Source: Bryum argenteum | Lineage: Eukaryota; Streptophyta; Bryopsida; Bryales; Bryaceae | Direction: 5' to 3' | DNA: 64,000 bases | Assembly (NCBI GenBank): GCA_037043015.1 | Contig: CM073329.1 | Span: 15,950,648 to 16,014,647 of the forward strand | Shown here: in pieces, positions 1 to 64,000 of the stretch | Numbering within the stretch: position 1 is the stretch's first letter | Layout of the letters: every line of letters begins with the position of its first letter | Translations under genes and position numbers: made by a program | Notes under the pieces: generated by a model | The model's database searches: none | Told to the model about the DNA's origin: nothing | The model's input: the letters and a program-made list of their open reading frames with translations, nothing else

Positions 1-107
1 TGGGACCCAACCCAAGTGATTTCGTCCAAAACGGAGTCCGGATGAAGAAGTTATGGCTCTCCAAAGTTTCTGTCATCCAAAATGTCGTTTTTCGACATTC
101 GGCCCGC
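1..107. other. Sequence flanking the piggyBac element
   Basis: Short flank outside the left TTAA of the piggyBac-like element. I see no gene or recognisable repeat in it. Confidence 0.5.
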
Positions 108-111
108 TTAA

Positions 112-125
112 CCCCTGAGCGCCCC
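112..125 (+). repeat. Left terminal inverted repeat of the piggyBac element
   Basis: CCCCTGAGCGCCCC directly inside TTAA (108-111). It matches the reverse complement of 7713-7726 at all 14 positions, and similarity stops at position 15. Confidence 0.9.
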
Positions 126-1283
126 CTCCAAAAAGCCCGAAAATCAAGGTTTGCAGACCGAGCCAAGCTTATCGGGTGCCAATTCTGCAGAAATTGATTA
201 TTTTGAATTTCACCGTTGAGAAACATGAAGAACAGGGATGCGAAGGTGTGGGAAAAATTGGGATGGATTTCACCGCACGGATTTGGTTTCTATAATGGTC
301 AAACAATGGTTGACTTCTTACATTTGCTGAATTTTGAGGGGGCTCAAGGTTTTGAAAAATCTTCACAAATTCTGACATTATCCATTTTTGCTGAAATTTT
401 GGGATCAGAGAGCTAGTGTGGTATTGACTTACCCTACAAAAGTTCAAAATGGTTCCATGCTTCAAAGACTGTGCAACAGCTGCCCAAATATTACAGACGA
501 GACTTAGTCGGAAAGGACTGACCGGGTCAAGGCAGTTCAAGGTACCGCCTGCAACTGGCAGTACAACTGCCACGTAAGTGGTCCCGCCAAACCACTAGCA
601 ACTACCAATTCAGCTGAAGTGGGTACAGTTCCTCGACACACTGCTTACATGCAGTGAATTTCCACAAGGTCGAGCCAGGCTGGAAGTGGCAGTAAACAAG
701 GAGGGTTCGGAGCCACATCAGACACAAAGTGTCCAGATTGCAGAAACAGATCTGATGGCTTCATGATTATCGTCAAAACATCTAACAACGTTGAGAGGTC
801 TGTGCACCATGAACTTCCGCAAAAAGAACCCCGCATTCTCGTGCGACGACGGAGGCAGCGACCTAAACAAGTTCAGTGAATCCAGAGCCGTCGGATCCAG
901 GTTTATATAACTTAGTGTATCTAAGAAGAAACGATTGCAATTCCACAGTGTCGCACAGTTCATATGTGCCGAGCATCTTCAAAGAGCTCCCTACCCTGCA
1001 AAAACAATTCATCAAGATTAGTTTTGATCCTTGAGCTCGATTACAGCAAACATCAGAACAGCGAGTCAAAAGCGTATGCATCTGAACTGAAAATAGATAC
1101 CAGAATGCGTAGCAAGTGTCGGCAGGCTTATTGACCCTTCCTTGAAACCCTCCAGATTCAGTCTCTCTGTCCTCAACCACAAGTCAAACCCTCATGGTTT
1201 TTAGCAAGTGAATCCTTCTCTTCAATATTTAGTCATCATTCGACAAACACATGCAATGCTCTTCCATGCCGAATTTGGTTCAG
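126..1283. other. Left part of the piggyBac element, no recognised gene
   Basis: Contains only minus-strand open frames (for example 169-573 and 863-1180) without similarity I can name. It may be 3' untranslated or captured noncoding sequence lying downstream of the CCA1/LHY-like fragment. Confidence 0.4.
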
Positions 1284-1859
1284 TTAGTCCTCTTTCAACT
1301 CCAGAATAACGTCGAAGACTATACCTGGTGGTGGAGGTGAGAATTTTCGAGGTAATGTGTCGCGCTTGAAAAGAGCCTTGAAAGCGATCTGCCCTCGCTC
1401 AGTCACTTCCTTCCATTGCTCGCCATCGATAGATGTCGTCCTTGGCAATCGACATGAAAATGAACCACTACCTGGCTTCTCCTCATCTTTACAAACCGGA
1501 AGGAACTCGTTGAATGTGAACTGCTCCGGTATCCGAGTCTCTTCCCCATCCATTGAGCTTCTCCCAGTGTTATCCTGGGTGGATCTTTCGACGTTGCATG
1601 TGGCTTCGCCTTCGGATGAGCCGTCACTAGATCCCGACCTGTCGGTGGCCCCAGGCGCATTCTCGCATGCGGATGAGTTCGAGCTCGGTCCTCGTCTCTC
1701 ATTGCTACCTTGCGCTTGCGCATCCCCACCTTCGCTGCCACATGACTGCGATGCGTCGGTGGGAGTAGCTTCCTCGTCGTTGAACTTGCTGCCGATCTTG
1801 GTGAATTGACCAGATAGGTTGTTCGAGCCGCTGATCGAACGAATTAGCTCCAGCCGCAA
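1284..1859 (-). pseudogene. Captured C-terminal fragment of a CCA1/LHY-type clock MYB factor
   Basis: Seen: an open minus-strand frame of 191 aa, Ser/Glu/Asp-rich, ending in a block with ERGQIAFKALFKRD and LPRKFSPP just before the stop. Known: CCA1/LHY proteins have a conserved C-terminal block of the form GR.AF.ALFSR..LPQSFSPP, preceded by a Ser-rich stretch. The SANT/MYB DNA-binding domain at the other end of such proteins is absent. The frame starts where the CPSase-like fragment ends, so the two were probably joined inside the transposon. A protein from this frame could not bind DNA like CCA1/LHY. It could be expressed as part of a chimeric transcript. The family call rests on remembered motif similarity. 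The alternative is a related RVE-type protein. Confidence 0.65.
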
Positions 1860-2406
1860 CTACGTCTTTGACAAAGAAATCCTGGAGAGCCATCATCTCA
1901 ACAGGGCTTGTTTTCAAACCCCAGACCGCCTGTAAGGTAGCATGAGCACCTGCAATGGTAGTGATAATAGGTACCTTATAAGCAAGTGCCAATTGCCGCA
2001 ATTGTCTGCCATCTATCTGATCAAGAGCATCTCCAGAGCTCGTGATGATCATGAGCTGAATGCCTCCGTTGGTGATAGCGTCGGCAGCATGAGGACGTCC
2101 CTCATGAAGCTTCAATACTCTTTCCACCTTCACACCAGCCTTCTCTAAAGCACTAGCAGTGCCATCAATACACAAAATGGTGAACCCAAGCTCCTGGAAG
2201 CCCTTGGCGATCGGAATCACCTTCTCCTTCAACATATCGTTCATGCTGATGAACACCATTCCTGTAAGTGGCAGTCTCTGGTTCGCGGCGATCTGAGCTT
2301 TTGCGAACGCCTCGGGCGTAATTGCGTACTGGCAATTCATTAGACCAACGACTCCAAGTCGACGAGCAAGCTTCGTCGATGCATTCAAGGTCGGAAGCTG
2401 AAGCAT
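1860..2406 (-). pseudogene. Captured fragment of carbamoyl-phosphate synthase large subunit (MGS domain)
   Basis: Seen: the frame 2406-1705 (233 aa) reads through VGLMNCQYAI, AFAKAQIAA, VERVLKLHEGRPHAADAI, ITSSGDALDQIDGRQLR, ALAYKVPIITTIAGA and MALQDFF. Known: these are the order and wording of the CarB/CPSase large subunit C-terminus, covering the end of the second ATP-grasp half and the allosteric MGS-like domain. In intact proteins about 95 residues lie between the GLMNCQYAI and AFAKAQIAA blocks; here they are joined in frame. The ATP-grasp domains are missing, so it cannot be a working synthase. After MALQDFFVKDVV (about 1860) similarity stops and the frame runs on as a shadow over the CCA1/LHY-like piece. 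A plant CPSase acts in plastids in arginine and pyrimidine synthesis; this copy is transposon cargo. Confidence 0.8.
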
Positions 2407-2514
2407 TCTATCAGTATTCCCGTCCCAGCTTAGAAACTGCCAGGGCTATAACCGCGTGCTTTCACAATCTTCGGCTCATGTTTGTATATATCCGCCAGCA
2501 TCTTTGTAATATCC

Positions 2515-4827
2515 TCAAACACGGCCTCCACGCAGTGGTCGGGTCACACGTAAAGCATACATCTTTAGACTATGAACTTTTACAAAACAACTCCCTAGGC
2601 ACATGTGAGCACCCCCACATGTGGTACACCGATATTGAGTCTTCTTCTTGCACACGAGGCTCTGCCGCCTCAGGTTCAAGTGCCGTGAACTGAAATGAAG
2701 GGCTCGAGGGTGACGAAGACACGCCATTCTGCAAGTCGATGGAGCATCGAGCCACGAGGCAGTCAACGTCTCTGCAACTGCTTCGTGAAATAAGAGTCGT
2801 TGCCGATATACTGTCTCCCCGCGAGTAAGACGGTCATGCTTCAGAAGAACCCACGAGTTATTTAGCCAACAATCCACAACAAAAAACAAATGTTTATGCC
2901 ACCACTTGTGTGAGTGGAATTGCACAGAGTAGTCTGTGCGCATCTGGTCCACGATGTCCACTCCTCTCATGTTCGTTTGATACTCTATCTGTTGTGGAGT
3001 GGAGTCAATCGCCTCGCGGATACCGTTCACCCAACGTAGTGATCGTGCTCCTTCAGCCACCGGATCGGTTGACGTCGACAAGATGTACACCGGTTTCGAG
3101 TCATACCAGCATGTTGCGGCCATGTGGCGCTGAGCATGCATTCTCCACATCAAGGTTCCACGAGGATGGTTACCCTTCTTCTGCCCAAGTAAAGAAGTTG
3201 GCAGCCCAATCCGATTCTCACGGACAGTCCCTGTTGCCCATATGCTTCGGTGGTAGAGATCTTCGAATAGCTTTGGAGCAGTAAAAAAATTATCGCAGAC
3301 AACAGTGTGTCCTACACCATCGAGGCCCACGGTCAGCTCACGCACTACACGTTCTCCTTGACCAACGTCCGGAGTTCCACTGGCCCCTACATACGGTATA
3401 AGGTTGAAGATATACCGAGAAGGATTACATACAGCTGCAAAAAACTTGAACCCATATTTAGTAGGCTTAGCCGGCATGTACTGACGGAAACCTGAATAGT
3501 GTCCATGATATGCGACCATGATTTCATCACAAGTGATGTACTTGTCGGGGTTGTAAAGGGCCCGACTCTTGCTCACAAAATCGTCAATAAGCCAACGAAC
3601 TTTGGCTAACTTATCGTACCTTGGTGATTCCTTATCCGTCTCAATCGTTTCGTTGTTGACAAGATGGAGGCATCTCAACAAGCTCTCGAAACGATTTCGA
3701 GTGAAAACCCGAGGGATAACCGAGCATCGCAAGAACTCCTTGCGCTTCCAGTAGTCTCGTATCGTCGGCATCAACTTCACTCCCATTAGGATTGCAACAC
3801 CAAAGAATGCACGAATCTCCTTGGCTGAAGTTGGAACCCAGTGTGGTCCACCGTTTGTGTTCTGGCTACGGCCAGTCCCTTGTTGCGCTGCGTACAAGTT
3901 TGTCTGCAGAACAATCTCGCTCACTACACAGTCATCCAGAAAATGGTCGAAGAAAGAGATGGCAGGTTTCCGATCACGGGTCATACGAGCCCTCGGACCT
4001 GGCTGGAGTCCACGAAAGGTAGCACGATCGCCCAATAGTGTGGACTCCTGACATTGCCAATATCGATCATGGTATCTCGCTCGGAAATCCAGGGCATCTA
4101 AGTCTCCGTCCTCACTGTAGTCGCCAATCTCGTGTCGCAGCTCAACATCGCTATGCTCGGACTCAGTCTCACATTCTGAGAAATCAAGGGATGAGGCGTC
4201 ACCTTCGAAGTCGCGCCAGTCTGCCCTCCAATCATCATCGTCAGAATCAGAACTTCTCGCGGAAGATCCCACGTCGGGAGTTGTCGGCACCTCAGGTCGT
4301 TGGGTGGAGAAGACAGTCGGCCTTTGCTCTGGAGGGTTCCCGTAATGCGGCAGTACTGCATCCTCATCGAGCCGCTGGGTGGAGAAGACGGGCACCTCGC
4401 TCTCGCAGTCAAGAAGGTCATGTAGACGCGCTGAAGAGCTAGCTGGGGTGGCATTTTCAAGTAGCCCTTCACCTCGTCCAAGAATCCTGCAGTCAACAAC
4501 TCGCACCTTTTGACCTCCAATACTGCCACCAAAATTGACGAAGTAAAAAGCAACCCCATTCTCCTGCCATCGTTGTTGAGGCTCTCCCCGAAACTCTGAA
4601 ATGTTGCCCCAATCCGCTCGGTTCTGTGCAAGTAACTCCACTGGTACACACACAGTCGATGGAAGTAGCCCGTTGCTTGGCAAGCAGCCTTGCACTGCCA
4701 ATGCTCCCTGAAATGCTCCCGCCAGGCCTCTTATAGCCGCTGAACGTGTGAGGCTGCCAGTACCAGTGGAGCTGCGACAATCACAAATGCCACATGAATG
4801 CGGTAATTTGCATCTAAATATGCACAA
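2515..4827 (-). CDS. piggyBac-type transposase (DDE_Tnp_1_7), intact
   Basis: Cuts and inserts the element at TTAA sites. Seen: an uninterrupted 770-aa frame. Residues 190-250 are acidic (runs of D/E). The DDE core covers about 285-660. The catalytic aspartates are D434 in TCDEIMVAY, D512 in VVCDNFF and D624 (with D627) in RGVDIVDQ, the piggyBac D-D-D arrangement. A C-terminal Cys/His cluster (C726, C734, C737, H741, C743, C747, H752) matches the cysteine-rich domain that binds piggyBac ends. The usual family length is about 590-650 aa, so the first ~150-280 residues may be extra or an over-long start. M282, just before the core, is the next conspicuous start candidate. An upstream exon is possible. 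Nothing in the catalytic core looks broken, so the element may be autonomous. Confidence 0.92.
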   Translation of the reverse strand: MCIFRCKLPHSCGICDCRSSTGTGSLTRSAAIRGLAGAFQGALAVQGCLPSNGLLPSTVCVPVELLAQNRADWGNISEFRGEPQQRWQENGVAFYFVNFGGSIGGQKVRVVDCRILGRGEGLLENATPASSSARLHDLLDCESEVPVFSTQRLDEDAVLPHYGNPPEQRPTVFSTQRPEVPTTPDVGSSARSSDSDDDDWRADWRDFEGDASSLDFSECETESEHSDVELRHEIGDYSEDGDLDALDFRARYHDRYWQCQESTLLGDRATFRGLQPGPRARMTRDRKPAISFFDHFLDDCVVSEIVLQTNLYAAQQGTGRSQNTNGGPHWVPTSAKEIRAFFGVAILMGVKLMPTIRDYWKRKEFLRCSVIPRVFTRNRFESLLRCLHLVNNETIETDKESPRYDKLAKVRWLIDDFVSKSRALYNPDKYITCDEIMVAYHGHYSGFRQYMPAKPTKYGFKFFAAVCNPSRYIFNLIPYVGASGTPDVGQGERVVRELTVGLDGVGHTVVCDNFFTAPKLFEDLYHRSIWATGTVRENRIGLPTSLLGQKKGNHPRGTLMWRMHAQRHMAATCWYDSKPVYILSTSTDPVAEGARSLRWVNGIREAIDSTPQQIEYQTNMRGVDIVDQMRTDYSVQFHSHKWWHKHLFFVVDCWLNNSWVLLKHDRLTRGETVYRQRLLFHEAVAETLTASWLDAPSTCRMACLRHPRALHFSSRHLNLRRQSLVCKKKTQYRCTTCGGAHMCLGSCFVKVHSLKMYALRVTRPLRGGRV

Positions 4828-5554
4828 ACTATTCTTTTGGTTATAATTCTATGCAAATACGACATACGTGCAACTTTCACAACAGTATTGCATCACTGAT
4901 GGCCCATTGACTTTCCTAAACAGTAGATTCAGTTTTACTATTTTGACGTACTCTCTTACGATCACTAAGTAACGTGGGCGGACGGTTTCCAGTGTGGGTA
5001 GCGGGCGGGGACCTTCACTCAGACTCTCACCAACCGCAAATTCATCCATCTGTATTATTGCAGAGTGATTGCCATCACCACTGACGTCCAATCAATGCTC
5101 TAATGTTCGACGTCTCTCAGGTATTCACGACGAACAGAAACCAGATAGAAAGTGAGTCCTTGCCAGTTTCAGCAACTGAACTCATATTCTTCCAACACTG
5201 AACAAATTGCTGGAAAATTCCATTCTAAATAGCGAGATCACTCGAAGCAGTTGCTTGTCAAAATAGCTGTACCCTATGCCTGTCATGAATTGCTTGCTCC
5301 TTACAAACGTGAGGGAAGGATCAGAGAGAAGGATCCCATCCTAATGAGCAAGATCACAGACATACGAATGGGAATGAGTTCTCTGCAATCGAATACAGAA
5401 TAGTACTGAATTCTACGCTACTCCACATCCACGAGGAGCTATGTATAGTCTAGGAGCTAATTGCTATGCCTGTCATGGATCGTATGTATGGAAGAAGAGA
5501 GGAAGGATTTGCATTCTCAAGCTGGTTTGTGAATTCACGACGAACAGAAACCAG
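4828..5554. other. Transposon interior with a duplicated segment
   Basis: No complete gene seen. A stretch of about 40 bp at 5117-5160 (CACGACGAACAGAAACCAGA onward) recurs at 5531-5570. A second pair, TATGCCTGTCATG, occurs near 5275 and 5465. An internal duplication therefore separates two copies of the sequence that leads into the CGI-58-like exon. Confidence 0.5.
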
Positions 5555-5680
5555 ACAGAGAGTGAGTCCTGGTTTGTGGATTCTCTGGAGGAATGGCGGA
5601 GGGCGAAGAAACTGGACCGATTCATCTTGTTAGGGCATTCTCTTAGAGGATAAGTGGCAGCTCGATACGCCCTCAAGGTG
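5555..5680 (+). pseudogene. Captured CGI-58/ABHD5-like alpha/beta-hydrolase exon with a nonsense codon
   Basis: Seen on the plus strand: SWFVDSLEEWRRAKKLDR, then FILLGHSLRG, a TAA stop (5651-5653), then VAARYALK followed by a GTGATT donor-like site. Known: plant and animal CGI-58/ABHD4/ABHD5 proteins read WF.DS.EEWR...L..FILLGHS.GGYVAA.YALK at the nucleophile elbow, with an exon end after ALK. The GHS motif is kept; the GGY that should follow is replaced by RG-stop. Only this one exon is present, and it runs opposite to the transposase, so it cannot make a hydrolase. CGI-58 regulates lipid turnover; here it is dead cargo. Confidence 0.72.
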
Positions 5681-5721
5681 ATTGTCAAACTCAACCTACT
5701 TCTGTACTCCATTTTAAAAAA

Positions 5722-6255
5722 CTAGCTCCCTGAGAATAAGACGCATCCATCTTTGAAACTAACTGTGTGGCTGCGCAGCATCCTAAGCATGTCCAGCATC
5801 TCATCCTCGTGGGCGCAGCAGGATTTTCTGAGGAATCGGACCGGATCATTCAGTTCAGATCCACCTGGAGAGGCGCAGTTGCGAATTTCATGAACTCCTT
5901 GCGCATTCCAGTCGTGTAAGGCTCGATTGGAGGATAGATCTCTGTCCTCACGGAGGAATTCTGACACCAAGCTTCTCGAAACGCGCTGCCAAATTTGACC
6001 AGTTTGCGCTTGGTGAATTGACCAGTTTTTGGCGGGTTTGTTTATGGGCTTACCTGCCAACTTCGACACACCGGCGCTGACGATGATGTCCCAAGTGCGA
6101 ATTCGGGGAGTATGAAGCCTCCGCTCCCGCATGTCGCCTTCGACGTAGCCTATGCGGTGATCTTGGTGATGGCCGAATTTCAGGAGCGGTCCAGCCTGGC
6201 GGCATTGTCGCCACATCCTGTCCATCATGAGGATGGCAACCACGCCCTTGCCCAC
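5722..6255 (-). CDS. Open frame of unknown function inside the piggyBac element
   Basis: A 177-aa minus-strand frame overlapping the end of the AT-hook ORF in another frame. I recognise no domain. A segment near 5995-6035 (NWSIHQ, GKPINKPAK) shares a 17-bp identical stretch, CTTGGTGAATTGACCAG, with the CPSase/CCA1 junction near 1797-1813. The shared word may mark a common joint or repeat used during capture. It may be a frameshifted continuation of the AT-hook frame rather than a separate gene. Confidence 0.25.
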   Translation of the reverse strand: MGKGVVAILMMDRMWRQCRQAGPLLKFGHHQDHRIGYVEGDMRERRLHTPRIRTWDIIVSAGVSKLAGKPINKPAKNWSIHQAQTGQIWQRVSRSLVSEFLREDRDLSSNRALHDWNAQGVHEIRNCASPGGSELNDPVRFLRKSCCAHEDEMLDMLRMLRSHTVSFKDGCVLFSGS

Positions 6256-6658
6256 GGCCTAGTGGACGCCCGCGCGGCCGACCTCTGCTACGGGCTGGAT
6301 ACCCTCGCCTTCCTCGCGATCCTTCGATGTCTCCACATTCTGTTCCAATGACATCAACCTCGCCATCACTAGGAAGTCTGTTTGCTGCTGTTGGCTGAGA
6401 AGCGCGTCCACGCCTCCATCGTGATCCCCGACTCTGCCCGCGTCCACGTAAATCGAAATCGGCTCTACTATTATCCTCGACAATCACTATAGCCTCCCCA
6501 TTCGTGTCAGGGAGCTCGTTCAGGTCAAAATTGAACCTCGGTAGATTCCTACCCTGACTACCCCCGCATCGACCTCTGCCACGACCCCGTCCCCTGTCGT
6601 GGCAGCCCAAACTGCAAGTATCATTGATTTCTTGGCGCCCTTGCGAGCGCCCCGTCAT
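6050..6658 (-). CDS. RG-rich protein with DLNELP (EAR-type) and AT-hook-like motifs, in the transposon
   Basis: A 202-aa minus-strand frame. Seen: an RG repeat at residues 22-30, NFDLNELP at 43-50, then a basic Arg/Gly region and SRGRPRGRPLGRG at 124-136. Known: DLNxxP is an EAR repression motif that recruits TOPLESS-type co-repressors, and RGRP cores are AT-hook minor-groove binders. Together they would suit a nuclear repressor, but I cannot name a family and parts of the downstream frame look shifted. It lies upstream of the transposase on the same strand and could be a captured host fragment or an accessory protein of the element. Function is inference from motifs. Confidence 0.4.
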   Translation of the reverse strand: MTGRSQGRQEINDTCSLGCHDRGRGRGRGRCGGSQGRNLPRFNFDLNELPDTNGEAIVIVEDNSRADFDLRGRGQSRGSRWRRGRASQPTAANRLPSDGEVDVIGTECGDIEGSRGRRGYPARSRGRPRGRPLGRGQGRGCHPHDGQDVATMPPGWTAPEIRPSPRSPHRLRRRRHAGAEASYSPNSHLGHHRQRRCVEVGR

Positions 6659-6761
6659 CTGGACTTCTGGTGGACCCTGTCGTTTGCACTCGAGGACTGC
6701 TTCTTCGGTAAGGTGTGTAGCTTACTTGCCCTAAATTGCTCACATCTCCTCCTCGATGACG

Positions 6762-7175
6762 TCAGAGGACGCGATCTGCTGCAAAGAAGGCATTATCTGA
6801 TGCCGTACTTGGCCACCACCTCGTTCGTATGAAATCGTTCACGGCATGTGGAAGTCCGTCACGATGACCCTCAGGTAGCCGCTCATGCACTCTCAAAATC
6901 CGAAAAATTTGTCTGCGAAACAAATACCTCCACGATGCAGCACTTGGATCAACCGGCCACCAATGGCTCGACGATGGTTCTTTCAGCGACAGAAGGAAAT
7001 CCTCGTTGAAGCACAACTTGACCTTCCCAATCTGCTTCGGCGTTGCATTGTGCCGCTCACGAGCCCATTCCTCCAACACCGCATTCACCGTGTTGATCTC
7101 TTCACTGGATGCACGCACTTCGACCGTAGGGCAGCCCATTGTGTTCGCAGATTCTCCTTCTGTACTTGAGGCCAT
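6762..7175 (-). CDS. Unrecognised open frame at the promoter end of the piggyBac element
   Basis: A 137-aa frame starting MASSTEGESANTMG, the first long frame inside the right end in the direction of transposase transcription. It is mixed charged/aromatic with no motif I can name. It may be a first exon joined to the AT-hook frame by an intron near 6660-6760. I could not fix a donor/acceptor pair, so this stays a suggestion. Confidence 0.3.
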   Translation of the reverse strand: MASSTEGESANTMGCPTVEVRASSEEINTVNAVLEEWARERHNATPKQIGKVKLCFNEDFLLSLKEPSSSHWWPVDPSAASWRYLFRRQIFRILRVHERLPEGHRDGLPHAVNDFIRTRWWPSTASDNAFFAADRVL

Positions 7176-7712
7176 CCCGACAAGCGCCGTAGTCGCCTTC
7201 GTTTACAACTCTCCGACAACGTGGTCCTCCAGTAACCCCACTCCGCGAGTGCTTCAAGAGAATCCAAGTCTGCATGCACGTACAGCCCCAATGCGCAAGC
7301 GCCCACAAAGGCTCGATATCATCAAAGACGGTGGTGAGATCTGGCAACCTACTGTGCAAAACCTAAACTCACTCGCAGCAATTACGCGCGCATCACTCTC
7401 AAAGCCACAAGTACCATTGCTACACAACACTCGTCGTCTCACTTGGAGCTTGAAAGGCGTTCGCGCCAATCTTCCAACGGTAGCTGACTGGCAGTAGCCG
7501 GTAGCCTACCTGACAGATCTTCCACCAACACATGCGAAAAACCAGAAATCCACTCAATTTCGAGCTCGACAAGCCGCGACGTGGGCCACCACTACTACTA
7601 TTCATAAACCCTACCCTGGCCCTACATATGTACTTTTACAGGTACCCCATCAATCCAGATCCAGCTCCAATTTTGAGGCTCAAAGAATTCATGGCGGACA
7701 CATTAGTCCGCT

Positions 7713-7726
7713 GGGGCGCTCAGGGG
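7713..7726 (-). repeat. Right terminal inverted repeat of the piggyBac element
   Basis: GGGGCGCTCAGGGG directly before TTAA (7727-7730), the exact inverse of the left TIR. The two TTAA copies are the target-site duplication. Confidence 0.9.
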
Positions 7727-7730
7727 TTAA

Positions 7731-8866
7731 GGGCTAGAGTGTACTCATAGTTTCTAGATCTATCACAAATGCAATAAGAATGGACAAAAACAATAAGCAC
7801 TTTCAAGGTCTCATAGGAAGGTGTCCCAAGTCCAAGGGGGTAGTTTTATAGAGATGCAGGCCAAAGTCGTGTCCCTCTAAATACAAATGAGGACAACTAT
7901 ATCTAGACATTATTCTTACCGACCCGAAGGATTGGGTTGTTGAAACTTAAGTAGATTCACCACGGCTCCTTCTTGTCCAAAGTTGTTACCAAGGGTAATA
8001 CTTTTATCGTGTGCGCCTCCTTAGGGGTTTTCTATCACTGAGAGAAATTCCCATCATATATCTGCAGACACTAGAAGTTGCAAATGAAGACTCCAACACT
8101 ATATGCCAAAATTGCCACACGCCATTGCTGTGAAAATTAGATAATTTGAATGTGGGTGTTTTCCCTAAAACTGGAGTCATTAGTTTCTTGTGATAATTGA
8201 GGGCAAGGATTTCGAGCACTCCTTGGACAAGAGAGGTTCCTGTAAAGGTTCGGAAATCCCTTTGTCTTCTTTACACATTCATTACTTTGCATCATAAGTT
8301 GTTCCGACTTTGCTTGTGAATTGTGATGAGTTCTTGGTTTGGAACTTGATTTGGAGAAATCAGTAAGATCTTATATTGATACAAGCCTAACACTGCATAG
8401 TTCTAAACCTTTTGAGCTTTTGAAGGTATTGTTTACCTTTCTATGTATAGTAATGTATATTGTACATTGATGTTAGCTATGTCATACAGAAATCATTAAT
8501 ATACAATTGTTCAAATAGTAGACCCTAGTATGCACATTCGTCGTCGTTGTTGTATATCTCATGCTATACATTTATTATGACGAGGAAAGCATCAATTTGA
8601 ATAGAGCCTGTTGTGAATGCTTTGCAAACTGCTTCCTGAAACGATCCAGAAAGCAGGAAAAACTCTACTTAGTTGTACTCACCCTCCACAATCCTAGAAA
8701 CCTTGTGCTCATTTTATGTTGTCAAACCCACAGCAGAAAAAGAGCACATGGAAAAGAGGTACTAAGGAATGATCTCACAATTCAAACTTTTAAAACAGAT
8801 TTTCTTTTGACATGCCTCTTGTATTCATGGTTGTGTTCTTGAAAATACGTCATGAAGATATCCTCC

Positions 8867-8932
<66 letters not shown>

Positions 8933-9470
8933 GAAAACAAAAAAGAAGAAAAGAAAAAAAGAAAGAAAGAAGAAAAAATAAAATAAAGGGAATTTTTCGT
9001 CTGCTTTACACGAGGGCCAAGTCATTGATGGGGCCAATTCATGGCCGAATCTTTTTAGTGATGGGATCAAATTTCTGAAATTGGCCCAAGGGGCTTTACA
9101 TGGGGAGTCAAGGTCAATTTTTTGAAATAATATTTTTATTAGTGGGGGACAAGTTATGACACGGCCCGTGCTCCAAAAGTAGGGCCCAGTGATCGGGAAA
9201 AACCGACAACTAGTTCTTTATCAACCTACAGAATTAACCCGTTAGTTGGTTGATTCTTAAAAACCCCGGCTTAAAAGTGATGAAAATTACAAGAAATTTC
9301 TATTCTCGGTATAAAACGAAACCATTGTCGGGATAGTTTCACCTAAAAGGGGTTTGACAAGGAAAGTATATGATATTAGTCACTAAGGATGAACTTATTT
9401 CCGGAACCGTGGTTGGGCCATACAAGAAAATTGAGGCAGTTGCTTGATTTCAATACAAAATCATTGTTTT
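7731..9470. other. Spacer without recognised genes
   Basis: AT-rich spacer with no coding frame I trust. It holds the long A-tract at 8871-8931 and, beyond it, GGGCCAA-rich sequence (about 9010-9200) that resembles degraded repeat DNA. Confidence 0.5.
8871..8931 (+). repeat. Poly(A) tract, 61 A
   Basis: An uninterrupted run of 61 A followed by A-rich sequence with AAAAAG steps to about 8990. It could be the tail of an old retroelement insertion or simple slippage expansion. I could not find a matching target duplication. Confidence 0.9.
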
Positions 9471-9478
9471 AGAAACTA

Positions 9479-9800
9479 AATGCACGATAAGCCTTGGCTT
9501 GGTGGACAGGGGTCATGGCCCCCCATGAGGAGGTCATGAGTTCTATTCCTCATGCCGGCGTGGTGCTCACCACTATAGTCCACCCAACTATTGTGGGGGA
9601 TCCTTAGACCTTGTTGTATCTCCAAGGCACTAGTAACTAGCTAGAAAGTAGCGTAATTATAGTGTCCACCCTCGAGAGGGGAAGTAGTATTGTTCCAATT
9701 TTCCCTTGTCCGGTGGCCATCGGGATATTAGCATTACGAACGGACACTTCATTCACGCCGGCCCCTAGAAAGGGACCGGAGTTTCTATCTATCTATCTTC
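9479..9800 (+). mobile_element. tRNA-derived SINE (full-length copy)
   Basis: Seen: an A-box-like TGGCTTGGTGGA (9495-9506), then a B-box-like GAGTTCTATTCC (9539-9550) about 33 bp later, the spacing of a pol III tRNA promoter. A conserved body follows, and the 3' end is TTTCTATCTATCTATCTTC. AGAAACTA flanks both sides (9471-9478 and 9801-9808), an 8-bp target-site duplication. A second copy lies at 57378-57690. The overall layout resembles plant Au-like SINEs; the exact family is not named. Confidence 0.8.
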
Positions 9801-9808
9801 AGAAACTA

Positions 9809-10439
9809 GGCTGAAGATGTCAAAAAGTGTCTACCATATTCCCTTACTTGGCTGAAGAGGTCAAAGCGTTTCTGCCATATTAAAGTGCACAACTTGCTTG
9901 CCAGGACTTACAATAGTCGGTCGGCTATGGCAGAATGTCATCATGCTTCCATATTCGGTACTCTTGCACTGTACCTTCAGTCCCCAGTCCCGACTTCTGT
10001 GCACAAGTTGCTTCCGGTGTGCTTGTCAAGCTTCTAGTGGTGGCTGCCAGTCTGGGGTAAGCGTTCGTTTTAGGGTGCAAAGTTGCAGAGAGGGTAGCGG
10101 CGGCGCTGCTTATCGAGTTCCGACTTCATGCTGGACAGTGTTGGCAGAAGTGCTTGCGTTTGTCAGATTTCTAAGTGAGGAGCGGCGGACTCTTGCGTCA
10201 TATCAGGGCTCACAGCCACAACGAACTCACGGGTGAAAGCGTGGTGCATCCGATCTGCTTGGGTTACTGTACAAATTAACAGTGACAGGTATTGCCTTCG
10301 CTTTTGATTCAGCACAAGCTAAGTCGTTTCTGTTTCTGGCTTGTTACCCGCACTTGAATGGATTCTGCCCGACTTGCTCCGATGAGCTCACGACGAATGC
10401 CATTCAACTGTGCTTTGTAATGTTGGTGAAGTAGGCACC
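9809..10439. other. Upstream region of the kinase gene
   Basis: No separate gene. Expected to hold the promoter and 5' leader of the kinase ORF. A 112-aa plus-strand frame (9898-10236) has no recognisable content. Confidence 0.4.
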
Positions 10440-11675
10440 ATGGAAGGTGCGGTGGCCAGCAGTGGCGACAACAACAGGAGAGTGGAGGAAGCCAGAAGGG
10501 CACGCGTGGAGTGGCTGCTCAAGTTACAGAGGGAGAGCGCGAGTGAGGAAGAGTTTGATACCGCGAGGTCGCAACCCACTTGGACCGAGTTGGATGTCAC
10601 AACATTCAAGACAGTGGCTACAAAGGTGGACTCTACATCATCGTCGTCCTCATGCGCATCAGATGGGCTGTCATCCACCGACTTGGAATGCATGCGCAAT
10701 GAGAACCGACTTCACTTCCAGCACCTCCTCGACCTCCAATCCGGTGGTTCCCAATCTCGTCTGAGTATCTATGGTGATAAGGACCCTAATTGGTTAGGTT
10801 CAAGCTTGTTTTTTATCGACTGTGGGAGTAGGTTGGAGGTAGGCAAGAAGATTGGCGGAGGAGGACAAGCTGATATACATAGAGCAATCTATAAGGGAGA
10901 AGAACGTCGTGACTATGTGCTAAAAGTGTTCAAGAATGACTATTCTCTTGCGGACCTTGAGCGATTATGGATGAGCATAGCACTTTTCCAACTGGAGTAT
11001 GAAAATGCAGAGGAATCTGATTTATCACACATTTGTTTCATCAAGCATGGTACATTATTGCAAGATGGGAGGTTCGCTTTTGTCATGAGGTTACAATGGG
11101 GTGATCTACGCAAGGCTATTGACCTTGTAATTATTACGGAAAAAAATCATGGAAGTCCTCCATTTTCTCATTTGATAAGCTGGGGAATAATGCATAGTAT
11201 TGCAGTGGGTATGGAGACATTACATGAAGGCAACATTCTCCATAGAGATTTGAAAGCAGCAAATTGTCTTTTGAGGCGCGGGCCATTTTTTCCGGAATGG
11301 TGTCTGGTAGCAGATTTTCAAGGTCCTGAGGGAGTGATAGGTACAGGATTTTGGAGGGCACCCGAGGTTCTTTTGGCTATAAAGATGAACCAGCATTCTA
11401 AGCAAGAAGTCTGGACGGAGAAGGTTGATGTTTATGGTTATGCCATGACATGTTATGAGGTTCTTACAGGTTGTACACCATTTGAAGGTTGTGTTGTATA
11501 CAATTATGATGGTGTTATTGGTGGTGAGAGGCCTCCAATACCAGATTATGTAGATACAAGACTTAGAGAGTTGGTGCAAAGGTGTTGGCACTCAGAGCCT
11601 TCAATGAGACCTACTTTCAAAGAGATCAAACAAATATTGAGGGGAATTTTAGGATTGGCGACATTAGGTAATTGA
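10440..11675 (+). CDS. TKL-like protein kinase, single exon, DFG changed to DFQ
   Basis: Predicted cytoplasmic Ser/Thr (tyrosine-kinase-like) kinase, 411 aa. The start is placed at the second ATG because ACCATGG is a strong context; an in-frame ATG lies 30 bp upstream (10410). Seen, in numbering from this start: an acidic/Ser-rich N-terminus 1-120; glycine loop GGGGQA at about 139-144; VLKVFK with ATP-binding K162; catalytic loop HRDLKAAN with D270 and N275; ADFQ with Mg-binding D292; then GTGFWRAPEV (APE at 307-309); DVYGYA in helix F; RCWHSEPSMRPTF near the C-terminus. The loop between DFQ and APE is about ten residues shorter than usual. Lys, catalytic Asp and DF are kept, so it may still be active, but the short loop leaves unclear how it is switched. 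No transmembrane segment, so not a receptor kinase. Confidence 0.88.
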   Translation: MEGAVASSGDNNRRVEEARRARVEWLLKLQRESASEEEFDTARSQPTWTELDVTTFKTVATKVDSTSSSSSCASDGLSSTDLECMRNENRLHFQHLLDLQSGGSQSRLSIYGDKDPNWLGSSLFFIDCGSRLEVGKKIGGGGQADIHRAIYKGEERRDYVLKVFKNDYSLADLERLWMSIALFQLEYENAEESDLSHICFIKHGTLLQDGRFAFVMRLQWGDLRKAIDLVIITEKNHGSPPFSHLISWGIMHSIAVGMETLHEGNILHRDLKAANCLLRRGPFFPEWCLVADFQGPEGVIGTGFWRAPEVLLAIKMNQHSKQEVWTEKVDVYGYAMTCYEVLTGCTPFEGCVVYNYDGVIGGERPPIPDYVDTRLRELVQRCWHSEPSMRPTFKEIKQILRGILGLATLGN

Positions 11676-12052
11676 AAGACTTAGAGATATTGAATTATAC
11701 CTTTGATTATAATGAGGATAAGCTTCTAAGAAACGGTTTGGCATTCATATTTGACCCTTTGGTTAACCTAGTTCGTAACTCTTAAGATTTTGGTATAGTT
11801 CTTGGGTTTTGAGCTCTGCATTTTTCAAGATTACAGCATATCCTTGGGTCGTGAACCATATATGACTAAATGTTTTAATAAACATTATAACTACTTTACT
11901 TTTCTTTCTTTTTCTTTTTTCTTTTTTCTTTTTTTTCGTTTTCTTTTTTAACTATGAAGATTTTTAGCAGAGGCATTGAAAAAGATGTAGTAGTTGAGCA
12001 CGAGCAGTCTAATAACAAGACTTGGTATTCACGCAGAGCCAGAACCTTTCGA

Positions 12053-12118
12053 AGGCTGGCACAATCGACGTCCGAGGCTGGCACAGTCGACGTCCAAGGC
12101 TGGCACAAGCAGCAGCAT
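12053..12118 (+). repeat. 22-bp tandem repeat, about 3 units
   Basis: Units begin AGGCTGGCACA at 12053, 12075 and 12097. The first two differ by two bases; the third diverges after AGGCTGGCACAA. Confidence 0.75.
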
Positions 12119-13137
12119 GGGTGAGGACTCATCTCGCTTCAATTTTGCCCATTCCCATATTGCTGCTCCGACTTCCGGTAAGCTTGCACTGCTTTCATAC
12201 TTGTGGTATTGGAGACTTCCACAATTGGTTGCATTTCTCATGCATTGCGATTGTATCTTTGAAGGTGCATGATGCAAAGCAAATGACAATGCTGCTGTTG
12301 CACATATACGGAAAGCAACGACGCAATTTGTAAGCTCATCTCGTGGAGGAAAGCCCTCAAGAATGCGGATGAAACTCCTCATGTACATGTACCATGTGGG
12401 ATAGATCCAACTCACCTACATGCTTATACTCGCTCACATGATTCAATGAATCAACACCATGGAGCCGTGAGTCTCTAGTTTATAGCAACAGGCTCGAGCA
12501 ACGAAGCTCTTATTTGTAAATAAGTTGGTTTGAATGAAAATCGGACAACTCATTTGAGCTTTCAGTAAGCCAGACCAGAAGTTACTTGTGTTTTAGAGGG
12601 TCTTCTGATATGGAATGCAATGAAACAACTCTTTGAATTACTTTTGCGTGCCAAATGCACAAGGGAAGAAGAACATGTACAAGGGAGGAAGAAGAACACG
12701 TTGATGGATTTGTTACATTTTGGTTTCAACTTCTTAATGCATTTAGAAGGTAAAAACACCAATGTACTTATTTAACATGTTCTCGCATGAATCACTTGCA
12801 TAAGTTGGTCCCAGTGATCATGGCCCATCATCACTGTGCATAAGTTCAACAGAGATTCACAAATCACAACGGCGTTCTCCTTGAGCAAAGTGCACACGGT
12901 CCCATCACGATCATCAGATCTCTATATTGCTAGCTTTCAAACTCTAATTTTCCAAACGGCTACACTCCACTTATCCTCCACAAGGACGAGAAATTGCAAT
13001 GACTTCTAAAGAGGAGATGCTGATAAAGGCATTCATTCAACTGACAATTTTGTTTCTACAGCTACGTGGTCATAAGGAACATTACAGAGCGGAAGTGGTA
13101 GTGAAAGAGGGCCTTGAAGCAATGCAAAGGATTGTAG

Positions 13138-13275
13138 TTACTCAGCAGCATTGTCTTTACTAAAACATGCTGCTTGTTTCTTCTTGTTCCCCTTTGCAGC
13201 ACCTTTCTTCGGACCGGGTTTTGCGGCCAAGGTTTTGGCTTGCTTTCCGGCAGGTTTTTTGACATCAGGGGCCTC
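13138..13275 (-). CDS. Possible terminal exon encoding a Lys/Ala-rich tail
   Basis: After an acceptor (TTGCAG, 13276-13281) the minus strand reads EAPDVKKPAGKQAKTLAAKP, then a GPKKGAAKGNKKK run, ending at a TAA (13138-13140). The lysine/alanine bias and open frame look coding, but I could not find an upstream exon that joins cleanly. An upstream candidate near 13388-13445 ends in a GTAAG donor but is interrupted by stops. No family recognised. Confidence 0.2.
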   Translation of the reverse strand, partial: EAPDVKKPAGKQAKTLAAKPGPKKGAAKGNKKKQAACFSKDNAAE

Positions 13276-13856
13276 CTGCAATTGTTCCAAAGAGACGAGT
13301 CACAACAGCAGGAATGTTAGGAAAATCCACATAACATATACCAGCTATTTGCACAAACACCCGATCTTTTACAATAATTCTTACCAAAGTCATCTATAGA
13401 GTCAGCTCGGGTGGTGAAATCCCAGAAGATACTCTTCCATAACAAGACCGTATGGTAGTTTTATCATCGATAGTGTAGGCACTAGCAGCAATCGGCAAGC
13501 TTAAGAAACATAACTTTCTCTTGGTTGAGTCGAAGGAAACACGCCACCAAAGAAACTCTCTAATCTGCACAGACCGTAGACACACATTTGGTATACATTT
13601 TAAGAAGATGAAGCACAGTATTCCGTACTTTTCCCAGCTTTATGTTTATGACAATTTTTGCGTTTGTTTGCATTAGCAGCATTAGTTAATTAACCTAGGT
13701 CCTCTCATGCGACATGGACCCCCTTAAGGGGTGCCACATGGACCCCATGAGTACATTTTATTTTGTGAAATTTGATTCTTTGAGGCTAGCCCCAGCCCTC
13801 TTGCACTTGCTCAGGGGAGAAAGGAGCTACAAATGATATGGGATAAATTTGCTAAC

Positions 13857-13916
13857 CCAAGATCCCCGCCCCAAGACCCCCTGCCCCCAAGACTCCCGCC
13901 CTCAAGACTCCTCCAG
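13857..13916 (+). repeat. C-rich short tandem repeat
   Basis: About four imperfect units of a CCCGCCCCAAGACTC-like 15-16-mer. Confidence 0.6.
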
Positions 13917-14756
13917 CTGGACCCTCCCATTCCCCTCTTTACCGGTTTTTAAGCCGCGATTTGTGGCCCGCATTCTAAGGGTTGTTTTGAGATTTTGGAA
14001 CACAGTGAGGGAGAGTCGAACCCTAGTCTCTAGGCACAGTGAGGGACTCAAACCCCGGTTTCTGTTTCTCCTCCAAAAGGCCAGTTGATTGCTCTTCATG
14101 CCACCATTAGAGTGGTGGGGGGGGTGTATAATTAATGCGTGGAGGGTGCAGTAAAGGCAAACTATACTACATGGAGGACAGCTCTATGGTAGAATTTTAT
14201 TGTCCACGATACAACTGAATACACCAACGAGTAAAGGTGGTGTATTGATGGAGTATAGTCAATCAAGTCTTCTACTACATTAGGATGCTTTTAGTGTAGG
14301 ATAGATGGGGGCATATGTGATATGGGGTGCATTTGAGTAATCTGACTGGAATACAACCTAAACATGCAGATTGGAGGATATGGAGTTTGGAGTTCTTTTT
14401 TATACCAACTATTTTAGGGTGGGTGCAAAAGTACGAAGGGTTCTTCCACCTAGGAATGGAATACATCTTTGAAAACAGACATTTGGTAATTTAAGAGCCA
14501 AATTTAATTTAGAGAACTTTAACTAATTTATTAATATATGTATATATGAGGAAAAACATTAAATCTCAATCTTAAGGATTTGTAGGGGTTGAGAGACTTC
14601 TTTTTTCTAGAAATTCTGGCTATTCCCTCTAAAAACTCGAAATTTTATTTTATCCAACGTACATATCCATCCCAAGCCATTCCGAAGTCCCAACTAATTG
14701 CAAATCTCTTACAGTAAAAAGAATAAATAAATAAATAAATCTGTTAGAGACTTTAA

Positions 14757-14957
14757 CCCCTAAACGACTAAGGCCTCCATTTAGGAGATTTGTGAATTTG
14801 GGCAGCCTAAATGAAGATGTTAATAGTAATATTATTGTCCAAGATTTTTACTATATGTTCCCTATACTACAAGGTGTATGTGGGAAAAGTTGCAAAGTCA
14901 ATCTCCACCTCTGGAGTTTATAAACACAAATTTTAGTTTTGAGCCTTGGGGCGGGCA

Positions 14958-15014
<57 letters not shown>

Positions 15015-15696
15015 TGAAATCTTTTCTTGATTGATTTTGTACTTAGGTTTCCAAGTGACCCAAGTTGAAACTTTTACCAATCCTACAAGGGCACCCTTCA
15101 GAAATTAGAAGAACTAGATTCAAAGTTTTTTGTGATATTCCAATTTTTTCTATCAAAATTTGTTAAAATTTGAGATTTTGGAATTTTTTGAACTTCTTTT
15201 GTCTCGAAATTCACACACTCAAGAAGGTATATACTTGCTGTTCATTTTCCCCCTAAACCATATACAATAAACGTGGTGCATGTTTTACCAAATCCTTGAT
15301 TTCTACCGTCTTCTAGTAAATCAATTGCATGAAGGTTCAAGAAGCAAAATGTGTGTCTAAAATTTTTCATGGGCATGCTCAATTTAGTTATATACATGGA
15401 TAAAAATATGAGCTAGATGTTTAAGGTAATAAGCATCACGTTTTCCTCTGCACAAAGTGGACTTTGTTTGCTGAGAAAAAGATTGCGTTAACTTTGAATG
15501 TTACAATCTTACAAATGGCAAAGATCCAACGGTTGAAATTTCAACCACTACCTCTAATGATAGTTCTCTTTAAGATCGTACGGTTGAAAGTTTCAAAAAA
15601 GTATAAAAAATATTCTCAGACTCCAAAGTTTACAAGGTGGTATGAAATTGCAATTTTGGAGTTTGGAGCTCACGGAACACCATGGTCTTTTAGGAG
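14757..15696. mobile_element. TTAA-flanked non-autonomous element, old copy (940 bp)
   Basis: The left end TTAA (14753-14756) is followed by CCCCTAAACGACTAAGG; the right end CCATGGTCTTTTAGGAG is followed by TTGA (15697-15700). The termini match about 12 of 17 bases in inverse orientation. The interior matches the element at 37845-38768 in order: ACAAGGGC, GAGATTTTGGA, CGTGGTGC.TGTTTTAC, ATCCAACGGTTGAAATTT. A 53-T tract (14961-15013) interrupts this copy. No coding capacity. The TTAA target and CCCCT start suggest mobilisation by a piggyBac-type transposase. Confidence 0.6.
14961..15013 (+). repeat. Poly(T) tract, 53 T
   Basis: An uninterrupted T run inside the older TTAA-flanked element. It is absent from the sister copy at 37.8 kb. 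Confidence 0.9.
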
Positions 15697-15700
15697 TTGA

Positions 15701-16074
15701 CACGTCACATTCACATCAACAAAATTCTCAGTCACCATTCCCTCAAAATCTTAGTCAACATACACTCAAAATCAAAATCTAGGGAATTTGCTGTAGATAC
15801 AGAGATACAGATGCCCTCAGAGTATTCTCGTGTGGGTAGGGGTACCGTAACAAAAATAACTCACGCTACCCAATTTTAAGCGAAACAGAGAGTCAGTCCT
15901 CAGTAACGTAAAAACTCCACACTGAGCCACGCTGTTCACACGAGCTTCACATCGAGCTTGCTTCAAGCAAACTTCGAACTTTGCGAGGGAGGCCTCTGCT
16001 TGCTAGCTTCGGAATGTCAGTCGATCACCCCATCTGCTCATTTCACTTCATCAGACTCCCTTAATTCGAGCGCT
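15701..16074. other. Upstream region of the S1/P1 nuclease gene
   Basis: No separate gene. Presumed promoter and leader of the nuclease; no clear TATA box chosen. Confidence 0.4.
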
Positions 16075-17727
16075 ATGGCGAACCACATGAAGATTTTACT
16101 GTCAATTTTAGGTCTAGCGCTCTGTTTATCACCCTGTGCCGAAGCTTGGGGAGCCGATGGGCACCATGCCACCTGCCTTCTCGCCGAGGTTAGCAATCCC
16201 TCCATTACTCATCCTTGTTTGAGAGTTTGAGAATGTTGACAATCTGAGTGTTTTGGGTTGCAGCCTTTGCTGGAGCCTGCGACATGGAAGGCAGTGAGGT
16301 CGTTGCTTCCTGAGCGTGCAAACGGGAGCTTGGCCAGTCTCTGCACATGGCCGGACGATATTAAGTGGATGCAGAAGTATCACTGGACTGCCCCTCTTCA
16401 TTACATTGATACACCGGACTTCCTCTGCCGCTACAACTACGACCGTAAGTATTGACTTCGATCGATTGTTTTCTTTTGAGATTGATATCCAATGTCGGTG
16501 CTTATGGCTTTCTCTGTGTGTGTGTGTGTTCTCTCTACAGGTGACTGTCATGATGAGCATGGTAACCAGGGCTTTTGCGCTTCTGGAGCTATCAACAACT
16601 TCACCTCTCAGTTGACACAGTTTCACCTACAACAACAACGACAACGAAGCCGACCTCTTTTGACTACGGCCCAGCAATCAGAATGTTAGTGTCTCTCTGC
16701 TCCGAGGATAATGAGTTCTTTCTTTGAGAATGATGAAAAGATGCATGGTTGGAATTTAACATCAGTTACAGAAAAATGTGTAGTTTTCGTACCTTATCAT
16801 TGCAGTGATGTACATTGGCTTGAAATCGGTTTCTCAATTTTGATTTGGCAGATAACTTGACTGAGGCTCTTCTGTTTCTAGCTCACATTGTGGGCGACAT
16901 CCATCAGGTATATGGCCACTTTTAGAAGTGTCAAATTGTCATTTGCATTATCATTGACTGATTTGCTAATGTTGTTGCGATCACAGCCTTTGCATGTAGG
17001 TTTCACGTCTGATGCAGGCGGGAACACCATCATGGTGCGGTGGTACAGACGTAAAGCAAATCTTCATCATGTACGTTCACCTCCAAAGTCTTCTGTTCTG
17101 CACGATTGGTTAGGGTGCTCATCAGACACTTTTGAATGACAGGTTTGGGACAACGAAATACTCGACAGAGGAAGAGATTTGTACTACAACAAGAGCATTC
17201 CTACCATGGTGGATGCCATCATGCAAAACATCACGGTATGTGCCCCTACCGAGCATTGAATTTCACATTAAAGATGTTGCGTTTTTGTCACTGAATCTCC
17301 TCTATCACCGCAGAATAAATGGGTTGGAGATGCGAAAGTGTGGAGTGAATGCCCGAATGGAGAAATAGCGTGCCCTGATGTGTAAGTTGCTACTTAATTT
17401 GATGCGTAGGGTTTGAGATGTTAGAAGAGTTTAAAGGTTTACGGTCGTGGTGTGCAGATACGCAACGGAAGGCATCAGTTTAGCGTGCCGGTATGCATAC
17501 CGAAACGCCACTCCGGGAACTACACTAGAAGGTATAGAAATCTTACGATGAGTATGAAGTTGTGCTCGTGTGAATGATTATTTGCTGATGATTTCTTCAT
17601 TGTCGCTGCAGATGAGTATTTCTTCTCGAGGTTGCCGATCGTGGAGACAAGATTAGCGCAAGGCGGCGTCCGGCTTGCTGCTATTCTTAACCGCTTGTTC
17701 AGTGGCAAAAGCGCATTGGCCTTGTAG
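16075..17727 (+). CDS. S1/P1-type zinc-dependent endonuclease, 9 exons, complete
   Basis: A secreted single-strand-preferring nuclease/3'-nucleotidase (ENDO/BFN family), used in nucleic-acid recycling during cell death and nutrient scavenging. Exons: 16075-16188, 16264-16444, 16541-16684, 16852-16907, 16987-17070, 17143-17235, 17314-17381, 17458-17531, 17612-17727; all introns GT-AG, 309 aa. Residues 1-24 are a signal peptide ending ...CAEA, leaving mature WGADGHH, whose Trp and His bind the tri-zinc centre. Other ligand motifs seen: WPDDIK, PLHYID, HIVGDIHQPLH, NLHHVWD. RNATPGT and NNFT are candidate glycosylation sites. Normal family length. Odd: between SQLTQ and YNLTEA lies a Gln/Arg-rich stretch (FHLQQQRQRSRPLLTTAQQ) not typical of the family, encoded by a CAA-rich run in exon 3. 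Confidence 0.95.
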
Positions 17728-17758
17728 ATTGCACTTGCACAGCAGTGAAGTAGTCCTC

Positions 17759-18560
17759 CCGCTTTCTCGTTCATGTTGCACACAATTGGGCTCGCCAAGA
17801 ACCTGGCAGATTTTTTAATTATGTAATTATAAAGAATGCTGTAGTTGTGCTAAGAATCCGTGCTTGTGTGTCTTGAACTGCTTCCAATTTGCAATGTTAA
17901 GAAGCGTACATCATTGAGTAAGTCTTCTTCACACGACTTCCCGCTTTCTCGTCCATGAATCACACAATTGGCCTCGCCAAGAACCTGGAGGAGTAATTTC
18001 GTATCAAGAAAGAACGCCTCAGTTGTGCTAAGAAAATGTATGCCGGGATTGTAAATCTCGAGCCGCTTCCAACTTGCATTGAGATGATAAGCATACATTC
18101 AGTTCATTGAATTGCCGTCGCTCTATCTTGGTATAAGAAGTGCTTCTCCCTCTTTCTCGTCCATGATGCAAACGTGTGGCCCCGCCAAGAACTCGAAAGG
18201 ATCGTGATTATGATTTAGTTAAGGATGCCTCAGTTTAGCGAAGAATATGGAGTTTGTTGCTGTAAATCCTGAACTGTATTGACTTTGCAATGGAGAATCG
18301 AGTTGTTGGCGCTTCATTCTGGTATATAAGAGTGATTTGTCCCGCTTTCTCGTCCATGATGCACACAATTGACCTGGAAGAATTGTGATCATGAGACAAG
18401 TATGAGCTTAGCTGTGCAGGGAACGTAAAACCATGGTTTTAAATCATGAACTGCTTCCAATTTGCAATTCTACAGCAAGCGTACAATCGATTGCAATCGC
18501 TTCATTCTGGTACGAAATGTGCTCTGATAAAAGGATTTTGTCACAGAAAAGTGCGGTCCC
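17759..18560 (+). repeat. Degenerate tandem array, about 190-bp period, 4+ units, 3' of the nuclease
   Basis: The motif CCGCTTTCTCGTCCATGA (with variants) begins at 17759, 17941, 18149 and 18342, giving periods of 182, 208 and 193 bp. Each unit also carries CACACAATTGGCCTCGCCAA, AGTTGTGCTAAGAA, a CTTCCAA.TTGCA word and GCTTCATTCTGGTA in the same order. A partial fifth unit ends near 18560. The array starts 32 bp after the nuclease stop codon, so it probably forms or overlaps its 3' UTR. No reading frame is conserved. Confidence 0.8.
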
Positions 18561-18984
18561 AGGACGAAGCTTTGAAGAGTAGCAGTGTGTTTACGTTCAC
18601 ACTAAATGTAAAAGGCGGCAAGATTCTGGACATTTGCAGTGGTTATCCACTGAATCCGGATGGTACGGGACGATAAACAGTGCGTTTCGTCCGCAGACGC
18701 GACTTTCGAGGCGACGATAAGGAGACGATATGAGAACGGTCGTTGGAAGTTCGAAATATACACAGTTGCGTGGGCCTACCAATATAGGCAGCCCGTGCCA
18801 ATCCACTTGCGTCACAGAAACGCGTTAGGGTTTGCCATCTCTCAGTAGTTATTTGCTGCCTGTACGTCTTTTTTCTCCCTTCTTCACTGGCAGCGCCTCT
18901 CGTCTGCAGTCGGTGGAATGTTTAGAGTGCATTAGAGGGAGGGCGAAAAGCAAGGCAAGCGTAGAAGAGGAAAAGTAAGGACAG

Positions 18985-18989
<5 letters not shown>

Positions 18990-19015
<26 letters not shown>

Positions 19016-19304
19016 ACACACGGCCAGGGAGATTCAAGCCAAGATTGATGCGGCGACGACGAATCGAGGCGGCGGCAAGGCAGGCGTAGTGGACCGCATG
19101 GGCTTGGATAAAGGAGGACACGCCAAGCTAGCGTGCCCTGTGTGCAAGGCGACGGCGCCGGATGTGAAAAGCATGGCCATCCACCACGAGGCTAAGCACC
19201 CGAAGCTGCCGTGGGAGGAAGACAAGATCATCAACTTGCACGGATCAACCTCGGCTGCGGAAGAGAAACCGAAACCTGGCGTGCGTGGAAGCTTGAAGAA
19301 GTAA
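18990..19304 (+). CDS. Small C2H2 zinc-finger protein, plant-conserved type
   Basis: A 104-aa intronless protein. Seen: a basic N-terminus (KAKPKKHTAREIQAKIDAA), then RGGGKAG, then one zinc finger C49-x2-C52 with H65/H66 and H70 in LACPVCKATAPDVKSMAIHH and EAKHPKLPWEE, and a Lys-rich tail. Such short proteins with N-terminal similarity to the SERF/4F5 class plus one C2H2 finger occur across land plants without an assigned function. The acidic WEED after the finger and the fixed length suggest a complete protein. It may bind RNA or other proteins; that is inference. Confidence 0.8.
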
Positions 19305-20502
19305 GTGCGTGCGTGCGATTAGTAGTTTCTTTACCAGAAATTTGCTGTTGTCCAGCCTTGTATAGCAACACTCGCGGGAACAGAATAGATGAGGACGGAC
19401 TGCGGTGTGTGCCCTGGAGAATTGCAACCCCCGCACCCGCGCCTCACATAGTTTTTCTTAATGCTGTGATTCTCAACAGTTCTTATGCTTTTCCACTTGA
19501 GGTCTAGGGCTGTTACTATAAACTACAGAGATTCGGTGTGTTGGAGAGACACCTACAAAAGCTACGAGGAGGCGTTTTGCCAAGTTGTAGCGTTTGCGCT
19601 CTCTTTTACAAATGAAGGACTTCTCGGATTGATCGCATTCTGTTTGTTGCAGTCTCTTGTCTATATGTGGATGTTGTCGGCATACCTTGTTGGTAATGTA
19701 ATTGAAGGTGTGCAGTAATTGTCGATAGTGGTAATTGTGCACCAAGTATTTCCTCTGTCCCGATTCCGAGGAAGCATCTCTGCCACGACGTGAGAGGAAA
19801 ATTGATGAAAATACTCACGTACTGTCTCCCCGCATCTTCCGGTGCTTACTGGTTACGTTGAGCTCCATAAACGATCGTGAACGGAACTTTAAATTTGTAA
19901 TTTCCAGAAAGTGAATAGCTAGTGCCACTACGAGATATCGTAAGCAGAGATTACATTGTAGAGGACGTATCTTCAGCAGCAAACACACCAGCTCCATTGC
20001 TTCGAAATGAACAGATACATCTATCATCGTTTAGGTCATAATGAAAGTAGTATTGCTTCTCTTAAAAGTGCTGCTTTTGGTCATAGTACACGAAGTACAA
20101 GTCTAGCTCGAAAATACCATCCGATGATCAGCTTGAATTACGAAAGTGCGTTCTGCTTTCTAAATGAGAAACCGCTACGATAAATACAGTCACGCTTTTG
20201 AAGCACATATACATCGGGCTTGCTGAATTTACAGCAGGATAAGTTTCAATCAGAAGTGTCAACAATCGACACATTACACAATAAGTTGGACTCGCAACAT
20301 CTGTATATCTATCAAGCGAAATTTACAATACAAATACATCTGCCTCCTGGGAAGCCTACTTCCGGATCTTATCGAAAAGCTATTTAGTGTAAAATCAACG
20401 GTAAAATTGTGCGTTTCTCTGCTGTACAAATTCTGCAAATGTGCTGTGTGAAATTTTCTCGTTCCGATATTTTGTACAGTAGTGTACAAATGCTTAATTA
20501 CT
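19305..20502. other. Spacer between convergent genes
   Basis: Probably the 3' UTRs of the zinc-finger gene (plus) and the unrecognised gene (minus). No other gene seen. Confidence 0.5.
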
Positions 20503-21510
20503 TCAAGCCATAGGTCGCACTCCTCGTGCGAGCTGTGCAAGCTCCAAGAGCTCACTAGGGACCTGCAAATATTAAGCGCCAGAAATCAGAGTTCGTAATC
20601 CAAGAATTTGAAGTAAGTGACTGAGGACGAAGGAATCGAGACAAGACCTGCTGAAGAAGCACATCAACTTTGCTGCGAGCAAGCTTGAGCGATTTGAGCG
20701 AGCCTTCCACGTTAACTCTGGCGATCGACGAGTTTTCGATGAAGCCGGAGGACACCAAGCTCTGGGAACACATATCCTCCTCCACGAGCGCTAGCCCTTG
20801 TAAAAGCTGTCATAGCATACTAGAGTACTTTATTAAATTGTTCACAAAATATTGTCCTTCGTAAGTACGAGGAAAAGGAATTTGTTGCATCGAGATTACC
20901 TGCTCCGAAAAATCTTCCTCAATCTCAAGCTCTTGGACGAGTCTTGGTAAGTTGATCTTGAGACGGTTATACAACAGCGTCAAAGCCCTGATAAAACACG
21001 AGAAATTGAGAAACGGAGCTTCAAAAAACCTGAGACGAGATGCAGAATCACGGAAGATTCTTGAATCCGATTCTTGCAAGATGCAGAGTCACATACTTAA
21101 GACGAGACTTGCATTCGATAGACGGTCCGAACTTCGACTTCGCTTGCAAAAAGAACGTCGACAAAGCCGGAATCATGTCACGCGCGTCCAAGACCGCCAC
21201 CACAGCCATTTCCACGGGATCTTCCGTTACCTCAACCGGTCTGCCCTACATACACTAACATCTTATTTCACCGCTAATGTTCACCAGAAGGAAAAAAACA
21301 GAGAACCCAATTTTTTAGGTCAACAGATCAATACCAGATCAATCACGGAGCGATTAAGTAGCAACGGCCACGCCATAACAGCCAACACACGCCTCCGCCC
21401 GCATTTCATCGCCCTTCGATCGCACTTCCTGCCACCTGCTTCATTGCATTTGGACGAATTTCGATCGCCTCCTCTCCACTTCTTGCCATCGTTTTCTTTA
21501 CCGGATTCAT
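20503..21510 (-). CDS. Unrecognised helical protein, 5 exons, 176 aa
   Basis: Exons in coding order: 21510-21436, 21245-21097, 20987-20900, 20806-20648, 20562-20503. Frames join exactly and all introns are GT-AG; the first donor, GTGGCA, is weak, so exon 1 is less sure than the rest. The product starts MNPVKKTMARSGEEAIEIRP, continues through AVVAVLDARDMIPALSTFF and LKALTLLYNRLKINLPRLVQ, and ends ELLELAQLARGVRPMA. It is predicted mostly alpha-helical with Leu-rich amphipathic stretches, and has no signal peptide or transmembrane segment. I do not recognise the family. Small helical subunits of larger complexes (Mediator, tethering or kinetochore type) look similar, but that is only a comparison. 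The clean splice chain argues that the gene is real. Confidence 0.65.
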
Positions 21511-23265
21511 ACTTCTTCGGCGCGCGAGCTTCGCACCGTACTCTGAGCGTGAACGAAACAACTCCCTGTGAAGGTCTCGCGATAACGCTCAGCCTGTCCA
21601 TGGTAATCAAATCTTACATTTCCTCGCTCGAAGTTAGAATCTGGCGAGAGAGAGAGAATCACGGTTGATGGAGAAGCGGAATCGGAAGTGCAAGAGGGGC
21701 AGGTGGCTGGTATTTGGTGAGCGTCGAGGTGGAGTGCATGCGTTTTCGGAACCAGAGCTTTTTCTAAGGCCGAGGGCCCTTCGTTTGTTGCGTGGCGTGC
21801 TGGTGCAACCGATTTTCATTCTGCCGTAGAGTTGATCGGGAAATTGACGATCACGATCGATTTGGTACCGCTAATTGTTTCGCTGCAATGAGGTACGGCG
21901 CGGATCTGGTTTGTAGTTCGTCGCCGCCGCAGATTGGAGATCCACCGTTTGTCTGCTTATAGCTTCGTATTGCTGTTGCATGCGTTTTACGGGGAGGAAG
22001 AAGGTCATTGGGCGTATGACCTTCTTGATAGTACTAAATTTAATACTTGTGTTTGAGTGAGAAAGATGGCCCTCATTCGTTACTATTTTTAAAAGTGACC
22101 TATTCCTGCCAATCCAAATATCAATTTACCATGATCATGAATCACAGTTTCTCAAGCGATCATAAGTAAGTTACAACCTTACACGTAAAGTATAAATAAT
22201 TAAACCAAAATTCTATGATATATACATTTGTCTAATACAAGAGATATACATTAAGAATTTAGATTTCCAAATCAATTTTATCTTCATTGTACAATGGATA
22301 CATTTCGTGCCATGTTGATTTCATGGAGGCTCCCTTGTTGAGGGGCTCTAATTTTAATCACTTGAGGGCTTGAGGGCTTTTTGGTTTAGGAATGTGTGTT
22401 GAAGTTCAATGTCCTTCCCTCGTGAAGGTGCGAAACATGATAGATTTGGACAGTTGTGAACTTATCAGAATAAACACTCTTGGAACATTTTTATCACATT
22501 GACTTTACCTTTAAATTTAAAAGAATACAAGAAATATGTATAGAGAACAATACTTAAATCTACAATATTCATAATATACCAAAGACCCTCAAGTTGATTC
22601 CACATATTTATTGTACCTATAATCAATTGTTAAAAAAATCCACGTTCATTTGTTAATCTTCAATAAAGTTTCTCCAACATTATGCCACCAATTTCTTCGT
22701 GTCCAATAATGAAAGCCTTTTGTGAACAATATACCAGATCTCTTCCACCACAGGAGCTCAGGTCGATGTTTTCGTCTAGTTCCTCCGAATCCTAATAAAG
22801 AATCTTACGTGAAGAAAATTGCAAATCTAAAACTCGCCAAGTCAGCAGTGACAGGAATCCTAAGCAGACATTACTAACAGAAACAGCAAACTTACAGTGA
22901 AAATTATTCATACTAGTTGGCGCTTGTGCTGTCCAAATTGAGCAAACTGCGTCAACTGATCGTATCCAGTGGTAGAGGGGCTTCTTTGACGAAATGTCAA
23001 AAGGGCACGAGACATGTACAGTATTGCTAAAAGAGTGCTATTCCTGACTAGCTGGTACGAGTATATTACAACACTGATGCCGTACTCTATTGTTCTATTT
23101 CTCACTCATGAAGGATATCTTCGCCATTAAGGCTGGTCCTGCAAAACTTGTGAGTGGACTGGGTTTGAACGTCGGTATTACCGGTAGTATGAAAGTAGTA
23201 ACGAGTCTTCGAGAGACTCGCTGGAAATGGACACATTGAGGAAGCTCCAGTTGAATTCAAATCAT
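21511..23265. other. Spacer, AT-rich, no gene seen
   Basis: The 21.5-21.9 kb part is the probable promoter of the minus-strand gene. 22.0-22.7 kb is AT-rich without coding frames. 22.8-23.26 kb is the likely 3' UTR of the SNARE gene. Confidence 0.45.
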
Positions 23266-25912
23266 TCAACCTAAGTCGGACAATGATTTCATCAGCAATC
23301 TCCTGCCAATTGGGGGTGATGGAACCACAATATCTTTGTTTTCAGGATGAACGAGCTGGAAAGGTCAAGAAACCGCAATGAAGTTAGATTATCAATATTT
23401 TGCCCCAAGTGTAGATGTAGAGGTTCTGACGTAGCGATATCTTAGTCAATAGCATAATGGAAAACAGTCTCTCATGTTCTACATGCGACCATTGAGAGGA
23501 AAGTCTGCGGATAGGCCGATCAACATCAGCGTAAATTTTGATGTGAGCAGTTTACTGTTGATAAGTTGAGGTCGGACACTACCTTGACGATGATGAACGC
23601 GATGATACCCACAACGATGATGAATAAGAAGAACAAAATGCATCTGTCTGTGGCAATCTGCAGGAGAAATGTCATAGATGAGTGTCAATTCAAAACAGAG
23701 TAGCTAAATTCTCTATGCTTCAACGAGTTGAGGATCAATTTTCATTGGTCCAAAGTCCAGTTTAATACTTAACCAAAGATCTAGAAGTTACGAACTTTTC
23801 AAAAGTCTACGTGAGTGTATTTTCGGTGGAGGGGTTTAAACGCATGATTTACCTGTCGACCAGCGTCTTTAACAAGCTTTGAAGCTTTTTGCAGCGAATT
23901 CTTGCGTGAACCTATCTCGTCATTTGACTTGCCGTTTTGCTCCGTCTGCAAAATTTACTTAAAAGACACTTAGCAGATAATGCAGGATCCAGTGAACGTA
24001 CTGCTTACGAGGGTTGAGATATTGTTCTCACCCGCTCTATCCAAGCTTGCGTAAACATGCAACGGTCATCGAAGGGCTACTTAGGCTTAGGATGACTTGC
24101 AGTATTGGAAAAGGTTAGCACACGGTAGTTTGACATACCTGTCCTTTCAACGATGTTGCTTTTCCTACACCATTACTCTCTTCCGGGCCCTGTACAGATG
24201 ACACCAATCAGAAAACTGACATAATTCTTCGTCTGAATGGATCATGATCAAGCAGACAAAATCGCATGGTTCGTTGTGGCAGAAGTGCATACAGCTAAGG
24301 GGAGGGGTTGCAGTGCACCAACCTTTTCGGGCATTTCAATGGTCTCATGAACCTTTTCACCCGTCTTCTTCTTTTCAGTCTCGCCTTCTGGATTCGACAC
24401 GGCTGGAGGATACAAAGCTCGTCATTTTACTGACATCAAATTCTTACAACATTGTGGCAACTGGAACGCTGGAAAGCATTTCATACGGTTCTTAAATACT
24501 GATCGGACGGAACTTTCTTGTTGGAAGCCAGAAGTCCAGGACTATTGGACACGAGATACAAGGAGGAATCTTGGCTTCAATATCTATGAGGAAGATACAC
24601 AGACCACAATTTTAAGGGAGGAAAACTAACATGAGACAACGTGAACATCACTGTCACGCGCTGGATCAGCAAAAGAGCCTCCATCGAGAAGTTCTTGCTT
24701 GCTTCCAAACGAGCTTGTATAAGTCTTTCGCAGCGCAACGTAAGAGTTGAGCTCCTTGATCTGAAATCATCATAAAAATGTCGGGATAAACTAATTACAA
24801 CAAATCAATCTTCTATTCAAGAGATTCGTAAGCATGCACTGAGAAAATAAACGAAATAAGCTCGGCTGGAGGACTGCTCAAAATATCCGCAGTAGTCGCA
24901 ATTCTTACCAGTGATTGCTTCTTCTCATTCAGCAACTTGGTTGCTTCTGGAGCTGCTCTTCCTTCATCCTCCTTGATCTCTCTATCAAACTCTTTGATCA
25001 TCCTGCAACATTATTATTGAGAATTACAACGCGTCCGAGAGATAACATGACCACGATATTACGAAACTAATGCGGATGAAGTGTACAGAATTAATCTTTA
25101 CTATCGGCCTTATAGACTATGTGAGAATCAACGAACAGTGGAGTAGAGCGTAAGTATGCGTGACCTGTCACTGGACTAGAAATTTAAGCAGTCACTAGAC
25201 TAAAAGCCTCCTTCGAAAGAGAACACGATCGTGCTCGTTCAACGCATTGATCAAGCAAATAATTTCCGTCAACAGAAATGGGACACACCTCTTAGCCTCA
25301 CGCATCTTGGCCGTCAGCTCTTCCAGCTGCTTGCTTTGCCTTCCCACATCTTTGGTCTTGTCTAGTCGCTGAAAACCAGTCCTGGCAGTCCAAATTCATC
25401 ATCCTCAGAAGCCGTACACGATGGACGAGGATTTCAGCATAACGATCCACTGAGAAGTGAGAAAATCCACATAGTTCTTCTCTTCTCTACCTCACTCATG
25501 ATTTCAAAATCCAGTGAACTTTGGAGACTTAGACTGTCGAGTACCGAAGGCCTACTTGATTTGTAATTCGAGCTGAAACAGAATCCAATATTGTATCTGA
25601 CAACAATTCTGGTTGCATTGATATCAGGCTCGATCTTACGGGGCCATAAGACTATGCAGAGGCTCTCAATCATGCGAAAGTGACCGACTTACTGCTTGCT
25701 TAGATATTCTTACAAAACGACAATCGCCTGGCGGTACTCTGACACGGTAAGTACAATGTAGGATCCTGTGAATACACTCACATTCGACAGCACTTAGGTC
25801 ACCTCTACTCTAAATCAGAAGAAGACAAGTATACTTACGAGAGAAGCTTAAAGATGTCGCGAACTTCTTTTTCAAGGCTAACCAGCTGCGGCGGCACTGT
25901 CGTTGAAGCCAT
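23266..25912 (-). CDS. NPSN: NPSN-type (novel plant SNARE, Qb) protein, 9 exons, complete
   Basis: A membrane-fusion SNARE; the NPSN family is plant-typical and pairs with KNOLLE-type syntaxins at the cell plate and plasma membrane. Exons in coding order: 25912-25839, 25381-25289, 25002-24909, 24760-24631, 24402-24323, 24189-24139, 23945-23853, 23657-23583, 23355-23266; all frames join, 259 aa, normal length. Family words seen: GFQRLDKTKD, QSKQLEELTAKMREAKR, MIKEFDREIK, LNEKKQSLIKELNSYVALRK, SLKGQTEQ, QKASKLVKDAGRQIATDRC. They are followed by a tail anchor rich in F/I/V and the ending VHPENKD...RRLL. Odd: exons 5-7, the SNARE helix, have lost much of the usual hydrophobic heptad pattern (GETEKKTGEKVHETIEMPEK; NGKSNDEIGSRKNSL), although the central Gln region LKGQ is kept. 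This could be a divergent paralogue. Confidence 0.92.
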
Positions 25913-28834
25913 CGATAGCTGCGGCGCACTCTGTAATTCACTCAGAAGACCGCCTCACCCTAAACTGTTCCAATGCGGCTGTCAAGTTCCTTTTCTCAAC
26001 AGCATTGCAATAAGTCGAAGCTCAAATTGAGCTCCACTGCTCGGAGCTTCGAAGGGAAATCTACGACAAGCGATCGACTAACTTAACTTCCTCTCACTCT
26101 GCTGGTTCTCTCAATGTCAGTACTAAAAGATCACGGGAGTAATGCAGAATTCACGAGAAGACATCCGTTGGAAAGAGGAAGCTATAACGATAGAAAGCGG
26201 CATTGATGATCAGGAAGCGCCATGAAGACTACTAACAACACCATCGCCAGCCAACAATTGAAGGCGTCGCGATCGGACGAGAAGCTAGCAGTATACTGGC
26301 ATCGCCGTTGTGTCAGCCTTCCTCTGACTTCGGATGAACGTTGAAACTGGATGGGGATCATCCAAGTTGATGAATGTAGTTTGTGTTACTCATCGGCCGG
26401 CGGGCTTCTCGATGTGAACGAGAATTTCAAATATTCAAATTTGGCTTCTCGGAGCTGCATTGACGGCACCAAAAGCGGGAGATTTCCGTCAATTTTGTCA
26501 AGGAATTGTCCCAATCTCTGCAACCGACATATTCATGTGTGTACAGCTTATGGTTGATCCTCAGAATCAGAATTTTGTTTCTTTGTATTGCTTCAGAAGG
26601 AAGTTCATGTACCTGAGCCCCCAAAATCCTATTTACTGTTGCTATTTCCATGTAAACATTCTCTGAGACAGAGGTGACGCTTTCTTCTCATTTGATGTGA
26701 GCAACACTGGTGGGAGTTTGTAGTTTGAACTTTAATTATTGATAATTAAATTCATGATTTTGTTAGATTGATGAAATAAAGTGGGTGAGATGTGATGTTT
26801 ACTTATAATCAATTAATAATGCATCCTTATCACTCTCACATCTTCATGTCCTAGAATGTCATTCCTTCAACTTTTACAATATCAAACCTCCTAACGTCTA
26901 TGTTGGTCTATTCTGATCAAAAGAATAACTTGATGCATGTTGTGTACCAAAAGGTTTATGGCCTTTTGTGGCATGGAAACGGTATTGCTTTTTAGGGATG
27001 TGATGTTTAAATGATGTAGAGTTATCAATACTGATTGGTGATGCAAATATGTATCATAGAGGCTGAAGTTTGTAATTAGTGTATGTAATTCTAACATACA
27101 AAATGACCCTATGTATCATTTCAAAAAGGACTCCAAAGTTATGTTTTCTTTAGAATACATGCTATTTTGAAAAGTAAGAACATTTTGAAAAGTAATACGA
27201 TCTTGAGTTCGACTTTTAGCTTGTTCGTTCGCGATGTGCATGTCAAGCCGATCAAGCCTTGGATGTGCTGTCCGGGCGTGTCGACACCAAACACCACAGT
27301 TGAATCCAATGCAAGGTCGACTCGCCCGTACACTTGCAGACATACAATCACATGGGACCTTGATGCTTGCAACTGCACCACACTGAAATGCCATAGACTT
27401 AGATTTGCAGATGTTTCAGAAACTAAATCACATTCAAAGCGTATATTTCCATGAGTAGACTATGTCGTTTGCACTGTGCAAGTGACTTGAAGTATTCAGT
27501 TGTTCATCGGAAAAGCAAAGTTCGGTTTGTGATGTTTGTAGTTTAGTGAATGAATTTGATTTTGCAAATTCGAATCTTCTGAAATTACCGTTACCTAGAA
27601 AAACAACCGTTCCTTCTTTTAAATTGGAAAGAGTCCTATTGATAATTAAGCAATTATGAGAGTGGTTGGCCCACTACCGCCACTTTCTGATCCAACGATC
27701 TTGGGTTATTCCTAATGCCGCCCTAACCCAGTGCCCTTGTCTAAAACCTTTGTATGACCGACAAATCTGCCCGTGGAGTGCGCTTAGCTCTCATAGGCTC
27801 TAGAACCTTGCCTAAGATGCCCTCCCAAAGCTCAAAATGGAGAAAATGTCAATTTAAGCTCAAAAATAGGAATTTACCTTCAAATTTTTTACTACAGTTA
27901 CCTTAGGGTATACCCTACTTCCCATGAATTTTACACCCCAAAATTCAAATGTTAACCCTTTCAATGACCCTGACCATAATCGGTGATCTCCGAATGGGTG
28001 ACCGAGGTTGTTTAGGGGTTAAACAAGATCTGATGTGTTTGAAGTGGACTCGTACATATAAATCAAGCTGATTTACTATGCCAAAGTTCTCTTTGGTGTT
28101 TTTCACGTGGACGTGAGCAAGAGAATAAGAATATTTTGTTAATTTCAAGTTTAAGATATGTACTTATGAATCAAGGAACATGTACTTTATATTGTTCTCC
28201 TCACTTGCAAAGACCAATTATCTAAATGCTTTAAAACTATACAAAGTCCAAACCAAAACATATGTTGAGGAAGATCCCCAATATTGGTATGGAGTATTGT
28301 TGTATTTCAAAAACCATGGACAAAAGAAGTTGTGAGTACCTTATATGCATTTCCATTTTGTCATCAATAAAATTGGTTATCTTTCCATGCCCTCCAAGCC
28401 TTTCCTTTTTAGAATATTATATTGGTGTATACATAAGCCTAAATGCTTAAGTAGAATTCCTCAAAGCTTGCTTACCATAAAATGTACAAAATTTTGACAC
28501 ATTTCCAACAATTTTTTAAATATATTCTTGAACACAAACACTCAAATGGTCCTCTAAAACAATGCAATCCATGTAAACCGCTAAAACTTGGCTCGGGACC
28601 AAGAATGGCTCTCTTAGTGACTTTCATGGGAGGTACATAAGAGCTTGAAGGCAGATCTGCAATGTACTCACCTTGAACACAGACTACCCGTTTTAGAAAT
28701 ACTTACAAGTCCAACTTCAAAAATTCATAACAACTTCTAGAAGGGTCCATAAATCAGGCTTCCTCCGTGTCCAATCTTTTGTTGTTCTCATGCACACTAA
28801 TTGCTTGCTCGGCTAACTTCACTAAGATCTGTCA
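25913..28834. other. Spacer without a supported gene
   Basis: 25.9-26.3 kb is the likely promoter of the SNARE gene. 26.4-28.8 kb is AT-rich. A minus-strand frame at 27116-27394 has coding-like composition but no start, partner exon or family. Nothing else seen. Confidence 0.4.
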
Positions 28835-28836
28835 TA

Positions 28837-28939
28837 CTCCCTTCGTCCCATTTATATTGTTTAATAGGTTTTCTCAAATCTACATTGCAAGGAAGATTTG
28901 AGGGAACCTACTGTACAATATAAATGGGACAGAAGGAGT
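28837..28939. mobile_element. Stowaway-like MITE (Tc1/mariner), 103 bp
   Basis: The left terminus is CTCCCTTCGTCCCATTTATA, continuing TTGT; the right terminus is its near-perfect inverse (ACAATATAAATGGGACAGAAG, ending GAGT). TA dinucleotides (28835-28836 and 28940-28941) flank it. About 22 of 25 terminal bases pair. The CTCCCT.CGTCCCA start and TA target match plant Stowaway MITEs. No coding capacity. Confidence 0.75.
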
Positions 28940-28941
28940 TA

Positions 28942-29985
28942 CTAAAATTTGAGCCACTATTTGAGCAGGTTCCATTGATGCGATCAGGTGGAGAATGAAG
29001 CGTTTGAGAACCCTACTACAATCGAGGACGTCATCCCCTGTTTCGGAATCGAGGGCACCTCCTGCAACCTCAGAACCCTAGTCTCTGGCTGATTCATCTC
29101 ATCCCACTGTTGGAATTCGATCGGGACTTTCAGTTTTATCCAATGTGCAATTGATGTTTACGGATCTTGTGCCTGAGAATGAAATTTCATGAGTTCTGCT
29201 ATTGGATATGAAAACGCGCGATTCGTAGAGCCACGAACATTGCAGGATTTACAGTCATGAATCATCTATATTTCGCAATACAGAATGAATTAAACGCTCT
29301 CGTAGCTTTCGGGATGTAAGCTTCAAAACCTACGGAGCGAGACATCGAAATTTATCATCAAGATTCTGGCATTTGAATCAATGCCAGTGCTCTCCTACTT
29401 CGGTGATGTTTATACCAGGCAAGCCTCGTGTATTACGTGTTCGTAGACTGAAGAGTCACATGATATTTCTAAAATGATATCGTGAGCAAAGTCCTGCAAT
29501 GAAAGACTGCTGGTGTGAGCTTTCAGAAAGAACGACCTTTCATCTGTAGAGGAAGGTTGCTTGACGGCATGATTTCTACGATTCGTCTTTGTGAAACTCT
29601 AGATATTGCAAGGATCTGATGTAGATTCTCGTCGAAGGTGATATTTCTTAATTCGATGCTCAATGTTTATACGATTGCCACATTCGAGAAGAGATTGATA
29701 ATCTAGAGAAAGTTATAATTTCTCTAATGTGTATGTAACTGAAGTAAGAATTGCATTGCAGAGTCACGGGATTCTTCGATGAGTAGAGCCAGATACGAGG
29801 TTTTTCTTTTGAGATTAAAATTCCGGTGTATTCTGCATTGCAACCTCATGTAGGTTGTCTGCAAAGTATGCGGCTAGCTGTTGTGGTGTTTGCTCCTAAG
29901 AGGATTAGCAAAGTGGAAAGCTCAGCATTGTAGCGGATGTTGATAACAACGTTCAAGGTTCTTGGAGCATATGTAGGAGGATATT
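28942..29985. other. Upstream region of the membrane-protein gene
   Basis: No coding frame supported. Words such as AACCCTAG near 29075 suggest transcribed leader or intronic sequence. Confidence 0.35.
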
Positions 29986-31214
29986 ATGGTGTTGACTGAC
30001 CATATTGTCCAACAAGGAGGGAGTAGTTTTGCCCAGGGGAAACTTGATTTAGGACACGAATCATCACTATCTTCATTTTTGACATGGAACTTGTTTCGCC
30101 TTGCCCTCGTGTCTGCGTGCGTGCTCTTTGCCATTCTCCTTTCAACAGTTTACAGTCTCACCCGAGCCGGTGGTGCACCATCTACAAGAGGAGGCTGGTT
30201 AGAGACCAAGCAATCACCCTTGCACCACATCCTTCTTCGAGATCAAACTTTGTCGGATGAGTTAAAGTATGTCTCTTATATCACTCAGGTCTATAACTAA
30301 ATCATAACATTTTCTAATTGAAAGTTTTGTGATTATAGAGTATTTGGCAATGCAGGAACACTGATTGCGGATTGCTTCAAAGGATCAACGAGAAGGCAAC
30401 CATGGAGCTCAAGACTTTGGTAATTGCTGAGACAGTGGTACCCTATGACGAGAGAGCAACGCTTTCGAAATACGTAAGGGAGCAATTGGACGCGTCAAAT
30501 GTTATTTCCGATCAACAAAAGCTAGCTGTGATGACGATGGTGGATATGGCGCCCATAGAAGGGAGCGTCAACAAAGAGGACAAAGGAGTAGGAGGAAGTT
30601 TGCGAAACACCGCCGTTCTTGCATTGCTGAAAGTTTATCAAAACAATATCCATTTCATGATGATAGGGTAAGCTCTTTTTTTAACGAGAAGCAAAACTTT
30701 GCTCTTTTGAATTTTCTCTCTTTCTAGAATCTCACAATCTTTAGATGAATGACAGAGTTCGTGTTGAGCCTCGACTGGGTTGGAGGAGGATAACAGCAAA
30801 AGAACGCAATGCTTGGAATGATGTTTTATCAAGAGTTCTTTACAATAAGGTTGGAGCCATTCTTCAATTCTTAAAATAATCTAGTAAGTGGCATGCTTTG
30901 TGATGATTTCCATCTATTTTTAGCCAAATATATAGAATGTGTGAATTAGGGTGCACATCTTGCATATGACTGTGAGGTTGCTTGGGGGTTTAACGTTGGT
31001 GTGTGTGGAATGGACATCTTCATTAGTACAAAATGAGTTTTTATAATTGAGTTGAAGATATATTTCTTAGGTTTAGTGCATTCTTCTAACACATTAAGTA
31101 TATTGTGCAGATTCGAAGTGAGGCAAAGACTTTCTTGGCTTATGGAATCCCAACAAGACTTTCATTGGACTCTTTTACATATGATGCCAATCGCATATTG
31201 ACTAATAGCTTTGA
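29986..31214 (+). CDS. Unrecognised type II membrane protein, first 4 exons, 3' end not found
   Basis: Exons 29986-30266, 30356-30667, 30756-30849 and 31111-31214 join in frame through GT-AG introns and give about 263 aa without a stop. Seen: a hydrophilic N-terminus, one hydrophobic segment (LFRLALVSACVLFAILLSTV, about residues 36-60) that would act as a signal anchor, then a soluble part with the words LKTLVIAETVVPYDE, QKLAVMTMVDMAP, RNTAVLALLKVYQNN and RLGWRRITAKERNAW. The last donor (TTTGA|GTGAGT) has no convincing partner downstream; the repeat block at 31461 starts 250 bp later. Either an intron has been enlarged by repeats or the gene is truncated. Family not recognised. Confidence 0.55.
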
Positions 31215-31460
31215 GTGAGTATGAAACTTGTCTTTCAGAGTTGCTTTGGTTGTAAATAAAGGTCATTCAACATGAGGAGGAGTCTCTTAATGAGCCATTC
31301 TCATTCATCTTGTGTTTTGATTGTGGAATTCTTGCAATACTATAGTTGGACTTCCTCTTGCAGCTTGCTTTAAAAATTCATGTTTCCATGTGTATGATTT
31401 ATTTTAAAAGCTAAGTGGGTATAAGTTTCTCCTCCAAATAATGTATATGATTTTGCAAAT

Positions 31461-32765
31461 TTTTATCAATAGTTGAGCAAATGTGAAAGCATCTTGCTAC
31501 CAATAAATGTCAAACGAGAACATCTCGTTGGTGTATATTCTGGTGCTGCCAATCTTATGTAAAACTTTTTATGAGTTGTATATGAACAAAATCTTTTTTG
31601 GAAACTAGTTTGCCAACAAGAAAAAAGTTTAATTCCAACTTTTTCATCATTTTTGCATGAAAAATTGAGCTTTTGTATATAGAGAACTGACTTTCTCATT
31701 GTTTTGGCTTTGAAATTGTATGTGGCCAAGATAATAGCAAAATTGTATACCCAACAACTAAGTGCAGCATTCTTAATTTGTTTCAAAAGTGTGGGTGCTT
31801 TCATTTCTTATATTATGTTTACAAAAATCTCAAATTTTCTAGACTAAGGTTTTCACAATAAACACTTCTAAACCCCTATAAGACCAAAGTCTCAAAATTG
31901 AATTACAAAATGGATTTGCCATTGAAATATAACTAAGTATGTCAACACTAGGTGACCTCAATCTTTAAATTTTATTAGAATAGTACATACGCCAAGATTG
32001 TTGCAATTGATACCAAATTTTGAAATCAAACATGATACTTTCACTTCCGCATGTCAAGAACAAGAGCAACTTATAAATTCATGAGAAGTGCCATCAAGTG
32101 CAAATCTTATAAATCATTTTTATTTTTAGTTTTAAAATTTTCCTTTTTTTTGGGCAAAATCTCATAATAAATACATGTATATACTATCACAGAGTTTGAC
32201 CTTGAGACTAATATTAGTACAACAAAAAAGATAGATTTTGGACCAAATTTTATCAGATAGTTCCATTATATGTCTTTCGTACTTTATTAGTCTTATTGAA
32301 TGAAGATGTAATTGTTTGTCCTCTTTATGATCATTTATATGATTATTTTCTCAACTAGTTAGATTCCTAGATTGATCTACTTCAAATCCTTATTCAAACT
32401 GCAAATAAAATTTTAGCCATGAATCAAATTATCTTCATTTCAAGTCACATTTTCAAGTTAGGAATAACATGTCAAAAGAAATTGCACTCGCACTACAAGA
32501 AAACCACATACGTCAAAGATCATGTAACTTTGCAGTAATGGTGGGGGTTGGACAAGGACCAAAGTATCTATGTTGTTGGTGATATAACCTCTTTCATAGC
32601 ATATTGCATTGAAACAACCATTTCATTCATATGACTACAATAAATTGACTTAAAGGAAGGTTGAGGTTTTTTCCTTTTGGTAATGTCATGTCATTTATGA
32701 GGACCTACAATGGTAATGTAGTCTACTAGAAAATGACATACCAGATCATCAGAAAATACCAAACT
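31461..32765. repeat. Repeat B, copy 1 (1.3 kb)
   Basis: Nearly the same sequence as 45313-46586, from ATCAATAGTTGAGCAAATG to AGAAAATAMCAAACT. By eye it is well above 90% identical, with small indels; for example, 27 bp near 31565 is absent from copy 2. It is followed within 50 bp by a fragment of the basic-protein family. No coding frame is shared beyond short ones. Confidence 0.88.
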
Positions 32766-32809
32766 AGCATATGGTCAAACACCTGGATTTTGTTAAATGG
32801 CTTTATGTT

Positions 32810-32965
32810 CCAAAAGGAAGGTTGTGGAGAAAATTCCATCCAAGATCATCATAAGCAAATCGTGTGTTTATGTGGCCACGTACGAACCGTGAGCGGCCCA
32901 TTATATTTTCCTGAGCATGGGAATTGTAACTCATGAATGTTGTGATTGCATAAACACTACATGTT
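32810..32965 (+). pseudogene. 3' fragment of the basic (AWHL) protein family
   Basis: TTCCAAAAGGAAGGTTGTGG through CGTGAGCGGCCCATTAT to GGGAATTGTAACTCATGAAT matches the last ~130 bp of the ORFs at 39370 and 43541 plus their first 3' flanking bases. The 5' part is missing and the frame is altered, so this is a remnant. Confidence 0.75.
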
Positions 32966-33799
32966 CTCCAATAAAACTTGTTCTCCAAAAAGTAAGATCT
33001 TTCATAACCTTTTAACCTTTTAAATTTCGATTTGGATGTGATAACTTACAAATATATGACAGCATGTGCCTAAATCACGAGAAGTGAAATTTTCATCTCC
33101 TTCATTCAGATTTAACAATGAGAAATAAGTCCCACTTCTCACAATTGCATGCATATTGATTGTTCCAGAACATACAAGGTGGAAGCTTCAAAATGTGCAC
33201 ACAGAGCACACAATTTTCTAGTGCATCTCATGCATTTTTATGCAGTAATGTGAAAAGATTCAGTATTTGTATTTGTAAGAAATAGACAAATAGAAGACAG
33301 TCACCATTTACGTTGAGTGAAAATCTGAAGAGCGACGAGATATGAGCATACGGAAAAGCCATAACAGCGCCGTCAACCAGCCGACTCGCATTTACTTTTG
33401 GGCTTCTGCTCTAGGTATTTCCGCTCTCATGCAGTAAAGGGGCTCCCTTCATACTGAAGAACAAGCTGTTGCAACATGTTCTAAACTTGCAATCAACCTG
33501 ATTGTCTCTGTTGTGCACCGAACTCACAGGTTGTTAGGGCGTTTCAGTCCTCTTATCAGCCCTCGACGTTTTCCAGGACCGAGTTGTTGTGCTTTGACCT
33601 ATGTGGGGGATGGATCTGACGCTCTTGCAGGCTCGATGTCGATGAAAGGCTCAGTAAAAATTGAACGCGGTATGAGTATCATTTTGAACGCGATCTCGTA
33701 GAATGTGATCCGCTTGTTTCAGGTTGCATTTGAGTCTGCTTAACTCACTTAGGGCTATGAACACTAACGAGTAGTTATTGGGTCGTACTGATTTGCAAG
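32966..33799. other. Spacer and upstream region of the F-box gene
   Basis: No gene seen. 33.3-33.8 kb is less AT-rich and probably holds the F-box promoter and leader. Confidence 0.4.
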
Positions 33800-35317
33800 A
33801 TGGCGCAAGAGGGCAGCCTGGAAAGATGGTGTAGCGATAAGAGTTTGAAGATACAAGCTGTTATTCGAGGGTTTGTGGGTTCTTTATGTGAAATTCTCGA
33901 TGAAGAGGATTTGTTCGAGAACGAAGCGGATGTGCTTGGCAGGGTGTTATGCCAAACGGAGGCAGAGTTAAAGAACCGTTTGAAGCAACTGAAGTTGAAG
34001 ACGGACACTGCTGCAATAGTTGCTTCAGCTTCCGAACCTGGTAACAATTTGGCAATAGCACGCCTTCACAGCAAACGAGCGACAAAGAGGTGTGCATACC
34101 CGGAGAGTGAAGTGGGCGTTTGTCGGCATTTTTGCAAAGATCATCCAGAATTGCTGGACCTTTCGTTGTGGGAGACGCTCCCGGCAGAGGTGGTGGACCG
34201 TATCTGCGCTAGGCTTCCGGTGTCGAAAATCTTCGGACTATTGGGATCCTGTAACCCGCGGTCAGCCACCAATTTGAGGCAACTGTGTGCAGAGGCCCGT
34301 GACGATCTCTCCGGTATTTTGATCTTGTCTAAAGAGTTCCGGCTACACCCTTTTCGTCTTGCGATATATGATCCTAAGCATCACGAGTGGTTTCACTTAC
34401 AGGTGGAAAGCATGCCTATTGATTACGCGGATCTCTTTGAAGAATCCGAGTTAGTATTCGGACATGGTGGTGGATTAATATGTGTTGCGCCACATGACTT
34501 CTATCTTGAGGAACCTCCTCGCATCCTTGTCTTCAACCCATTAACAGGTGACATGAAATACATTGGTGTATCGAGCTTCGCTGCATCTAGCCTTAAGATG
34601 GGCATGTATGCCGTGTTATTGCAGTTGATCATGGATGAAGAAAGGCAGTGCTACAAACTGATCTTGGTGACGCAAATAACAATGCATAGTATCATAGAAG
34701 TGAATCATTCAGAATCATACGATTCAATGAGCGGGCTTTGGAGCACATTGGACTCGGGGTTTGTACACGGCGATGGAGTTTTGGGGGAGAAACAATATCA
34801 TGTTTGTTTTGACTGCAGGTTGAAGAAGTTCTGTACACCTGCAGAGTATGGAAAGTCTGTGAGAAATCCTCATTCTCATGTCTACCTCACCAATGTTCGT
34901 TCAGAGTACACGTATGATCCCTTCTGCACATTTGTGAGGGACCGTCGTTACAAGGTGAAATATGTTCAGGTTGAGACGGATGATGAGATTTTGAGCTTTA
35001 CGGCCGAGATTTCTGAGAGTGTGTGGCAGAATGGCTGGCATGAGAAGTCGATAGTAGAGTTGGAAATGGACATACCATATGAGGGCTGTGAAACAAGGTT
35101 GCTAGCATGTACTCGTTATGTGCTTGTACTTGCAGATGATGGAAGATTTGCTGACTCTGAGGATACCCGTCAACATATGGCACTCTATGACAGGGTAACT
35201 TGTAAAGAATTGGGTCGCATTCCGCAGTTTATGAATGAAGAGTTTCGCAATGACGAGAACCTCATGAGCCGTAATCTCCTACTCATGTGTGACCTGAAAT
35301 GGGATGCTCTTCCTTGA
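33800..35317 (+). CDS. F-box protein with a long C-terminal substrate domain, single exon
   Basis: Predicted SCF ubiquitin-ligase adaptor, 505 aa, intronless. The start context AAGATGGC is good, and it is the first ATG of the frame. Seen: N-terminal residues 1-110 charged and helical; F-box about 123-165 (LWETLPAEVVDRICARLPVS, then KIFGLLGSC), which would bind SKP1/ASK. The remaining ~330 residues contain repeating beta-strand-like words (FRLAIYDPKHHEWFHL, RILVFNPLTGDMKYIG, QCYKLILVT, SESYDSMSGLW, HMALYDRVTCKELGRI) as in F-box-associated/kelch-type propellers that hold the substrate. No complete kelch double-Gly pattern is visible, so the propeller type is uncertain. Substrate unknown. Confidence 0.85.
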   Translation: MAQEGSLERWCSDKSLKIQAVIRGFVGSLCEILDEEDLFENEADVLGRVLCQTEAELKNRLKQLKLKTDTAAIVASASEPGNNLAIARLHSKRATKRCAYPESEVGVCRHFCKDHPELLDLSLWETLPAEVVDRICARLPVSKIFGLLGSCNPRSATNLRQLCAEARDDLSGILILSKEFRLHPFRLAIYDPKHHEWFHLQVESMPIDYADLFEESELVFGHGGGLICVAPHDFYLEEPPRILVFNPLTGDMKYIGVSSFAASSLKMGMYAVLLQLIMDEERQCYKLILVTQITMHSIIEVNHSESYDSMSGLWSTLDSGFVHGDGVLGEKQYHVCFDCRLKKFCTPAEYGKSVRNPHSHVYLTNVRSEYTYDPFCTFVRDRRYKVKYVQVETDDEILSFTAEISESVWQNGWHEKSIVELEMDIPYEGCETRLLACTRYVLVLADDGRFADSEDTRQHMALYDRVTCKELGRIPQFMNEEFRNDENLMSRNLLLMCDLKWDALP

Positions 35318-36050
35318 GAGCACGTTTCTTGTAAAGCTCGACAAGAGGCCTCAACAGCAACATTTGTGAAAAAGATGCGAGTTTAGCGTTCGCTACATCG
35401 TTGAAGATCTACATATTTAGAGAGACTTTTTTCCTAGGGTTTCAAGTAGGTAGAGAAGCTTTGAGAGGTATTTCACTGAAAGCCCATTATCATATTGCCG
35501 CATGTAAAGAGGTGATAATTGCAATGTTTGGAATCATGGACGAAAAACTCTGTATGAAGCAATAGATTCTAAATTCGTTTCCATTTTGTACACATCCGTT
35601 GATCTAGAGCAGTGAAGAATTTTAAGTGCAGACACTTTCAACTCATAATGTTTCGCAGTCAGCTTCACATATTCGATCCTGAATCTTGAAACAGTCAAAG
35701 ATCATGAACGAACCTGAGAAAGTAGCCTCTGGGTCCTACTTGTCTGATACAAAATCACAACAAGCTGCATTAGCTCTTATTTACACGCACTGAATGCGCG
35801 GATGGAAGCCTGACACTATCCATCTGCTGCCTGTCTTGTCTGTACATACCATTCAACGTCAAACTTGAAGGAGAAGCTTGTACATTTTCTTCTTTCCAGT
35901 GCTGTCCAAGCAACATCGTCTGTATCAATACTTTCTTCCATATAAAAGGGAACTCCAGATCAATATCAGCTGCAGAGTTGAACCAATCTCTAGACTCTGA
36001 GTTACTTTGCATTGATTAGAACATCAGCGAGAGTTTGGCGACCAGAGAAC
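35318..36050. other. Spacer between the F-box gene and the next ORF
   Basis: No coding frame supported. TATAAAAGG at 35940-35948, about 105 bp upstream of the next ATG, is a plausible TATA box for it. Confidence 0.45.
35940..35948 (+). promoter_or_regulatory. Candidate TATA box of the 36051 gene
   Basis: TATAAAAGG about 105 bp before the chosen start codon; a canonical TATA sequence at a plausible distance. Confidence 0.4.
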
Positions 36051-36575
36051 ATGAGGAGGGAGGGGCGAGTGCGAGGAGAGCCCAGCAGCAAGTCCAGGAA
36101 GTTGGGCCAATCCAAGTCTTGTAGAGACATGGACTACAAACGCATGAAGCGGCGCGGCAGGCACAAGCGATTCGCTGTGGACGTGCTCACCAACCCTTCG
36201 CTCGCTGAATTTTGCCTTCAGGCACCACCGCCAGTTTCTTTTTTGGATCATGATTACGAGCTGCATGAGGAAGCCGTGGAGGTGACGAGCTCCATTGTTA
36301 CTTTGATTGAAGCTGCGCTTGCGAGCGATGATGAGACAATGGCCACGTCTTGCACTTCAGCAGATAATCATCCTGCCACGGAAGAGGCACCCCACATAGA
36401 GTGGGAAACCTTCAAGAGCGCAAGCTTGTCCATGACGCAACTCGCTAGAGAGTGGGGATCCGAGGAAAGCTGGTCGGGTGTTGATTTCGATGAACTCTTA
36501 GAACTGGACAGCTCCGAGCATGAGGATGATGACTGGTCCATAGTATCACATGAAGCTGGTGATGAATACTTGTAA
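36051..36575 (+). CDS. Small acidic-tailed protein with ATG8-interacting-type motifs, paralogue 1
   Basis: A 174-aa intronless frame. The start is set at the ATG of MRREGRV because the paralogue at 47031 begins MRRERGK; an upstream in-frame ATG (36012) is not conserved. Layout: basic N-terminus (SSKSRKLGQSK, KRMKRRGRHKR), helix TSSIVTLIEAALASDDETM (about 80-100), then an acidic C-terminus with EESWSGVDF and HEDDDWSIV. The W-x-x-V cores preceded by acidic residues (final W about 162) match the AIM/LIR pattern that binds ATG8 in selective autophagy. The basic N-terminus could be a nuclear or nucleic-acid binding signal. No named family recognised; the autophagy role is inference from a short motif. 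Confidence 0.75.
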   Translation: MRREGRVRGEPSSKSRKLGQSKSCRDMDYKRMKRRGRHKRFAVDVLTNPSLAEFCLQAPPPVSFLDHDYELHEEAVEVTSSIVTLIEAALASDDETMATSCTSADNHPATEEAPHIEWETFKSASLSMTQLAREWGSEESWSGVDFDELLELDSSEHEDDDWSIVSHEAGDEYL

Positions 36576-36942
36576 ATTGATACTGGTGCTAGCTTCACAA
36601 TCACAAAGCCTCGCGTATCTTGAGACTCTCCTTTGATTTGCTGTAGGCATCTATATGTCAAGCAGTACAAAGGCGACTCTTTGAGACTGAATAGAGCACA
36701 GATGTAGGTATGATCTGAAGACATGAAAAATATATAACCCATCATAATAGACCCATTTGAAATCCAAAATTACAAGTTTATATTAGGAATACGCTTTCAA
36801 GAAGATAATTACTGCCTAGGGATCATGATTATCTGCTCGTAACGTTTATTTACATAGATCTTCTGTCTGAAAACCTACAAAGGGAGATCATGCTACTAAA
36901 CATAGTGAATAAAGAATAGTACTATTCATAAGTTTGCATCAA
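36576..36942. other. 3' flank of paralogue 1
   Basis: No gene seen; likely 3' UTR and spacer. Confidence 0.4.
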
Positions 36943-36945
36943 TTA

Positions 36946-37449
36946 GGGCCGATTTACACCTAGGGGCCGGGCCAAGTTTTCTTGGGGCCAATTGCTTGAA
37001 ATTTCAGCCCGTTTTTGGGTTGGGGCCGGCCTCAAGTCCTCATTATAATATGATTAGAATGGGGGCCGATTTTCCCATATGTAATGGCCTTCGGGCCAAG
37101 AAGCCAGGCCAATTCAATAAAGTCCAAAAAAAATCAGCACTTCTCAAAAAACGGACGGATTTGATTTGGTGAAAAAAAAATGTTTTTAAAAAAAAAAGGT
37201 TTTTTTAGACAAATCTGACATTGGCCCCGAGGCCAAGAATTGGCCTTCCATTCTCGGTGCACCCAATTCACCGAGCTCGGGCCATGTCAGAACTTGCATT
37301 TCTTGATTAAAAAAATTCTGACACCAAATTGGCCCGGCCTCTAGGTGTAAGGGGGTTGGGCCTAATTTTTGCCTTTCGGCCAATCACGAGTGAGGATTTC
37401 AGCCCTCAAACGGGCTGAATTGGCCCGTCCCCTAGGTGTAAATCGGCCC
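36946..37449. mobile_element. Tourist-like MITE (PIF/Harbinger), 504 bp
   Basis: The left end GGGCCGATTTACACCTAGGG and the right end inverse (CCTAGGTGTAAATCGGCCC) pair over more than 25 bp with one mismatch. TTA flanks both sides (36943-36945 and 37450-37452), the 3-bp target of PIF/Harbinger elements. GGCC-rich words also recur inward as inverted copies. No coding capacity. Confidence 0.8.
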
Positions 37450-37452
37450 TTA

Positions 37453-37840
37453 GATATACTTTGAAGCTTGATCGTAGTGTAATGTATAGAACCATTCGTG
37501 GACAGGCGGGTCTTGTCATATGTTCAATTCAAGTATTATCGCTAGCTCAAATTTTTCATTTACCTTCCCTGCAAGCCTGTAGGATAACTGAGTTACGTCT
37601 ACTCCAACGCAAAGTTTGCATTCCTGTTTGTCTCACTTAGCCGTGTGTCATGCAATTAAGAACGTTCTGTGGTGGTTCTCTATCACTCTGGCACTCATTT
37701 ACAATGATGTCTTCCTTGAGAAGTTTTCAAATTCAGCAGGCTGCAATCCACCCCGTTTGCCAATCTGGTGCTTCGGAACGTACAGTACAGTACATTCTGA
37801 AGCAGAGGATCAACTGCGAACGGCGGAACTAGAGAGGTAA
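37453..37840. other. Spacer between two small transposons
   Basis: Nothing recognised; short overlapping frames near 37.62-37.84 kb have no family resemblance. Confidence 0.4.
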
Positions 37841-37844
37841 TTAA

Positions 37845-38768
37845 CCCCTAAAAATCCAGGAAAGCTGATTCGGTTTTCTGAGATTTCGGGCAGCTCATTT
37901 TAAGCATTTAAACTGATATTTTTGCCTAAGATTTTTATTGGGTGCTCCACATACAGTAATGTGTATGTGGTAAAATTTTCAAAGTCAAATTTTAATTTTA
38001 TAACCTTCATCTAGAAATTTTAGGTTTCAAGTCCAAATCGGGCAGTTTAAAATAATTTTTTTTAATTTTTTTTTTTTAGAAATATGTTCATTACCAAATT
38101 ACTATTCAAATTCCAATGTGTCCGAAGTCAAAAAGTTTACCAATTTTACAAGGGCAGCCTCCAAAACTTTCAAAAACAATCTTCACAATTTCTAGTAATT
38201 TTACAATTTTTTTCTTTCAAAAATTGCCAAAATTCGAGATTTTGGATTTTTCCAAGATTTTTTTCAAAATTCACATTATCATAAATGCACCTTCTCACCG
38301 TCGAGATTTTTCTCAAACTAAATATATCATACGTGGTGCTTGTTTTACTATATGGTTGTTTTTAGACCTTCTTTCATAAAATATTTTACATTAAGGTCAA
38401 AAAGTGGAATTGGTCTCTAAAATTTTGCATGAGCATAACCAACTTGATTACCTACATGAAAAAAAATGAGGGAAAAATATTTGGAATAACAATCATCAAG
38501 TTGCCCTTGGCACCATTTAGACAATGCCTCTCACGCAGTGGCAAAAAAAAAGTGTTGGTCAAACTTTGATTGTTATGATCTCACAAATGAAAAACATCCA
38601 ACGGTTGAAATTTTGACCAGTCCTTTGTATACAAGTTAGGTACAAGATCTTACGGTTCAAAGTCTAAAACCAGAAAAAAAAGTTTCTCCATTTCCCCATC
38701 TCCCAACGAAGGTGAAAAATGGCAGTTTTTGGTTCTGGAGGTCGAGGAAACCCCTGGATTTTTAGGGG
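37845..38768. mobile_element. TTAA-flanked non-autonomous element, younger copy (924 bp)
   Basis: TTAA (37841-37844) and TTAA (38769-38772) enclose perfect 16-bp inverted termini, CCCCTAAAAATCCAGG. The interior is AT-rich, noncoding and collinear with the older copy at 14757-15696. The TTAA target and CCCCT start are shared with the large piggyBac element at 112-7726, but the rest of the TIR differs, so it belongs to another TTAA family or is moved by a related transposase. Confidence 0.82.
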
Positions 38769-38772
38769 TTAA

Positions 38773-39040
38773 GCGGTGTTTGCGTTAATCTGTGCACACC
38801 ACTAATTAATCAACACATACAATTTCAGCTGCAGAAGCACCGGATTGAATAAAAGTTGAGTGCAAATACACCTCCAAATCATCCTCTCAGCAGCATAGAC
38901 GAAGCATCTGTGAAAACGGGTCGAGCGCAGCGAAAACGAAGAAGTCGCTCGCAAAACGTCTTTCATTGTTGAGCTATTAGATAGATGCATGTAAGGAGAA
39001 CACATCTGTACATTCATCCATGTATTACTCTATTTGTTTT
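38773..39040. other. Spacer
   Basis: No gene seen; a short minus-strand frame (38802-39017) has no recognisable content. Confidence 0.35.
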
Positions 39041-39193
39041 AGTGATCGGGATTTCATCCAATACCGAGTTTCTTCCATCCTGCGTTTCATCCGGACCTCC
39101 GTTTCATCCAACCCCATGTTTCATCCCGACCGCGCGTTTGCGACTGCAGTTAACCATTACTTAGCTTTTACTTTGGGATCCTAGTCCCACGCA

Positions 39194-39200
39194 TATAAGG
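39194..39200 (+). promoter_or_regulatory. TATA box of basic-protein gene copy 2
   Basis: TATAAGG within CATATAAGGAGGGTTTTG, 176 bp before the ATG; the same block is kept before copy 3 at almost the same distance. Confidence 0.6.
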
Positions 39201-39369
39201 AGGGTTTTGCCCACTCTCATTTACTTATCTCACATTGCCATTTGCCTCACTCCCATCAAAGTTATCTGCGGCTCCATTTCTATTTCTTTAAAAGTGTGAC
39301 CCTCTACTTTCTCCATCGGATAATAATTTTATTATCCTCTTCCTTCAATCAATACCATTCTCAGCAAAT

Positions 39370-39912
39370 ATGGGTATAATGAAAAGAACCCTCATCAAGA
39401 AGGCATGGCATTTGGAGACGTGTGAAGAAAGTCCTATTCTCACCAAGAAGACAACAATGGACACTCCAAAGAAGCTTCCACCCCAAGATGATCTCTCCCA
39501 TGAAGGGAGTCCATGCAAGGAACAACAAACGGTGGAAGTGGGTATTCAACGTTTGAGAGAGCTTTACAAGGGAGAAGAAGCAAAGAAAGCTCAAAGAAAA
39601 ATTCAAGTCATTAACAAGAAGGCTCCAAGTAAGAGAGCCAAGAAGACAACAATGCTTACAAAATATAAAAAATTGCCAAAAACACCTCCACAAGTTGTAG
39701 AGTCAAGAGGATTTGTAGAGAGAAAAGAGGTCCCCACCATGGCCCCTCCCCGAGTTGTAAAGAGGAAAGAGATCCCCGACATGACTCCTCGAGTTCAAAA
39801 AGGAAGGTTGTGGAGAAAATCCATCAAAGATCATCATAAGCAAATCCTGTTTATGAGGCCACAAACAAACCGGGAGCGGCCCCTTATTCTCCCCCGAGCA
39901 TGGCATTTGTAA
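39370..39912 (+). CDS. Very basic 180-aa protein of a local multicopy family (AWHL protein), intact copy
   Basis: An uninterrupted frame with TATA-containing promoter. It is Lys/Arg-rich throughout (KRTLIKKAWHLE at the start; KRAKKTTMLTKYKKLPKTPP in the middle; GRLWRKSIKDHHKQIL near the end) and Pro-rich. It begins with KKAWHLE and ends with PRAWHL, an odd echo at both termini. VVESRGFVERKEVPTMAPPR and VVKRKEIPDMTPR form an imperfect internal repeat (about residues 117-150). No signal peptide, membrane segment or known domain. The high charge suggests binding to nucleic acid or a structural role, but no function is known to me. It could also be the product of a repeat family rather than a host gene. 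Copy 3 is frameshifted and a third copy is a remnant. Confidence 0.55.
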   Translation: MGIMKRTLIKKAWHLETCEESPILTKKTTMDTPKKLPPQDDLSHEGSPCKEQQTVEVGIQRLRELYKGEEAKKAQRKIQVINKKAPSKRAKKTTMLTKYKKLPKTPPQVVESRGFVERKEVPTMAPPRVVKRKEIPDMTPRVQKGRLWRKSIKDHHKQILFMRPQTNRERPLILPRAWHL

Positions 39913-40665
39913 CTCATGAATGTTATGATCACATAAAACAGATTGATTAGAAAACCAGGAAATTCAGATGTAATGGTTTTCTGATATGAAGGACATAGTT
40001 TGGAAAAATATCATAGCCTCCTTGATTGAATTATTTCCTCTAAGCGAGTTTTAGTCGCTGAGATGAATTGTCTAAACATCCCATTAGTACCAGTGGGTAT
40101 TTGTTTAGGAAGCAGGCACTGAATCTCCGGAAGCTTAGAATAGCAACCAACATTACTAGAATACAAGATTATTCTTGAACTTTCAAAATGTATAAATCTT
40201 TGACATAATATGTATTTGATTACTATATTTTGTATTTACAAATATACATATAATGAGGTTTGTGATTAAATTGAATGCTTAAAGGAAAATGTATTGATGT
40301 GGAAGATGTATGACAAGTATACAATTCTTTTTCTCTAATCTAGTAACCATGGCAAGCACTAAGGTAGATGTACGTATTATGATGTTGTACTTAATTTGCT
40401 CTCTAGCCTTGTTTTGGGAACTTAACAGATTTTTAATGGAAAGTTTTGACTCATGATAACTATTCCATACAAGATCCAAATTACATATTCATTGATGTGT
40501 TGGAATTCTTTTTCACTTGTCTACAAGTATATAATTTTAAGGAAAGATTATAAGCAAAAGTGGCAAAGTAAGTGGAAGACTAGAACAAGTGAAATCATCA
40601 CATTTGGGTTTGTTTACAATGTGATTAAAAATTGTGAAGTTAGACTTACAAATGTTTCTTAAAAT

Positions 40666-43205
40666 GGACAAAGAATCGGGATGTTACAAACTAAAACTTG
40701 GTGACTCAAAGCGCTCAGCCACAAGTAGCAGTGGTGTTTTATTTCGAAACTCCGTTTTTGACAATATCACTTGGGTTGGGTCACAAATGGAGTCTAGTTC
40801 GTGTGATAAAATTTGCAAACTCATACAATAAAGTATGAAGTGAATGGCCTCCAATTTAGTGGAGGCAACTTTTGTTTTTGGGTTTTCAAAGTTCAACAAT
40901 TTGGCATGTTTTACGGCTGCAAGCCAATTATGTGAAATCAGAAATAGTTTGCATGAATTTTTTTACGTAAGTGTGATCTTTAGAATTTAGATGCATCCCA
41001 TAAACTGTCTGGTTGGAAGTTTCTTGATCCAAATAACTTATGTACTGGATTTGCTATGATGTTTTTACGATGATATTATTAGTGAACAATTGGATGATTT
41101 TTTAGGAGCCATATCTCCTTCATCCATCATCAGATTTTGACCCTTTTTGGGAATATGGGTACCAATTTTAGTCTAGATCAATTGGTAGGAACCTTGATCC
41201 CTTTGATGAAATATTTAAAATAAGGCATGAATTTGAGTGCAAGGGTTCAAGCTTTGAACTATTTTCCCTTCGTGAAATTTTTGGTACAAGAGTGTTATTG
41301 AGATAAAAATGAACAAATTTTGAGTTGGTGATTCTTTTATTGTAAAACTCTTGTTAGTAGTATATTTACTTTAAAGTGAAAATGATGGTTTTTTGTAGCC
41401 TGTTTTGCACATTAATACGTAGTGATCTCGCAATCTATGAGATCTTATGACGCAAGATTTGGTTCACATGACCTACAACAAGTTTATTACAGTTTGTACG
41501 GCTGAGAACTTGAGATCTTAATAACTTATCTTAATTTCCATTTATAACAATTTTGAAAATGAGTTTTGGCTAAATATACCCCAAGGACGTATAGGGGTTA
41601 AGGATTAAGCCTAGTAAGCCATTGGTGAACATGTGTTGATTTTGAGCAATTTACCTTACGCATAGTAAGTACAAACATGAATAATTTAAGTGACTCGAAT
41701 GTATTGGTCAACAAGTATGGAAATGACCATATGTCTTTTCCCGTTAACCCCCTAAATTCGACTAGACCTTCAACTGCCATAAAGTATGAGAATTTGCAAA
41801 AACTACCTACTTTCGATGCAAGGTGAAAGATTTTAAATTTTGACTAAAGGCAACTTATCTTTAATAGGTTTTCCTTTTTGTACTCAATTTTATTTTAAAG
41901 GTGCTATTTTAGAGCTCGCTTATACTAAATACATGATTAGTGGTAACTTTGCTTTCTGGTTGGGAAGTGTTTATGTCTTTTTTACTTCTTATTAATCTTT
42001 TCGTCTACTTTTTTTAACCTTTTTAGCATCAACAAATTCATTCAAGCGAGACATCTTACGATGTCATGATGCGCCCATTCTTATGGCAATCCCTTTAATC
42101 TCTTTAGCTTTTAGAAGTATTTTTGTAGGATATGTGGCCAAAGTGTGACCCGTTAGCCCATAAGTTACTCCTGTGACAAAGCGGCTGTTGCTCACTCAAA
42201 AATAGATTATTTTTCAAAGTGAACAATGATTGAGAATTGGATGCGGGCGAAATTCCCGCCAATGGCTGAGATGTTCAGTCGACTCTCCTCCCTTTGTAGG
42301 AGGTCCGGCAGCCTCCGAGTTAAAAATGAGCAAAAAAAGGAGGAGGAAAGAGGCCTTGGTGAACCACCATAAGTAAACAAGTGTAAGCTTTGTTGCCCAA
42401 CAGTATCAAGTACTAACCACATTGAGGGACGAACCCTGGAATTTTAGGTATGTTACCAGAAGATCTAGTACTTTACTTGACTATATATGTAATCTCATAT
42501 TCAAATTCCTTACGGATTGAGAGATCATAATGTTCAAAATGGAAGAAGAAGAATTTTCTTGTGTTGTCAAAAGGGTAACTAGGTGAGTAGGAACATGTCC
42601 ATGCAATTTCAACTCCCGTGCCACCTATAAAACCTAAAGAATCACTTGATTATTCACATAGAGGTATGTTGAAATTCAACTACAAAGGTTGGTCTTTGAG
42701 AATAAAAATCGCATGTGAAAAATACTTGGATTGGAAATCCATATACTGAAATCATGCCTTGGAATCATATTTACATGTACAAAAAACTGAACTTGAAAGA
42801 AACTAAAATCTCAATTTCTGGTGAGTTTTTGAAGTTTCTGCGATTTAAGTGATGTGGGGCAGATCTTGAGAATATATTTTCAAATAGTGTTTTTCAAACT
42901 ACCGACCGTGAATATCTCTAAAAGTATGAGAAATTTTGAAAGCTTGAAATGACTTCTTGGAAAAGTATGGAAAGACTTTCCAACTTGGAAATAGTTTCAA
43001 TTTCATGCGAGCTAAGAATAGTAGGTCAGAGATTGACCAAACCCCAAATATGGCCTCATTCGACGGGTTAATCAAATCAACGAATGTGCCGATTGCCGTT
43101 GCTCATCCACAGCCTCTCGCTCATCCATTTGGATGAACTGCTTTAGATCGGGATGAAATCCTGTTAACGAATAATCGCAGCATGCATCCGTCTATCTTTT
43201 ACTTG
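40666..43205. other. Repeat-derived spacer without genes
   Basis: AT-rich. Several short TTAACCCCTA-type words (near 41595 and 41747) hint at decayed TTAA-family elements, but I could not pair them. No coding frame supported. Confidence 0.4.
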
Positions 43206-43362
43206 GTTCGTCCGAAGAATGTGATCCGAAGAATGTGATCAGGTTTTCATCCAGTTCCCCACGTTCATCCATCCTCGCGTTCCATCCTGACCCCGCGGTT
43301 AACTATTACTTTACTGCCGTTACCAATTAATTTTCTTTTACTTTGGGACTCCTAGTCCCACC

Positions 43363-43370
43363 TATATAAG
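43363..43370 (+). promoter_or_regulatory. TATA box of basic-protein gene copy 3
   Basis: TATATAAG followed by GAGGGTTTTGGCC, 178 bp before the ATG, matching copy 2. Confidence 0.6.
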
Positions 43371-43540
43371 GAGGGTTTTGGCCATTCTCATTTACTTTTC
43401 TTCCATTGCCATTTGCCTCACTCCATCAAAGTTATTTGCGGCTCCATTTCTATTTCTATAAAAGTGTGACCCTCTACTTGCTCCAACTGATTATTATTTA
43501 TTTAATCCTATTCCTTTAACCAATACCATTCCGAGCAAAA

Positions 43541-44082
43541 ATGAATATGGTAAAGAGAACCCTCATCAAGAAGGCATGGCATTTGGAGATATCTGAAGAA
43601 AGTCCAATTCTCACCAAGAAGACAACAATGGACACTCCAAAGGAGCTTCTACCCCAAGATGACCTCTCCCATGAAGGGAGTCCACAAAAGGAACAACGAA
43701 CTGTGGAAGAGGGTATTCAACGTCTAAGAGAGCTTTATAAAAAAAAAAGGCAAAGAAAGCTCAAAGAAAAATACATGTTATCAAGAAGGAGGCTCCAAGT
43801 AAGCGAGCCAAGAAGACAACAATGCTTACCAAATATAAAAAATTGCCAAAAACACCTTCACAAGTTGTAGAATCAAGAGGATTTGTGGAGAGGAAAGAGG
43901 TCCCCACCATGGCCCCTCCCCGAGTTGTAAGGAGGAAAGAGATCCCGGACATGACTCCGCGAGTTCAAAAAGGAAGGTTGTGGAGAAAATCCATCAAAGC
44001 TCATCATAAGCAAATCCTGTTTATGAGGCCACAAACAAACCGGGAGCGGCCCATTATTCTCCCCCGAGCTTGGCATTTGTAA
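43541..44082 (+). pseudogene. Frameshifted copy of the basic AWHL protein
   Basis: Starts MNMVKRTLIKKAWHLEISEE and follows copy 2 to the word RLRELYK. There, TTTACAAGGGAGAAGAAGC of copy 2 is TTTATAAAAAAAAAAGGC here, one base shorter. The frame then changes; the first frame stops at 43868-43870 and the original frame is picked up by 43822-44082 (ending PRAWHL). The net result is a truncated 109-aa product. The A10 run suggests slippage. The rest of the sequence remains close to copy 2, so the loss is recent. Confidence 0.7.
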
Positions 44083-44835
44083 CTCATGAATGTTATGATC
44101 TCATAAAACAGATTGATTAGAAAACCAGGAATTTCAGATGTACTGGTTTTCTGATATGAAGGACATAGTTTGGAATAATATCATAGCCTCCATGATTGAA
44201 TTATTTCCTTCAACCGAGTTTTAATTGCTGAGAAGAATTATAATTATTCCCACTGGGTAATGTAGAATTTCGAGCCATCACCAAATCTCCGGAAGCTTAG
44301 GATAGCAACCAATGTTATCAGAATAGAAGAATATTCTTGTACTTTCAAATTTCAATATGTATAAATCTTTGACATGAAGTATTTTATTATGATTTTTTGA
44401 ATTTCAAACATATATAATGAGGTTTGCAATTACATTGAAATGTACAAAGAAAAATGTATGTATGTGGAAGATTTATGACAAATGTACAATTTTTTTTTCT
44501 CTAATCTAGTAACATTGGCACGCACTAAGGTAGACATTGTAATATGAAGTTGTACTTAATATGGTTTTCAAGCCCTGTTTTGGAAAATTAACATATTTTC
44601 AATGTAAACTTTGACTCATGACAATTACTCCATACAATATCCAAACTACATGTTCATTGGTGTGCTGGAATTTTGTTTCACTTGTTCACAAGTATATAGT
44701 TTTGTTTAAAGTATATAATCATAAGATTAAAAGTGGAAAAAGTAAGTGGAAGATTTGACCAAGTGAAATCATCTCAATTGGGTTCATTACAATGTGACAT
44801 AAGTTCTTGAAGTTAGACGTATAGATGTTTCTAAC

Positions 44836-45312
44836 ATGGTGCTCTATAATTGTGACGCCCTATAATGTTTGATTAAGTAAATGGAAAACAGAAGTACAAA
44901 GCTATTCGGTACCTCTTAGTGTTCAACCCCTAAAGTAAAGAAGAGCCACATTGTGATTCTCTTTGACGTTGGGCAAGCTCTTATTTACCAACTTTAGATA
45001 GTGTGAAGTTGAAATTTTGGCATATTGTACAATTTTGGCATTTATGGGCAAGATCATTCATGCATGCTTTAGTATTCCACACAATCTAGGAGATATTCAC
45101 TCTCAAACTCTCTATTAGGGCATGCTGTAATCTACCCAAAACTACGGTATATGCACGTTCATTCTCAAAATTTGCCCAAAATCAATTAAATTGCAGGACC
45201 GTCATAAATTCACCAAAGACTCTAAGGCATAATTTCTCCATTTAGATTTGCAATCCAATTATTATTCAAAGGCCTCAATTATGATCAAATACCAAAATTT
45301 TGATATTTGAAT
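44836..45312. other. Spacer between repeat A copy 3 and repeat B copy 2
   Basis: No gene seen. Confidence 0.4.
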
Positions 45313-46586
45313 ATTTTATCAATAGTTGAGCAAATGTAAAAGCATCTTGCTACCAATAAATGTCAAACGAGATCATCTCGTTGCTATATATTTTGGTGTT
45401 GCCAATCTCATGTAAAATCTTTTTTGGAAACTAGTTAGCCAACAAGAAAAAGGTTCAATTCCAACTTTTTCATCATTTGTGCATGAAAAATTAAGCTTTT
45501 GTGTATGGAGAACTGACTTTCTCATTGTTTTGGCTCTTAAGTTGTATGTGGCCAAGATAATAGCAAAATTGTATACCCAACAACTCAGTGCAACATTCTT
45601 AATTTGCTTCAAAAGTGTGGGTGCTTTCATTTCTTATATAATGTTTACAAAAATCTCAAATTTTCTAGATTAAGGTTTTCACAATAAACACCTCTAAACC
45701 CCTATAAGACCAAAGTCTCAAAACTGAATTACAAAATGGATTTGCCATTGAAATATAACTAAGTATGTCAATACTAGGTGACCTCAATCTTTAAATTTTA
45801 TTAGAATAGTACATACGCCAAGATTGTTGCAATTGATACTAAATTTTCAAATCAAACATGATACTTTCACTTCTCATGTTAAGAAAAAGAGAAAGTCATG
45901 AAAAGTGCCATCAAGTGCAAATCTTATAAATCATTCTTATTTTTATTTTTAAAATTTTCCTCTTTTTTGGGCAAAATCTCATAATAATTACATGTATACA
46001 CTTTCACAAAGTATGACCTTGAGACTAATATTAGTACAACAAAAAAGATAGATTTTGGACCAAATTTTATCAAATAGTTCCATTATATATATGTCTTTAG
46101 TACTTTATTAGTCTTATTGAATGAAGATGCAATTGTTTGTCCTCTTTAGAATCATTTATATGATTATTTTCTCAGCTACTTTGATTCCTAAGATTGATTT
46201 ACTTCAAATCCTTATTCAAACTGCAAATAAATTTTAAGCCATAAATAAAATTATCTTCATTTCAAGTCACATTTTAAAGTTAGAAATAACATGTCAAAAG
46301 AAATTGCCCTTGCACTACAAGAGAACCACATGCGTCAAAGATCATGTAACTTTGCAGTAATGGTGGGGTTAGACAAGGAACAAAGTATCTATGTTGTTGG
46401 TGATATAACCTCTTTCATAGCACATTGCATTGAAACAACCATTTCATTCATATGACTACAATAAATTGACTTTAAGGAAGGTTGAGGTTTTTTCCTTTTG
46501 GTAATGTCATGTCGTTTATGAGGACATACAATGGTGATGTAGTCTACTAGAAAATGACATACCAAATCATTAGAAAATAACAAACT
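45313..46586. repeat. Repeat B, copy 2 (1.27 kb)
   Basis: Second copy of 31461-32765, in the same orientation, ending at the same CAAACT word. It lies downstream of a basic-protein unit, whereas copy 1 lies upstream of a fragment of the same unit, so units A and B probably belong to one larger repeat. Confidence 0.88.
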
Positions 46587-46777
46587 GCTCAAGCACGAAG
46601 AACACTGACGCAGACTGACGGCGGCCTGCCTGAACTCCTGGCGGCAAGTCTGTGATCCGGTATCTTGCGATCACAAGTTGTCGGCAGACATCGATAGGTA
46701 ACGTGAGACTTGACCCACAATCCACCTTCCCAAGTACATCCACTGCCGACTTGCTGCTCAAGTAACTCATCACCACC

Positions 46778-46782
<5 letters not shown>

Positions 46783-46810
<28 letters not shown>
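46783..46810 (+). repeat. (AT)14 microsatellite
   Basis: 28 bases of pure AT dinucleotide, about 220 bp upstream of the 47031 ORF. Confidence 0.95.
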
Positions 46811-46813
<3 letters not shown>

Positions 46814-47030
46814 GGCTCAATCCTCATTTTGTCTCGAATTATTGACTTAGTTTACAATCTCGTATTAAGATCGAAGTAGTCCGATTCCACGGCAGTTCTG
46901 ATTATACGCAAAACTTGCTCTGTTGCTTGTAAGATTGAATAAGACTAGTAGAAGTATTGTTGATCAACCACTGGCTTTGCATTGTCTGTTTGAAGATCGA
47001 ACTTTTGTGATTGAAGAGCAGGGATTCGGC

Positions 47031-47537
47031 ATGAGGAGGGAGCGAGGGAAGTCCTCGAGTAAGAGCCGACGTTGCAAATCTCGCAAAGCTGTTCCCAAGC
47101 GTCTTGGCTCAAACAAGAGGATCATTGCCGACGATTCCGCTCTTCTGAACTTTAAGGAGGAGTCTGTGGAGCTTGAACATGAGGCTGTTGTTGATTCGGG
47201 GCATTTGATGGTTCCTACTGTGAATAGCCTGATCGAAATGGCCCTCACCGAAAGTTCTGAGGATACGATGTCCATTCGTACGGCCAGCGACTCGATGATC
47301 GTTGGAGCGGAACTTGACATTCCAGCCATTGAAGAGGCGTTTCACAAACATTTGGGAATCTTCGAAAACGCAGTGGAAGGCGATAACTTCGTCGAGACTC
47401 AGTTTACTAGAAAGTGGGGAGCCGTGCTCAGCGAGGAGAGCTGGTCGGATGTCGAATTCGTGGAATTCTCTGACCTAGAGGAGGAGGAAGAGGACGATGA
47501 TGACTGGTTCGTTGTACTCGATGAGGATCATGGGTGA
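47031..47537 (+). CDS. Small acidic-tailed protein with ATG8-interacting-type motifs, paralogue 2
   Basis: A 168-aa intronless frame, paralogue of the gene at 36051. The start MRRERGKSSSKSRR was chosen by conservation; the frame is open a further 108 bp upstream. Layout as in paralogue 1: basic N-terminus, helix TVNSLIEMALTESSEDTM, conserved FTRKWG...EESWSDVEF, and an acidic run EEEEEDDDDWFVVLDEDHG. The end is an almost ideal AIM/LIR: four Asp, then W159, two residues, Val. The first candidate motif (EESWSDV) is also kept between paralogues. The two differ over most of the middle, so the retained motifs stand out. It probably arose by duplication together with the surrounding repeats. Binding to ATG8 is inference. 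Confidence 0.75.
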   Translation: MRRERGKSSSKSRRCKSRKAVPKRLGSNKRIIADDSALLNFKEESVELEHEAVVDSGHLMVPTVNSLIEMALTESSEDTMSIRTASDSMIVGAELDIPAIEEAFHKHLGIFENAVEGDNFVETQFTRKWGAVLSEESWSDVEFVEFSDLEEEEEDDDDWFVVLDEDHG

Positions 47538-48040
47538 ATTGACGGTTTCAGATTTTCATTTCATAGCGTTTAGAGCATCTCCAGCAGAAGTTGTTGATGA
47601 AAACTAATTTTTCGAGCTTTGCTGGAAGAGAGAGGGGAGGACAAGCTTGCTGCGGGGTTATGCGACTATCACACCATCGCCGATGTCCGTGTGAATATAG
47701 GAACATTCATGTACTTCTGTTGATATATGTGGCGAAATTGCACCTATATGACTTTTACAAAAAGCAAGGAATTGATAGAGTAGGGTATGATCACATTTTT
47801 CATCTGATCTTTTCTCTGCAATAATATAGGTCAGAGAAGACCTACAGTTTTCTAGATTTTAGGGGTTGATTTGTATACAAAATCGAGTTAGTAGAAGAGG
47901 TTAGTTTGAATGAGATGTACATTCTTCCTAAGGGACTTTCATGAATAAAATGTATATCTTTGGAAAGAGGTTGATGTGAATAATGAGCTTAGCCTTCAGT
48001 CAAGACTTGGAAGTTCAAACAACTAAATTATAGAAAACAA
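47538..48040. other. 3' flank of paralogue 2
   Basis: No gene supported; likely 3' UTR and spacer. Confidence 0.4.
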
Positions 48041-48043
48041 TGA

Positions 48044-48943
48044 GAGTGGGGTATAGAAATAACTCAAACTGCCTTTGAAGGTACTTTATGACAATTTTTT
48101 TTAAAATACATGACTGTGCTTGTGTATTCATAGATGATGGGAATTGCAATCCATAAAAGGCGTTGGAACCACATGGGAGTGTTTTATGGCATCAATTTCA
48201 AAATATTGCTACCTTTTTGTCAAAATACTATATATTTACACGTATCATTTATGATTGATCACTCTCACTTTTTGCTTCAATTATAATGTACATTTTCGCT
48301 TGCAAATTTGATATGAGTGCCTAAAGTTGTTCTTTAGGTACTTGAGCCCATGCATATTGAATGAGTCATATGTTTCTTCTTTATTTTTTAGCTAGGAGGA
48401 ATGTGAGAGAAAGTCCTTGTGATTATTAGATTTTTCTCAAAACTTTGCAAAGCCATTCACACCACTGCAAATGTCTTACAAGGATGTTTATATATACTTA
48501 GAGTGATCAATTTCATAAAATCATTGCCAAACTCAAATTCTTTTAGCATTCTTGCCGAGTGTAAACAAAAGTTCAATTTTCCAAGTAACTTGAGTGTTGA
48601 TTGAAAACCCATCACAAAACCACTCTAACTCAAGAGTTTAGAAGGAGCAAGTTCTTTTGAACATTCAACAATGGGCTCAAGTATCTAAGAACAACTTTGA
48701 GCACTTGTATCAAATTTGCAAGTGAAAATGAACATCGTAAGTGAAGCAAAAAGTGAGAATGTTTAATTGTAGATGAAATATGTGGATTAATAGTTTTATG
48801 AACAATATTTTAAAGAAGAAGTAAATCTTTGCAACGATACTTGAAAAACTTCAATGTAATTTCAACACCTTTTTGCTGATTGCAATTCCAACCATTCCAA
48901 TCACATTTCAAACTTTTTTTCAAAAACTGTTATTTCTTTACGC
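48044..48943. mobile_element. Tc1/mariner-type foldback element, old copy
   Basis: The left end GAGTGGGGTATAGAAATAA resembles the terminus of the neighbouring element. Inner words GGAATTGCAATCC, CGTTGGAACCACAT, TTGCAAATTTGATATGAGTG and their inverses near 48690-48905 show the same long inverted-repeat layout, much diverged. The middle (48440-48690) matches the reverse complement of 49220-49560, so the two copies lie in opposite orientation. Confidence 0.65.
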
Positions 48944-48950
48944 CAATGTA

Positions 48951-49885
48951 CAGTGGGGTACAGAAATAATTCGAACTGAATTTGTAGGCAGTTTTTGAAA
49001 AAACTTCGAAATGTGCCTACATACTCAAAAATAATCGGAATTGCAATCCGTAAAGGGCGTTGGAACCACGTTAGAGTGTTTTACACTATCATGGCAAAAA
49101 ATTTCTTCTTTTTTGTGCAATTGTTCAAAGAACTAAAACTCTACATGTTCCATCCACAATTGACCATTGTCGCTTTGTGCTTCAATTACAATGTTCATTT
49201 TCACTTGCAAAATTGATATGAATGCCATAATTTGTTCTTTAGATTCTTGAGCTCGTTGTTGAATGTTCAAAAATACTTGCTCCCTCTAAACTTTTGAGTT
49301 GGAGTAGTTTTGTGATAAATTTCCAATCAACACTTAAGGTGTGAAATTGAACTTTGATTTAAACTCGGCGAGAATGCTAAAAGAATTTGAGTTTGGCAAT
49401 GAGCTTATGAAAGTAAGCACCCTAACTTTATCAAACCATCCTTTAAGTCCTTGTAGGATATTTCTAGTGGTGTGAATGGCTTTTAAAGCTTTGAGAAAAA
49501 TTGAATAGTCACAAGCACATTCTAAGACATTCCTCCTACCCAAGAAGAAAACAAGGAACATATCAATGATTCAATAAGCATGAGCTCAAGTATCTAAAGA
49601 ACAACTTATGGCACTCATATCAATTTTGCAAGTGAAAATGAACATTGTAATTGAAGCACAAAGCGACAATGGTCAATTGTGGATGGAACATGTAGAGTTT
49701 TAGTTCTTTGAAAAATTGCACAAAAAAGAAGCAATTTTTTGCCATGATAGTGTAAAACACTCTAACGTGGTTCCAACACCCTTTACGGATTGCAATTCCG
49801 ATCATTTTTGAGTATGTAGGCACATTTCGAAGTTTTTTCAAAAACTGCCTACAAATTCAGTTCGAATTATTTCTGTACCCCACTG
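48951..49885. mobile_element. Tc1/mariner-type foldback element with ~305-bp inverted repeats, young copy
   Basis: TA (48949-48950) and TA (49886-49887) flank CAGTGGGGTACAGAAATAAT and its inverse. The inverted repeats extend about 305 bp (48951-49255 and 49581-49885) with only a handful of mismatches, around a 325-bp centre. The TA target and CAGT start are typical of Tc1/mariner. The matching 73-aa frames on both strands are a by-product of the palindrome, not genes. A transcript across it would fold into a long hairpin, a likely small-RNA source. Confidence 0.85.
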
Positions 49886-49887
49886 TA

Positions 49888-50253
49888 CATAATGGACCAG
49901 TGTCTTGCCTACTCCCCCCACATCACACCTAAGAGAAGGAAACATTACTATCGTACACAAATCATAGGTTTTCATAGATAACAAGGTCGACACATATATG
50001 GTAGATGTGACCTTTAAATTCTACATAACCATAGATGCAAAATCTACGGTATTGTAGATCCTGACCGTCCGCCGCGATGGCTGGGGGAAGAAAGCGAGGG
50101 AGAAGACATGACAAGCTTTCGAAGGCTTTTGCGGAGAGAGAAGCAGCTGTGACCTGAATCTGCGAAGTACGCCAAGGAATGGAGCAGGGCTAGTAGGACA
50201 AGCTCGAGAGCGAGGGAGGGGAGACGGAGTCGGTGGCAGCAGCAGTAACGGCG
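49888..50253. other. Upstream region of the SPPL gene
   Basis: No gene; probable promoter and GC-richer leader (50060-50253) of the SPPL gene. Confidence 0.45.
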
Positions 50254-53200
50254 ATGGCGTCCCGAAATGGACATGTCTGGACCGTCCTGGTCCTTCTGCT
50301 TCTGGCGTTCACTGATCCGTGCCTGGGGCGGGGCAACCGGGACATTATGCACGACGACGCGGAGACGCCGAAGCAACCTGGCTGCGAAAACAGCTTCGTC
50401 CTTGTAAGATCAAAATTTTTGCACTGGATTTTGCAAGATCCGAGCCATTTCGCGTGATTAGGGTTTCAGAGGCGAATTGACTAAATTCTGCTCGATCTCC
50501 ACACTTTGGATGGCTCGCGAAATTTCTTGTTTCAGGATGCGGTCATGTGGTGTAGTAGTCGATTAGAATTGGACGAATTTGATTGTGAGAATCGGAATCG
50601 TTAGCTTCGCTGGTTACGTTCCGAAATTGCACGTGGTTAGGGTTTGATTGAGTTATAGTGAATTTGAGTATTGTAGAGCGTTTTGATACGTCTGTGATGA
50701 AGTGACTCGAATTTGAGTTCGCGAGTTCTTGTTTAGAAATTTCGTTTTGTTTTAAATTTGTTGCCTTCTGATGAGTTGAGGTTGGATTCGGTGTGGTGGC
50801 TGTATGAGTAATTTTAGCTGAAATTGCAGTTGAAATGGAACATTTGTTGACGGGCACTGTCTTTAGTTTCAAGTCGTTGCAGCTGAACTCAGAGCAACAT
50901 GACTGCGTAATTTTGATTTTGACAGCCATTGAGGAATGAGTCATGCAAGGTTCGTAGGCAATAGTGAGATTAGTGGCCAGGGGATGTGATACGTACTTCC
51001 TTCGCAGGTGAAAGTACGGACATGGATGAATAATATCGAAGCGACTGAGCTCGTGGGCGTAAGCGCTCGGTTCGGGGAGACTATCGCAAGAAAAGCCGTG
51101 GAAATCAATGCGCTGCCCTTAGCAGTGCCTAGTCCCGCCAATTCGTGCAACATGTCTGTCTTACCGGTTAGCACTCTCGAGTCCCTGGCACCTCCTGAGA
51201 CGATGTAAAGCAATTCAATCGTTTGTACGTGCTGCACCAGATGTGTTGACTTTGTTCATATTCTGACAGCTGACGGGTCGTGCCGCTTTGGTGCGTCGTG
51301 GAGATTGTACTTTCACAACCAAGGCACGAATGGCTCAAGCAGCGGGTGCTAAGGCCCTTATAGTCATCAATGACAAAGAAGGTACCCATGAATGAAGACA
51401 CATCATACTTATTGGCATTTGTAACACTGATATATGGCATTAGAATGCTCAGTTGGTCATAATGGGTCGAAGTTTATACTCAGATGACTATACGTCCTGT
51501 CTTGCTCGAGTTGAGTTTAGTTAGCAAACAGAAGTTTTAAGTCACCCGTAGACTTTTTTTAGTGATAGTACAGATTGTAGAGAAGTCTATTGTCATGTTT
51601 GTGTTTGAAGTACATTTGTTTAGTTTGCCAAGTAGTTGCTAACATCGCCTGTGCTTTTGCGTTGTTTTCAAAACACTTTCTTGAAACTCGGCTTGTATTA
51701 GTTAACGGCTTCATTCTGTTGATCTTCGTGATATAGAGCTGTACAAGATGGTGTGCGAAGATAACGGCACCTTTCTCGATATCAACATCCCGTCGATTAT
51801 GTTGCCCCAGTCAGCCGGAGATACCTTAGAGGCTGGTTTGCTTCGCGATGAAACAGGCACTTTCCTATCCTGATTGTGGATTCTCTTGCTGAAGAAGTAT
51901 AGGTTTCAACCAATGTCTTTGTAAGAATTTATCGTTATTGCACGCTCTAGTTTGATGAGATACTCCAGCTGTATTACTTGCGTGCAAGTTCTTCCTTCAG
52001 TAGTTTTTCTTCATAACTACTTATTTTGAATCTCTACTTATTTTTAAGTTGTTTCGTGTGTTTCTTTTTTACAGTCAAAGTCTTGATGTATTCTCCAAAG
52101 CGGCCTGTTGTGGACATATCGGAAATTTTCTTGTGGCTTATGGCCGTCGGAACAGTTCTCGGTGCATCTTTCTGGTCAGCGTGGACCGCTAAAGAAGCAG
52201 CTCAGGAGTACTACAGAAGCATTAAGGTGCGGTTTGGTTTTTCGCATCCTTATCTACTTCGCGGACATAATTATTCTTTTTCAATTCAACTTCAGTCAGA
52301 GTTAAGGGATATGGACAGAGGATCTCAACTACTCCATGTGGCTGTGCGAATCTCACATGGTTTTTTAAACAGGGGCCTTGTGCAGTACGTTGATTTAATT
52401 GCTGAGTGCTCGTTTATGGCCTTCAATGCTGAACATCGCTGCTCAAGAGTTCTTCTCATGCTTTCATGTGTAAGGCAATACGTAATAGTTCTGTTTTTTA
52501 TCACACTATGCAGGAAGGAGGAGATCCTTATCTTTCTGATGGTGAGCATGATGCAAACAAGGACGTGGTGGACATCAATGTCGTATCTGCTTGCCTGTTC
52601 ATGGTCCTTGCATCAGCATTTTTGCTGCTGTTGTATTACTTTATGTCGCAGTGGTTCCTTATTCTACTGGTCATCCTTTTCTGTATTGGTGGTTTTGAGG
52701 TACTGTGCTCAGAGCTTACATCTCTGTTTAACATCTTAACTCGTACATTTCCTTGGTGTTGGCTCTGTAATTGTCAAGCGAATTTTCATCTGCATGTTCT
52801 TGTTTTCTTTCTATCATATATTATTTTATGCCTCTAGGGTGCAATTGAGATTCATTCGTATAGATTATAAGAAGTTTCTTGTGTACGTCTGTCCTGCAAT
52901 ACAGTTTTGAGTGGAATTTTTTGAACAATGTGAGTTCTTGGTGGCGATGGTTGGATTGTGCAGGGTCTGCAAACTTGTATGGTATCCCTTCTCTCCAGGT
53001 AAAGTTGGGCTTGCTATCATGTTTACTTTCAACCCGTTACAGTCCTTGATTTTATGAAGACTCGATTATTAGCAGTGTGATGGCTATTTGGAACTCCTCC
53101 TCTATACTAGTATCGTTTTAACTAATCGATTTGATATTGGTTGGTCGGAGTTTGTCTATTTCCATTTATAATTCCACCATTTTTGTTTAGGTTTGTCACT

Positions 53201-55167
53201 AATCGGTCTTCTTTTCGATGCTGTAGGTGGTTTCCCCAAGCAGCAGGGACGTACTTCACCGTGCCAGTTTTGGGATCTATGTCAGCTCTTTCACTCACAG
53301 TGGCTCCCTTTGCACTCTTGTTTTCGATATTATGGGGAATTTACCGAAATCTCAGTTTCGCTTGGATCGGCCAAGATGTGCTCGTGCGTATTCCCTTTCA
53401 CGTCTAAAAACGCCTCTTTTCGGTTATAGCGTCAAATTGCGTGAAGTCATTTTTCGAAATCATTTGGTCATGTAGCCGGCTTGTAGCTGTCATCTTATTC
53501 CATAACATTCTCATTTCATTACCATTGCTGAGGCAAATTATAATCCATGATTTTTTAATATATCGGTGGTCATTTACAGGGAATCTCGTTGATTTTGAGT
53601 GTTCTTCAGATCGTGCGCATACCTAATATCAAGGTAGGTCTTTGAGTATTTTCTAGGGCCTTGTCTTAGGTGCATCAGCTCAACTTGCAGATGACTATCT
53701 ATACATGCATCTCAAGCCAGTTCCTTATCTGAAAGTGTATTGTACTGGGTGTAAACAGGTTTCTGCTGTACTACTAAGCGCTTCCTTCGTGTATGACATA
53801 TTCTGGGTGTTCATATCTCCGCTTATTTTTGACGAAAGCGTCATGATTGTGGTATGTTCACTAATCTGTCTTCCTGTGGAGACGTCCTCTCTGCAACTGT
53901 GTAACCTTTCATAAGTACCTTAATGTCGTTATAATATTTCTCACTTCAGTACTCTTCTTGCCAGATAACATTATGCATTCTTGGTAGAGTTCTGAGTATT
54001 TTGCTTTGTTGGACCAGGTCGCACGAGGAGATAAGAGCAATGGAGAGGGTATTCCTATGCTTCTTAAAGTCCCACGTCTGTATGATCCGTGGGGTGGCTA
54101 CAGTATCATCGGCTTTGGGGATATTCTGCTCCCAGGACTTCTAGTTTCTTTCTGCTTACGGTACTACCCTGCAAGCTACTTCTAGCTTTTTCTGCTATGG
54201 GTGATGAAATCTAGTGCATTTGTTTTCTCCCTATTATACGTATCTTTTAGATTTGGCCTTTATTCCTCATAAGATGACAGTGTATCATTATATTTACTTC
54301 ACTAAGGAACGCACGTAGTTCTGAAGCTTCAGTATGCTGACTGAGAAGCCTATGTCATGATGAAGTGAAGGGTGAAGATGACTAGGATAGATTATGTCAT
54401 GTTGAAGCGGAGGACTATTAGTGTAAATTCGATATCCTCATATATATTGCACTGGTTTCTTCTTTTTTTTTCAGATATGACTGGGTGGCAAAGAAAAGCC
54501 TCTTCAATGGCTACTTTTTGTGGACATCAGTGGGTTATGGCCTTGGTGAGTGATCGCACATCCTTGGAAGTGTGATGATTGTTGCTTCTCGTTCCATGGC
54601 TCTATCGCCCTCCATGAAGTCATAAGGGACGCACAAGGGAAGCACCTGTAGGCGTGAAGTGTTGATACTACAGCTGACTTCTTTTATGAAGGTTTCGTAA
54701 ATGTACAGAGATCTAACGTGCTTGAGCTATTGTACAGGGTTGTTCTGGACTTACGTAGCCCTCAATTTGATGGTGGGAAGTGGCCAGCCAGCTCTTCTTT
54801 ATATTGTCCCATGTACTCTAGGTATTGCACCACCTCTTTTTGATTTTGAGTTGAGTTGAATATCGCCATTCTACTGGTATCGGAGCGTTTCGCTTTTGAC
54901 TCCATTGTCGTGTTCGTTATCGAATTTTCTAGTTCGGCGTCACTGTTCCTCTGATGAGAGTACTCTGCGATGCAATATTGCGATGGTAATGGCTACACAG
55001 ACGTTTGTTTTGACCAATTAAATTCAACTTTTGATGTACTAGGAACTGTGCTTATCCTGGGATGGTGGCGAGGAGAATTGAAATCTTTGTGGACCAAAGG
55101 TGAACAAGTTTCTCCAGTTGAGAGTTATTCGGAATCGCCTCGCATTCATGACCGTCCGGATCCGTAA
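50254..55167 (+). CDS. SPPL: Signal peptide peptidase-like (SPPL) intramembrane aspartyl protease with PA domain, 14 exons, complete
   Basis: Cleaves type II membrane proteins within endosomal/secretory membranes (presenilin/SPP clan). Exons: 50254-50403, 51008-51166, 51270-51381, 51737-51835, 52075-52226, 52514-52699, 52964-52998, 53227-53383, 53580-53633, 53759-53851, 54018-54160, 54475-54545, 54738-54821, 55043-55167; all joins in frame, 539 aa, the usual plant SPPL length. Residues 1-25 are a signal peptide. About 50-150 is a lumenal PA domain ([44 protein letters not shown]). [12 protein letters not shown] leads into the membrane part. Catalytic motifs: YD (D381) in SFVYDIFW, GxGD (D434) in [11 protein letters not shown], and PAL (488-490) in GSGQPALLY. 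The donor of exon 4 (G|GTTTGC) is weak but is the only one keeping frame. Nothing suggests inactivation. Confidence 0.95.
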
Positions 55168-57366
55168 ATGGTGAGTTGAAGTTCTTTATGTATTAGGCAG
55201 TGATCCAGAATGAGTAATGATCAAACTTTACTTTGTGACGTCAGGTTTTTAAGCAAGAAGTATTCGTTCTTACCATTAAAAGTTATATAGCGAAGAATTA
55301 TAAACCTTGCTGACAGAAATTACACTTTGTCATATATAACAGTTGCGCAATTTCAAAGTAATTGCACCAGTTTCCACGACGCTGAATGTCTATTACTGCG
55401 TTACTGTGCTTATTTCGATTAAATTGCTCCTGTCTCTTCTGGAGCATGTGTGATATTTTTAATATTGACATATCTTCATTACAGGATTTTGTGATGTTCT
55501 TTTCTTCAGCTACATGTTAGCGTTCTCAGCCCGAATCTGATGGTGGTGAGCAACAAAATTTGTGGAGCACAGAAGTGCTTGGTCACCTCACAGCGGAAGG
55601 TGTTGGCTGCGGAACAGATGATCGTAGTTGAAGTTCGTTTGGGATGTCATTTAAGTTAACCACGTTATAGTCTCCTTAGCTCAGATCTCATGACGACAAG
55701 AAGCAAAAACTGTGCATTCAAGAATTGCTAATCTCTTTCGTAACAGACATTGTGGAGATGACCATCCCTGTGTAAATTGTTCTAGTGTTTAGGTCTGATA
55801 TTATTTCATTTGGAGTCCACCGATATGGTATTGGAGTGTTTAATACCAATCAGATGTTCTTGACGTGCTCATCATGTAGATGTCTCTACAGCAGCACCTG
55901 AATTGATGCAATAAGGACTTTAGGTTGGATTCACTCTTGCTTGATAGACTATGTGTAAGTTTGATCTTTATCATTGTTGTTCACTTTTCCAAAAGTGTTT
56001 TATGTATCATAACAATGGATGAATGTACAAGAGGATAGCGACTTTGTTAGAGGCATGCACTTCTTTCTTGAGTCGTGTGTTGAATCTTCAGAATTTCTTG
56101 CAATCCCTTTAACTTACTCATAAGAATTCGTTCAAGAAACTTTTCCAGAAAGTCTCAAGAAGCCTTAGATTACATAGGTGTTTGCTCTCATACTACACAC
56201 TTTTACTAAACACACTGTGTTACCTTCATCATTATCAAGTGTATCCTTCTAGAATCACAAAAAATTTGATAATTAATGTTAGTTACATTAATTATAACAC
56301 GCAATGGAATGAAGAGGAAGAGCATGGTGCATATGGAGAGCTGAGAACCAATAACGAGGGAGACAAGCGAGGGAATCATGCGGCACAAAGAGCAAGAGCA
56401 AGAAGACAAAGGTGGCGCAACATCAAGAGGGAAACTGGCGAAGGAGTGAGGGAAATTGGCGGCGCATAAAACAACTTACGTGGAAAAGTGAGAGAGAATG
56501 GGGGCCAAACTCTAGGCCCCCCACCTCATTGACAACCCGGACTTCTCGGGCTACTTGCCCGTGGATGATCCATACTGCCCGTGCCTGACCTATCCTGCCC
56601 GGGCCTAACCAATCGTGCCCATGCCTGCCGAGGCCTAAAAAAACGTGCCCAAGTCTTGCATTTTAATGCATGCCCCTAGTATTTGTGTAATTTGCTTAAT
56701 TTATTTAGAGTAAATTATGTTGAATTAATATAATTAACGCTTATTGCGCACCATAACACTACTAAATTTGATAATTGATGTTTGTTACAATAATTTTTAA
56801 CCATTTCCCTAGTTCTATTCGTTGAAAACATGTTAGACCAATAAATGACAATTCTAACACTCTATTAGCTTTATGGTAAAATGGAGGCACTTCAACACTT
56901 TACGAGAGTACATGCAATGTACTAAAGAACCAAAATGTGGAAATGGGGTAAATTAATTAATGTTAAATTATTGATAAATTGTTGTATTCGAAAATAGTGA
57001 AATTGAATTTATACAAGAATATTCATTAATCGCTGAATATAAGAACATCCTAAATATAGCAATAGTCTAAATAAAACATCCGTATATTAATACCATAACA
57101 TGACAATATTAATAAAATACGTACATTATTTTAGATAATATTATCATAACATATCATTTTATCAATATATTAGTGGCTTCAGTCACACATCGAGATATCC
57201 AAGCTTTCCAAAGTGTGAATGAACTACATTAGTCACTTCTTAGGGATGTGAAGTTCTGTGTCCCACTCTTGACTGTGGATGAAGATTAAGTTGAGCATGC
57301 TTGACCAAAATAAGTTGGGCAAGCTTGACCAAAATAAGTTGTAGAGTACCTCTTTGGATATATATT
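55168..57366. other. Spacer; 3' UTR of SPPL then repeat-like sequence
   Basis: 55.2-56.0 kb is probably the 3' UTR. 56.3-56.47 kb is purine-rich. 56.55-56.65 kb has about three imperfect 20-bp units around TGCCCGTGCCTGACC. 56.65-57.2 kb is very AT-rich. No gene supported. Confidence 0.45.
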
Positions 57367-57377
57367 TGGAAGTAAAC

Positions 57378-57690
57378 ACGAGGAGGTCGTGGGTTCCATT
57401 CCCCATGGCGGCGTGGTGCTCACCACTATAGTCCACCCAACTATTGTGGGGTCCTTGGACCTTGTTGTATGGGTACCTCAAAGTCCTTTGGGGGGATACT
57501 ATGTCAAGTATCCTCAAGGCACTAGTAACTAGGCTAGAAACTAGCGTAGTTATAGTGTCCACCCTCGAGAGGGGGAAGTAGTATTGTTCCAATTTCCCCT
57601 TGTCCGGTGGGCATCGGGATATTAGCATTACGAACGGACACTTCATTCACGCCGGCCCCTTAGAAAGGGACCGGAGTTTCTATCTTCATC
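57378..57690 (+). mobile_element. tRNA-derived SINE, 5'-truncated copy
   Basis: Shares with 9479-9800 the B-box-like GGGTTCCATTCC (57391-57402), the words GGCGTGGTGCTCACCACTAT and AGTAGTATTGTTCCAATTT, and the 3' end TTTCTATCTTC. It lacks the A-box segment. TGGAAGTAAAC is present on both sides (57367-57377 and 57691-57701), an 11-bp target duplication, so it inserted already truncated. It carries about 40 bp (near 57470-57510) absent from the other copy. Confidence 0.82.
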
Positions 57691-57701
57691 TGGAAGTAAA
57701 C

Positions 57702-58981
57702 TCACTCTCCAAATGTGCAAGGGTGATTCTTGCACAATTTCAGAGGATTTACTCACCTACCAATAACCTCTTCCATCCATTCTTCAATAAACATGTATAA
57801 TGACTCAGAATCTCTTGACTCTATATCCACTATTTGAATAGTCCCCATTTTAAGGACACAAATGAGGATGCCAGCAGGTGTATACTTAAAAAACTCTTAA
57901 TACTAATAGTGTACCTGCTGTTCTATGACCTCAATACACCAACTAAAGCAGTAACTAAAAATGGCTTCTAAGAGTGATTGGGCCGACACGACAGTTCCAG
58001 GAAGAATCCGTTCTCCTCTCTCCCTCGCAGCGGCGCCATTTGAATCCTTCCGCAATTGCCAAGGGGTGGGCGCTCCAGCCGATTCCGTCGCCAGCCATCG
58101 CCATCGCCCGCTCCCACTCACATTACGTGGTAAGCCCTCTTACCCACCTCGATTTCTTTGGTTTCATCCCTTTGATCCTCGCTCCTTCTCTGCAATGGGA
58201 TTCGGAGCCATTCGAAACCGATCGAACACGCGCCAGGTATCGAAAAATCCCGGATCTTGCTATCGTTCATTCAAACCGGATTCGATAGCCTATAATTAGC
58301 TCAAGAGAGGATGCTTACTTGGCATTTGAGAGTTTCGGATCATGTTACTCTGTATGCGAGATCAGTATTTGCAAAGCTCGCTGTGATTCTCTGCAGTTGG
58401 CCTCTGTCGGCGATGGCAAAAAATTTCGGTGGCTGATGCGCCGATCGCATTTTTCAGAGCTTCGAATGTCTTCACAAGTGCTTGTTCTCTTCTTTTTGGG
58501 TACAATTGACCATGTAGATGAACTTTTGATAGTTTAATGAGAATTGTGAATGGATGACGACGAATTTTTTGGAATTGCTTACTTTTCATGTTTTAATACG
58601 ACACTGATGAGTAATCTGCAGGATTGTAGAAAGGGCAAGAAACGTAGACAAGCAAGTGCTTCCATGTTTCTCTCGTTCGTGTTAGAGCTAGTTTTCTCAG
58701 TGCATTCAAATTGGCGTAGAGTTGCTTGGTTCACTTATAAACAGCCGGTCGAGAATTTTTCTCTTGGATATTTCAGGGGACTAGAAAGTAGGGCATGTTT
58801 CGTAACGTACAAATGATCAGTTATTGTTTACGCAGAGATTCTATTGACCTGATCAGATTTTCCATTGCAGAAGAGGAATATTAACACCTTCACAGTTTTG
58901 AATACCTCATATGTTGCAGGATGATTATGATTGAGAACACCAGCCTTAGCAAGCTTTGATATTCTCTACAATCCAAGCAAT
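57702..58981. other. Upstream region and likely 5' UTR exon of the WD40 gene
   Basis: 58.0-58.13 kb is GC-richer and ends at ACATTACGTG|GTAAGC, a good donor, so it may be a noncoding first exon with a long intron before the coding start at 58982. This is inference; no coding frame joins across. Confidence 0.4.
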
Positions 58982-61900
58982 ATGAGGCTCGTCAGGCGGA
59001 AACCTAGGAAGCTGGACGCATGTGGAACGGTTTGCACTCTAGCCTCATATATGCACTAAGCAGTAGATTGTAAATTCCATAAAGTGTGTGACGCACTGCA
59101 CGAAGAACAAAGAACACTAATTGTTGACTTTATAATCATCGGGAACACCATGATTTCGTGTTTCTCTTGAAAAACATCATCTGCTACATTTTGGATCTTG
59201 TGGTCACCGTTTGTTGCTGAAGTGACCAGACACTGAATAGTGATCTTGTTGTTGGTGCCCGTTCAGAGCTAACTTGATGCTCACTGGAATGTGACTTCTG
59301 CAGCTTGAATTGGAACGAGTTATCGGCCTGACGACAGCAACTCCAAGTGGTTTAGCATGCAATGGTGTCAGTGAAGAGATAGCGTACATCGCCGGCTGTG
59401 TAATAGTGATATATAATGTAATCGATAACTGTCAGACGCATTTCCTTACGGGGCCTGGAAGCTCCAAACCCTTTTTAAGCGTCGCATTCTCTAGTCAAGG
59501 AGGGAAATACATAGCCGCTGGGGAGGTATTATTCTGGACTTGTTCACAGTTAGATCTTCAAGCTTCATGCCAAAAAGTTTTCTTTCTCAGCGCATGGGGA
59601 ACTTGTGATGATGCTTCTAGCCTCACAAGGATGCTTGGTTTTGATACGATCAATACCGTTTATCATATTCTGGATATGTTATTGAGATGAGGCCATTTTC
59701 ATATCACTTGGATCAATGAAGTACAGAACTGAAAAATCTGGTTATGAATGACCTACTAAATTGCTAAGACATAGACCCAAACTGGCTTCTTGATCCTGGA
59801 GTGCCTAAACGCCTACAAACGACTTAATGTCTTCCTTACACAGTTTCCTATTTGATTGCAGTCAGGGCACCAGCCCGCGGTTGTAGTTTGGGAGGTGGCT
59901 ACGCGCACTTGCATTGCCGATTTAAAGACACACAAGTATGGAGTGTCTTCTGTACAGTTTTCCTCAAATGGTAAGTCGAACATTTTACACCGAAATCACT
60001 AGATTGTAGTGGCCTCACTCAACCTCATCGTAATACACTTATACTCTCTACATGTGCATTGTGATTGACCTGCACAACATTTCAATCTTTGCAAATGTCT
60101 GTAGAGGGTAACGGGAATGCTTGTCGAACCTGATATAGTGATAGGTTAGTCAGTCGACATTTCTTCTTTTGCTGAACGTTTTCAAGGTTAGATTTCTCTG
60201 GGTAGGTTATAGAAGAGGAAGTTTCAGCTCATGCAAATTCTGACTAACCTACCTGCGACTAGTATGGAAGTTAAGAATTCTGACTGGCCTTCTTTCGCTT
60301 AGTATTGAGCCTGGATATAAAGTACGTTCATATTGTATCATCAGTCATCTTCTGGGTGTACACTTCCTAGGATTCTATAACCTTTCCTGTAACGTTTCTT
60401 TTGGCGTGGACTTGCATGGGTACAGGTAAGCACTTGGTATCGCTCGGTTTGCCTCAAGATGGGCACCTGTGTCTCTGGGATTGGAAAAGTGGAGCGTTGC
60501 TGATGAAAACTCGAGCCGCATCAGGTTCTTTAGCTGCCACGACTTTGCATTTTGCCACAGATGGCAGTTTCTTTGTGTCTGGTGGGGCGAAGCATCTCAA
60601 GCAATGGACACTTCGAGCAAGTTCGTTTGGGATGACCACCAGTTCGGGCATGGATGGAAGACCAATTAAATTGGGCACTCAGAAAGAGAGCACATTCGTG
60701 TCTGTATCATCTTCAAGAGAGCATATTCCTGTCTCTTCATCAACTCAACCCATTTATGCGTTGACATCTTCTGGTAATTAGCATGTTGCTCCTCATCTAT
60801 GCTGTTTTTAAGGTGGAATGACGTAACGCGTGTAGAATCTTGTATATGGAGTGGTCCTCCATTCTGTTCTTGCTTCGACAAGAAGCCTTTAAGGATTCTT
60901 TCCTTGCAATGAAAAGCTGATTTTGTCACTTTTGCAGGTGTCCTTTGTTTGGTCCATGCTGGGCTAGCTATTGAAAAATGGGTTGATATGCAGGTATTGA
61001 TCAATCTTTGTGTTGCATAAAATTGATGACCCTCTGCCTCGTGTATGCTCAAATACTTGATGATTTTCTTTTGCTGAAAGTTATGGTGCCTGTGGCGGGC
61101 GCTCTTTTACTGTTCGGCTCACTCTGAAACTGCGGCCCGACCCCTTTAATGACGTGTGAGCTTGGCTGAGCAGGTGCGGCGAGCGTATGCTTTAACCACC
61201 TCAGAGGGTTATATAGCTTGTGCATGCAGTGATGGGATAGTAAGAATTTTCTTGCAAGGTAGCCTTGAATACTCCACGACACTTCCTCGGCCTGCCCCTT
61301 ATGGCTATCATGGCCTCACAGATGCCAATGTTGGTGCCTACTTGGCTGTGGGCAATCATGTAACTTCTGGCACAAAGTTTCCCGACGCAGTTGCCTGTAC
61401 ATATCTCCAACAAGGCCAGAATATTGGTGAGACTACCGCTTAAATGCAGAAGTCGTTTTACCGGAATCACCTCTCTACATGTACAAGCAACAAAGGAGAT
61501 CCGCATAATTTGATATATATTGCTCAGTAGCCAATAATTAAGATCGTTGTTCAGTTTTTCTGATTTTGTGCGTGAATTCTTGGGTTGCAGCTGTTATTTA
61601 TGATGACCATAGCTTGTACGTTTGGGATGTTCGGAGCTACGCAAAGGTCTCTGCTTAACCATTTGCGATATTGACTGCTGCATATTATTGACGGGTTGCA
61701 GAGCGTTGTACAGAGTGTATAGTAACTGATTATCGATGCTCATTGATTTTTTGAACATGGTTACGTTTTCCTGCACTTGTGAAAAATTTGTGAAATAGCT
61801 AACATTGTAGTACTCTTTCGCTTACACTTCTATAGCTGATTCAGTCATTCTTTCGCTTAGTCTTTGGATGCAAGAGTCCGAAAGTTCGAGTAATATTGAA

Positions 61901-63889
61901 ACGTCGGGATTCATTAACTTCAATACAGCTCAATTTGGGCACAATAATCTTTGTGTGAAGAAACATTCCAGGAAGTGTGATATGTTGTTTTGATGCCCTG
62001 TAACAGATCGGAAGGTACCGCACGTTTCTTTCCCATAGTTCCTGCATATGGGATGTTGTGAGCTTGCCTGACCCGCTTCATTCAGCAAATGCAAATGGAG
62101 GGGAAGCCTTCGCAACGTGTTCAGCTGATGGTACCATTCGGCTGTGGGACCTAGAACTTGGTCAAGATGACACATCTAAGGATCTTCCAGTTCACTCTTC
62201 AGCCGAGAGCGCCCGGCCACAGAATATTTATAACAAGAATATCTTAGGGGTGCTATACATAGGTATACATTGACTCTCTTGTGATTAATTACATTGTGGA
62301 GCACCTGATCTGGATACGTAGCACATTTGTGATATGAGATATTAATTGACTTATATTATTAATCTTGAATGGAATGAGTTGTGAGGCTGAGATTTAAGTT
62401 GGTGTTTTGCATATATGGGCTTAGCTTATTGTACTCGGAATGGCTCTCATTTCAGAATGGAGTGACTTCAGTTGTTTTAAGAACATGTACTTTGATGCAC
62501 GACCTGCCGGTTTCTAATAAAGTCTGCTTGACTGCAGATTATTCAGGAGATCAAAAGGGAAGGCTTTCGACCCAAGGTGTGATAGAAGAGTCCTTTGATA
62601 CGACTGTTGGATTTCGTTGCATTACTGTGAGCCCCGATGGAAGTCATCTAGCTGCTGGTGACAGCAGTGGAAACCTTCGCATTTTTGACCTTAATAATTT
62701 GCTGCTACATTGTTTTCAGGTACGAACAGCTCACCTGTATCTCAAAACCTAAAGAAATGGAACTTGTCAGATGAATAGGAAGTCCTACAATACCACAAAG
62801 AACTTGATTAAATTAACAATCTAACTTCTGTGATATTTGCAGGAAGCTCATGATGCGGAAATTCTATCTCTGAGTTATACCACAATCATGAATCATGATG
62901 TTCGCAGCACGGATCCCTTCAACAATTGCCTGCTAGCCTCTGCAGGGCGTGACCGGCTCATTCATATCTATAATGTCAATAGGTGATTATCATTCCTATG
63001 TACACGCATCATTCCTGTAAGTGAGCGTAAATCAATCATTTGTGAGGATGGATACAGTTCATGAATATCGTACTTGGATCATTCCTTCAGTTAGACGAGG
63101 ATGTCTTGATATTTTCCGTGCGTTCGGTGTAAGACTCCTTGATTTTACTTAATGCGTTTGCCTTCCTGCGCTCTTGTAGAGGCTACGATGTAGTCGAGAC
63201 ATTGGATGACCACACCGCATCAATTACGACTGTCAGATTCGCTTGCAATGGATCGAAATTGCTAAGCTGCAGTGCTGACAAGTAAGCATTCAATCACTCC
63301 GAATGTAGACTTCTGACAGAATTTTATTATCTAGCCACTAACATTGATAGTTGTGTATCATCCATTCTACATGAGGATCTAGCCAGAAACTAAGCTTTTT
63401 GTGATTAAATCCTATGCGAATGTCGTTCCCTATCCTGGTGGTATGAGTAGATTCATGCCCTTGCAGAAATTTTGCTAACAATTCGATTCAATGATCGTGC
63501 AGGTCAGTAGTGTTTCGTAACGTTTCCACGACCTCGTCGGGATGCAAGGCCGTGCGTTACCACCAAGAAATGGCCACTCGGGGCACCATTTATGACATGG
63601 ATATAGATGCCTCTGACAAGCTCGTCTTCACCGTTGGCCAGGTCATACTTTCTAAGCTGTCAAGTTTTCTACGTTTTCAGCCGAAAGAAGTGCTGAGGTT
63701 ATTCTGAAGCATAAAATCATTAGAAAGCTTCTTGTCGAATATGTAGTCTGATTTTATGTATCAATAACACCATTGCGCAACTGGCTTCTGTTTATCTTTC
63801 AGGAGAAGAAACTTAATATACTGAGCTTAGCGACGGGTAAGCCCATACGGTGTTTCAAACCAGAGGGTGACATTGGAGAGCCGATTAAG
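58982..63889 (+). CDS. MABP1/WDR62-type WD40 scaffold protein, first 13 coding exons (continues past the window)
   Basis: Exons: 58982-59029, 59304-59525, 59862-59970, 60426-60773, 60938-60993, 61174-61426, 61591-61646, 62007-62262, 62538-62719, 62843-62982, 63180-63281, 63503-63641, 63803-63889; all GT-AG and in frame, about 600 aa so far. Family words of MAPK-binding protein 1/WDR62 are seen in order: [152 protein letters not shown]. This makes a double WD40 propeller. In animals these scaffold JNK signalling and spindle poles; the plant role is less defined. The start [12 protein letters not shown] is short and basic, as in homologues. The donor of the last exon (63890) leads out of the window. 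Confidence 0.92.
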
Positions 63890-64000
63890 GTACACTACAA
63901 TTCACTCCAGATTTGAGATTGGGCTTCCAAGGTGGAATATTAACCCCTCTTTATCTACTCGCTTTATTTTTATTGTGTATTACACACTATTATGAGACGA

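Follow-up and report, generated by a model that had tools for sequence, protein, structure and literature searches.

A window of 64,000 nucleotides from the 259-Mb genome of the moss Bryum argenteum contains a piggyBac element of 7,615 bp (positions 112-7726 of the window), in which 2,760 bp, or about 36% of its length, is captured DNA that exhibits 85-99% identity to other loci of the same genome. The captured pieces are grouped in two blocks (800-2529 and 4908-6025) and derive from at least nine donor loci. Seven of these are genes or their close surroundings (CCA1/LHY, the CPSase large subunit, PP2A-B56, a Ycf20-like gene, a CGI-58-like hydrolase, proline iminopeptidase and the 5' side of an FAD-oxidoreductase gene), and two carry no gene assignment. 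Gene capture by a plant piggyBac, which a preliminary description of this DNA had proposed from CCA1/LHY, CPSase and CGI-58 pieces lying in both orientations, is strongly supported by the donors found for these pieces elsewhere in the genome and by the absence of nested element termini. The host-gene pieces are fragments, and fuller loci exist elsewhere in the same genome.

The TTAA target-site duplications (108-111 and 7727-7730) and the perfect 14-bp terminal inverted repeats (TIRs; 112-125 on the forward strand and 7713-7726 on the reverse strand) are present as that description had them, and are of the kind that defines the piggyBac superfamily. Both TIRs read CCCCTGAGCGCCCC and share the CCC start that is typical of piggyBac TIRs. 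The repeat finder returned 19 nt for these ends (107-125 and 7713-7731) instead of 14 bp, since the palindrome TTAA and one matching base of the flanks lengthen the pairing. A census of the 18 bases of TTAA plus TIR, with at most one mismatch allowed, located 199 sites genome-wide (100 forward and 99 reverse) versus none for the reversed control pattern, and the TIR family so delimited, whose ends are anchored at TTAA, comprises 86 MITEs and intermediate-length members of 531-1813 bp. Only one full-length copy of the element exists in the genome. Its left terminal part (112-799, forward strand) is taken as native from comparison with family members: 112-321/333 is common to the MITEs and 112-602 to a 748-bp element, 112-539 is 76-80% identical to elements of 666 and 676 bp, and 603-799, which was matched only in a derivative on contig C5 among the best candidates scored in the genome search, is assumed to be native in origin. 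The right terminal part (7046-7726, forward strand) is common to the same derivative, with 7478-7726 also common to the 748-bp element and 7685-7726 to the MITEs. Of the longer family members (531-886 bp, including those of 531 and 884 bp), reading covered the one of 886 bp, which owes its length to an AT-rich inner insertion in which no gene was recognised by eye.

The order of the pieces in block 1 is nested. Its outermost sequences are reverse-strand pieces of a PP2A B56 regulatory subunit gene, detected by donor search at 800-874 (exact over the 19 bp of 800-818, and at 98% over 828-874) and again at 2492-2529, where the second half of the piece is located. The two halves, 828-874 and 2492-2529, are adjacent in the donor (L042, positions 1501 and 1499), with one donor base between them. 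What splits them is a stretch with Ycf20-like (DUF565) sequence at both ends, consisting of a 17-bp exact piece from the donor search (878-894), which is tentative because it is short, and a longer piece of the gene locus (2371-2490) delimited by genome search and donor edges; both are on the forward strand and have the same order and orientation in the Ycf20-like donor. Inside this stretch, the genome search placed a forward-strand piece of C4:27534218-27534621 with no gene assigned (922-1324, 94% identity), a reverse-strand piece of a CCA1/LHY-type MYB gene (1324-1852, 96.8% over 529 bp, with an exact edge at about 1843) and, supported also by Pfam, two reverse-strand pieces of the CPSase large subunit (1842-2312 and 2310-2376, together 1842-2376), between which 273 bp of donor coding sequence is missing.

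Block 2 opens with a reverse-strand piece of C3:16722468-16722979, to which no gene is assigned (4908-5147, 85-93% with gaps); the donor carries a 275-bp insertion, flanked by a 12-bp direct repeat, that is missing from the element. The 5' side of an FAD-dependent oxidoreductase (DAO) gene from C11 follows (5166-5528, reverse strand). A 38-bp duplication (direct repeat 5123-5160 and 5533-5570), within the sequence that runs from the C3 piece to the CGI-58 piece, encloses the oxidoreductase piece; because the identity of this piece is only 86-88%, another copy may be the true donor. Beyond it lie a 23-bp exact repeat of the C3 piece (5533-5555, reverse strand, donor search), a forward-strand piece of the CGI-58-like alpha/beta hydrolase gene (5555-5892) with two exon parts and a predicted intron starting at 5678, and a reverse-strand piece of the 5' exon of proline iminopeptidase (5903-5992, 98.9%), all but the first from the genome search. 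The last piece is a tentative 17-bp exact CCA1/LHY match from the donor search (6009-6025, reverse strand), identical to 1797-1813. The two 17-bp pieces, with E-values of 3e-4 and 0.008 in a search within the extracted loci, could be chance matches.

The donor matches, with E-values down to 1.7e-253, are distributed over five contigs (C2, C3, C4, C9 and C11), and eight of the nine donors are on contigs other than the one where the element now resides. Donor genes were identified from their open frames (886 codons for MYB, 514 for CPSase and 430 for B56) together with Pfam, NCBIfam and PDB matches, which gave DUF565, abhydrolase, proline iminopeptidase and DAO for the others; the best named matches of the CCA1/LHY donor protein are in Ceratodon purpureus (59%) and Physcomitrium patens (52%). 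The donor edges are sharp to the base, some with overlaps of 1-6 bp. Twelve junctions were scored, two of them deletions inside one donor, and BLAST coordinates overlap at six (by 1, 1, 1, 3, 6 and 11 bp), the longest being the CCA1/LHY to CPSase junction, where the exact overlap is 2 bp. This is the only junction with an exact-match overlap, a count that is low in part because the script halts at point mismatches, and microhomology proves little here.

The element retains a transposase ORF of 770 codons (2515-4827, reverse strand) that covers positions 3-349 of the 349 in the Pfam profile DDE_Tnp_1_7 (E=1.4e-77) and aligns to the solved piggyBac transposase 6x67 (E=3.4e-37). In this alignment, D residues occur at TIDE/TCDE, CDN and GVD, which we take to be D268, D346 and D447. 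These three are the catalytic aspartates of piggyBac (PMC7351741). A cysteine cluster at codons 726-752 aligns to the piggyBat C terminus, so that the ORF has both the DDE_Tnp_1_7 domain with its catalytic aspartates and the C-terminal cysteine-rich domain of the superfamily. Its first in-frame ATG is codon 282, and its stop codon (2515-2517) lies inside the captured B56 piece at 2492-2529. Block 2 lies between the DDE ORF and two further reverse-strand ORFs, B (6050-6658) and A (6762-7175). Comparison with the loci L052 (E=1.7e-6, z 9.4 against shuffles) and L064 identifies ORF A as an N-terminal ORF or exon native to moss piggyBac elements. ORF B matches the ORFs of L052 no better than shuffles do (z -0.6 and 1.2), and a search elsewhere with ORF B alone gave nothing significant, with one match at E=0.41; we assign it to the native transposase gene on the basis of its position and of a 24-residue motif that recurs in L064 (E 9e-5) and L065 (E 6e-4), and that in the related element is in the same frame as the transposase. 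The interval 5993-7477 had at one time been read as further captured host DNA because the genome search, scoring the best candidates, gave it no DNA match outside the C5 derivative; that reading was dropped, with ORFs A and B being native piggyBac sequence.

The related piggyBac element L064 (C6:14697972-14703257, 5,278 bp) resembles the window element in its TTAA, its 14-bp TIRs (CCCCTCAAGGCCCA) and the succession of ORF A and transposase, the latter with 46% amino-acid identity to residues 45-761 of the window transposase. It differs in that no additional block separates the B motif from the transposase: a single unbroken frame of 1187 codons spans the site where block 2 sits in the window element, and the corresponding window interval minus block 2 measures 323 bp, versus 342 bp in L064. 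Because, by comparison with this relative, block 2 breaks up the transposase gene, the terms "intact transposase" and "autonomous" that had been applied to the window element are unsupported; the catalytic ORF stands, the N-terminal part is cut off by captured DNA, and autonomy, which calls for a complete and uninterrupted transposase gene, is therefore unproven. Loss of the N-terminal disordered region of piggyBac significantly impairs transposition, and excision most of all (PMC9499001). The contention that piggyBac is rare in plants is not borne out by the Bryum argenteum genome, which contains several piggyBac groups. No transposase match was obtained with an 11-kb TIR pair or a 1-kb element of a related TIR group, nor any Pfam match with two ORFs of the 1-kb element. 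Protein searches, in which scoring was limited to the candidates sharing most words, returned at least four relatives for the window transposase and at least three for that of L064, two of them named and from animals in each case, with no named plant protein among those scored.

Captured DNA is also present at a second site. A deletion derivative of 1.8 kb (C5:1724765-1726585) consists of 112-1245 and 7046-7726 joined with a 2-bp overlap; it has TTAA on both sides, its flanks are different from those of the copy in the window, and it differs from that copy at 13 positions in the common part. The derivative holds captured 800-1245, and among the 16 substitutions that distinguish 922-1245 from the C4 donor, 15 are in both copies, none is in the window copy only and one is in the C5 copy only. 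The second site suggests that captured sequence has moved with the element, as in Pack-TYPE and Pack-TIR elements. In a genome search that scored the best candidates, the source element and this derivative were the only elements to hold these captured sequences.

We regard it as very probable that the element records a history of gap filling, in which internal breaks or gaps in a moss piggyBac were filled by template-switching repair. Such breaks or gaps would have arisen inside the element, and repair synthesis of a synthesis-dependent or polymerase-theta-like filler type would have closed them with copies of DNA from other parts of the genome. Several rounds, each later break falling within earlier filler, would be the best reading because the layout is nested, with a split B56 piece and an oxidoreductase piece inside the 38-bp duplication. 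After capture, an internally deleted copy would have moved to another contig, probably by the action of transposase on the common ends. Capture might instead have been coupled to the transposase, by interrupted repair of an excision gap or by a template switch at a stalled fork with subsequent transposition (FoSTeST-like), which we consider possible but doubtful. Such coupling would suit the derivative with captured DNA and different flanks at a second TTAA site, as well as the intermediate-length members (531-1813 bp, including the 886-bp one with its inner insertion) and the 86 MITEs, since members of this kind are the usual products of interrupted gap repair. It would also suit the location of eight of nine donors off the element's contig; single-copy Pack-TIRs in animals are reported to have a cis bias instead (PMC8277862). 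Against it, piggyBac excision is seamless and repairable without any DNA synthesis (PMC7351741), so the excision-gap route is not obviously open to piggyBac and breaks unrelated to transposition may be needed; moreover, the captures come from one element and its derivative, among the minority of family members whose insides were read, and the family may hold others.

The templates for the proposed gap filling appear to have been DNA. Processed RNA copies used as filler might at first sight explain why 84-275 bp of donor is missing from the CPSase, oxidoreductase and C3 pieces, but the gap sequences and a kept intron refute cDNA capture for the CPSase and CGI-58-like pieces and make it highly improbable as a whole: the CPSase gap is in-frame coding sequence and not an intron, the C3 gap corresponds to the donor insertion with its 12-bp direct repeat, the oxidoreductase gap has no GT-AG edges, and the CGI-58-like piece has kept its predicted intron. 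Helitrons have a 5' TC and a 3' CTRR with a hairpin and make no target duplication; the block edges, read by eye, are unlike such a start and end, and the element itself has TTAA and TIRs. The blocks are thus very unlikely to be gene-bearing Helitrons or Pack-MULEs inserted in the piggyBac, even though both are known gene catchers (PMC6431247; PMC8903248), in that the genome searches found the CCA1/LHY, CPSase and C4 pieces only in the donors and the element (the C4 piece also in the derivative). The nested insertions with their own termini that would have spoken against capture are likewise absent, as the donor edges are sharp and, of the 18 inverted pairs listed, none links one edge of a block to its other edge. 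An assembly that joined unrelated reads could account for a full copy that is unique in the genome, but is scarcely credible when part of block 1 and the common changes recur in the C5 derivative and the whole is framed by TIR and TTAA; the captured pieces are also not misplaced donor reads, because they differ from the donors by 1-15%. The further idea of a self-mobilising, gene-shuffling piggyBac, in which block 2 would be spliced as an intron, transposase made and the cargo carried, and which in mosses would repeatedly undergo templated repair despite seamless excision, seems to us improbable.

Templated repair is directly testable in mosses, which are laboratory organisms, and the readable layering of donors makes the order of repair events inferable. 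Because the excision site of this superfamily can be closed without DNA synthesis (PMC7351741), the piggyBac case might help to tell whether DNA is captured during transposition or by ordinary repair of breaks, and it shows a land plant to contain very young piggyBac elements. Apparently it extends the known Pack-type gene capture to another superfamily in plants. Animal Pack-TIR elements (Tan et al. 2021; PMC8277862) are likewise TIR transposons with non-transposon sequence from identifiable parental loci, attributed to template-switching gap filling with breakpoint microhomology, and were required to match the length of the parental copy within 80-120%; unlike them, the moss element combines nested pieces from at least nine donors and has kept a transposase ORF. 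Plant Pack-TYPE elements (Pack-MULE, Pack-CACTA, Pack-hAT, Pack-Harbinger-PIF and Pack-Mariner; PMC8903248) also carry coding-gene fragments between TIRs, but are defined as non-autonomous and belong to superfamilies other than piggyBac, whereas the present element has a moss host and a transposase ORF, although one whose gene is split. Teratorn (PMC6431247, PMC10175614) is a piggyBac-like element with foreign cargo, a giant element of fish that carries a herpesvirus genome rather than a mosaic of short host-gene pieces. The main texts of PMC8277862 and of the land-plant transposon review PMC9033089 do not name piggyBac, that of PMC8903248 names neither piggyBac nor moss, and in a paper on the moss Niphotrichum "piggybacking" is the only related word in the text covered. 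The open-access literature searched yielded no report of piggyBac gene capture in plants and no use of the term "Pack-piggyBac".

Two coding pieces that were compared codon by codon with their donors contain no stops. The CCA1/LHY piece has 14 differences in 518 of its 529 bp (9 synonymous and 5 not) and the CPSase piece 14 in 533 bp (7 synonymous and 7 not), a distribution that would fit, though not prove, a constrained donor and an unconstrained copy.

The 7,615-bp element at 112-7726 of the window (C9:15950648-16014647), in a genome of 258.8 Mb (25 contigs), is a real and well-documented Pack-piggyBac in a moss, with donors that are many and layered. A TTAA copy at each side and perfect 14-bp terminal repeats bear out the preliminary description of a complete element. 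Its transposase ORF (the DDE ORF, 2515-4827, reverse strand; 770 codons) matches positions 3-349 of the 349 in the Pfam profile DDE_Tnp_1_7 (E=1.4e-77), can be aligned to the solved piggyBac and piggyBat transposases and retains the C-terminal cysteine cluster; D at three aligned sites was taken for the catalytic D268, D346 and D447, as numbered in the text of PMC7351741. No second full copy of the transposase DNA (2440-4950) was present among the genome matches.

Captured pieces were mapped by comparing parts of the element with the whole genome and then, by local BLAST, with the fetched loci, whereby 2,760 of the 7,615 bp were assigned to at least nine donors, the BLAST identity being lowest, at 85%, for one gapped C3 piece and highest, at 98.9%, for proline iminopeptidase. 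These include donors for each of the host genes originally claimed, CPSase large subunit (contig C9, 5.77 Mb), CCA1/LHY (C2:25.35 Mb) and CGI-58 (C3:10.98 Mb). Block 1 (800-2529) consists, in order, of pieces of a PP2A-B56 gene (C11), a DUF565 gene that is presumably Ycf20-like (C3:22.88 Mb), a locus without gene assignment (C4:27.53 Mb), the CCA1/LHY-type gene, the CPSase gene, and then the Ycf20-like and B56 genes again. Among named proteins, the best relatives of the CCA1/LHY-type donor come from Ceratodon purpureus, at 59% identity, and from Physcomitrium patens, at 52%, and on this ground the genome was read as that of a moss. Block 2 (4908-6025) begins with a locus without gene assignment near a GH17 gene (C3:16.72 Mb) and continues with the 5' side of a FAD-dependent oxidoreductase gene (C11:1.08 Mb), the C3:16.72 Mb locus again, a gene of the Pfam alpha/beta hydrolase family that we take to be CGI-58-like, and proline iminopeptidase (C2:3.87 Mb), ending in a tentative 17-bp CCA1/LHY match.

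The arrangement of these pieces suggests an order of capture. The B56 pieces at 828-874 and 2492-2529 adjoin in the donor but for one base, and all of 875-2491 was therefore inserted into an older B56 piece. Just inside them lie Ycf20-like sequences (17 bp at the left, tentative, and 120 bp at the right) in donor order and orientation, with the C4, CCA1/LHY and CPSase chain innermost. On either side of the oxidoreductase piece of block 2 lies one copy of a 38-bp sequence (5123-5160 and 5533-5570) that, read by eye, spans a junction of C3 and CGI-58 sequence, a sign that the piece came in later, at a junction already formed. We infer three steps for block 1 (two if the 17-bp Ycf20-like piece is a chance match) and two for block 2.

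Splicing as the cause of the gaps in the donor matches was rejected: the 273 bp missing from the CPSase piece are protein-coding in the donor, no GT-AG edges were found at the oxidoreductase gap, and the gap against the C3:16.72 Mb donor corresponds to a 275-bp insertion in that locus (L025:1226-1500), which has inverted ends and is bordered by direct repeats of 12 bp. Since this insertion is absent from the captured copy, it probably entered the donor after capture. The CGI-58-like piece retains a predicted intron with GT...AG edges, starting at 5678, that is also present in the donor. To judge from these sequences, the gaps are deletions or donor insertions, and capture was from DNA, not RNA.

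The best reading is that gaps in the element were filled repeatedly with template switching, as is proposed for animal Pack-TIRs in the text of PMC8277862. BLAST coordinates overlap at six of the 12 junctions (1, 1, 1, 3 and 6 bp, and a sixth of 11 bp, or 2 bp when exact), overlaps that by themselves prove little; the other six have 1-27 bases without donor assignment, and a stricter exact-match script gave overlap at one of the 12, the 2-bp case. Because piggyBac excision can be repaired without DNA synthesis (PMC7351741), trouble at replication forks or breakage of some other origin is at least as likely to have opened such gaps as excision itself.

A shorter element between TTAAs at C5:1724765-1726585 (1,813 bp) consists of 112-1245 and 7046-7726, which overlap by 2 bp where they meet; it differs from the window copy at 13 positions and has unlike flanks. 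Its breakpoint falls within the C4 piece, which runs on unbroken in both donor and window, and it is therefore a deletion derivative. Of 16 scored substitutions that separate 922-1245 from the C4 donor, 15 are common to both copies (none is window-only, one is C5-only), so that capture took place well before the copies separated.

The capture of block 2 bears on the claims that the transposase is intact and the element autonomous. The order in the window is ORF A (6762-7175, reverse strand), ORF B (6050-6658, reverse strand), block 2 and the DDE ORF. In L064, a related piggyBac of 5,278 bp with TTAA and 14-bp TIRs (C6:14697972-14703257), a frame resembling ORF A comes first, and a single frame of 1,187 codons then contains the transposase (residues 45-761 at 46% identity) as well as the ORF B motif, whereas the N-terminal ORFs of the window element are cut off from the DDE ORF. 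From the B motif to residue 45 of the transposase the distance is 1,441 bp in the window, or 323 bp minus block 2, as against 342 bp in L064, which places block 2 inside the transposase gene. The DDE ORF ends at a stop codon (2515-2517) that lies in captured B56 sequence, and it has its first in-frame ATG at codon 282, just upstream of the catalytic domain. Moth piggyBac without the N-terminal disordered region is significantly impaired, in excision most of all, according to PMC9499001. Thus the DDE ORF does span nearly the whole of its Pfam domain, but the gene is split; because of this split, the late ATG and the effect of N-terminal loss in the moth, the element, as read from its sequence, is transposase-bearing with autonomy unproven.

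Ends of the family were sought genome-wide with one pattern for each end, allowing up to 2 mismatches; this gave 101 left and 96 right ends and, for control patterns, 0 matches. Among the matches listed, 94 of 100 left and 94 of 96 right ends could be paired (6 left and 2 right were without partner), yielding 86 MITEs (246-264 bp; 71 have a length of just 259 bp) and, above that size, eight elements of 531, 666, 676, 748, 884, 886, 1,813 and 7,615 bp. The 886-bp member (C2:20448878-20449771, L051) is MITE-like with an AT-rich insertion of ~620 bp inside.

Pack-type capture is established in plants for MULE, CACTA, hAT, Harbinger-PIF and Mariner elements (PMC8903248) and in animals for TIR elements (PMC8277862); piggyBac is not named in the available main texts of these two papers or of PMC13317346, and the term "Pack-piggyBac" was not found in the collection of open-access papers that was searched. 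The piggyBac-like Teratorn elements of fish carry viral cargo (PMC6431247), whereas the moss element carries host-gene pieces. Its novelty is that of a variant on established Pack-type capture.

Another abundant piggyBac group in this genome, with two variants of the TIR, gave 573 TTAA plus TIR matches at no more than 1 mismatch; the 37 pairs among the 100 matches listed include 13 of 5,692-5,708 bp and 20 of MITE size (260-265 bp). Two of its 5.7-kb copies (C2:424984-430687, L066, and C2:490991-496698, L067), with transposase matches spread over more than one frame, differ over 5.7 kb by 1 mismatch and 10 gap openings (99.7% identity), and piggyBac has therefore been recently active in this moss. 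A further relative, L052:131-4222 (C10:3739630-3743721), combines a frame of 277 codons that resembles ORF A with a transposase frame of 1,077 codons behind it (37% identity); in the 8.5 kb fetched, no pair of TTAA-anchored TIRs was found when up to 3 of the 14 positions were allowed to mismatch. The ORF A protein, for which no Pfam family reached the cut-off, belongs to a large family with at least 150 genome matches at E<=0.1 (the best 150 of 304 candidates, itself and the C5 derivative counted), and may serve moss transposons as an N-terminal module. Elsewhere in the window, two small ORFs ~11 kb apart (36012-36575 and 46923-47537) are alike, by eye, in sharing short motifs and perhaps represent a local gene duplication.
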